From positions 1 through 34,032 of the forward strand of contig DAOWHH010000008.1 in the NCBI GenBank assembly GCA_030641525.1: a stretch of 34,032 nt of DNA, read 5' to 3'. Both the position numbers and the translations under genes were made by a program. Source of the DNA: a bacterium (GTDB lineage: Bacteria > Patescibacteriota > Minisyncoccia > Phycocordibacterales > UBA12079). Under the pieces are notes generated by a model. It saw nothing but the letters and a program-made list of their open reading frames with translations, did no database searches and had not been told where the DNA came from. This document shows positions 1 through 34,032 of the stretch, piece after piece (the stretch's first letter is position 1; the number at the start of each line of letters is the position of its first letter).

Positions 1-851
1 GGTTTTAATTCTTTTCGTAATTCTTCTTCTGTTTTTTTGATATGTTCTAAATATTTATCGAATTGCAGTCCCATTTTAGTGATATCTTGTTTTGTTTGAG
101 CCAACATTCTTTCAATTTCACTATTGACCATAATTTCAGGTAAATCGATTTTTATTTTTTCTAGAATAGTGTCAATTATTTTAATTTTTTTAACTTCTTC
201 TGCTTTGTGTTCTTTTTCTTTTTTTATATTTTCTTTTAATTTAATTTTAAAATCAGCTACATCTTTAAAATCTCCTAATTTTTTAACCATTTCGTCATTT
301 AGTTCTGCTAATTCAATCTTTTGGGTTTCGTCTGTCTTAGTAGAAGGAACATCTACATTCTGATTTCCATCTGGGGTGGTATTCATTTTTCTAATTTGAG
401 TAATCGTATCTTCAATTTCTTTTTCTGTCACTTCAATCTTTTCTTGTTTTTCGTTATTAACTTTTTTGGCAATTTCTTTATAGTCAGGTAAAGTGAATTT
501 AGGCATAATAGCTATTTTAATTTTAACTTCAACAGGGGTATTAATAACCATTTTTGTAATAGTTATGTGAGGTTGTCCAATAGCTTGTATGGAGTTTTCC
601 ATTATTATCTTTGGATACATATCAGATAAAGCCATTTCAGCCGTTTCGTTTAAAATAGGTAATTCACCTATTTTTTTAACTAAAACATCTTCTGGGATAT
701 GACCTTTTCTAAAACCAGCAATAGAAATTTCAGAACCCATATCTTTTATGGCTTTTTCTCGGTATTTATTTAATTTTTCAATAGAAATAGATAATTCGAT
801 TTCTATTGTTGATTCTCCTAATTCTTTTATTTTTATGTCTTCTTTTTGCAT
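1..851 (-). CDS. tig: Trigger factor (partial, C-terminus runs off the window)
   Basis: Minus-strand frame from ATG at 851 reads MQKEDIKIKELGESTIEIELSISIEKLNKYREKAIKDMGSEISIAGFRKGHIPEDVLVKKIG..., matching the trigger factor N-terminal 'GFRKGxxP' signature. Confidence 0.9.
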   Translation of the reverse strand, partial: MQKEDIKIKELGESTIEIELSISIEKLNKYREKAIKDMGSEISIAGFRKGHIPEDVLVKKIGELPILNETAEMALSDMYPKIIMENSIQAIGQPHITITKMVINTPVEVKIKIAIMPKFTLPDYKEIAKKVNNEKQEKIEVTEKEIEDTITQIRKMNTTPDGNQNVDVPSTKTDETQKIELAELNDEMVKKLGDFKDVADFKIKLKENIKKEKEHKAEEVKKIKIIDTILEKIKIDLPEIMVNSEIERMLAQTKQDITKMGLQFDKYLEHIKKTEEELRKELK

Positions 852-870
852 ATTTTTTGAAATTATAAAT

Positions 871-899
871 AAAAATCACCTTATATAAAGGTGATTTTT
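871..899. terminator. Rho-independent terminator, probably bidirectional
   Basis: aaaaatcacc-ttatataa-aggtgattttt hairpin with A/T tails between two genes. Confidence 0.7.
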
Positions 900-935
900 A
901 CCATCATAGCATTTTATTTGCTAAAAATAAATACT

Positions 936-1259
936 TTAGTATCCTACTGGAGGAATTTCTTCTTCCATACTTTCATCATCTACGATAAATTCATCTACTG
1001 GAGGAATTTCTTCTATGATTCCATCATCTACGATAAATTCATCTACTGGAGGAATTTCTTCTTCCATATTTTCATTAGGAATTATTGCGTCATCATCTGC
1101 TACATTTTTTGAACCCCAAAAATATAAACCACCAATAATAACTACAATTATAACTATTATAGAACCTATCATTGATCCTGAAGATCCTCGTTTCTCTGTT
1201 TCTTGAGGCATTTCAGGAGAAGATTGTTCTCCCATTTGATTTGTTTGTTCTTCATCCAT
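936..1259 (-). CDS. Small single-TM protein with acidic tandem C-terminal repeats (EEIPPVDEFIVDD)
   Basis: 107-aa ORF: hydrophobic segment SIIVIIVVIIGGLYFWG, then 2.5 repeats of EEIPPVDEFIVDD. Confidence 0.75.
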   Translation of the reverse strand: MDEEQTNQMGEQSSPEMPQETEKRGSSGSMIGSIIVIIVVIIGGLYFWGSKNVADDDAIIPNENMEEEIPPVDEFIVDDGIIEEIPPVDEFIVDDESMEEEIPPVGY

Positions 1260-1296
1260 AATTTTTATTAGAATTTAGGTTGACCTTTCCTAAATA

Positions 1297-1348
1297 TTTT
1301 GAATTATGAAACAGAACCCTACTGCGAATTCTGTTTCGTAATTCAAAA
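1297..1348. repeat. 20-bp arm inverted repeat upstream of the 936-1259 gene
   Basis: ttttgaattatgaaacagaa ... ttctgtttcgtaattcaaaa; one mismatch (wobble in RNA). Confidence 0.7.
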
Positions 1349-1476
1349 TTAAATAACTAATTTTAATAATATACTTTAACTAGAGTATATATAATAAAAG
1401 GAAAAAGATAAATGAAAATTGTGTATAAAGTGTGTTTAAGTGTTTTTGTCAAATACTTAAAAGTTTTTGCTCTTAA

Positions 1477-2646
1477 TTAATCTTTATCAGAAGATAAAGA
1501 TTCTCCTTCCATACTCTGAATATCAATTTTCCAACCAGTTAATCTGGCTGCTAATCTAACATTTTGCCCTCCTTTTCCAATAGCTAATGATTGTTGATCT
1601 TCCGATACCTTTACAATTGCCTTTTTTTCCTCCTCATTTAATTCAATATCTAGTATTTTAGCAGGAGATAAAGCCTCGGTAATGAATTTTTTAGGATCTT
1701 CTGACCATTCTATGATATCAATTTTTTCTCCACCTAATTCACTCATTACTGTTGATACTCTAACTCCTCTTTGTCCAACCAATGATCCAATAGGATCTAT
1801 ATTTTCGTCATTTGAGAAAACGGCTACTTTTGAACGAGACCCTGCTTCACGAGCAATGACCTTGATTTCAACTATATTATTAGCTATTTCTGGTACTTCT
1901 ATTTCAAATAATTTTTGAAGAAATTGAGGATGTGCTCTTGAAAGTCTTAAAAATACACCTTTAGGAGTTTCTTCCACAGAATAAAGATAAGCGCGAATTC
2001 TTTCTCCTTGTTTGAATCTTTCGGATGAAATTTGTTCAGAATAAGGAAGTATTCCAGTAGCTCTTTGTAAATCTACAAAGATATTACCTTTTTCTATTCT
2101 CTGAACGGTTCCATTAACAATTTCATTTTGTTTAGTGTCAAATTCTTTAGAAATAGATGATTTTTCTGCTTCTCTAATTTTTTGAATAATTGTTTGTTTA
2201 GCTGTTTGGGTAGCTATTCTACCGAAATCATCTTTACTTTCTAGTGGAAAAATCATTTCTTCATCTAATTGAACACCTTTTTTAATTTTTTTGGCGTCTT
2301 CAATTAAGATATGGTGTTCTGGGTTAAAATTAATTCTTTCATCCCCGTCTTGTTCAGGTATTTCTGACGATTTTTTATTGTATTCAGTTTCTTGTTTTTC
2401 CACTTCTTCATCTTCCTTTGGTATTTTTACCATAGATTCATCTACTACTATTTTAATTTGAAAAAATTCTGTTTTTCCTGAATCAATATCAAAACTACTG
2501 CGGATAATTTGTCCTCTTTTTCCATATTCCTTTTTATAAGCACTAGCTAATGACATTTCAATAGCTTCTATTACTTTGGCTTTTGGAATAGCTTTTTCTT
2601 CTTCAAGTTGGTCTAAAACTGAATGTATTACTTTTAAATCAAACAT
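1477..2646 (-). CDS. nusA: Transcription termination/antitermination factor NusA
   Basis: 389 aa; N-terminal domain, S1-like region, KH motifs (IGSLVGQRGVRVSTVMSELGGEKIDIIEWSEDP; AIGKGGQNVRLAARLTGWKIDI). Confidence 0.97.
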   Translation of the reverse strand: MFDLKVIHSVLDQLEEEKAIPKAKVIEAIEMSLASAYKKEYGKRGQIIRSSFDIDSGKTEFFQIKIVVDESMVKIPKEDEEVEKQETEYNKKSSEIPEQDGDERINFNPEHHILIEDAKKIKKGVQLDEEMIFPLESKDDFGRIATQTAKQTIIQKIREAEKSSISKEFDTKQNEIVNGTVQRIEKGNIFVDLQRATGILPYSEQISSERFKQGERIRAYLYSVEETPKGVFLRLSRAHPQFLQKLFEIEVPEIANNIVEIKVIAREAGSRSKVAVFSNDENIDPIGSLVGQRGVRVSTVMSELGGEKIDIIEWSEDPKKFITEALSPAKILDIELNEEEKKAIVKVSEDQQSLAIGKGGQNVRLAARLTGWKIDIQSMEGESLSSDKD

Positions 2647-2651
2647 AATAA

Positions 2652-2708
2652 TTAAGTATTAAGTAGTAAGTATCAAGTATTAAGTATAAAATTTGCGAAG
2701 CAAATTTT
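2652..2708. repeat. TAAGTATTAAGTAGTAAGTATCAAG repeat plus aaaatttgc-gaa-gcaaatttt hairpin
   Basis: Direct degenerate AAGTATT/C units upstream of nusA; 20 bp recur inverted at 2911-2930. Confidence 0.75.
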
Positions 2709-2873
2709 TACTACCTTCCACCCTCTACTTTCTGATTTATTTAATAAAAAAATTCGCTTTTTAGCGAACCTTGTGCCTTCTTTCTATCTTTTATTATAAT
2801 TAATAATATCATAAAGATGTTTTGGAAGCAACCAAAAAAATCTTGATGATTTAAGATTTAGGAATTAAGAAGG

Positions 2874-2933
2874 GGAAAATCGCTTTGCGATTTTCCTCGC
2901 TTGATACCTAATACTTACTACTTAATACTTATT
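2874..2933. repeat. ggaaaatcgc-ttt-gcgattttcc hairpin plus inverted copy of the AAGTATTAAGTAGTAAGTAT repeat
   Basis: atacttactacttaatactt (2911-2930) is the exact reverse complement of 2654-2673. Confidence 0.75.
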
Positions 2934-3050
2934 TTATCCACAGTTTTCATATAAATAATTTGGTGACTTTGGTTATAGCAGTATATAATATAATTTGAAA
3001 GGTTAGCTTTGTTTTAGACAAGGAAGGTATTTTTTTGTTATTCAAATTTT

Positions 3051-4316
3051 ATGCTAAAGAAATTAAAAAAGAACATTCCTAATATAATTTTAGTAAGTGT
3101 TTCCACAATAATATTATTGTCTATATTTGTTGTTTCTATTTTTGATAATAAAAATATTATACCTTTAGCGGAAGCTGGTGATGATCAAAATTTATCAGGT
3201 TATGCATGGAGTGATAATATTGGTTGGATTAGTTTTAATTCTAATAATGGTGATGATTCAGGAAATATAGATTATGGTGTAAATATTGATAATTATGGTT
3301 TATTTTCAGGTTATGCATGGAGTGATAATATTGGTTGGATTAGTTTTGAATCAAGTGATTTGAGTGGTTGTCCTGGAATAGATTGTAGGGCTTGGAGAGA
3401 TGGGAATAATATATTAGGTTGGGCAAAAGCTTTAAGTGCTGATGGTAATGGTTGGGATGGTTGGATAAGTTTAAACACCCTTAGTGATGGTATTAATAAT
3501 GTACCTTACGGATGGTATGTTGATGATGGAGTATTGAAAGGAGATGCTTGGGGTTCTGATGTGATTGGCTGGGTTCGTCTTGATCATCCTTTTGCTTCGG
3601 GTGGTGATGAGGTGGTATTAGAAGAGGATCCTACTGAAATACCAGCAATTAATAGTTTTGTTGTTAATTCTGCTCCAAACGGAAGTACACCGAGGATTTT
3701 ATGGACAACAACAAATATGGATGTTTGTACACTTAATGAAGTAGGAGAATTAAGTAGGGAGATTTGTGATAATATTGGAGATTGTTCTAGTGGTACCACT
3801 CAGGGTTATACAATAACAACAACACCAGCAGAATATACTTTAGGTTGTGAAGGAAGTTACGGTGGAAATTCATACACACCTGTAATAGAACCTACAACTC
3901 AGCCTGAAGACCCTTATGTCAGATTAGCATTTGTTGATGGTTTTAGTGAAAATCTTACCGTAAAATTTGTTGTGGCAGCAGCAACTACCTCCGCAACTAG
4001 GATTAATGTAATACCGTATAATAGTTTTTCAGGTGATGTGACAGTTAAAGCTAGAGTTCAAGATATAAATAAATTACCAAATGGATCTTGTGCTATTTAT
4101 TATCCAGAAAATTTGGATTTAGATGGTCCTTGTTCTAGTTCATTTGAAATTGAAAATGTATCTGTACCAAAAGCCTTTAATTTCAAAATCTTTTTGGCTA
4201 GTGACGAAATTACAGGGACACAGACTATAGAGATAGGAGGTGGGCAAGATGCCTTAGCTCCTTTAGAGGTTAAAGTGGGTGCAGAAAGTATAGTTCCAAT
4301 TTTTGAAGAGATTTAA
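3051..4316 (+). CDS. Secreted/cell-surface protein with GYAWSDNIGWISF repeats
   Basis: 421 aa; N-terminal hydrophobic signal; SGYAWSDNIGWISF occurs twice, with degenerate GDAWGSDVIGWVRL. Confidence 0.85.
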   Translation: MLKKLKKNIPNIILVSVSTIILLSIFVVSIFDNKNIIPLAEAGDDQNLSGYAWSDNIGWISFNSNNGDDSGNIDYGVNIDNYGLFSGYAWSDNIGWISFESSDLSGCPGIDCRAWRDGNNILGWAKALSADGNGWDGWISLNTLSDGINNVPYGWYVDDGVLKGDAWGSDVIGWVRLDHPFASGGDEVVLEEDPTEIPAINSFVVNSAPNGSTPRILWTTTNMDVCTLNEVGELSREICDNIGDCSSGTTQGYTITTTPAEYTLGCEGSYGGNSYTPVIEPTTQPEDPYVRLAFVDGFSENLTVKFVVAAATTSATRINVIPYNSFSGDVTVKARVQDINKLPNGSCAIYYPENLDLDGPCSSSFEIENVSVPKAFNFKIFLASDEITGTQTIEIGGGQDALAPLEVKVGAESIVPIFEEI

Positions 4317-4324
4317 AGAATTAT

Positions 4325-4412
4325 ATGAAGCAAGCATATAATTCCATCGCTCGGACATAGTAAAAATAAATATTACCATAATCATTTTTACTAGTCCTCA
4401 CTTGAAATTATG
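4325..4412 (+). repeat. ~88-bp hairpin-forming repeat, copy A, ending at the ATG of the next ORF
   Basis: Reverse complement matches 23456-23543 with about two differences; internal stem tagtaaaaat/atttttacta; contains TATAAT. Confidence 0.85.
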
Positions 4413-4742
4413 GAAAATTTTGAACAAAATGTTGAAGACAAAGATTTTAATAAATATATTGTAGCAGTTGTTATTTTAATTTTATTAATCGTGGGTGGTT
4501 TTTATTTATGGACTAATTATTTTGGTACTGATACGAAAGAGAAAATTGATTCAGCTAATATTCCTGAGCCAAGTGATGTACCTACTTTAGAAGAAATAGC
4601 AGAAGAACAAGGTAAAGATATTTCGGAGTTTTTACCTGAACCAAGTGATATTCCTACCTTAGAAGAAATAGCAGAAGAACAAGGTAAAGATGTAGCTGAT
4701 TTTATTCCTGCTCCTTCAAATATCCCACCACTAGAATTTTAA
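4410..4742 (+). CDS. Small single-TM protein with tandem C-terminal repeats (EPSDIPTLEEIAEEQGKD)
   Basis: 110 aa; TM YIVAVVILILLIVGGFYLW; two near-identical 23-aa repeats plus a partial third. Confidence 0.8.
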   Translation: MENFEQNVEDKDFNKYIVAVVILILLIVGGFYLWTNYFGTDTKEKIDSANIPEPSDVPTLEEIAEEQGKDISEFLPEPSDIPTLEEIAEEQGKDVADFIPAPSNIPPLEF

Positions 4743-4862
4743 CAAAATTATCTACCTATAAGCAGGTAGGTTGAAAAATTAAATTTATTATCAATAATTA
4801 TTATTTGGACGATGTGAAAATAAAAATATTTAATTTCATTCGATCCTGATCATTATAAAGTT

Positions 4863-7800
4863 ATGGAAATTTCAAAAAACAATAATATTTGTCGCATCGT
4901 GGGAATGATTTCGTTATTTTTAACGATGTCGTTTGTGTCTAATATAGCACTAGCATGGACAGGCCCGACAGAAGGACCTACTGGTGGTAATACAGATGCA
5001 CCTTTAAATGTGAGTAGTACAAATCAGATAAAAACAGGAGATTTAACCTTAGGTAATTTGACTTTTCCGAAATGGACTGATTCTGATAATAGTGATTATA
5101 ATATTGATCCGTTTGGGAATTCAGTATTTGCTCGTGTATATTCACTACTTGATATATATACTCCCAAGTTTTTTGATCAGGATGATCCGAATAATTATTA
5201 TATAGATCCAAATCAGAATTCTGTTTTAAATACCATAGAAATATCTTCTCTTAAATTAGGAAGTGAAGAATCTTTAACTGCATGGCCTGAAGCAATAGCT
5301 CCTATTTGGACAAAGAATGACTCTGACACTTATTATACTACTGGAAATGTAGGAATAGGAACAGATGACCCATTAGTATCTTTGGATGTTGTTGGTAATA
5401 TTCAAGCTAGTGGAAATATCACATCTGGTGGTGAAAATGTTTGTCTAGAAGATGGAACTAATTGTGCAATTGCTACACCAGGTAAATGGGGAGACGGAAT
5501 AGGAACTGGAGATATTTATTATACTACCGGAATTGAAGTTGGAGATATAGGAATAGGAACAGACGACCCAACTGTAAAATTAGATGTTATAGGAGATATT
5601 AAATCTAGCGGAGATATTTGTAGTGGCGATGGATGTATTGGAGATTATATAGCAGGGTCTTCTATTTGGAATGAAAATGCTTCTGATATTTATTATAATG
5701 CTGGAAATATTGGAATAGGAACAGCTAATCCAAGTGAAGAATTAGAAGTTGTAGGAGATATTTTGGCCAATACAGGAAATTCCGTATTTGCTAATCTTTA
5801 TGCCAACCTCTTTAGACTTACAAATGATAGTATTTATGAAACTCTTGTGATTAAAGATGAAATTGGTGACACAACTCCATTTGTAATTGATGCAGAAGGA
5901 AATGTAGGAATAGGAAAAACTAATCCAATTAAAAAATTAGATGTTGTAGGAGACATTCAAGCCAGTGGAACTATTTGTGATAGTGATGGTAAATGTATTG
6001 GAGATATTCCAGCTGCTGATGAAGTGGGTAAGTGGAGTGATGGAACAACAATTGGAGAAATTTATTATACAGATGGTAATGTTGGAATTGGAGTGATTGA
6101 TCCAACCGAAGAATTAGATGTTGTTGGTAATATTCAAGCTAGTGGAAATATCACATCTGGTGGAGACTTACAAATAGGGGTAGGTGGATATATTGATGAC
6201 GATGACATTCAAGCAGGAACTTCTGATGATTGGATTCACTTAAATGGTTATCTTGAAATGAGATCTAATTCAGATAATCATGGAATTGTATTAAGAGATA
6301 AAGATGAGAGTAATTATCTTAGCATTACTCAAAAAAATGGATATTCATATTTTTCGGATTCTAATGTTTCAGGAAGTTATTTCCTAAGAGGAGGTGGAGC
6401 CAGTGCTACAATTAGAGGAGATTTATATGTAGCTGGTAGTGATGTATATGATGGATCTGGACCTCTTCGCTTAAGTGGTGAAGATAATGTACAGATTACT
6501 ATGGATTATTTGAGTAATGATACTGATTCAGCTATTATATTTGGTAAAGATAGTATAACTGCACCTACAGAATTAATGAGAATAACTGAAGACGGAAGGC
6601 TTGGAATTGGGACAAATAATCCAGCTTCAACACTTTCTGTATTAGGAAGTCTTACTGTTTTAAGACCTGAATCTACTACTTATTCACCTGGTAATGAAAT
6701 CTCTTTACAATCTTGGAGTACGAATACTAGTACTGAAAATGATGGTTGGATATCGGGATCGGCTACAGATACATGTAATGGAAATATAAGTGATTCCTAT
6801 ATATGTGCTGGTGGAGAAGGAGGTAAATTATGTGTAGATACCAAGTTGGTGGAAGGTGTTGAATATCAACATACAAATGTGACATGTGTGGCTGGTACAG
6901 AAACATATTCGTTGAGAACAGATGATGGTGTTTTGCAATTTTTAAATAATTTAAGTAACGAAAAATTTACTATAGATCAAGAAGGTAATGTAATAATTAA
7001 CGGAACTATTACATCTGGTGGTGAAAATGTTTGTCTTGAAGATGGAACTAATTGTCCAGCTGACAGTGATACAGGTAAATGGAGCGATGGAACGACAGAA
7101 GGTATTGTTTATGCTGATAATGTAGGTATAGGAGTAGCTAATCCAACCGTAGCTTTGGATGTTGTGGGAGATGTTAAAGTTAGCGGTGGTTCACTTCATC
7201 TTAATAAAGATGATTCAATATTCCTTGAAAATGATAAACATGCTATTACATATAATGATGGAAAAGGAAACTTTAATATTAGAGTAGGACATTCTCCTAG
7301 TGAAGTTGTCACTGAAGCAGGATATCCTTCTCATATGGAATGGAGTCAATCAAGTGGGTTGTGGCAAGTTAATTTACCTAGTAATTCTTTGAATGTAGGA
7401 GATTCTATAACTTGGGATAGAGTTCTACAATTTAATAAAGACGGAACACTTTCTATTAGTGGAGATTTAGATGTAAAAGGTAGTGATGTATATGATGGAT
7501 CTGGACCTCTTCGCTTAAGTGGTGAAGATAATGTACAGATTACTATGGATTATTCGAGTAATGATACTGATTCAGCTATTATATTTGGTAAAGATAGTAT
7601 AACTGCACCTACAGAATTAATGAGAATAACTGAAGACGGAAGGCTTGGAATTGGGACAAATAATCCAACAGTAGCTTTGGATGTTATGGGTGATATCAAT
7701 GCTAGTGGAGGTATCATATCTGGTGGTCAAAATGTTTGTCTAGAAGATGGAACTAATTGTGCAATTGCTGCACCAGGTAAATGGAGTGATGGAGCGACAG

Positions 7801-9947
7801 AAGGTATTGTTTATGATGGAAATGTTGGAATTGGAGTAGTTAATCCAACTAAACCTTTAGAAGTTGATGGGGATATTTTGGCCAATACAGGAAATTCCAT
7901 ATTTGCTAATCTTTATGCTAGTTTATTAAGACTTACAAACAGTAGTGCTAATAATACTTTAGAAATTCATGATGATGGAACATATACAGATACAACTCCA
8001 TTTGTAATTGATGCAGAAGGAAATGTAGGAATAGGAACAAACAGACCTGCTTCAACATTAGATGTATTGGGAAGTGTTAGGTCTGGAAATATAAAAACTC
8101 AAGATATAGATGTAAATTACTTAACTGTGAGTACTCAAAGTGATGATGTAGGTGTTCTAAATTTGAATAATAGTGCCAAAGCTAATTTTAGACCGAGTGA
8201 TATAGGTATTAGTGAGTGGACTGAATGGAAATTTGATTCAACACATACAACTGATACATGTGATGGTAATAATACTAATAAAATTATTTGTACAGATTAT
8301 AATACAGTTAATAATTGTGTTGATGTTGCTTTAGTAGAAGTGAGTGGTGAGTCTGCTGGATCTGCTTGGAGAGAAATTACTTGTAGACCAACTGCAGGAA
8401 TTTATGCAATTCAAAACATAGACAATAACCTTAATTTTGTAAATGGTGACGGAGATTCAAAAATGATAATTGATCAAGAAGGAAATATAGTTGTTGAAGG
8501 AGCCATTACATCTGGTGGTGAAAATATTTGTCTTGAAGATGGAACTAATTGTATGGCAAGTAAATGGGGTGAGGGAATAGCGTCTAGGGATGTTGTTTAT
8601 GAAGGTGGAAATGTAGGAATAGGAACAGATAACCCAACTAAAGCTAAATTGGTAATAAATAATGATACAGAGCCTTTTGACGAAGAATTTTTAGATCTTT
8701 CTTCAACAGGACATTCGGTATTCAATAATCTTTATGCAACCCTTCTTACACTTACAAATACAGGAGATAGGGATATCCTTTTGATTAAAGATGAATTGGT
8801 AGGGGAAGAAGATCCAACACCATTTGTAATTGATGCAGATGGTAAGGTGGGAATTGGAGTAGCTGATCCTGCTTCAACATTAGATGTATTAGGTTCTATT
8901 AGGTCTGGGGATGTTAATACTCAAAATGCAGATATAAATTATTTGACAGTAAGTACACAAGGAGAATCTGTAGGTGTTCTAAATTTGAATAATAGTGCCA
9001 AAGCTAATTTTAGGCCGAGTGGGGTAGGTGACAGCGTAATAGGTGCTTGGGATTTTGATTCAGAGCAAGGAGATACTTGTGAAGGTGAAGATAATGTTAA
9101 TGCAATTATATGTACAGGATATAATACAGTTAATGGTGGAGATAATGATACATTTTGTTATGATCGTGGAAATGTAATAGTTGGAGGATCTCCTGCAGGA
9201 CTTGCTACTCGAGAAATTAATTGTAGACCAAATGCAGGAAATTACGCAATCCAGAACATTGGAAATAAACTTAATTTTGTAAACGGTAGTGAAGATTCTA
9301 AAATGACAATTACTCAAGATGGTCGTGTCGGAATTGGGACGGATAGTCCAAGAGGGAATGCTGGAGATTTAACTTTGGGAAATGCCGATGGAACTCGAGG
9401 GGATCTTTATCTATATGATTCACTTGCAGGAAAATATTCTGCAATGAGAACCCTTAATGGTAATTTTCATATAGATTCAGATGACACCGGGATTTATCCT
9501 ATATTTTTGAATTGGTTTAAAGGAACGGGTGGGGTTGTATTTGGAAATGGAAATCAAGGATTGGCTGGGAAGATATCTGCTGGTGGAGATTTAACAATAA
9601 GTAATTTAAAGAATTGTGCATCTGTCTATACTGATGGTAATGGAAAATTCATATGTGAGGGTAAATTGAGTTGTCCTTATGTTGATGAAGTATACGGAGC
9701 TAGCTATTGTCCAGAAGGTCCTTGTTCTGGTTTGGATTGTGGTTATGTTGAAAGTACTTATTTTCAACAATACAAAAGAACAACGACTTGTACGAATCTA
9801 AATACTGGGGAGAAGCTACTCCCTCCTACAATTAGCTATCATACTGTAAATACAGGAATAAGTTGTTTAGTTCATTGTGGTTTTTGTGGTTTTGGTTCTG
9901 ACTGTAAATCTAACAGGTGTGTATTAGATGATCCACCAGATAATTAG
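4863..9947 (+). CDS. Giant repetitive secreted/surface protein (NVGIGTxNPxxxLDVxGxI repeats, Cys-rich C-terminus)
   Basis: 1694 aa; signal-like N-terminus (IVGMISLFLTMSFVSNIALAWTGP), many fibre-like GIGTxNP repeats, last ~110 aa with 12 Cys. Confidence 0.9.
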   Translation: MEISKNNNICRIVGMISLFLTMSFVSNIALAWTGPTEGPTGGNTDAPLNVSSTNQIKTGDLTLGNLTFPKWTDSDNSDYNIDPFGNSVFARVYSLLDIYTPKFFDQDDPNNYYIDPNQNSVLNTIEISSLKLGSEESLTAWPEAIAPIWTKNDSDTYYTTGNVGIGTDDPLVSLDVVGNIQASGNITSGGENVCLEDGTNCAIATPGKWGDGIGTGDIYYTTGIEVGDIGIGTDDPTVKLDVIGDIKSSGDICSGDGCIGDYIAGSSIWNENASDIYYNAGNIGIGTANPSEELEVVGDILANTGNSVFANLYANLFRLTNDSIYETLVIKDEIGDTTPFVIDAEGNVGIGKTNPIKKLDVVGDIQASGTICDSDGKCIGDIPAADEVGKWSDGTTIGEIYYTDGNVGIGVIDPTEELDVVGNIQASGNITSGGDLQIGVGGYIDDDDIQAGTSDDWIHLNGYLEMRSNSDNHGIVLRDKDESNYLSITQKNGYSYFSDSNVSGSYFLRGGGASATIRGDLYVAGSDVYDGSGPLRLSGEDNVQITMDYLSNDTDSAIIFGKDSITAPTELMRITEDGRLGIGTNNPASTLSVLGSLTVLRPESTTYSPGNEISLQSWSTNTSTENDGWISGSATDTCNGNISDSYICAGGEGGKLCVDTKLVEGVEYQHTNVTCVAGTETYSLRTDDGVLQFLNNLSNEKFTIDQEGNVIINGTITSGGENVCLEDGTNCPADSDTGKWSDGTTEGIVYADNVGIGVANPTVALDVVGDVKVSGGSLHLNKDDSIFLENDKHAITYNDGKGNFNIRVGHSPSEVVTEAGYPSHMEWSQSSGLWQVNLPSNSLNVGDSITWDRVLQFNKDGTLSISGDLDVKGSDVYDGSGPLRLSGEDNVQITMDYSSNDTDSAIIFGKDSITAPTELMRITEDGRLGIGTNNPTVALDVMGDINASGGIISGGQNVCLEDGTNCAIAAPGKWSDGATEGIVYDGNVGIGVVNPTKPLEVDGDILANTGNSIFANLYASLLRLTNSSANNTLEIHDDGTYTDTTPFVIDAEGNVGIGTNRPASTLDVLGSVRSGNIKTQDIDVNYLTVSTQSDDVGVLNLNNSAKANFRPSDIGISEWTEWKFDSTHTTDTCDGNNTNKIICTDYNTVNNCVDVALVEVSGESAGSAWREITCRPTAGIYAIQNIDNNLNFVNGDGDSKMIIDQEGNIVVEGAITSGGENICLEDGTNCMASKWGEGIASRDVVYEGGNVGIGTDNPTKAKLVINNDTEPFDEEFLDLSSTGHSVFNNLYATLLTLTNTGDRDILLIKDELVGEEDPTPFVIDADGKVGIGVADPASTLDVLGSIRSGDVNTQNADINYLTVSTQGESVGVLNLNNSAKANFRPSGVGDSVIGAWDFDSEQGDTCEGEDNVNAIICTGYNTVNGGDNDTFCYDRGNVIVGGSPAGLATREINCRPNAGNYAIQNIGNKLNFVNGSEDSKMTITQDGRVGIGTDSPRGNAGDLTLGNADGTRGDLYLYDSLAGKYSAMRTLNGNFHIDSDDTGIYPIFLNWFKGTGGVVFGNGNQGLAGKISAGGDLTISNLKNCASVYTDGNGKFICEGKLSCPYVDEVYGASYCPEGPCSGLDCGYVESTYFQQYKRTTTCTNLNTGEKLLPPTISYHTVNTGISCLVHCGFCGFGSDCKSNRCVLDDPPDN

Positions 9948-10012
9948 ATGTTATGAATAATCAATTGTTATTCACAAAAGATAAAATACTTGTTTGAAAA
10001 ATGAAATTAAAT

Positions 10013-10046
10013 AAAACAAAAGCACCTCATTGGTGCTTTTGTTTTT
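10013..10046 (+). terminator. Rho-independent terminator after the giant surface-protein gene
   Basis: aaaacaaaagcacc-tcat-tggtgcttttgttttt. Confidence 0.85.
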
Positions 10047-10075
10047 GATTATTATATTGAAATATTTTTAGTTAT

Positions 10076-10104
10076 ATTTACCAGCTATCGGATAGCTGGT
10101 AAAT
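10076..10104. repeat. Short copy of the ccagctatcsgatagctgg palindrome family
   Basis: atttaccagctatc-g-gatagctggtaaat, perfect 14-bp arms. Confidence 0.85.
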
Positions 10105-10130
10105 TATCTTTTGTTTTTACACATTATATT

Positions 10131-10159
10131 TTGGAATGAAAAATCTTTTATTGTATAAT
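10131..10159 (+). promoter_or_regulatory. Sigma70-like promoter: TTGGAA - 17 nt - TATAAT
   Basis: -35 at 10131-10136, -10 at 10154-10159; an in-frame ATG at 10170 lies where transcription would begin. Confidence 0.6.
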
Positions 10160-11975
10160 GGTAATTGAAATGCTTTTAGATAATAAAAAAGTAGAAGATT
10201 TGCTTTTAGAATTAGGCTTGATTAAGCAAGAAGATTTTGATTTGGCACGACAAGAAATAAGAGAGAATAATAATCTCTGTGATATTTTAATAAGAAAAGG
10301 AAAACTAAATAAAGATGAATTAAGAGATATTCAAATGAAAATAACAGGTATAGATTTTGTTGATTTGAAGAATCAAAAGATTGATGAAAAGATTTTATCT
10401 ATTATTCCAGAACCAATTGCTCGGAAATACAATATAATTGCCTTTGATAGAGATGCTAAAACATTAAAAATAGCTGTTTTAGATATATCTGTTTTAGATG
10501 AAATAGATTTTTTAAAGAAAAATATATCTTTAAGAATAATTCCTTATTTAACCAATGAAGCTTCTATTAATAATAATCTTTTGCGTTATCAAGAATTATT
10601 AAAAAAAGATTATGGATCTGTAATTCAGAAAGAATTTTTATCTTTTCAGACTATTTCAGAAGATTCTATAAAGGATTTCTCAAACGAGAAATTATTAGAA
10701 TTAGCTAGAGATAAGAGAATAAATTTTGTTTTTGATTTATTTATACAATACGCTCTTTCTCAAAATGCTTCTAATATTCATATTGAACCACAAAGAGATA
10801 ATGTTTTGATTAGATATAGGATTGGAGGAGTTTTATATCCAGCTATGTTTTTACCAAAAAACGCTATGTTTATTTTAGCTTTAAAGATAAAAGCATTAGC
10901 AGGTTTATCCGTACAAATGGGTATGAATAAAACCAGCTATCCGATAGCCAGTGACTATCGGATAGCTGGTTTTAATAAAAACCATTGTTTTCAAATGGGT
11001 TTTGATGGTAGAAATGTTGATTTCCAAGTACATATAATTCATACTTTATGGGGAGAAAAAATAGTTTTAAATCTTTTGAGAGATGGGGACTCAGGTTTTT
11101 CTTTAGATTCTTTAGGCTTTCACGGAAAGGCTTTAGATGTTTTATATACAGAGTTAAATAAAAGAAACAAAATGATCTTGATTGCTGGTGATGAAGGTTC
11201 CGGTAAAACTACTTCTTTTTATACTTTTTTGGATTTATTAAAATATTCTAATTTAAATATTACAACCATAGAAAATTCAATTGGTTTTCAGATGTCAGGT
11301 ATAAATCAAATGGTGACTAATTCTGATATATCATTTAATATAGCTAATGGAGTTAAAAAATTAGAAAAACAGGATGTAGATATTATTGGTGTTGATGAAA
11401 TAGAAGATTTTAAAACAATCAAGTCGTTATTTAATGGTACTTATGAAGATAAATTCACTTTAGCTGTTTTAGAAACTAAAGAAAATTCAGGAGCTAAAAT
11501 AATTTCGAAATTATTGAGTGTGGAATTAAGTCCAGCAGCCATAACATCTGGTTTAGGAGTTATTCTTTTGCAAAAAATGTTTCCTAAATTAGATAAAGAA
11601 AATAGTAATGAGTATTATTTGAACGTTTCCGAAATCACAAAATTATCTAAATCTAAAAAAATTGATTTAGAAAAAATAATGGATGCTTTGGTTCAAGAAA
11701 ATATTTTAGAGAAAAAGATTCCTTGGTCACAAGTAAAATTTTATAAATCAGATAAAAATAAAAAAGATTCTTCAGAAAATAATAAAAAAATTATGATAAG
11801 CGAGGTTCTTAAAATAAGTCCAATAGTCAAAGAAATGATTTTAAATAATAAAAATTCTGAGGATATTGAAAAACAGGCATTGAAAGAAGGGATGTTTTCT
11901 TTAGAAGAAGAACTTATTTTTAAAGCTGTGCAAGGTCTCATTAATATAGACTTAATACTTATATATGAAATTTAA
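10158..11975 (+). CDS. Divergent type IV pilus/type II secretion ATPase (PilB/GspE-like); true start probably 10170
   Basis: T2SSE N-terminal-like domain, NIHIEPQRDNVLIRYRIGGVL, Walker A AGDEGSGKTTSFYTFLDLL, Walker B-like VDIIGVDEIED. Confidence 0.85.
   Translation: MVIEMLLDNKKVEDLLLELGLIKQEDFDLARQEIRENNNLCDILIRKGKLNKDELRDIQMKITGIDFVDLKNQKIDEKILSIIPEPIARKYNIIAFDRDAKTLKIAVLDISVLDEIDFLKKNISLRIIPYLTNEASINNNLLRYQELLKKDYGSVIQKEFLSFQTISEDSIKDFSNEKLLELARDKRINFVFDLFIQYALSQNASNIHIEPQRDNVLIRYRIGGVLYPAMFLPKNAMFILALKIKALAGLSVQMGMNKTSYPIASDYRIAGFNKNHCFQMGFDGRNVDFQVHIIHTLWGEKIVLNLLRDGDSGFSLDSLGFHGKALDVLYTELNKRNKMILIAGDEGSGKTTSFYTFLDLLKYSNLNITTIENSIGFQMSGINQMVTNSDISFNIANGVKKLEKQDVDIIGVDEIEDFKTIKSLFNGTYEDKFTLAVLETKENSGAKIISKLLSVELSPAAITSGLGVILLQKMFPKLDKENSNEYYLNVSEITKLSKSKKIDLEKIMDALVQENILEKKIPWSQVKFYKSDKNKKDSSENNKKIMISEVLKISPIVKEMILNNKNSEDIEKQALKEGMFSLEEELIFKAVQGLINIDLILIYEI
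10928..10974. repeat. Long copy of the ccagctatccgatag palindrome, inside the PilB-like CDS
   Basis: taaaaccagctatccgatag-ccagtga-ctatcggatagctggtttta: perfect 20-bp arms, 7-nt loop. Confidence 0.95.
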
Positions 11976-12732
11976 AAAAATTGTCATTGCTAATTGGAAA
12001 ATGAATCCCAATAGCTTGTCTGAAGCTGAAGAGATTTTTAAAGGTATCAAAAAACGAGTTAATAAATTTAAAAATCTTAAAGTGGTTATTTGTTCTCCTT
12101 TTGTTTATATAAATAACTTAAAACAATTAAATAAAAAGGAAATTATTTCTTTAGGAGCACAAGATTGTTTTAATCAAGAGAAGGGCGCTTGGACTTCTAT
12201 GATTTCAGCTTCAATGATAAAAAGTGTCGGAGCTAGCTTTGTGATTCTTGGTCACTCTGAAAAAAGGTTAATAGGTGAAGATGACAAACAAATAAATCAA
12301 AAGATTAAATTAGCTTTTAAGAATAAACTTAAGGTGGTTTTGTGTATAGGTGAAAAAGAAAGAGACGAAGAAGGGGTTTATTTTTCGTTCTTAGAAAATC
12401 AAATATTATCAGCATTATCGGGGATTAATAGAAAATTTATTAAGAATATTTTGATTGTTTACGAACCAATTTGGGCCGTAGGTAAATCTTCTAGGAGAGT
12501 GATTTCAGATAAAGAATTACAAGAAATTAGTATTTTTATTAAAAGGGTTTTGATGGATAAATTTGGTGAAAAAGATTTTAATTTAATTAAAATTTTATAC
12601 GGTGGATCTGTAAGTCACAAAAATGTTGAAGATTTAATCCAAAATGGAGGAGTTGATGGCTTTTTAGTAGGTAGAGATTCTTTGGATTCTAGGAAATTTA
12701 ATAAGATTTTAGATGTAGTTGATAAAAATTAG
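11965..12732 (+). CDS. tpiA: Triosephosphate isomerase
   Basis: VIANWKMNP, ILGHSEKR, VYEPIWAVGKS, LYGGSVS, DGFLVGRDSL motifs. Confidence 0.97.
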   Translation: MKFKKIVIANWKMNPNSLSEAEEIFKGIKKRVNKFKNLKVVICSPFVYINNLKQLNKKEIISLGAQDCFNQEKGAWTSMISASMIKSVGASFVILGHSEKRLIGEDDKQINQKIKLAFKNKLKVVLCIGEKERDEEGVYFSFLENQILSALSGINRKFIKNILIVYEPIWAVGKSSRRVISDKELQEISIFIKRVLMDKFGEKDFNLIKILYGGSVSHKNVEDLIQNGGVDGFLVGRDSLDSRKFNKILDVVDKN

Positions 12733-12733
12733 T

Positions 12734-12777
12734 AAACCAGCTATCCGATAGCCAGTGGCTATCGGATAGCTGATTTT
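12734..12777. repeat. Third copy of the ccagctatccgatag palindrome, filling the tpiA-pgk spacer
   Basis: aaaccagctatccgatag-ccagtgg-ctatcggatagctgatttt, one arm mismatch, followed by a T run. Confidence 0.9.
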
Positions 12778-12785
12778 TAATAAAA

Positions 12786-13907
12786 GTGAGAAATATAATT
12801 GATCAAAAAGGAAAACTAAAATCTAAGAAAATTTTATTGAGATTGAGTTTAAATGTGCCTATTGAAAATGGTGTTGTTGCTGATGATTTTAAAATTAAAA
12901 AAGTTTTACCAACAATAGAGTTTTTAAGAAATGAAGGAGCTCGCATTATTATTTTAGGGCATATTAGAAGAAAGAAAACAGATTCTTTATTATTAGTAGG
13001 AGAATATTTAAAACAATTTTTTCCTTTTGAATTTATTGAAGATGTTTTAAGTGATGAAGTCCCAAAAAAAATAGCAAAAATGAAAGATGGTGATATTTTT
13101 TTGTGTGAAAATTTAAGAAAATACGATGGAGAGATAAATAATGACCCCGATTTTTCAAAAAAGATCTCGTTATTAGGTGATATATATGTTAATGAGGGTT
13201 TCTCGGTATCACATAGATCACATAGTTCTATTGTATCTTTACCAAAAATGATGGAAAGCTATTTCGGACCACTATTTATTAAAGAGGTAGAAGAATTAAA
13301 ACAAATACTTTATTCAGGACATCCGAGGATATTAATTTTGGGAGGTAATAAATTAAAAACCAAATTACCTTTAATAAAAAACTTTTTAGATATAGTTGAT
13401 TTTATTTTTGTGGGAGGATCATTGGCTAATAATTTTTTTAAATTAAAAGGTTTTGAAATAGGTCGGTCTTTTTTTTCTGAAGAAAATTTTGATTTAGAAA
13501 ATTTGATGAACAATCCGAAAATTATTTTACCAGTTGATGTCATAGTACAAAATCCTAAAGGAATATTTACTAGAAAACCTGATGAAGTTTTAAAAGATGA
13601 TGAAATTTTAGATTCTGGTCAAGAAACAATTTCTCTGTTGAAAGAGATAATAAATAAATCAAAATTTGTTTTATGGAATGGTCCTTTGGGAGATTATAAA
13701 AAGGGTTTTACTGATTCTACTTTTGAACTTATTCGAATTATAGCAAAAAGTGATATAGAATCTGTTGTTGGGGGAGGAGATACAGTTTTTACTATTTCCA
13801 AATTAGCTTTAAATGATAGCTTTGATTTTCTTTCTACTGGTGGAGGAGCAATGTTGGAATTTGTAGCCAATGGGACATTGGTTGGGATTGAAGCTCAAAA
13901 AGATTAA
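12786..13907 (+). CDS. pgk: Phosphoglycerate kinase (divergent; GTG start)
   Basis: LRLSLNVP, FLCENLRKYDGE, GGNKLKTKLPLI, LWNGPLGDY, VVGGGDTVFTI, STGGGAMLEFV. Confidence 0.92.
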   Translation: MRNIIDQKGKLKSKKILLRLSLNVPIENGVVADDFKIKKVLPTIEFLRNEGARIIILGHIRRKKTDSLLLVGEYLKQFFPFEFIEDVLSDEVPKKIAKMKDGDIFLCENLRKYDGEINNDPDFSKKISLLGDIYVNEGFSVSHRSHSSIVSLPKMMESYFGPLFIKEVEELKQILYSGHPRILILGGNKLKTKLPLIKNFLDIVDFIFVGGSLANNFFKLKGFEIGRSFFSEENFDLENLMNNPKIILPVDVIVQNPKGIFTRKPDEVLKDDEILDSGQETISLLKEIINKSKFVLWNGPLGDYKKGFTDSTFELIRIIAKSDIESVVGGGDTVFTISKLALNDSFDFLSTGGGAMLEFVANGTLVGIEAQKD

Positions 13908-14302
13908 ATTTTATCAGAAATTTCTAACCATCCATTTTTTATCCAGAACATAATATCTTCATAGAAAATATTGTCTTTAGAAGGTTCTTTTAATAGAATA
14001 ATTTTAATTTTATTTTTTCTAGAAAAATTTCTTCCAATAGAAAAAGCTAATTCAGTAAATACCCCTACTCCAATATACCCGATTTTATTTTTTTTATCCT
14101 CGTTAGCTATGAAATGAATATCTGTTTTTTCTAGATTTTTATAAAAGTTTTTATAAATTGATGGATATTCTTTTTCAAAATCTTCTTTTTTTATCGGTCT
14201 TGCCCAGTCTAGAATTTCAAAATTATTTTTCTTAAAATAATTAAACCAATCTTCTGCTTCTTTTCTTAAAGAAGCACTTCCTGAAATTGTTATTTTTTTC
14301 AT
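13904..14302 (-). CDS. Small protein, possibly nucleoside 2-deoxyribosyltransferase-like fold
   Basis: ITISGSASLRKEAEDWFNYF...IGYIGVGVFTELAFSIGRN; weak family assignment. Confidence 0.5.
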   Translation of the reverse strand: MKKITISGSASLRKEAEDWFNYFKKNNFEILDWARPIKKEDFEKEYPSIYKNFYKNLEKTDIHFIANEDKKNKIGYIGVGVFTELAFSIGRNFSRKNKIKIILLKEPSKDNIFYEDIMFWIKNGWLEISDKI

Positions 14303-14309
14303 ATGATTT

Positions 14310-14720
14310 TTAATTTTTTAGTTCTTTTATAATTCTTTCTTGTGCTTCTTTCATTTCTTCTTCATTTAATTTTTTAATATTATCAAAAATTAAAGCTCCT
14401 TTATGTCCATCGTTTTCGTGTCTAGGTACTAACCAAATATGTGCGTGAGGTATTTCTTCCCCAATAATAGCAGAAGCAATCATTTCTGTATTAAAAGCTT
14501 TTTTTTGTGCTTTTGCAATTTTATTTACAACATTAAAATATTCACCTACATCTTCCATATCCCATACCCATCTATAATGTTTTTTAGGGATAATTAAAGT
14601 ATGTCCTGGATTTAAAGGAGCAATACTCAAAAAAGCCAAAAAGTTTTCGTCTTCATATACTTTATAATTTGGGATTTCTCCCGCCACGATTTTGCAAAAT
14701 AGGCATTTTTCTTCTTGCAT
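14310..14720 (-). CDS. HIT family protein
   Basis: CLFCKIVAGEIPNYKVYEDENFLAFL...PLNPGHTLIIPKKHY...IPHAHIWLVPRH (HIT-like motif). Confidence 0.9.
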   Translation of the reverse strand: MQEEKCLFCKIVAGEIPNYKVYEDENFLAFLSIAPLNPGHTLIIPKKHYRWVWDMEDVGEYFNVVNKIAKAQKKAFNTEMIASAIIGEEIPHAHIWLVPRHENDGHKGALIFDNIKKLNEEEMKEAQERIIKELKN

Positions 14721-14721
14721 A

Positions 14722-14979
14722 TTATTTATATATATTATGTTTACCGATTAATAAAAAAATAAAAACTTGTTCTTTTTCTATTTCAAAAATTATTCTATAT
14801 TGATGATTAATTGAGAAAGAATATAAATCTTTAAATTTTCCGTGAAGTTTATGAGTTTTGAGGGTCGGATTAAAAGGGTTTTTTCTGAAAACCACTTCTT
14901 TATTCTCAGCCAATTCCTTAATTTTATAAGGAAGTTTTTTATATTTTTTTAAAAAAGTAGGTGAATAGATTATTTCCAT
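14722..14979 (-). CDS. RelE/YafQ-type toxin (mRNA interferase-like)
   Basis: 85 aa: EIIYSPTFLKKYKKLPYKIKELAENKEVVFRKNPFNPTLKTHKLHGKFKDLYSFSINHQYRIIFEI. Confidence 0.85.
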   Translation of the reverse strand: MEIIYSPTFLKKYKKLPYKIKELAENKEVVFRKNPFNPTLKTHKLHGKFKDLYSFSINHQYRIIFEIEKEQVFIFLLIGKHNIYK

Positions 14980-14980
14980 G

Positions 14981-15196
14981 TTATCTTAAATCTTTTAAAC
15001 TTTTCAGCTTTATTCCTTTACCTTCTCTTATTTCTTTTCGGCTTTGTTTTAATTCTTGATAAAGAGTTTCTTCTTCCCAAGCACGAAAAAGAGAGCGAAT
15101 AAATTCACTTTTACTAGCAAAGTCACCTTTTTTAGTTTCTTGCTCTATTTTTTTTGCCATAGAATTAGGCATTGATATATTTAGAATTGTTCTCAT
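14981..15196 (-). CDS. Ribbon-helix-helix antitoxin
   Basis: MRTILNISMPNSMAKKIEQETKKGDFASKSEFIRSLFRAWEEE; directly upstream of the RelE-like toxin. Confidence 0.85.
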   Translation of the reverse strand: MRTILNISMPNSMAKKIEQETKKGDFASKSEFIRSLFRAWEEETLYQELKQSRKEIREGKGIKLKSLKDLR

Positions 15197-15220
15197 ATTC
15201 TTTAATAATATTATTTAATA

Positions 15221-15239
15221 TGTAATATATTGTATTACA
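15221..15239. promoter_or_regulatory. Putative operator palindrome for the toxin-antitoxin operon
   Basis: TGTAATA-TATTG-TATTACA, perfect, 25 bp upstream of the antitoxin start. Confidence 0.5.
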
Positions 15240-15306
15240 GTGCTGGACGATAGTCAAACGAAAAATGTCAATAAATTATATACTTCATATGTGTTAAAAT
15301 AATGAA

Positions 15307-17010
15307 ATGGAAAAGATAATTTTGGGTGAAGATTTGCCAGAAAAAATAAAAGAAGAATTTAAAGAATATCCTGAATTATTAGGACAACTTCTTTTTTATA
15401 GAGGAATAAAAACAAAAAAAGAAGCAGATATTTTTCTAAATCCAGATTATGATAAAGGTATATATGACCCTTTTTTAGTGAAAGGAATGGATTTAGCTGT
15501 TGAAAGAATATTAAAAGCTATAAAAGATGATCAAAAAATAATAATTTATAGCGATTATGATGCTGATGGTATTCCTGGGGCAGTGATTTTAAGTGATTTT
15601 TTTAAGAAAATTGCTTTTTTAAATTATAAAAATTATATTCCTAATCGTTTGAATGAAGGGTATGGATTGCATAAGAGTGCGATAGAAAGTTTTAAAGAAG
15701 ATGGAGTTAATCTTTTGATTACGATTGATTGTGGAATTACTGATGTAGAGTCTGTGCAATTAGCGATGGAAAATAATATAGATGTGATTATTACCGATCA
15801 TCATTTGATAAATGGGAAATTACCTCCAGCCTTTGCTATTTTAAATTCTAAACAAGAGGATGATAATTATCCTGATGATATGCTTTGCGGAACAGGACTT
15901 GTATATAAATTAATTCAAGCTTTAATTGAAAAAGGTGATTTTGATTTACCAAAAGGTTGGGAAAAATGGTTACTTGATATGGTAGCTTTGGCGACATTAG
16001 CAGATATGGTTCCTTTGAAAAAAGAAAATAGAATTTTTGCTAAATACGGGCTTTTTGTAATGAGAAAATCTCCAAGATTAGGGTTAATTAAATTACTTAA
16101 GAAAGCATGGGTTAGACAGAATGATATTGTAGAGGAAGATATTAGTTTTATGATTGCTCCAAGAATAAATGCTGCTTCTAGAATGGGTGATCCTCAAATT
16201 GCTTTTGATTTACTTTCATCTGATGACGATGTAGTGGTTGAAAATTTAGCAAAAGAATTAGAAAAATTAAATAATAAAAGAAAAACAACGGTGGCTGTAG
16301 CTGTAAGAAAGGCTAATAAAAAAATAAAGGAGAGGGGTGTAAAAGATGTTATTGTAATCGGTGATTCAGAATGGAATATTGGTTTGTCTGGTTTAATTGC
16401 TTCTTCTTTACAAAGGGAATATAAAAAACCTTGTTTTGTGTGGGGAACTGATAAAAGTGGTGCTTATTGTGGCTCTTGTCGTTCTGATAATGTTGATTTA
16501 GTTGAACTTATGAATTTAGTTGAGAAAGGATTTTTTAAGCACACAGGGGGACATAGGCAGGCAGGTGGTTTTGGTGTAATTTCTGAACAAATACATTTTT
16601 TTGAAGAGAAAATATTAAATGCTTATGAGAAAATTAAGGATAAATCAGAGGAAACAAAAGTTTTTGTCGATAAAAAATTAATATTGGATGATATTAATTG
16701 GGATAATTGGAAATTGATTGAAAAAATGGCTCCATTTGGAATGGGGAATCAAAAACCATTATTTTTATTTGAAAATATTGAGATAATTGATATGAGAGTT
16801 TTTGGAAAGACTTCAAATCATTTAGAAATAATTTTTAAGAATACTAAAGGTGAAAGGATTAAGGTAATTGATTTTTTTAGTGATTATATTGTAGACAAAC
16901 AATCTACCCTAAAGAAAGGGCAGAAAATAAAACTCTTAGCTAATTTCGAGAAGAATAATTTTAATGGTTCAAAAGAACTTCAACTAAGAGTTTTTGATAT
17001 TTTGTCTTGA
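15307..17010 (+). CDS. recJ: Single-stranded-DNA-specific exonuclease RecJ
   Basis: DHH motifs IIYSDYDADGIPGAVIL, TIDCGIT, VIITDHH; C-terminal GGHRQAGGFG. Confidence 0.95.
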   Translation: MEKIILGEDLPEKIKEEFKEYPELLGQLLFYRGIKTKKEADIFLNPDYDKGIYDPFLVKGMDLAVERILKAIKDDQKIIIYSDYDADGIPGAVILSDFFKKIAFLNYKNYIPNRLNEGYGLHKSAIESFKEDGVNLLITIDCGITDVESVQLAMENNIDVIITDHHLINGKLPPAFAILNSKQEDDNYPDDMLCGTGLVYKLIQALIEKGDFDLPKGWEKWLLDMVALATLADMVPLKKENRIFAKYGLFVMRKSPRLGLIKLLKKAWVRQNDIVEEDISFMIAPRINAASRMGDPQIAFDLLSSDDDVVVENLAKELEKLNNKRKTTVAVAVRKANKKIKERGVKDVIVIGDSEWNIGLSGLIASSLQREYKKPCFVWGTDKSGAYCGSCRSDNVDLVELMNLVEKGFFKHTGGHRQAGGFGVISEQIHFFEEKILNAYEKIKDKSEETKVFVDKKLILDDINWDNWKLIEKMAPFGMGNQKPLFLFENIEIIDMRVFGKTSNHLEIIFKNTKGERIKVIDFFSDYIVDKQSTLKKGQKIKLLANFEKNNFNGSKELQLRVFDILS

Positions 17011-17052
17011 GTGATATAATTAAGTTAATTATAAAAAATAATTAAAATCTTT

Positions 17053-17283
17053 GTGGAAAAAATAAAAATAGGTAAATATAGGCATTTTAAAGGTAAAGAG
17101 TATGAGGTTATTGGAGTGGCTCATCATAGTGAGGATTTGAGTGAATTAGTTATTTATAAAGCTCTTTATGAATCAGAAGAGTTTGGAAAAGACGTTATTT
17201 GGGCTAGACCAGTAGAGATGTTTTTGGGGGCAAAGGAAATAGATGGAAAAGAAATTAATAGATTTGAATATATAGGAGAATAA
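17053..17283 (+). CDS. DUF1653-type protein (GTG start)
   Basis: KIGKYRHFKGKEYEVIGVAHHSEDLSELVIYKALYES...WARPVEMF. Confidence 0.85.
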   Translation: MEKIKIGKYRHFKGKEYEVIGVAHHSEDLSELVIYKALYESEEFGKDVIWARPVEMFLGAKEIDGKEINRFEYIGE

Positions 17284-17298
17284 AACTAAATTAATATA

Positions 17299-17718
17299 AT
17301 GGAAAAAATTATAATTTTTACAGATGGTGGTTCAAGAGGAAATCCTGGGATAGCAGGGGTAGGGGTGGCTATTTTTGATAATAAAAAGGAAATAAAAGGG
17401 GTTTCTAAATTTTTAGGTAAAAGAACTAATAATTGGGCAGAATATGAAGCTGTTGTCTTAGCTTTAGAGACTGCTCATAGAATGTTCGGTAAAAAAACTT
17501 TGAAAATGGATTTTGAAATTAGAATGGATAGTCAATTGGTACAAAGACAATTAAATAATGAGTATCAAATTAAAGAAGAAAGTCTTTTTGAACAATATAT
17601 TAAAATACACAATTTAATTATTAAATATTTTCCTCATATCAAATTTATCCATATTCCTAGAGAAAAGAACAAGAGAGCTGATGAATTATCAAATGAAGCA
17701 ATGGATGAGGGTAAGTAA
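17299..17718 (+). CDS. rnhA: Ribonuclease HI-like protein
   Basis: IIFTDGGSRGNPGIAGVGVAIFD, NWAEYEAVVLAL, RMDSQLVQRQL, HIPREKNKRADELSNEAM. Confidence 0.93.
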   Translation: MEKIIIFTDGGSRGNPGIAGVGVAIFDNKKEIKGVSKFLGKRTNNWAEYEAVVLALETAHRMFGKKTLKMDFEIRMDSQLVQRQLNNEYQIKEESLFEQYIKIHNLIIKYFPHIKFIHIPREKNKRADELSNEAMDEGK

Positions 17719-17809
17719 GTATCATTTATCTAGGTCAAAGTTTAAAATTAAAAATCTAGAATTCCAAGGAGAATCATAATATCAATTAGAAGTTAATAGT
17801 TTTTAGAGG

Positions 17810-17862
17810 AAAAATCGCTTTGCGATTTTTTCTACTTAATACTTGATACCTAATACTTACTT
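17810..17862. repeat. aaaaatcgc-ttt-gcgattttt hairpin followed by ctacttaatacttgatacctaatacttactt repeat
   Basis: Same arrangement as 2874-2933; ends immediately at the comEC ATG. Confidence 0.75.
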
Positions 17863-19359
17863 ATGAATCTTTCTTTTTTCTCCTTTTCAGTCTTATCTTT
17901 TGTAAGTGGTGTAGCTTTTTGTTCTGTTATTGATTTAGGATTTTCTTTTGGTTTATTTTTAATTTTATTAAGTGGAGTTTTGATGATAATAAAAGAACGA
18001 GATTTGTCTTTAAACAAATCTCGTTCTTTTCTTTTTGTTATTTTATTTTTTCTATTTTTTGGACTAGGTTCTTTACGTTGTTCTGTTTCAAACGAAATGT
18101 ATAACGATAAGTTATTAGATAATTTTATTGGAAAAAATATTTCTATGTTAGGAATAATAGTAGAAGAAGCAGATGAAAGAGAAAATCATATTAAATTAAT
18201 TGTAGAAATTTTTGAAATAGAAAATTTAAAAGAATTAAAAACAAAAATTTTATTAACAACTTCACATTATCCGCAATTTAAGTATGGGGATGAAATTAAA
18301 ATTATTGGTGAATTGGAAAAACCAAAAAACTTTCAAACAGATAACGGAAAAGATTTTGATTATATTTCTTATTTGAAAAAAGATAAAGTATTTTACTTAA
18401 GTTTTTTTCCAGAAGTAGAATTTGTGTCTGAAGGAAATGGAAATATTATAAAAGAAAAATTATTTACTCTTAAATATTTATTTTTAGAAAAGGTTAGAAA
18501 AACAATTCCAGAACCACAAGTTTCTTTATTAGGAGGATTATTATTAGGTTCAAAACAATCTTTAGGAGAAGAGTTACAGGAAGACTTTCGAAAAGTTGGT
18601 TTGATTCATGTTGTGGTTTTATCTGGATACAATGTAAGTATTATTGCAGGATCTATTTTAGCTTTTCTTTCATTTCTTCCACAAATGATTGGAATGATCT
18701 TAGGGTCTTTGGGTATAATTCTATTTGCCATTATGGTAGGAGGGACAGCCACGATTATTAGAGCTTCTATTATGGCCTTATTAGTAATATTAGCTAGAGC
18801 CACAGGGAGAGAGTCTGAAGTTATTAGAGCCTTATTTTTAGCTGGGTTTTTGATGATTTTGTATAATCCTCAAATAGTAGTATTTGATCCTTCTTTTCAA
18901 TTATCTTTTATGGCTACTCTAGGTTTAATTTGTTTATCTTCAAAAATTTCTAATGTTTTTAAATTCATTCCACAAAAATTTTATTTAAGAGAATCGGCAA
19001 CAGCAACCATATCAACTCAAGTTTTTGTTTTACCGCTTTTGTTATATATGACAGGAGAATTATCTTTAGTATCTGTTTTTGTAAATTTATTAGTTTTAAT
19101 GTTTATTCCTGTCACAATGTTATTTGGATTTCTAACAGGTGTAATTTCTTTTGTTTCAATTTACTTATCTTTACCTTTTTCTTATATCACATGTTTTTTA
19201 TTAAGTTATGAATTAAAAATAGTTGAGTTATTTTCAAATTTACCTTTAGCGTCAATTAAAATTTCATATTTTCCTTTTTGGTTATTAATTATTTTTTATT
19301 TAATTTATTTTTTTGTTTTCAAAAACTTTTTAGCAAAAGAAAAAACAAAATTTGGCTAA
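17863..19359 (+). CDS. comEC: ComEC/Rec2-type competence channel (no C-terminal nuclease domain)
   Basis: GLLLGSKQSLGEELQEDFRKVGLIHVVVLSGYNVSIIAG; multiple TM segments. Confidence 0.93.
   Translation: MNLSFFSFSVLSFVSGVAFCSVIDLGFSFGLFLILLSGVLMIIKERDLSLNKSRSFLFVILFFLFFGLGSLRCSVSNEMYNDKLLDNFIGKNISMLGIIVEEADERENHIKLIVEIFEIENLKELKTKILLTTSHYPQFKYGDEIKIIGELEKPKNFQTDNGKDFDYISYLKKDKVFYLSFFPEVEFVSEGNGNIIKEKLFTLKYLFLEKVRKTIPEPQVSLLGGLLLGSKQSLGEELQEDFRKVGLIHVVVLSGYNVSIIAGSILAFLSFLPQMIGMILGSLGIILFAIMVGGTATIIRASIMALLVILARATGRESEVIRALFLAGFLMILYNPQIVVFDPSFQLSFMATLGLICLSSKISNVFKFIPQKFYLRESATATISTQVFVLPLLLYMTGELSLVSVFVNLLVLMFIPVTMLFGFLTGVISFVSIYLSLPFSYITCFLLSYELKIVELFSNLPLASIKISYFPFWLLIIFYLIYFFVFKNFLAKEKTKFG
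17991..18030. repeat. Perfect 17-bp arm palindrome inside comEC
   Basis: aaaagaacgagatttgt-ctttaa-acaaatctcgttctttt. Confidence 0.9.
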
Positions 19360-19416
19360 AACATCTTTGCGTAACAAAGATGTTCGCCCAAACATTTTTT
19401 GTGGGAAATGTTTTAG
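19355..19416. repeat. Two conserved-junction hairpin modules downstream of comEC
   Basis: GGCTAAAACATCtttgcgtaacaaaGATGTTCGCCCaAACATTttttgtgggAAATGTTTTAGG. Confidence 0.8.
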
Positions 19417-19420
19417 GAAA

Positions 19421-19459
19421 AACTTTTTAATTTTTTTAAAAAAATTAAAAAAATAAGTT
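19421..19459. terminator. A/T-rich palindrome, possible terminator of comEC
   Basis: aactttttaattttttt-aaaaaaattaaaaaaataagtt. Confidence 0.5.
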
Positions 19460-19630
19460 ATCAACATGTAATTTATTGCAGAAACAAGTTAAAATTATAA
19501 GTAGCTCAGAAATAAAAATAATCTTTGGTCGTTATTATTTTTTATTTCATAAAAAAGAGCGGTGTGATCAACCTCTGATAAATAAAAACTTTTTTAAAAT
19601 AATTTTTATTTAAAAGATACGATCTAAATT

Positions 19631-19906
19631 ATGGTAAAAGCAAAAAGAACTACTAAAAAAAGAGTGGTTAAAAGAAAAGTTACTAAGAAACCTGTAAGAA
19701 GGAAAGTGGCTAAGAAGCCAGTTCGAAGAAAAGCTGTTAAGAGAACAGTTAAGAAGAAGGTTGTAAAAAGGAAAGTAGCTAAAAAGCCAGCTAAAAAAAG
19801 AGTAGTTAAGAAAAAAGTTGTTAAGCGAAAAGCAGCTAAGAGAACTGTAAAGAAAGCCGTGAAGAGATCTCCTAAGAGGAAAGTGGCTAAGAGAAGGAAG
19901 AGGTAA
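19631..19906 (+). CDS. Histone H1-like Lys/Arg-rich DNA-binding protein
   Basis: 91 aa, nearly all K/R/V/A with KKPVRRKVAKKPVRRKAVKR repeats. Confidence 0.8.
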   Translation: MVKAKRTTKKRVVKRKVTKKPVRRKVAKKPVRRKAVKRTVKKKVVKRKVAKKPAKKRVVKKKVVKRKAAKRTVKKAVKRSPKRKVAKRRKR

Positions 19907-19922
19907 AAGCTATTTTATTTCT

Positions 19923-19960
19923 CAAAAACACCAATCGTAAGGTTGGTGTTTTTGTTTTTT
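19923..19960. terminator. Rho-independent terminator after the H1-like gene
   Basis: caaaaacaccaatc-gtaa-ggttggtgtttttgtttttt. Confidence 0.85.
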
Positions 19961-20034
19961 AAAAATTTAATAAAAAAAAAACGAATCTTAGAGTTTATTT
20001 TCTAAAATTCGCTTTATAATGTAAATAACGATGT

Positions 20035-20565
20035 TTATACACCTGTCTTTGTTATCTCTGCTTTTTCTTCAGCTTTATACATACAGCTTATGAAGAATGT
20101 AATCGGTAAACCGATCCCTGCCATCCAGTAATCAAATGATAATATCTGGATTTTGATGGGTAAACTAAGAAGGATTGCTAGGGTTGTTCCGAATACAATC
20201 GCTTTTTGCACACTCCACCAATTTATAATTGGAAGATTATTAGTGAACCAATTAATGGTTCGCAAAACCAAAGTACAGATGACTGCAAAGGTTAACACTA
20301 GAGAGTTTGATGAAGTCCCGTTGATTTTTTGTACATCACGCTTTATAAGCGTTAGGATACCGTCAACAATCCAGCTAACAAGTTGATCAATAATGGATGC
20401 AATCGGAGCAAACATTATTGCAAAGATTATTATCAGAAATTCTGACGAAGGTCCGTAGGGAATCGGAAATTCACGGTGATAAAACCATAATCCATATGTT
20501 AAAGAAAAACAAGTGACAAAAAATACGAAACTGAAAATTCTATCTTCGATTTTGGAAGGTTGCAT
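20035..20565 (-). CDS. Multi-TM membrane protein of unknown function
   Basis: 176-aa hydrophobic ORF with a strong Shine-Dalgarno (aaaaaaggagttagaaATG). Confidence 0.8.
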   Translation of the reverse strand: MQPSKIEDRIFSFVFFVTCFSLTYGLWFYHREFPIPYGPSSEFLIIIFAIMFAPIASIIDQLVSWIVDGILTLIKRDVQKINGTSSNSLVLTFAVICTLVLRTINWFTNNLPIINWWSVQKAIVFGTTLAILLSLPIKIQILSFDYWMAGIGLPITFFISCMYKAEEKAEITKTGV

Positions 20566-20758
20566 TTCTAACTCCTTTTTTAGTTAAATGTTTAAACATT
20601 TTTAAAGAATCTTAATTGTAATTATATATTGGATATAATTATTTGTCAAATAATATAGTTTTGTGGAGACCATATTTAATAATTGGAACTTCCTAGAAAC
20701 CTATATATTTAATATTTATGATATAATTTATTTATTAAAAATTAATTAAATATAATAT

Positions 20759-21784
20759 ATGGATTTTCAAAATATGTTTAAAAAATTTGATTTAAAAAAT
20801 TTTCTGAAGTTTGCTGGAATTGGAATATTTACTTTATTAATTTTAGGACTTTTAGTTTCTTTAACCTCTTTTATAATTCGAACTGCTTTTAATACTCCTC
20901 GATATGATATAAGTTCTGTTTCCTATGATGGTTATGGTGGAGGTTATAAAGGAGAAATGATAAAACAGGATTTTGAATTATCAGCAAGAAATATTGCATA
21001 TCCAGTACCTACTGTGGATGAAGATTATATAGCAGGATCAGATTTAGAAGATTTTGAGATAACAGAATATAATGCGTATATTCGAACAGCGAGATTAGAA
21101 AAAACTTGTGGAGATATTGAAAATCTAAAAGTAAGAGAAGATGTAATTTTTGAAAATGCTAATAAAGGAGATAGGTATTGTAATTATCGATTTAAGGTAG
21201 AAAAAGAAAAACAAAATGAAATTCTAGAAATTATTAAAGATATGAAACCAGAAAATCTAGATATTAATACAGAAACAATTAAGAAACAAATCGATGACTT
21301 TACTAGTGAAGAAGAAATTCTAGCTAAGAGATTAGAGCAGGTAGAAGAGACTTTAGAAGAAGCTCAAAATGCTTATGATCAAGTTACTCGTCTTGCAACT
21401 AATTCATCTGATGTAGAATCTTTAGCTAAAATTATAAATGACAAGATTGTTTTAATTGAAAAATTAACAAGAGAAAGATTAAATACAAAAAATAATTTAG
21501 ATAGAATTTCTCGAGCTAAGGCAGAACAATTAGAGAGATTAGATTATACATTTTTTTCTGTATCAGTTTCAGAAAATCTAATTATTGATTTTGAAAGAAT
21601 AAAAGATTCTTGGGAAAACGAATTAAAGAATTTTGTAACAGAATTTAATAATCTTCTACAAAATCTAACAATTAAATTATTATCATTTGGTTTAGTTTTA
21701 ATTCAAATTGCTATTTACTTAACTCTAGCTTTATTGATTGGAAAATATGGATGGAGATTTGTGAAATTTGTTTGGAAAAAATAA
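20759..21784 (+). CDS. DUF4349-like membrane-anchored coiled-coil protein
   Basis: N-terminal TM, AYIRTARLEKTCGDIENLKVREDVIFENANKGDRYCNYRFKVEKEKQNEIL, coiled coil, C-terminal TM. Confidence 0.75.
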   Translation: MDFQNMFKKFDLKNFLKFAGIGIFTLLILGLLVSLTSFIIRTAFNTPRYDISSVSYDGYGGGYKGEMIKQDFELSARNIAYPVPTVDEDYIAGSDLEDFEITEYNAYIRTARLEKTCGDIENLKVREDVIFENANKGDRYCNYRFKVEKEKQNEILEIIKDMKPENLDINTETIKKQIDDFTSEEEILAKRLEQVEETLEEAQNAYDQVTRLATNSSDVESLAKIINDKIVLIEKLTRERLNTKNNLDRISRAKAEQLERLDYTFFSVSVSENLIIDFERIKDSWENELKNFVTEFNNLLQNLTIKLLSFGLVLIQIAIYLTLALLIGKYGWRFVKFVWKK

Positions 21785-21834
21785 AAATTGTAGACTGCTC
21801 TGGCTTTCGATTCCTACCGACTATTTCCACGCTG

Positions 21835-21877
21835 ATAAAACAAAAAAACAGGCATTAGAGTCTGTTTTTTGTTTTAT
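21835..21877. terminator. Bidirectional terminator
   Basis: ataaaacaaaaaaacag-gcattagagt-ctgttttttgttttat. Confidence 0.8.
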
Positions 21878-21982
21878 TGTGAAAAGGAACGCTTCGCATG
21901 TTGATTAGTAGGGAATCGGTCACGAATCACTAAGTATTTTCTTCGTCCTTTGGACTCAAAAATATAAAGTGTTCGCGACCCT

Positions 21983-22040
21983 TGAAATAATGCCTAAGCA
22001 TTATTTCAACAACATCAATTTGTTCGCAAGCTCACAAATT
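21983..22040. repeat. Two consecutive hairpins downstream of tmRNA
   Basis: ttgaaataatgc-ctaa-gcattatttcaa and aatttgt-tcgcaagctc-acaaatt. Confidence 0.65.
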
Positions 22041-22058
22041 GGCTTCACGCCTCCGTCT

Positions 22059-22144
22059 TTCGATTCCCACCGTCTCTCACAAACGCAAACGACACCAAAG
22101 CATTGCTTTGGTGTCGGCGTTTTGTGGAGACGGTGGGAATCGAA
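22059..22144. repeat. Imperfect inverted repeat duplicating the tmRNA 3' end
   Basis: ttcgattcccaccgtctctcacaaacgcaaacgacaccaaagc / gctttggtgtcggcgttttgtggagacggtgggaatcgaa. Confidence 0.85.
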
Positions 22145-22515
22145 CCCACATGTGACAATACTTTTAATATGATTCTACAATATATAGATTATTTTTTTGT
22201 TTTAAATGAAGAAAATAAGAAATAATCAAAAACATTCTTCATCGATTTTCTTAGTTTCGAAAATTTGCTGAAAAGGTTCAAATTTTTATATCCTGAAAAT
22301 ATTATGCCGAGATAGATTTATCAGAAATCAATCCATCCGACACCAGTCGCTTTTTAAGCAAAAGCTAGAGCTGGAGTAGAGAAGTAAGGCGAAGCCATTC
22401 TTCCTACTTTCTTAGATAAGTCTGCACTTAATCTGTTCTATTTTTTAACGAGTATAATAGAAATCTCGATATTGCACATAATAAAGGAATATTACCAGCG
22501 AAGCCGATCATCCCC
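22125..22515 (-). ncRNA. ssrA: Transfer-messenger RNA (tmRNA), CCA not encoded
   Basis: 5' GGGGATGATCGGCTTCGCTGG pairs with 3' GGGTTCGATTCCCACCGTCTCCA; internal tag frame ends ...STPALAFA-stop; near smpB. Confidence 0.9.
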
Positions 22516-22520
22516 CTAAA

Positions 22521-22582
22521 ACATTTCATGAAAGACTATTTTCTGAATTTTAAAATTCAGAAAATAGTCTTTCATGAAATGT
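22521..22582. repeat. Perfect 62-bp palindrome (31-bp arms, no spacer)
   Basis: acatttcatgaaagactattttctgaatttt|aaaattcagaaaatagtctttcatgaaatgt. Confidence 0.97.
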
Positions 22583-22590
22583 TCGGGCGA

Positions 22591-22650
22591 ACATCTTTTA
22601 TTCTATAATTTTTAAGATTTTAATCTTAAAAATTATAGAATAAAAGATGT
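22591..22650. repeat. 60-bp palindrome (29-bp arms, 2-nt centre)
   Basis: acatcttttattctataatttttaagatt-tt-aatcttaaaaattatagaataaaagatgt. Confidence 0.97.
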
Positions 22651-22712
22651 TTTAGCCATAAAACCGTTATTAACGATTCGGGCTAGCCACAAAACATTCT
22701 AATGCTTTAGGC
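22651..22712. repeat. Two further, weaker hairpin modules of the same series
   Basis: GCCataaAACCGTTattAACGATTcGGGC and GCCacAAAACATTctAATGCTTTaGGC. Confidence 0.55.
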
Positions 22713-22725
22713 GGGTGACCAAAAA

Positions 22726-22992
22726 TTATATTAATTGTTTTAAATATTTTGTTTTAATTTGTTTTTTAAATCGTGCTCCCCAAAGACTTTTCAAAAACCT
22801 TTCTTTATTGAATGCTTCTTCTTTATCTTCAAACTTTTCATAATGTATTAAAACTAAAGGTTTTCGATGTTTCGTAGCTTTTATATTGCCTTTATTATGT
22901 CTTTCTAATCTTTTCTCTATATTAGAGGTACACCCCACATAAAGTTTTTGGTCTTTTTTACTAAACAATATATAAACAAAATATTTTTCCAT
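22726..22992 (-). CDS. GIY-YIG domain nuclease-like protein
   Basis: KYFVYILFSKKDQKLYVGCTSNIEKRLERHNKG, typical small single-domain GIY-YIG protein. Confidence 0.92.
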   Translation of the reverse strand: MEKYFVYILFSKKDQKLYVGCTSNIEKRLERHNKGNIKATKHRKPLVLIHYEKFEDKEEAFNKERFLKSLWGARFKKQIKTKYLKQLI

Positions 22993-23005
22993 AATTTTTA
23001 AAGAT

Positions 23006-23458
23006 CTATCTATATCTATCTTTCATTTCTCTATCTATATCTCTTTGTATATCTTTCTTTTTTATAGTTTCTCTCTTATCGTATTTTTTCTTTCCTTTCA
23101 CAACGGCTATTTCTAACTTGATTTTATTCCCCTTATTATACATTGAAACTGGGATAATTGTCAATCCCTTTTGAGCTTCTAAATTAGCTAGATGTGAAAT
23201 CTGTTTTTTACTTAATAAAAGGATTCTATTTCGCTTTGAGTCATAATCTAAAGGGGTGTTTTTGGGTTGGTAGGGTGGAATATTGGAATTAAATAATATA
23301 GCTTCATCTCCTCTAATACTGATATGAGAACCTTCAAGAGACCCTTTCTTTCCTTTAATAGATTTCACCTCAAAACCAAGCAATTTTATTCCTGCTTCTA
23401 ATTTCTCTAAAATCTCATATTTTAGTCCTATTTTTTTGTTCTTTATGAATATTGTCAT
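23006..23458 (-). CDS. smpB: SsrA-binding protein SmpB
   Basis: NKKIGLKYEILEKLEAGIKLLGFEVKSIKGKKGSLEGSHISI...DKRETIKKKDIQRDIDREMKDR. Confidence 0.97.
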   Translation of the reverse strand: MTIFIKNKKIGLKYEILEKLEAGIKLLGFEVKSIKGKKGSLEGSHISIRGDEAILFNSNIPPYQPKNTPLDYDSKRNRILLLSKKQISHLANLEAQKGLTIIPVSMYNKGNKIKLEIAVVKGKKKYDKRETIKKKDIQRDIDREMKDRYR

Positions 23459-23543
23459 AATTTCGAGTGAGGATTAGTAAAAATGATTATGGTAATATTT
23501 ATTTTTACTATGTCCGAGCGATGGAATTATATGCTTGCTTCAT
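23456..23543 (-). repeat. ~88-bp hairpin repeat, copy B, abutting the smpB start codon
   Basis: cataatttcgagtgaggattagtaaaaatgattatggtaatatttatttttactatgtccgagcgatggaattatatgcttgcttcat. Confidence 0.9.
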
Positions 23544-23545
23544 CT

Positions 23546-23632
23546 AATTTCGAGTGAGGATTAATAAAAATAATTATGTAATATTTATTTTTATTATGTC
23601 CGAACTATGTAATTATATGCTCGCTTCATATA
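23546..23632 (-). repeat. ~87-bp hairpin repeat, copy C, tandem with copy B
   Basis: aatttcgagtgaggattaataaaaataattatgtaatatttatttttattatgtccgaactatgtaattatatgctcgcttcata. Confidence 0.9.
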
Positions 23633-23672
23633 GTTATTAAAATATTAGCATATTTTCTGTTGTGAATGTATA

Positions 23673-25640
23673 ATGTTTTTAACTATGAAAAAACAAATAA
23701 AGAACCCTAAGTTTTTGATTAAACCAAAAAAGGGAAGAAAAAAAGGTAAAAAAGGTAAATTTGATATTGGTTTTGATATTAAAAAACCTAAATTAAGCTT
23801 TTTTAATAATTTTTTGAATATAATTATAATCCTATTCTTGGCGATTATGGTTTATTCAATGATAGCTGAAAATTTGGATAAACCTGAAGAAGTATCTATC
23901 TCTGAAATGGTTTCAGATATTTCTATTGGAGAAATAAAAACTATTGAAGTAGAGGGAGAAAGGCTGTCTATTATATATCAAGACGATTCAATTAAAAAAG
24001 CGAAAAAAGAAACTGAATCATCTTTATCAGAATCTTTGATTAATTACGGATTAAGTTCAGAACAATTAAATACTATTGATATAATTATCAAGGAACCAAG
24101 TGGTGTTCGGTTTTGGTTTTTGATGCTTGCGCCATTTCTTATTCCGATTTTATTTATATTAATTTTCTTTTGGTATATGACAAGGCAAGTAAAGGGTTCT
24201 AGTATGCAGGCCTTTAGTTTTGGAAATTCAAAAGCGAAATTTATTGATCCTAAAGACACTAAACAAAAAATAACTTTTAAAGATGTAGCTGGTGTTGAGG
24301 AAGCTAAAGAAGAATTAATTGAAATTGTAGATTTCTTAAAAAATCCCAAAAAGTTTTTAGATATTGGAGCTACTATCCCTAAAGGAGTGATATTAATGGG
24401 GTTGCCAGGAACGGGTAAAACTTTATTAGCTAGAGCTGTGGCTGGTGAAGCAGGTGTGCCTTTCTTTTCTATTTCTGGTTCTGAATTTGTAGAGATGTTT
24501 GTAGGAGTGGGTGCTTCTAGGGTGCGTGATTTATTTAAAGTTGCTAAAAAAATGGCTCCAGCCATAATTTTTATTGATGAAATTGATGCAGTAGGACGAG
24601 TGAGGGGAACTGGTGTGGGTGGGGGTAATGACGAAAGAGAGCAAACTTTAAATCAAATTCTTGTAGAAATGGATGGTTTTGAATCAAATGGAAAAGTGAT
24701 TGTAGTAGCTGCTACTAATAGACCTGATGTTTTGGATCCTGCTTTACTTCGTCCTGGTAGATTTGATAGAAGAGTAATTATAGATGCTCCTGATAGAAAA
24801 GACAGAGAAGCTATTCTTAAAATTCATTCTAAAAAGAAACCTTTTTCTGAAGATGTTGATTTGAAATTAATAGCCGAAAGAACTCCTGGGTTTTCTGGGG
24901 CTGATTTACAATCACTAATGAATGAAGGAGCAATTCTAGCAGCTCGAGAAGATCGTAAAAAAATATCTCAATTTGATTTGATTCGTTCAATTGAAAAAGT
25001 GATGTTAGGTCCAGAAAGAAAAAGTAATATAATGACGGAAAAAGAAAAGAAAATTATTGCTTATCATGAAGTAGGGCATGCATTAGTCGCTTCTCTTTTG
25101 CCTAACGCTGACCTTGTTCATAAGATTTCTATTATTTCTCGTGGTAGAGCTGCGGGTTATACAATTAAATTACCAGTGGAGGATAAGAGTTTATATGCTA
25201 AGAAATATTTTTTAGATGACATTGCTGTTTCTTTAGGTGGTTATTTAACAGAGAAAATGGTTTTTGGTGATATTACGACTGGTCCATCAAATGATTTACA
25301 AGTAGCATCTGCTTTGGCTAGGGATATGGTGACTAAATATGGTATGTCTGAAAAACTTGGTCCTATAGCTTTTGAAAAATCTGACAAGATAATGGTTCCT
25401 AATTATCCTACTAATAAAGTTTATTCAGAAGAAACAGCTAAAGAAATTGATAATGAAATTTCCAAAATTATGAAAGAAGCTCAAGAAAGAGTGAGAGATA
25501 TTTTAGAAAATAATAGAAAAGCTTTGGATATGATTTCGAAAAAATTAATGGAAGTGGAGACTTTGGAAAGAGATGATTATGAAAAACTTTTGATCTTGAA
25601 TGGTATTGAACCTAAAAAAGTATCAGGTATCAAGAAGTAA
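23673..25640 (+). CDS. ftsH: ATP-dependent zinc metalloprotease FtsH (true start probably 23685)
   Basis: Walker [21 protein letters not shown], second region of homology, HEVGH zinc motif. Confidence 0.97.
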
Positions 25641-25650
25641 GTATCAAGCG
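25620..25650. repeat. GTATCAGGTATCAAGAAGTAAGTATCAAGCG repeat overlapping the ftsH stop codon
   Basis: Same family as 2652-2686, 2897-2933 and 17832-17862. Confidence 0.7.
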
Positions 25651-25778
25651 AAAAAATTTGCTCTCTAAATCAAAACTTTGTTTTAATCCTAAATTAAAAC
25701 TTTGTTTTAATCGGACGAACATCAAAGATGTTTTAGTCGGACGAACATTCTTCAAAGTGTTTTAGTCGCAAATTTTTT
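25651..25778. repeat. Multi-hairpin element closed by an 11-bp outer stem
   Basis: aaaaaatttgc ... gcaaatttttt enclose four hairpins, two being GGACGAACAT..ATGTTTTAGTC modules. Confidence 0.8.
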
Positions 25779-25824
25779 ATATCACTATTTATTATATTCT
25801 GTTTAATAATTAACCAATCTAATA

Positions 25825-26514
25825 ATGAAAAAAATAAATATAACTGAAAAAGAAATTCGTCAAAGTCCTTTGACTATTGATGAAATAGAAAAACAAAAAA
25901 GCTTTTTTAATAAAAAATTAAAATTGATTGAAAAGGAATTTAGGTTAGGATTTGATTTTATTAAAAAATATCCTAAATCTATTACATTTTTTGGATCAAC
26001 TCGTTTTAAGGAAAATAATAAGTATTATGAAAAAGCGAGAGATTTGGCTAAATTATTATCAAAAGAAGGTTATGCTATTGTGACAGGGGGTGGTCCAGGA
26101 ATAATGGAAGCTGCTAATAGGGGAGCTGTAGAAAATAATTCAAAAGGGATATCTATTGGTTATGGAATTCAACTTCCACATGAACAAGTTATTAATCCTT
26201 ATGTCACAGAGAATTTGAATTTTCATTATTTTTTTAGTCGTAAAGTGATGTTGTCTTTTTCTGCTGAAGTTTATGTTTATTTCCCAGGAGGTTATGGAAC
26301 AATGGATGAATTTTTTGAAATTTTGACTCTTGTTCAGACAGGTAAACTTAAAAAAGTTCCTATTATTTTATTTGGAAGTGAATATTGGAATAAATTTGAT
26401 AAATTGATAAAAGAAACTCTTTTTGAAGAATTCAAAACTATAGATAAAGAAGATGTTGATCTTTATACTATAACTGACGATATTGAAGATGTGATGAAAA
26501 TAATCAGGGGTTAA
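25825..26514 (+). CDS. LOG family (lysine decarboxylase-like Rossmann) protein
   Basis: VTGGGPGIMEAANRGA and PGGYGTMDEFFEILTLVQTGK. Confidence 0.95.
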   Translation: MKKINITEKEIRQSPLTIDEIEKQKSFFNKKLKLIEKEFRLGFDFIKKYPKSITFFGSTRFKENNKYYEKARDLAKLLSKEGYAIVTGGGPGIMEAANRGAVENNSKGISIGYGIQLPHEQVINPYVTENLNFHYFFSRKVMLSFSAEVYVYFPGGYGTMDEFFEILTLVQTGKLKKVPIILFGSEYWNKFDKLIKETLFEEFKTIDKEDVDLYTITDDIEDVMKIIRG

Positions 26515-26529
26515 TTTTAAGTATAAATT

Positions 26530-27189
26530 ATGTTTAAAAAAATAACTAAAATAGTATTTTTGATAACTGTCTTATCGGTATCTATTTATTCTACAAATTA
26601 TACTATGGGTAGTGGTGTTAATGATTTGGGTATTGATATGAGTGGTCAAAATTTTGATAGAATTCTTTTTGTTCCAGGAATAAATACTTATACTTTTGAT
26701 TTGCTTCGTTGGAAAAGAGATTTAAAAAAGAATTTTCCAACTAAGGAGGTTATTTTTCTAGACGACTCAGTTTATTATTATTGGCAGGATGTTGAAACTG
26801 AAAAAGTTGTTGAAAAGGGAATTTCTATTTTGAATGATAATAAAGCTACACTAGTAATTAGTCATAGTTACGGAGGAGTTTTAGCTACAACCATGATAGA
26901 TAGGGCAGAAAATGATAATGTTGTGAAATTAATTACTATGGCTTCACCTCATAAAATGGATTCTTTTGGGATAGATAATTCTAAAGAGTATTTAGGAACA
27001 CCTGATGAGGTTGATGTTCCTACTTTTAGTTTTGGTGGTTATATAGATCCTGTGGTAATTTTTCCTAATACTAATAATGGAAATTCAAATCATCAAGATA
27101 TTTGGTCAGGACATAGTAGTTTTCTTTTTAATAAAAATGTTCGGCGAAAGGTTTTAGAATTTGCTCTTGGTCTTAAATATGAAGATTGA
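26530..27189 (+). CDS. Secreted alpha/beta hydrolase (lipase-like)
   Basis: N-terminal hydrophobic segment, FVPGINTYTFDL, nucleophile elbow SHSYGG, ITMASPH. Confidence 0.8.
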   Translation: MFKKITKIVFLITVLSVSIYSTNYTMGSGVNDLGIDMSGQNFDRILFVPGINTYTFDLLRWKRDLKKNFPTKEVIFLDDSVYYYWQDVETEKVVEKGISILNDNKATLVISHSYGGVLATTMIDRAENDNVVKLITMASPHKMDSFGIDNSKEYLGTPDEVDVPTFSFGGYIDPVVIFPNTNNGNSNHQDIWSGHSSFLFNKNVRRKVLEFALGLKYED

Positions 27190-27204
27190 TAATATTTTGC
27201 ACAT

Positions 27205-27240
27205 TAAAAAAACCCATCGATCATATAGATGACGGGTTTA
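27205..27240. terminator. Bidirectional terminator-like hairpin
   Basis: aaaaaaacccatcgatcatatagatgacgggttta between convergent genes. Confidence 0.65.
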
Positions 27241-27612
27241 TGATTGTTTTCTTTCTGTATGTATTACAGATCGGAAAGACTTTCTTGTGTTGTATTTTGT
27301 GAAATAAATGGAATTGATATTTTTTATCTCACCATTTTTATTATAAAAAGTGAGTATCACATTACCATTAGGGTATTTTGTTATTCTTTTAAGAACAAAA
27401 GGTCCTTTTCCGTTTTTTTCTTTCATACACTCGGCAGCAAACCTTGTCGGAAGTCCAAATAATAACTTAGGATCAATCCAACTAATTTTTTCCTTAACCT
27501 CAATTTTAATTGAAGTAAATGATCCGTAAGGTTCTTGTAATATAGTTTCTTTAAGATTACTATAAATTGGTTTTTCAAGATTACCGAGGGAGTTATTTAA
27601 TGCTACTAACAT
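27238..27612 (-). CDS. Hypothetical protein
   Basis: 124-aa ORF with strong Shine-Dalgarno (aaaggagaaattATG). Confidence 0.7.
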   Translation of the reverse strand: MLVALNNSLGNLEKPIYSNLKETILQEPYGSFTSIKIEVKEKISWIDPKLLFGLPTRFAAECMKEKNGKGPFVLKRITKYPNGNVILTFYNKNGEIKNINSIYFTKYNTRKSFRSVIHTERKQS

Positions 27613-27751
27613 AATTTCTCCTTTATTTGTAGTAATTTGATATGTACTAAACTTATTTTAATTATACACAATATATAGAATTAAGTCAAAGGTTAAATAA
27701 ATTGATTTTAAATTTGTATTTGGATATTATGTAAATAATAATGTAATAATT

Positions 27752-28177
27752 ATGAAAAATTATAATATAAACAATTTACCTGAAGAAATGCAGAAAATAA
27801 TTGGTGAATTAAAGCAGTCAAAAAATAAATTGGATTGTTTACATAAGGCTTATGATGCTTTAACAGCTAAGCATAGAGGGTATAGATATGCTACTATCAC
27901 ACATTTTTCTAATTTATTTATTAAAAATCCGAATGAGCTTTGGGATAAGCGAGAAAAAATACTTTGTACTAATTTGAACCACCTATTAAAAATATTATTA
28001 GTAGGAAGTGGTTTTTTTATGGATAAAGATGTCAAAAAGAAGTGGACAAGTGTTGGTTACACATCACCACACCAATATTTAAGAGTAAAAATAAATGATA
28101 ATCAATATATTAATGTAGATGTCTGGGGTAAAGCAAACGGAATTGAATTTGGTGATTACGCTCACGGTTTTCATTAA
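27752..28177 (+). CDS. Transglutaminase-like / papain-fold protein (tentative)
   Basis: Cys in ILCTNLNHLLKILL, His in SPHQYLRVKI, Asp in YINVDVWGKA, in the order expected for a Cys-His-Asp triad. Confidence 0.55.
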   Translation: MKNYNINNLPEEMQKIIGELKQSKNKLDCLHKAYDALTAKHRGYRYATITHFSNLFIKNPNELWDKREKILCTNLNHLLKILLVGSGFFMDKDVKKKWTSVGYTSPHQYLRVKINDNQYINVDVWGKANGIEFGDYAHGFH

Positions 28178-28239
28178 AAACTTGTGTAAATATGAACGTT
28201 TGATATAATATACTGTAATTAGTATTTAAACATTCATCT

Positions 28240-28902
28240 ATGGTAAAAAGAAAAGAAAAAATATTAGCTATTAAACTTAGGAAAGAGGGTAAAAGTTATT
28301 CCCAGATTCAGGGTATTGTAAAGGTGAGTAAAGGAACACTTAGTGATTGGCTCAAAAATTATCCTTTATCTCGAGAACGGTTAATCAAATTACGTGATAA
28401 AAATCCAAAACGTATAGAGAATTATCGAAATACATGTCAAAAACGACGGGGAAAGATTTTAAAAGAGGTATATAATAAAGTAAAAAAAGATATAGGGAAA
28501 TTTTCAAAAAGAGATTTATTTATTGCTGGGTTATTTATGTATTGGGGTGAAGGAACAAAAACATTTAATACTGCTACTTCTATTTCTAATACTGATCCGG
28601 CAGTTTTAAAACTTTTTATAAAGTGGTTAAATGATTTTGGTATAGACAAAAAAAGTTTAAGAATTAAACTTCATTTATATTCAGATATGAATATAAAAAA
28701 AGAAACAAAATTTTGGGTAGACGAGCTTTCTATACCAATATCACAGTTTAGAAATCCGTACATAAAAAAGAATGAATTTAAAGATATAACATATCGTAAA
28801 GGAAAGTTTGGACACGGGACTTGTAATGTGTTATTTTATAATCGACAGTTTAATGATTATATTTTGACGGGTTTGGTTCGTCTTCAGGAAATATTTAAAT
28901 AA
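28240..28902 (+). CDS. HTH protein with possible LAGLIDADG-like domain
   Basis: N-terminal HTH (KLRKEGKSYSQIQGIVKVSKGTLSDWLKN), then LFIAGLFMYWGEGTK...DPAVLKLFIKWLNDFG. Confidence 0.6.
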   Translation: MVKRKEKILAIKLRKEGKSYSQIQGIVKVSKGTLSDWLKNYPLSRERLIKLRDKNPKRIENYRNTCQKRRGKILKEVYNKVKKDIGKFSKRDLFIAGLFMYWGEGTKTFNTATSISNTDPAVLKLFIKWLNDFGIDKKSLRIKLHLYSDMNIKKETKFWVDELSIPISQFRNPYIKKNEFKDITYRKGKFGHGTCNVLFYNRQFNDYILTGLVRLQEIFK

Positions 28903-28905
28903 TTT

Positions 28906-28979
28906 GCGCTCATAGCTCAATTTGGTAGAGCACGTTGCTTATACCGACGCGGTTCTTGGTTCAAGTCCAAGTGGGCGCA
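28906..28979 (+). tRNA. tRNA-Ile (anticodon UAU), CCA not encoded
   Basis: Full cloverleaf: GCGCTCA/TGGGCGC acceptor, GCTC/GAGC D-stem, CGTTG-CTTATAC-CGACG anticodon arm, CTTGG-TTCAAGT-CCAAG T-arm. Confidence 0.9.
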
Positions 28980-29007
28980 CAAAGTTTTTAAATCTATATA
29001 ATTTGTC

Positions 29008-29042
29008 CACAAAAGACTTCGGTAAATTCGAGGTCTTTTGTG
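29008..29042. terminator. Terminator-like hairpin after tRNA-Ile
   Basis: ccacaaaagac...gtcttttgtg. Confidence 0.65.
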
Positions 29043-29121
29043 TTATTATTCATTATAAATATAAGAATTCTAGAGGTCTCTAAGACTCATTGATTTTTAA
29101 TGAGTTTTCAATAATATTTGT

Positions 29122-29652
29122 ATGTTACAGAATATAATTATTTTTTTTGTGTTTGGAAGTTTTATTGGATGGTGTCTTGAAGTACTTGATTGGTTTCTAA
29201 AAACTAAAAAGACTAAAATCAAAAGAAAAGCTAAAATCAAAATTAGAAGATTTATGATTGGTCCTTATCGTCCTATTTACGGATTAGGGTTTGTGATTAT
29301 ATTTTTTGTATTATCTATTGAAATAGGTATTTTATGGAGAGTGTTTATAGCATTGTCTTCTGTAGTTGTATTGGAGTTAGTATTAGGGTTGTTCTATATA
29401 AGAATAGGGATACCTTTGTGGGATTATACTAATAGTAGATATAAAAATTATAAAGGAATTGTTAGCATTAGCTCTTCAGCGTTTTGGTTATTAGGAATAA
29501 TAGCGTTTTATTATTTTATTTTCCTAAATCTAGATAAATTTTTAAATTTTATTTTGGACAATAATTTACTTAATATTATTAATTCTCTTTGCGTTGTTAT
29601 TGCTGTAGATTTTATTGTCTCTTTTTATAGGGCGAAAAAGAAATTTAAATAA
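29122..29652 (+). CDS. Membrane protein, putative ABC-transporter CmpB-type (PF06541-like)
   Basis: FVFGSFIGWCLEVLDW...RRFMIGPYRPIYGLGFV...PLWDYTNSRYKNYKGIVSI. Confidence 0.7.
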   Translation: MLQNIIIFFVFGSFIGWCLEVLDWFLKTKKTKIKRKAKIKIRRFMIGPYRPIYGLGFVIIFFVLSIEIGILWRVFIALSSVVVLELVLGLFYIRIGIPLWDYTNSRYKNYKGIVSISSSAFWLLGIIAFYYFIFLNLDKFLNFILDNNLLNIINSLCVVIAVDFIVSFYRAKKKFK

Positions 29653-29658
29653 AGTTTT

Positions 29659-31836
29659 TTATTCAAAATGGATTAATTCTTTTGTTTTGACAACCCTCTC
29701 TTTAATAAGAGGGTATTTTTTTAATTTAGGATCTTTTTCTATTATTTGTTGAGCTTCTTTCCGAGAGGCTTCTAACATTTTTATATTTTTAATCGCTTCC
29801 ATTCCTAAATCTGATATACCCCATTGTTTATTTCCTATTAATTCTCCCGGACCTCTTATTTCAAGATCAAATTCTGATAATTCAAATCCATTTTTAGCTG
29901 TTTTGAGAGCATTTAATCTTTCTATTGTTTTTTTTGTTTTAGATTCGCAAAAAACATAACAATATGATTGATGATTACTTCTTATTACTCGTCCACGAAG
30001 CTGATGAAGCTGGGCTAAACCAAATCTTTCGGCTCCTTCTAAGATTATTACTGTAGCATTAGGAACATTAACCCCGACTTCTATTACAGAAGTGGCTACT
30101 AAAATAGAAATCTTTTTGTTAACAAAATCATTCATAATTTCTTCTTTTTCATTGGGTTTCATTTTGCTATGTAATATTCCTATTTCATATTCAGGAAAAA
30201 TTTCTTTTTTTAATCGTTTTGCTTCTGCTTTGACTGATTTTAATCTAAGAGCAGTGGCTTTATCTGGGTCAGGTTCATCAATACGAGGGCAAATTACATA
30301 CATTTGTCTTCCTTTCTTTAATTCTTTGCGAATTTTTTCATAAGATTCATTTCTTTTGCTTGGTGTAATAATATTTGTAATGATTGGTTTTCTTCCATGA
30401 GGCATTTCATCTAATAAAGTTAAATCTAGATCACCGTAAATACTCAAAGCAAGAGTACGAGGAATAGGAGTGGCTGTCATAGAAAGTAAATGCGGACATA
30501 GATTTTCTATTTCGGAATCTGATTTTTGAGTTAATCTTTTTCTTTGCATAAGTCCGAAGCGATGTTGTTCATCAATGATTACATAGGCAAGACTTTTAAA
30601 TTTTACTGATTTTGAGATAAGAGAGTGGGTCCCTATTAAAATAGGAATTGATCCGTCTTCAACCCATTTTAAAAGTTGAGCTCTTGAGATCTTTGTCCAA
30701 TCAGTTGGATCTACTTTAGACGGGAATTTACAACAACCACTTGAGGTAATCAGACCAATATTGATATTAAGGTGTGAAAAATATTTAATAAATGACTCAA
30801 AATGTTGTTTAGCTAATATTTCAGTCGGTACCATGTAGGCGGTTTGAAGATTCCCGTAATTTTTTCCGTTGGGTTTGGTGGTTGTGACAGCATAAACAGC
30901 TGAAGCAGCTACTGCTGTTTTTCCAGAACCGACATCTCCTTCTAAAAGTCTATTCATAGCAAAATTTTTTCCGAAATCTTCTAAAATCTGATTAATAGAT
31001 TTTTTCTGTGAAAGAGTTGGTGTGAAAGGGAATCTTTTTATAAACTCATTCATTTCCTTTTTAGTTTTTTTAATTTTGAAAGATGGATTTTCTTGATATT
31101 CTTTTTTTAATTTAGCTCGTGAAAGTTGAATAAAAAATATTTCTTCAAAAGCAAATCTTTTTCTTGCCGCTACAGCATCTGATTTTTTTTGAGGACTATG
31201 AATCCAAATCAGAGCTGTTTTGAGAGTAGGTAAATTATATTTCTTAAGAACTTTTTCAGGAATAGGATCTTCTAATTCATCTAAAATATTTTCAGAAAAT
31301 ATTTTTTGAATTTTATGATAAATCCATCCTGAATTTAATCCTCTTTTTTCTGAGTAAATGGGATAGATGAAATTATCTTTTTTTGAATTTTTAGAATTAA
31401 AAAGAGATTTATCAATATCTAAAGGAATCTCTGCTACAATTTTATATTCAGGGTTATTTATACATAATTGTCTGTTTCGCTCGGTGATTGTTCCTTGTAA
31501 TTTAACTGATGAACCAACAGCTAACATTTTGGCTATATATGGTTGATTGAACCAAATAGCTTTGATTGTTCCTGTGGTATCTTCCAAAATAGCTTCTGTC
31601 ATTGGTATTTTTTTGACATAGGCTTTTCTCATATTTATGCTTTTTACCTTGGCATAAATAATTGTTTTATCATTATTTTGAAGGTTTTTAATATTCTTTA
31701 ATTCTTCTGTATTCTCATAACGAGAGGGGAAATAAAATAACAAATTTTCTATGGTTTTCAGACCAATTTTTTTGAATGCTTTTTTCTGTACTTCTGTGGT
31801 ACGGAATTCTTTTTCTATCAGAGAATCTAAATTCAT
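29659..31836 (-). CDS. recG: ATP-dependent DNA helicase RecG
   Basis: LLEGDVGSGKTAVAASA, MVPTEILAKQH, IIDEQHRFG, MTATPIPRTLALSIYGDLDL, QLRGRVIRSNHQSYC. Confidence 0.97.
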   Translation of the reverse strand: MNLDSLIEKEFRTTEVQKKAFKKIGLKTIENLLFYFPSRYENTEELKNIKNLQNNDKTIIYAKVKSINMRKAYVKKIPMTEAILEDTTGTIKAIWFNQPYIAKMLAVGSSVKLQGTITERNRQLCINNPEYKIVAEIPLDIDKSLFNSKNSKKDNFIYPIYSEKRGLNSGWIYHKIQKIFSENILDELEDPIPEKVLKKYNLPTLKTALIWIHSPQKKSDAVAARKRFAFEEIFFIQLSRAKLKKEYQENPSFKIKKTKKEMNEFIKRFPFTPTLSQKKSINQILEDFGKNFAMNRLLEGDVGSGKTAVAASAVYAVTTTKPNGKNYGNLQTAYMVPTEILAKQHFESFIKYFSHLNINIGLITSSGCCKFPSKVDPTDWTKISRAQLLKWVEDGSIPILIGTHSLISKSVKFKSLAYVIIDEQHRFGLMQRKRLTQKSDSEIENLCPHLLSMTATPIPRTLALSIYGDLDLTLLDEMPHGRKPIITNIITPSKRNESYEKIRKELKKGRQMYVICPRIDEPDPDKATALRLKSVKAEAKRLKKEIFPEYEIGILHSKMKPNEKEEIMNDFVNKKISILVATSVIEVGVNVPNATVIILEGAERFGLAQLHQLRGRVIRSNHQSYCYVFCESKTKKTIERLNALKTAKNGFELSEFDLEIRGPGELIGNKQWGISDLGMEAIKNIKMLEASRKEAQQIIEKDPKLKKYPLIKERVVKTKELIHFE

Positions 31837-31869
31837 TTTTCCATTCTAGCATATTTTATCCTATTCTAA

Positions 31870-31905
31870 ATCTCCGGAGGTCCAACCTCCGGAGGTTTGT
31901 TTTTG
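31870..31905. terminator. Bidirectional terminator-like hairpin
   Basis: tctccggaggt-ccaa-cctccggaggtttgttttt. Confidence 0.7.
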
Positions 31906-31974
31906 TGGTGGTTTATTTTTTCTGATATAATTTTTTGTAGAAGATTAATATAAAAGATTAATTTAATAAAAATC

Positions 31975-32586
31975 ATGAAAAAAACTTTGGAAAATTTGGG
32001 TAAAGCGTTTTTAGGTGAAAGTCAAGCTAGAAACCGTTATTCTTTTTATGCAAAAATTGCTCTTAAAGAAGGTTATGAACAAATTTCGGAGATATTTTTG
32101 AAAACAGCAGAGAATGAAAAAGAACATGCTAAATGGTTATTTAGATTAATTAATGAATTGAAGGTCCTTAACTCTTCAGATGGGCGAGTTAAAGAAGAAA
32201 ATTTTGAAAAACTTGTTGTTGAAGCTGAAGTGCCAATGGTATTAGGTACTACTATTGAAAATCTTAAAGCGGCTATTGAAGGTGAACATTATGAAAATAC
32301 AGAAATGTATCCTGAATTTGCAGATATGGCTGAAGAAGAATGTTTTCCTGAAATTGCAAAAAGATTAAGAGCCATTGCTATTGCAGAGGAACATCATGAG
32401 GAAACTTATATTCGTTTACTTGATAATATTGAAAATAAAAAAGTCTTTCAAAGGGATGAAGAAAAGAATTGGGTTTGTAGAAAATGTGGTTATAGACATA
32501 CAGGAAAAGAAGCTCCTGAAAAATGTCCTTCATGCGATCATGAACAAAAATATTTTGAGTTAGATTCCTATATTTGTAATATCTAA
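31975..32586 (+). CDS. Rubrerythrin
   Basis: Ferritin-like domain (EKEHAKWLFRLI, EEHHEETY) plus rubredoxin domain WVCRKCGYRHTGKEAPEKCPSCDHEQKYFE. Confidence 0.97.
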   Translation: MKKTLENLGKAFLGESQARNRYSFYAKIALKEGYEQISEIFLKTAENEKEHAKWLFRLINELKVLNSSDGRVKEENFEKLVVEAEVPMVLGTTIENLKAAIEGEHYENTEMYPEFADMAEEECFPEIAKRLRAIAIAEEHHEETYIRLLDNIENKKVFQRDEEKNWVCRKCGYRHTGKEAPEKCPSCDHEQKYFELDSYICNI

Positions 32587-32587
32587 A

Positions 32588-33310
32588 TTACTTCATTGCT
32601 CTCTCTTTTAAATTTTTAGGCATTTTTTCTATTGCATAGCGTAAAGCTGTGCGAGGCATCTTCTTTTTATTCTCCATAACAAAATTAAAGACTTCTTTTT
32701 GCCAATGATCGCTAGCTACTTTTAACATCCACCCATATCCTTTTTGTACTAAATCATCTTTGTCTTGGAGTAATATTTTAGCTGTTTGAAAAACATTTTT
32801 CAGAATCTTTTTGTCATCTTTTTGAATAGGGTGAATGAGTATCACAGCAGAGACACGACGAAGCCAGTGATTGGGTGACTTTGTCCATTTTAAAACTTTT
32901 GGTAGTAATTCTGGATATTGATAAATCAAAGAACCAAAAGAATGAGTGCAAAAATCATCGCACTTAGACCAATTATTTACATATTTTTTTAATAAATTTT
33001 CAAAGATAATAAAATCAGATATAGAATATTGATTTTTAATTTTGAAAAGCCATTGGAAAGCGATTGTAGATTCCTCACAATAATCAGATTTAAGAAGAAT
33101 TTCGCATATTTTAAAAAGTTCTTTTTTATTTAGATTTTTAGGAAAATATTTATTAGCAATTTTACGCACAATAGGAGTTCTAACTCCATAAATTTTAATC
33201 GGTTTCTTAAAATATCTTTTTACTCCAATTTTATATTGAATATCTACTTCAGATTTTAATTCTTTTCTTATTTTAGAAATTATATTTGTATTTTTATTAT
33301 TGTTTAACAT
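32588..33310 (-). CDS. DNA alkylation repair protein (AlkD-like HEAT repeat); start chosen at MLNNNK
   Basis: IYGVRTPIVRKIANKYFP, WVNNWSKCDDFCTHSFG-like core, NHWLRRVSAVILIHP, LVQKGYGWMLK. Confidence 0.9.
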   Translation of the reverse strand: MLNNNKNTNIISKIRKELKSEVDIQYKIGVKRYFKKPIKIYGVRTPIVRKIANKYFPKNLNKKELFKICEILLKSDYCEESTIAFQWLFKIKNQYSISDFIIFENLLKKYVNNWSKCDDFCTHSFGSLIYQYPELLPKVLKWTKSPNHWLRRVSAVILIHPIQKDDKKILKNVFQTAKILLQDKDDLVQKGYGWMLKVASDHWQKEVFNFVMENKKKMPRTALRYAIEKMPKNLKERAMK

Positions 33311-33522
33311 ATTTTTATTATAACTTATTTGTAGTTTTATCCACATAAAAAATATTTGTTTTTTTCAGTGAATATAATATGATGATTTTATCAGTGCAAT
33401 GTTCAATTAATTGATTAAGCTATGGAATGGATGCTTATCAAGTAGTTATTGTATTGTGTAGAGCTTTTGGCTCAAACTGAAAAGAAGTTCTTTTTTAAAT
33501 CTTTATCAAAAGAGGAGAAATC

Positions 33523-33642
33523 ATGCCAGGTATTTGCGGAAATGCGACGATGAAGCGTTTGAGTATTTGTGAAAAAATGAAGAGTGCTGACAGAGCATCA
33601 CCATCTTTGAGAGAAGAAACGAACAACCAGGATAAAAAGTAA
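33523..33642 (+). CDS. Possible 39-aa small protein
   Basis: MPGICGNATMKRLSICEKMKSADRASPSLREETNNQDKK, preceded by agaggagaaatc Shine-Dalgarno. Confidence 0.5.
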   Translation: MPGICGNATMKRLSICEKMKSADRASPSLREETNNQDKK

Positions 33643-33668
33643 GCCACAATCCGGTTTAGGTTGTTGAA

Positions 33669-33731
33669 AGAGGAAGGCTAAGCCTTCCTTCAACTCCCAA
33701 TTACTTCGTGTAATAGGGGGTTTATTTTTTA
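33669..33731 (+). terminator. Two hairpins ending in a T-rich run, after the small ORF
   Basis: gttgaaagaggaaggc-taa-gccttccttcaac, then cccaattac-ttc-gtgtaataggg-ggtttatttttt. Confidence 0.6.
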
Positions 33732-33943
33732 TATAAAACTTTTTAATAAGGTTTTTTATTTTGTCTAATTTTATAATAAATTTGTGGAGATACGATCTTC
33801 ACAGATTAAATTAAAGATAGATTTTTGGAGTTTATTTTGATAATATAGGAATAAAGTAAAGCTTTATCTAATCAAAAGTTTATAAAGTCGAAAACTGATT
33901 GTAGAGAAGTTCGTCTTAAGAGGATTTATAAAGTTGAATATAT

Positions 33944-34030
33944 GGAGAGGTGGCTGAGTGGTCGAAAGCACCGCACTGCTAACGCGGCAAGGGTTAATAC
34001 CCTTCGCAGGTTCGAATCCTGTCCTCTCCG
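33944..34030 (+). tRNA. tRNA-Ser (anticodon GCU)
   Basis: GGAGAGG...CCTCTCC acceptor, CGCACTGCTAACGCG anticodon arm, long variable arm, GGTTCGAATCC T-loop. Confidence 0.95.
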
Positions 34031-34032
34031 CA

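Follow-up and report, generated by a model that had tools for sequence, protein, structure and literature searches.

A dispersed palindrome lies in frame within a PilB-like ATPase gene of a Patescibacteria genome and resembles REP elements linked to Y1 transposases

The stretch of DNA analyzed here, termed the window, comprises the 34,032 nucleotides of contig DAOWHH010000008.1 (assembly GCA_030641525.1). The nearest named relatives of its host are MAGs of the Candidatus Paceibacterota / Patescibacteria group, which bears out the view, put forward in an earlier note on this DNA, that the lineage is unrelated to Rickettsia. On the forward strand, positions 10158-11975 form an uninterrupted open reading frame (ORF) for a protein of 605 amino acids, assigned as a PilB/GspE-like ATPase from the Pfam domains T2SSE and MshEN and from solved PilB structures; it scored 222 bits against TIGR02538 (type IV-A pilus ATPase PilB), under the equivalog cut-off of 675.65 bits. 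Genes for triosephosphate isomerase and phosphoglycerate kinase lie downstream.

As described in the earlier note, a perfect palindrome is located within this coding sequence and leaves the ORF intact. It occupies positions 10928-10974, with two 20-bp arms (10928-10947 and 10955-10974) that are perfectly complementary around a 7-nt loop, and is an inverted doublet of a dispersed repeat, designated family A. As RNA, the palindrome folds with -37.1 kcal/mol (z = -8.7), an energy reached by none of 200 shuffled sequences, and a short T run is found 3' of the hairpin in the PilB-like mRNA. A search of Rfam gave no family at the gathering score at this position. In the inserted orientation, the doublet has only one stop-free frame, which is the frame used by the PilB-like gene.

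The same note had claimed that 48 nt can be removed with the frame kept, so that 16 residues look inserted. These residues, TSYPIASDYRIAGFNK (codons 259-274, positions 10932-10979 of the forward strand), were looked for in an alignment with 29 PilB-like homologs, namely three congeners, one protein from a sister genus and 25 more distant ones, and the proposed gap was present in all of them (residues found in 0/29). The ends of the insert are uncertain by a few bases and cannot be fixed to the nucleotide because homologs in the genus and family are only 57–59% identical. Counted on the alignment, the loop between the conserved flanks has 28 residues in the window protein, 9 in the three congeners and 13 in the 25 distant homologs; without the 16 residues, the loop of the window protein would have 12. 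Further, the sister-genus homolog (L032) carries a longer loop of unrelated sequence at the same place, and the site therefore tolerates length change. Judged from this alignment, TSYPIASDYRIAGFNK appears to be an insertion gained in this lineage. At the same loop, an LPQDGR motif is kept in the 25 distant homologs and lost in the window protein and its congeners (L033-L035), and the function of this PilB-like lineage may have shifted.

The heptamer AATAAAA, previously interpreted as a 7-bp target duplication, is indeed present on both sides of the palindrome, at 10926-10932, where it overlaps an arm, and at 10974-10980 (both on the forward strand), but neither as a pair nor singly is it significant. 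When random placements in this A+T-rich genome were given the same freedom in placing the ends, direct repeats of at least 7 bp arose in approximately 6% of all placements and in 8% of those between AAAA and TTTT. No direct repeat of constant length was found around the other copies of family A or of the sister families B and D described below. The target duplication was rejected on both grounds. Y1 transposases of the IS200/IS605 type recognize hairpins of single-stranded DNA and do not duplicate the target, and the missing duplication is thus as expected for this type of enzyme.

A genome-wide search for the palindrome, which the earlier note had called for, found 19 sites of family A on nine contigs of the 585-kb genome, with one clear coding copy, while the reversed control motif gave no match. 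The family sequence is GCTATCSGATAGC, with CCAGCTATCGGATAGCTGG as its single-hairpin form, and within the window the core motif was matched 10 times vs. 0.38 expected. The two further copies that had been reported nearby are both intergenic: a single palindrome at 10076-10104, upstream of the PilB-like gene, and an inverted doublet at 12734-12777, terminator-like and directly 3' of the triosephosphate isomerase stop codon. Copies occur as single hairpins or as inverted doublets with a short spacer; there are eight such doublets, whose central bases are inverted between the halves, and stems are retained through paired changes (e.g., CCTATAGC/GCTATAGG). With two exceptions, the PilB copy and one near a doubtful ORF start, the copies are intergenic. 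They mostly lie between genes in tandem or convergent arrangement, often shortly past a stop codon, and are flanked by runs of A and T. This is the placement of REPs and terminators and, with one clear coding copy of 19, family A is not mainly coding. The copy near the doubtful start, in a 3371-aa ORF (C9:12434), was discarded as a coding case: it is placed between long inverted flanks, about 90 nt past the earliest start that the ORF could use, and is probably intergenic. Long perfect palindromic flanks, different for each intergenic copy, were observed at C10:31362-31412, C9:6951-7027, C2:40982-41048 and C3:57360-57431, and are not explained by simple insertion.

The exact motif of family A was not matched in any of 296 further genomes of the order, nor was the doublet pattern in the genome_contigs and viral_contigs collections; one palindrome with a single mismatch was detected in the relative G008. 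A role as DNA uptake sequence was dismissed, as 19 sites in 585 kb are far too few.

Two sister families of palindromes are present in the same genome. Family B (CTCCGGAGGTYSAACCTCCGGAG) has about 20 sites and was absent from the 30 relatives in which it was looked for; one of its palindromes is intergenic in the window (31872-31894). Elsewhere in the genome, family B palindromes flank a Y1 transposase gene (C9:28435-29103) upstream and downstream and also occur within it, the internal one being in frame. Similarly, palindromes of family D (ACTTGGACCTYSRAGGTCCAAGT) lie on both sides of a second Y1 gene (C2:73885-74535). In the sister families, Y1 genes and palindromes match family by family. 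A GTAG tag marks the foot of the stem in family D (CTAC...GTAG) and in several families of relatives, and is absent from family A units. The best NCBIfam match of the Y1 proteins was the REP-associated tyrosine transposase, with scores (50.7, 25.8 and 21.9 bits) under the 80-bit cut-off of the RAYT equivalog NF047646. Y1 genes were found in 14 of the 21 genomes near this one and this Y1 clade in 70 of 118 in the order; at many Y1 loci of relatives, the gene is likewise placed between two copies of its own palindrome. Neither this assembly, which is an estimated 87% complete, nor, by exact motif, the order yielded a Y1 gene accompanied by family A palindromes. A possible third Y1 gene on C6 was set aside as the family A enzyme, since its matches correspond to a family D remnant and to a contig end overlapping the end of C2.

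Palindromes, many of them tied to their own transposase gene, repeatedly occur inside protein genes of the related genomes, transposase genes included, and coding copies are more frequent in the other families of this genome and its relatives than in family A. In this genome, a family B palindrome is in frame in mnmA (C9:29196-30278), which adjoins the Y1 gene of that family, and family D palindromes are in frame in an enolase gene and a holB-like gene. Among relatives, in-frame palindromes were observed in ligA-, fpg-, truB- and rnhB-like genes and a methyltransferase gene of G007, and in tsaD-like and glycosyltransferase genes of G003 (MnmA was named by Pfam, the others by sequence reading and pairwise matches). 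Relative to homologs, the extra length in these genes either falls short of the palindrome or is not clean, which leaves the PilB-like gene as the clearest case of insertion. A D-like sequence of 20 nt, one arm of which is broken, is read in genes as LSAPRSK. It has five exact occurrences: two in a tsaD-like gene (C2:28939 and C2:29734), where it replaces residues with no net length gain over homologs, two in the family D Y1 gene (C2:74077 and C2:74344) and one in a transposase remnant (C6:19941). The truB-like genes of G007 (C1:685213-685968) and G003 (C2:5433-6170) have palindromes at roughly the same loop that differ between the two relatives. A GC-rich family, CCTGCCTGCCGGCAGGCAGG, has 13 copies on C1 of G007, and LPAGKAG, a peptide that it could encode, appears in the tsaD-like protein of G003 (C10:75072-76313).

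Unexpectedly, the Y1 genes themselves carry such copies. In 14 of 20 genes (L108, L109, L111-L115, L122, L124-L128 and L131), a near copy of the terminal palindrome belonging to that gene lies in frame and scored better than every mismatched palindrome. Twenty-nine loci of other families in the order made up a second set, in which the ORF was recognized for 19 and paired palindromes for 10; among the genes with matching palindromes on both sides, nine of ten (L202, L204, L208, L211, L214-L217 and L224) contained their own palindrome in frame. Overall, 23 of 30 Y1 genes with a defined palindrome do so, a frequency that is uncertain because the script recognized the ORF, and then the paired palindromes, in only these fractions of the 29 loci. 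The internal copies are mostly located in two variable loops, near residues 52–72, preceding the strand that leads to the HUH motif, and near residues 146–167, with a few near the C-terminus (e.g., L108 and L128). An internal copy may reflect either repeated reinsertion near the source gene or the upkeep of a functional site. It is conceivable, and we put it forward tentatively, that the Paceibacterota Y1 genes form a self-referring system, in which a gene's own palindrome brackets it and recurs in frame within either of two loops, the internal copy changing along with the ends despite wide divergence between families; the palindrome would then serve as mobile end, coding segment and possibly regulatory hairpin, and ordinary genes, the PilB-like one among them, would be seeded by versions compatible with coding.

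Inverted doublets, restriction to one lineage, the missing duplication and the linked transposases of the sister families all fit a REP-like element moved by a Y1 enzyme. We therefore regard it as likely that the palindrome in the PilB-like gene is a non-autonomous REP/REPIN-like element inserted in frame into a tolerant loop of the ATPase, and its mover was probably a Y1 transposase. Such an enzyme, of the HUH tyrosine type, would have mobilized family A by recognizing hairpins in single-stranded DNA; two hairpin units of roughly 19 nt, joined as an inverted doublet (~41 nt), would have entered the loop and would now be read as about 16 extra residues, presumably of little consequence for the ATPase. 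That the PilB copy is in frame is explained by selection against stop codons and frameshifts, and the intergenic copies may also act as transcription terminators. The family A transposase might be encoded in the unassembled part of the genome or have been lost, or an enzyme of family B or D might act in trans. Against this explanation stand the failure to find a family A Y1 gene, the missing GTAG tag, the copy-specific palindromic flanks and the smaller gains in other genes. Several of these points would suit a spread without any transposase, in which template switching or gene conversion would copy or correct terminator-like hairpins and would have left the PilB copy as a by-product: no family A transposase was found, the perfect flanks on C10, C9 and C3 extend beyond the family core and are specific to each copy, and the D-like sequence in tsaD swaps residues rather than adding them. 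We consider this route unlikely, as the sister families adjoin Y1 genes matched family by family and a gain of 48 nt in a conserved gene, of a sequence that relatives do not have, is easier by insertion.

A classical MITE, or a Rickettsia-type palindromic element (RPE) with a 7-bp target duplication, would account for AATAAAA on both sides and for an insertion in frame, as is described for RPEs (PMC3733652). This is improbable given that repeats of this length are matched by chance placements, that the other copies lack a repeat of constant length and that no CGTC tag is found at the ends. Still less credence is given to a resident regulatory hairpin native to the PilB-like gene (an attenuator, internal terminator or translational pause): the great stability of the structure in the mRNA and the short T run after it are what such a hairpin would show, but it is absent from all homologs, its sequence is that of a dispersed family and no Rfam family was recovered there.

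With regard to known systems, the REP-like element proposed here is closest to REP/REPIN sequences and their Y1 transposases (RAYT/TIRYT) and not to the RPEs to which the earlier note had likened it, although the in-frame inserted repeat on which that comparison was based is real. In common with REPs, REPINs and RAYTs (REPtrons), there are short palindromes as single units or inverted doublets, in many copies and in a narrow lineage, mostly intergenic and downstream of genes, and the sister families flank a Y1 gene; family A, with its 19 sites, has the form of a repeated, mostly extragenic palindrome of 20–40 bp and forms inverted doublets. It differs in its low copy number (19), the missing GTAG tag and the transposase that was not found; the Y1 transposases differ from RAYTs in scoring under the equivalog cut-off and in their Paceibacterota hosts. 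TIRtrons, with their TIRYT transposases (PMC3733652), share a Y1 gene between its own palindromes, which are also dispersed; this arrangement was seen for B, D and the families of G003 and G007, and none was found for A. Most Y1 genes here differ by also carrying an in-frame palindrome within the coding sequence, whereas the available part of that source mentions, for TIRtrons, only repeats overlapping the gene ends.

RPEs are alike in that palindromes in frame in housekeeping genes are read as extra residues; RPE-1 is reported in truB of R. conorii (PMC3733652), and truB-like genes of the relatives here also contain palindromes. RPEs are reported to bear a CGTC tag at one end (PMC3733652), while the ends of family A copies have no CGTC; the lineage is unrelated, the sister families have linked Y1 transposases, and family A is nearly all intergenic, with 1 clear coding copy of 19 where RPE families have many. 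Copies here also lack the constant-length flanking direct repeats of MITEs. Since family A works like an RPE but lacks the RPE tag, and resembles REPs and TIRtrons but no transposase of its own was found, we assign it to neither family. Perfect palindromes within reading frames are also described from mitochondrial genes of Nematomorpha (PMC6649704), where they are far longer (up to 284 bp); its abstract does not mention a dispersed family linked to a transposase.

Earlier descriptions exist of REPs located within genes, of RPEs in frame and of TIRtrons whose ends are self-complementary (PMC3733652), and the literature searched, which covered few subscription papers, contained no description of a counterpart in Patescibacteria. 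REP-like mobile palindromes with matching Y1 transposases are now placed in these streamlined bacteria and, being in frame in protein genes, therefore supply minimal genomes with new peptide segments. Further, in Y1 genes that contain their own palindromes, the joint evolution of element ends and coding sequence can be put to the test, and such genes may help to explain the origin and change of REP families.

The window contains other repeats. Two neighboring long A+T-rich palindromes (22520-22583 and 22590-22651) have arms of ~30 bp that are 100% complementary; one has a 2-nt loop and the other none. Positions 4311-4412 and 23456-23643, separated by about 19 kb, carry inverted repeats (94 nt at 97% and 66 nt at 88%). 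Lastly, positions 4863-9947 encode a repetitive protein of 1694 amino acids with phage tail-fibre matches (phrog_9942, E 8e-40) and many repeats of the GNVGIGT...LDVVG type.

Follow-up and report, generated by a model that had tools for sequence, protein, structure and literature searches.

Double-hairpin modules of Parcubacteria are probably non-autonomous insertion elements with a centre complementary to their flanks

Rickettsia palindromic elements insert in RNA genes as well as in protein genes, and to our knowledge no transposase of their own is known. Together with their Wolbachia counterparts, they are described as short palindromic insertions that lie in frame in unrelated bacterial genes (PMC10969869). 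The available text of two further reports describes yeast mitochondrial GC clusters and Allomyces double-hairpin elements as palindromic or two-hairpin mobile DNA of sporadic occurrence, with 2-bp AG direct repeats in the yeast clusters and with hairpins that merge and shuffle, for which help from intron endonucleases was proposed (PMC4478555, PMC7218506). The rRNA genes of CPR bacteria carry short ORF-less insertions at the tops or bases of stem-loops, some of them with GIY-YIG (PMC11270868); palindromes, tRNA and tmRNA are not mentioned in the main text of that report, and these insertions are possibly in part the same phenomenon as the elements studied here. No earlier description of the double-hairpin element was found in the open-access literature searched. 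The statement of an earlier note on this DNA that no named class fits holds for the architecture within that literature, but close functional analogues are known in the Rickettsia elements, the GC clusters and the double-hairpin elements.

The anatomy of these modules, their flank-centre complementarity, their insertion into genes relative to homologues, their exact placement at tRNA and tmRNA 5' ends and their restriction to one lineage were established here at the level of sequence. Like the Rickettsia palindromic elements, the Parcubacteria elements insert in frame in conserved protein genes (8 loci, 7 genes). The former are about 150 bp long and form conserved sequence and peptide families, whereas the latter have free sequence with fixed joints only, in a two-hairpin unit of about 50-140 bp whose centre is complementary to the target; they are not Rickettsia palindromic elements, since they have neither the conserved sequence nor the conserved peptide. 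Adjacent hairpins and a sporadic distribution are shared with the mitochondrial GC clusters and double-hairpin elements (113 doubles; 158 genomes of the order), and a 2-bp direct repeat at the insertion sites with the GC clusters (tabulated flanks; a net 60 nt relative to genome G419). These counterparts are however mitochondrial, the available text about them reports no centre-to-flank complementarity, and the likeness is one of description only.

The window, which is the whole analysed stretch of 34,032 nucleotides, contained all three sites for which a common frame had been claimed. Counted with its two 3-nt flanks (CCC ... GCC), the double-hairpin element upstream of tmRNA occupied 22514..22657 with no strand assigned. 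On the + strand it read CCC-TAA-[64 nt hairpin]-C-GGGC-G-[62 nt hairpin]-TTA-GCC, both hairpins being perfect palindromes. The left flank CCC (22514..22516), whose partner is the GGG of the centre, was followed by the constant TAA joint (22517..22519), hairpin A (22520..22583, a perfect palindrome with a variable stem), the joint C-GGGC-G (22584..22589) with the shared centre complementary to both flanks, hairpin B (22590..22651, a perfect inverted repeat with a variable stem), the constant TTA joint (22652..22654) and the right flank GCC (22655..22657), whose partner is the GGC of the centre. As single-stranded DNA this element had a folding energy of -58.1 kcal/mol, compared with -10.9 for shuffles (z = -19). 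Three genes on the minus strand made up its surroundings: the tmRNA gene (22124..22515), whose mature 5' end abuts the element at a gap of 1 nt; a GIY-YIG nuclease gene (22726..22992; 88-aa protein at 22729-22992) of the clade that adjoins tmRNA elements, a candidate mobiliser; and smpB (23006..23458), the fixed upstream neighbour of the GIY-YIG/element/tmRNA locus. An Rfam 15 scan of the window matched only tmRNA and tRNAs, with no match over the element. The second double element (19354..19418; centre GCCC, flanks GGC/GGA) was slightly degenerate, with A for G after the centre and one mismatched base in the 3' flank, and its TAA was the stop codon of a comEC-like ORF (17863-19359). The third copy (25712-25767) belonged to a four-hairpin array of the GGAC/GTCC type (25653..25776; modules 25666-25688, 25690-25712, 25717-25735 and 25743-25764) closed by AAAATTTGC / GCAAATTTT. 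Arrays of this sub-family, with the same extra outer repeat, were common to at least two genera (25653-25776; L001, L002, L009, L015, L033, L042). A second, unrelated palindrome family, AACCAGCTATCCGATAGC.. / ..GCTATCGGATAGCTGGTT, was also observed in the window (10080-10100, 10916-10986 and 12734-12776) and in L003, L074 and L083; its copy at 10916 lay in frame within a T2SSE (pilB-like) ORF (10158-11975).

The module consensus was NNN-TAA-[A..stem..T]-C-NNNN-G-[A..stem..T]-TTA-NNN. A search of 2.0 Mb of fetched DNA with the pattern TAA-[A..T hairpin]-C-N4-G-[hairpin]-TTA, which leaves the flanks unconstrained, yielded 113 distinct double modules, whereas the reversed sequence gave 0; 94 came from the first search and the full number once more loci had been added and the stems slightly loosened, and elements at orthologous sites are non-independent within these counts. 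Half-modules whose stem sequence was not fixed numbered 29 in 400 kb of the relative G036 (0 reversed) and 30 in stretches of the own genome (1 reversed). The enrichment proposed in the earlier note as a check was evident Parcubacteria-wide and genome-wide, where CTAAAACAT-N0-30-ATGTTCG had 16 matches within 585 kb of genome and 0 with the pattern read backwards, far above chance. Its picture of constant joints with freely replaceable stems was likewise borne out by the 113 doubles, in which the stems measured from a few bp to about 30 bp and mostly had no recognisable likeness beyond their bases. A kept AACAT/ATGTT stem base had also been claimed; AACAT was common but not constant, and the fixed parts were TAA-A...T-C, the shared centre and the 3-nt flanks.

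The covariation noted earlier for the outer pairs proved real, but the pairs run from flank to centre, and each half of a double module uses three of the four central bases. The 5' flank bases -1, -2 and -3 paired with central bases 1-3 in 113, 112 and 110 of the 113 doubles, compared with only 29 for base -4. On the 3' side, the first three flank bases paired with the centre in 109, 110 and 108 cases and the fourth in 31. Altogether 662 of 678 flank-centre pairs were observed, against a mean of 412 and a maximum of 475 when centres were shuffled among elements. GGGC and GCCC were the most frequent centres, a frequency biased to GGGC by loci L167-L239, which were fetched with a CCC/AACAT pattern; GGAC, GAGC, GCAC, GGCC and ACCC were also present with matching flanks. 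Within copy families of near-identical stems, centre and flanks switched together, as between L075 (GGGC with CCC/GCC) and L085 (GAGC with CTC/GCT), and the group of L005, L008 and L012 likewise retained its stems while centre and flanks changed together. The module can equally be read as C-TAA...TTA-G with a 2-bp direct repeat on either side, its sequence reverse-complementary to the middle two bases of the centre; this repeat was usually GG/CC, with TC/GA, AG/CT, CA/TG and GC also found.

Judged from sequence matches, the double-hairpin elements are restricted to the Parcubacteria (Paceibacteria) lineage. A scan of 85,462 species genomes with an exact pattern returned 73 stretches, and all those with a taxon name were Parcubacteria or simply Patescibacteria, including Nomura-, Taylor-, Zambryski-, Yonath-, Yanofsky-, Harrison-, Kaiser- and Lloydbacteria. 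With a stricter pattern, 28 of the 158 genomes of the order were matched compared with 3 control matches, indicating sporadic presence. In a sample of the phylum Patescibacteria, most of the matches listed outside the own order looked like chance, without pairing stems, and the strict pattern gave 0 matches in viral contigs.

An ORF scan of the element loci identified eight elements in frame within seven recognisable genes, namely leuS, a glycosyltransferase, tsaD, an Ile/Val-type tRNA synthetase, a TraD-like coupling ATPase, uvrA and a tRNA_bind-domain protein, the last with an element at the same site in two genomes; cases inside short or extended frames were left out of this count. The length from TAA to TTA was 2 mod 3 in 8/8 in-gene elements and spread over all three classes outside ORFs, so the C, the G and the 2-bp duplication restore the frame. 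Because ORF detection itself favours in-frame elements, the comparison with homologues carries the weight for insertion. The insert was missing from homologues of the four genes compared. In the tRNA_bind gene, a single GGG codon in G419 corresponded to GGG-CTA...TTA-GGG in G036, a net difference of 60 nt. LeuRS homologues in ten genomes were without the insert of G000, three of the ten having other, shorter sequence there, and the alignments with UvrA and TsaD PDB chains ran up to the insert and resumed after it. The encoded peptides differed between in-gene elements. No pair of strains was found in which one site is empty in one and occupied in the other; taken from homologous genes at species distance or more, these comparisons make it very probable that the double-hairpin modules are insertions and act as an insertion element. 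Separately, an RNase P RNA gene (L173:4444-4903) was found to be enlarged by two double-hairpin elements inside it.

A tRNA or tmRNA 5' end lay at a gap of 0-1 nt from 37 of the 113 doubles; one further element had a gap of 28 and none fell between, while three doubles abutted 3' ends. At 22 of the 37 the RNA was tmRNA, and many of these 22 probably go back to one old locus; at the other 15 it was tRNA-Glu, Ala, Ser, Trp or Thr, with neighbour genes called by ARAGORN and simple ORF calls. In the 400 kb stretch of G036, which was not selected for matches, 2 of 13 doubles stood at such 5' ends (chance P about 8e-5). A likely cause of this exact placement would be that G1G2 of the RNA serves as the target: with these two bases duplicated the RNA stays whole, while insertion at neighbouring sites would destroy it or find no GG. 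A different long inverted repeat (for example TTGCCGTATCC ... GGATATGGCAA) was observed directly before the tmRNA 5' end in another genus of the family (L120, L122, L125, L127).

These 37 positions, including the 22 tmRNA cases with diverged yet fully paired stems, would also suit a structured RNA or processing signal under selection, a double-hairpin 5' leader of tRNA and tmRNA precursors serving as an RNase P or stability signal and occurring elsewhere too. Such a leader is unlikely to be the explanation. Two thirds of the doubles lie elsewhere, including in frame in coding genes and inside RNase P RNA, and the earlier suggestion of a purely structured RNA family fits poorly with insertions inside coding genes. 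The tmRNA of close relatives (G003, G004, G007-G010) has no element, the acceptor stem of a tRNA would face competition from flank-centre pairing, and the element has no RNA polarity because it is symmetric. A mobile or recognised site, the other half of the earlier suggestion, is supported by the in-frame gene insertions, the 2-bp repeats and the tRNA 5' ends.

If the modules are mobile, REP/BIME-like palindromes, or palindromes derived from IS200/IS605, come to mind, with a Y1 (HUH) transposase such as RAYT as their mobiliser and with pairing between guide and cleavage site. An internal guide paired with both flanks follows the guide logic of IS200/IS605, a resemblance in logic that extends to a short internal guide pairing with the flanking target (662/678 pairs); as in REP/BIME, the elements are dispersed, often intergenic inverted pairs of palindromes, and Y1_Tnp (PF01797) genes occurred in 27 of 41 relatives. 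The gene numbers did not follow the elements, however, so that the co-occurrence with Y1/REP-type transposases named in the earlier note as a check did not emerge: G024 and G029 (5 and 4 matches) were without Y1, and G036 had 9 matches and one Y1. No canonical module was found in the scan beside the Y1 gene on contig C9 of the own genome, the other Y1 gene lying at a contig end, and no TnpA Y1 gene within or beside elements was among the 25 families listed for neighbour genes. Unlike in IS200/IS605, the guide is placed 3' of the left hairpin, with direct repeats on both sides of the element; unlike REP/BIME-RAYT, there is no conserved GTAG-like 5' tetranucleotide, the flanks vary with the centre and the stems are free. 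The Y1/RAYT linkage was rejected on its lack of a numerical tie to element number among relatives, and this origin is quite improbable.

Still less probable is a reading as sites at which a site-specific recombinase (a serine recombinase, IS607- or attC-like) acts through a 2-bp core. The 2-bp direct repeats with their matching central dinucleotide would agree with such sites, and a hairpin with bulges recalls attC, but the integron R-box consensus (RYYYAAC / GTTRRRY) is absent, the joints being TAA-A...T-C (TAAAAC/GTTCG), and the insertions sit in essential genes. G026, which has 7 element matches, contained no PF00239, a family that was common in element-free genomes; serine recombinases were rejected for want of a numerical tie to the elements. 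Bidirectional transcription terminators at gene ends can be dismissed almost entirely: the hairpins are strong and many lie between genes, but they have no T-run after them, stand directly before tRNA/tmRNA, within reading frames and within RNase P RNA, would leave flank-centre complementarity unexplained, and in coding genes already imply read-through RNA.

Among these readings, non-autonomous double-hairpin insertion elements of Parcubacteria (Paceibacteria) are the probable identity of the modules, which seem to constitute an undescribed family of miniature mobile elements. Their CTAA...TTAG ends and 2-bp repeats parallel the terminal inverted repeats and target duplication of a MITE, and the sole gene seen that could stand for a MITE-type autonomous partner was the GIY-YIG gene beside tmRNA copies. 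This protein of about 90 aa was the one exception among otherwise ordinary genes adjoining elements. A model of its clade recovered nine of the 158 genomes of the order at E <= 1e-36, followed by a gap to 1.9e-29, and in 9/9 the gene lay between smpB-side sequence and tmRNA (smpB-GIY-[hairpins]-tmRNA), with smpB identified through Pfam in the window and at three other loci. The hairpins 3' of the gene were a canonical double element in seven of the nine loci and variant hairpins in two. The tmRNA loci of own-family relatives without the element (G003, G004, G006-G010) were also without a gene of the clade, and G004 had another GIY-YIG gene on the 3' side of its tmRNA locus. Dispersed elements were found in 6 of the 9 genomes with the clade and in 19 of the 149 without it (Fisher p 5e-4, uncorrected for kinship). 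Against this association, several genomes, among them G026, G438 and G288, had elements without the clade, G002 had a tmRNA element without a clade gene, and the co-location with tmRNA may be explained by vertical synteny or shared ancestry. An apparently decayed GIY-YIG gene adjoined an intact tmRNA element at L172:6430-6700, which suggests that loss of the gene can precede loss of the element. In addition, GIY-YIG paralogues of Parcubacteria ended at or no more than about 15 nt from tRNA 5' ends (Ala, Pro, Tyr, Asn, Ser, Glu, Gln, Thr) at about ten loci (L266, L269, L275/L305, L276, L281, L283, L296, L303, L306, L307), as if these ends acted as home sites for GIY-YIG genes.

A possible mechanism can be outlined for the insertion elements. 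The inserted unit would be C-TAA-[hairpin A]-C-G-NN-C-G-[hairpin B]-TTA-G between 2-bp direct repeats N'N', where N'N' is the reverse complement of the central NN. The acting form may be an exposed, folded single strand in which the hairpins and TAA/C bulges serve as a protein-binding frame, and such a frame would leave the stems replaceable as long as they are paired. Alternatively, template-switch repair, and not a binding protein, could be what keeps the long stems perfect. The target might be selected through its pairing with the central bases, or the centre might be copied from the target on insertion; both fit the data, and the proposal that base pairing sets or copies the target has about an even chance of being correct. 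Insertion would be tolerated at G1G2 of tRNA and tmRNA and at Gly codons, since duplication of the 2 bp re-creates the RNA end or the frame. For the enzyme, the YhbQ-like GIY-YIG nuclease whose gene lies between smpB and the tmRNA element is put forward as the best candidate mobiliser, but only tentatively, its involvement being possible rather than likely. More doubtful still is a complete two-part homing system, in which the tmRNA-housed GIY-YIG protein would move the stem-replaceable elements in trans and the element centre would choose or rewrite the target by pairing.

If true, such a system would represent DNA insertion guided by the pairing of a few bases, and tRNA and tmRNA 5' ends would be its home sites. 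The GIY-YIG/tmRNA locus provides a concrete enzyme candidate for those palindromic elements of bacteria and mitochondria that have no known mover, and the flank-centre pairing opens target choice by base pairing to a direct test. As probable insertion elements, these widespread miniature units would alter essential proteins, RNase P RNA and the leaders of tRNA and tmRNA in a bacterial group that is among the largest still uncultured, and they stand in genomes that are thought to be streamlined.
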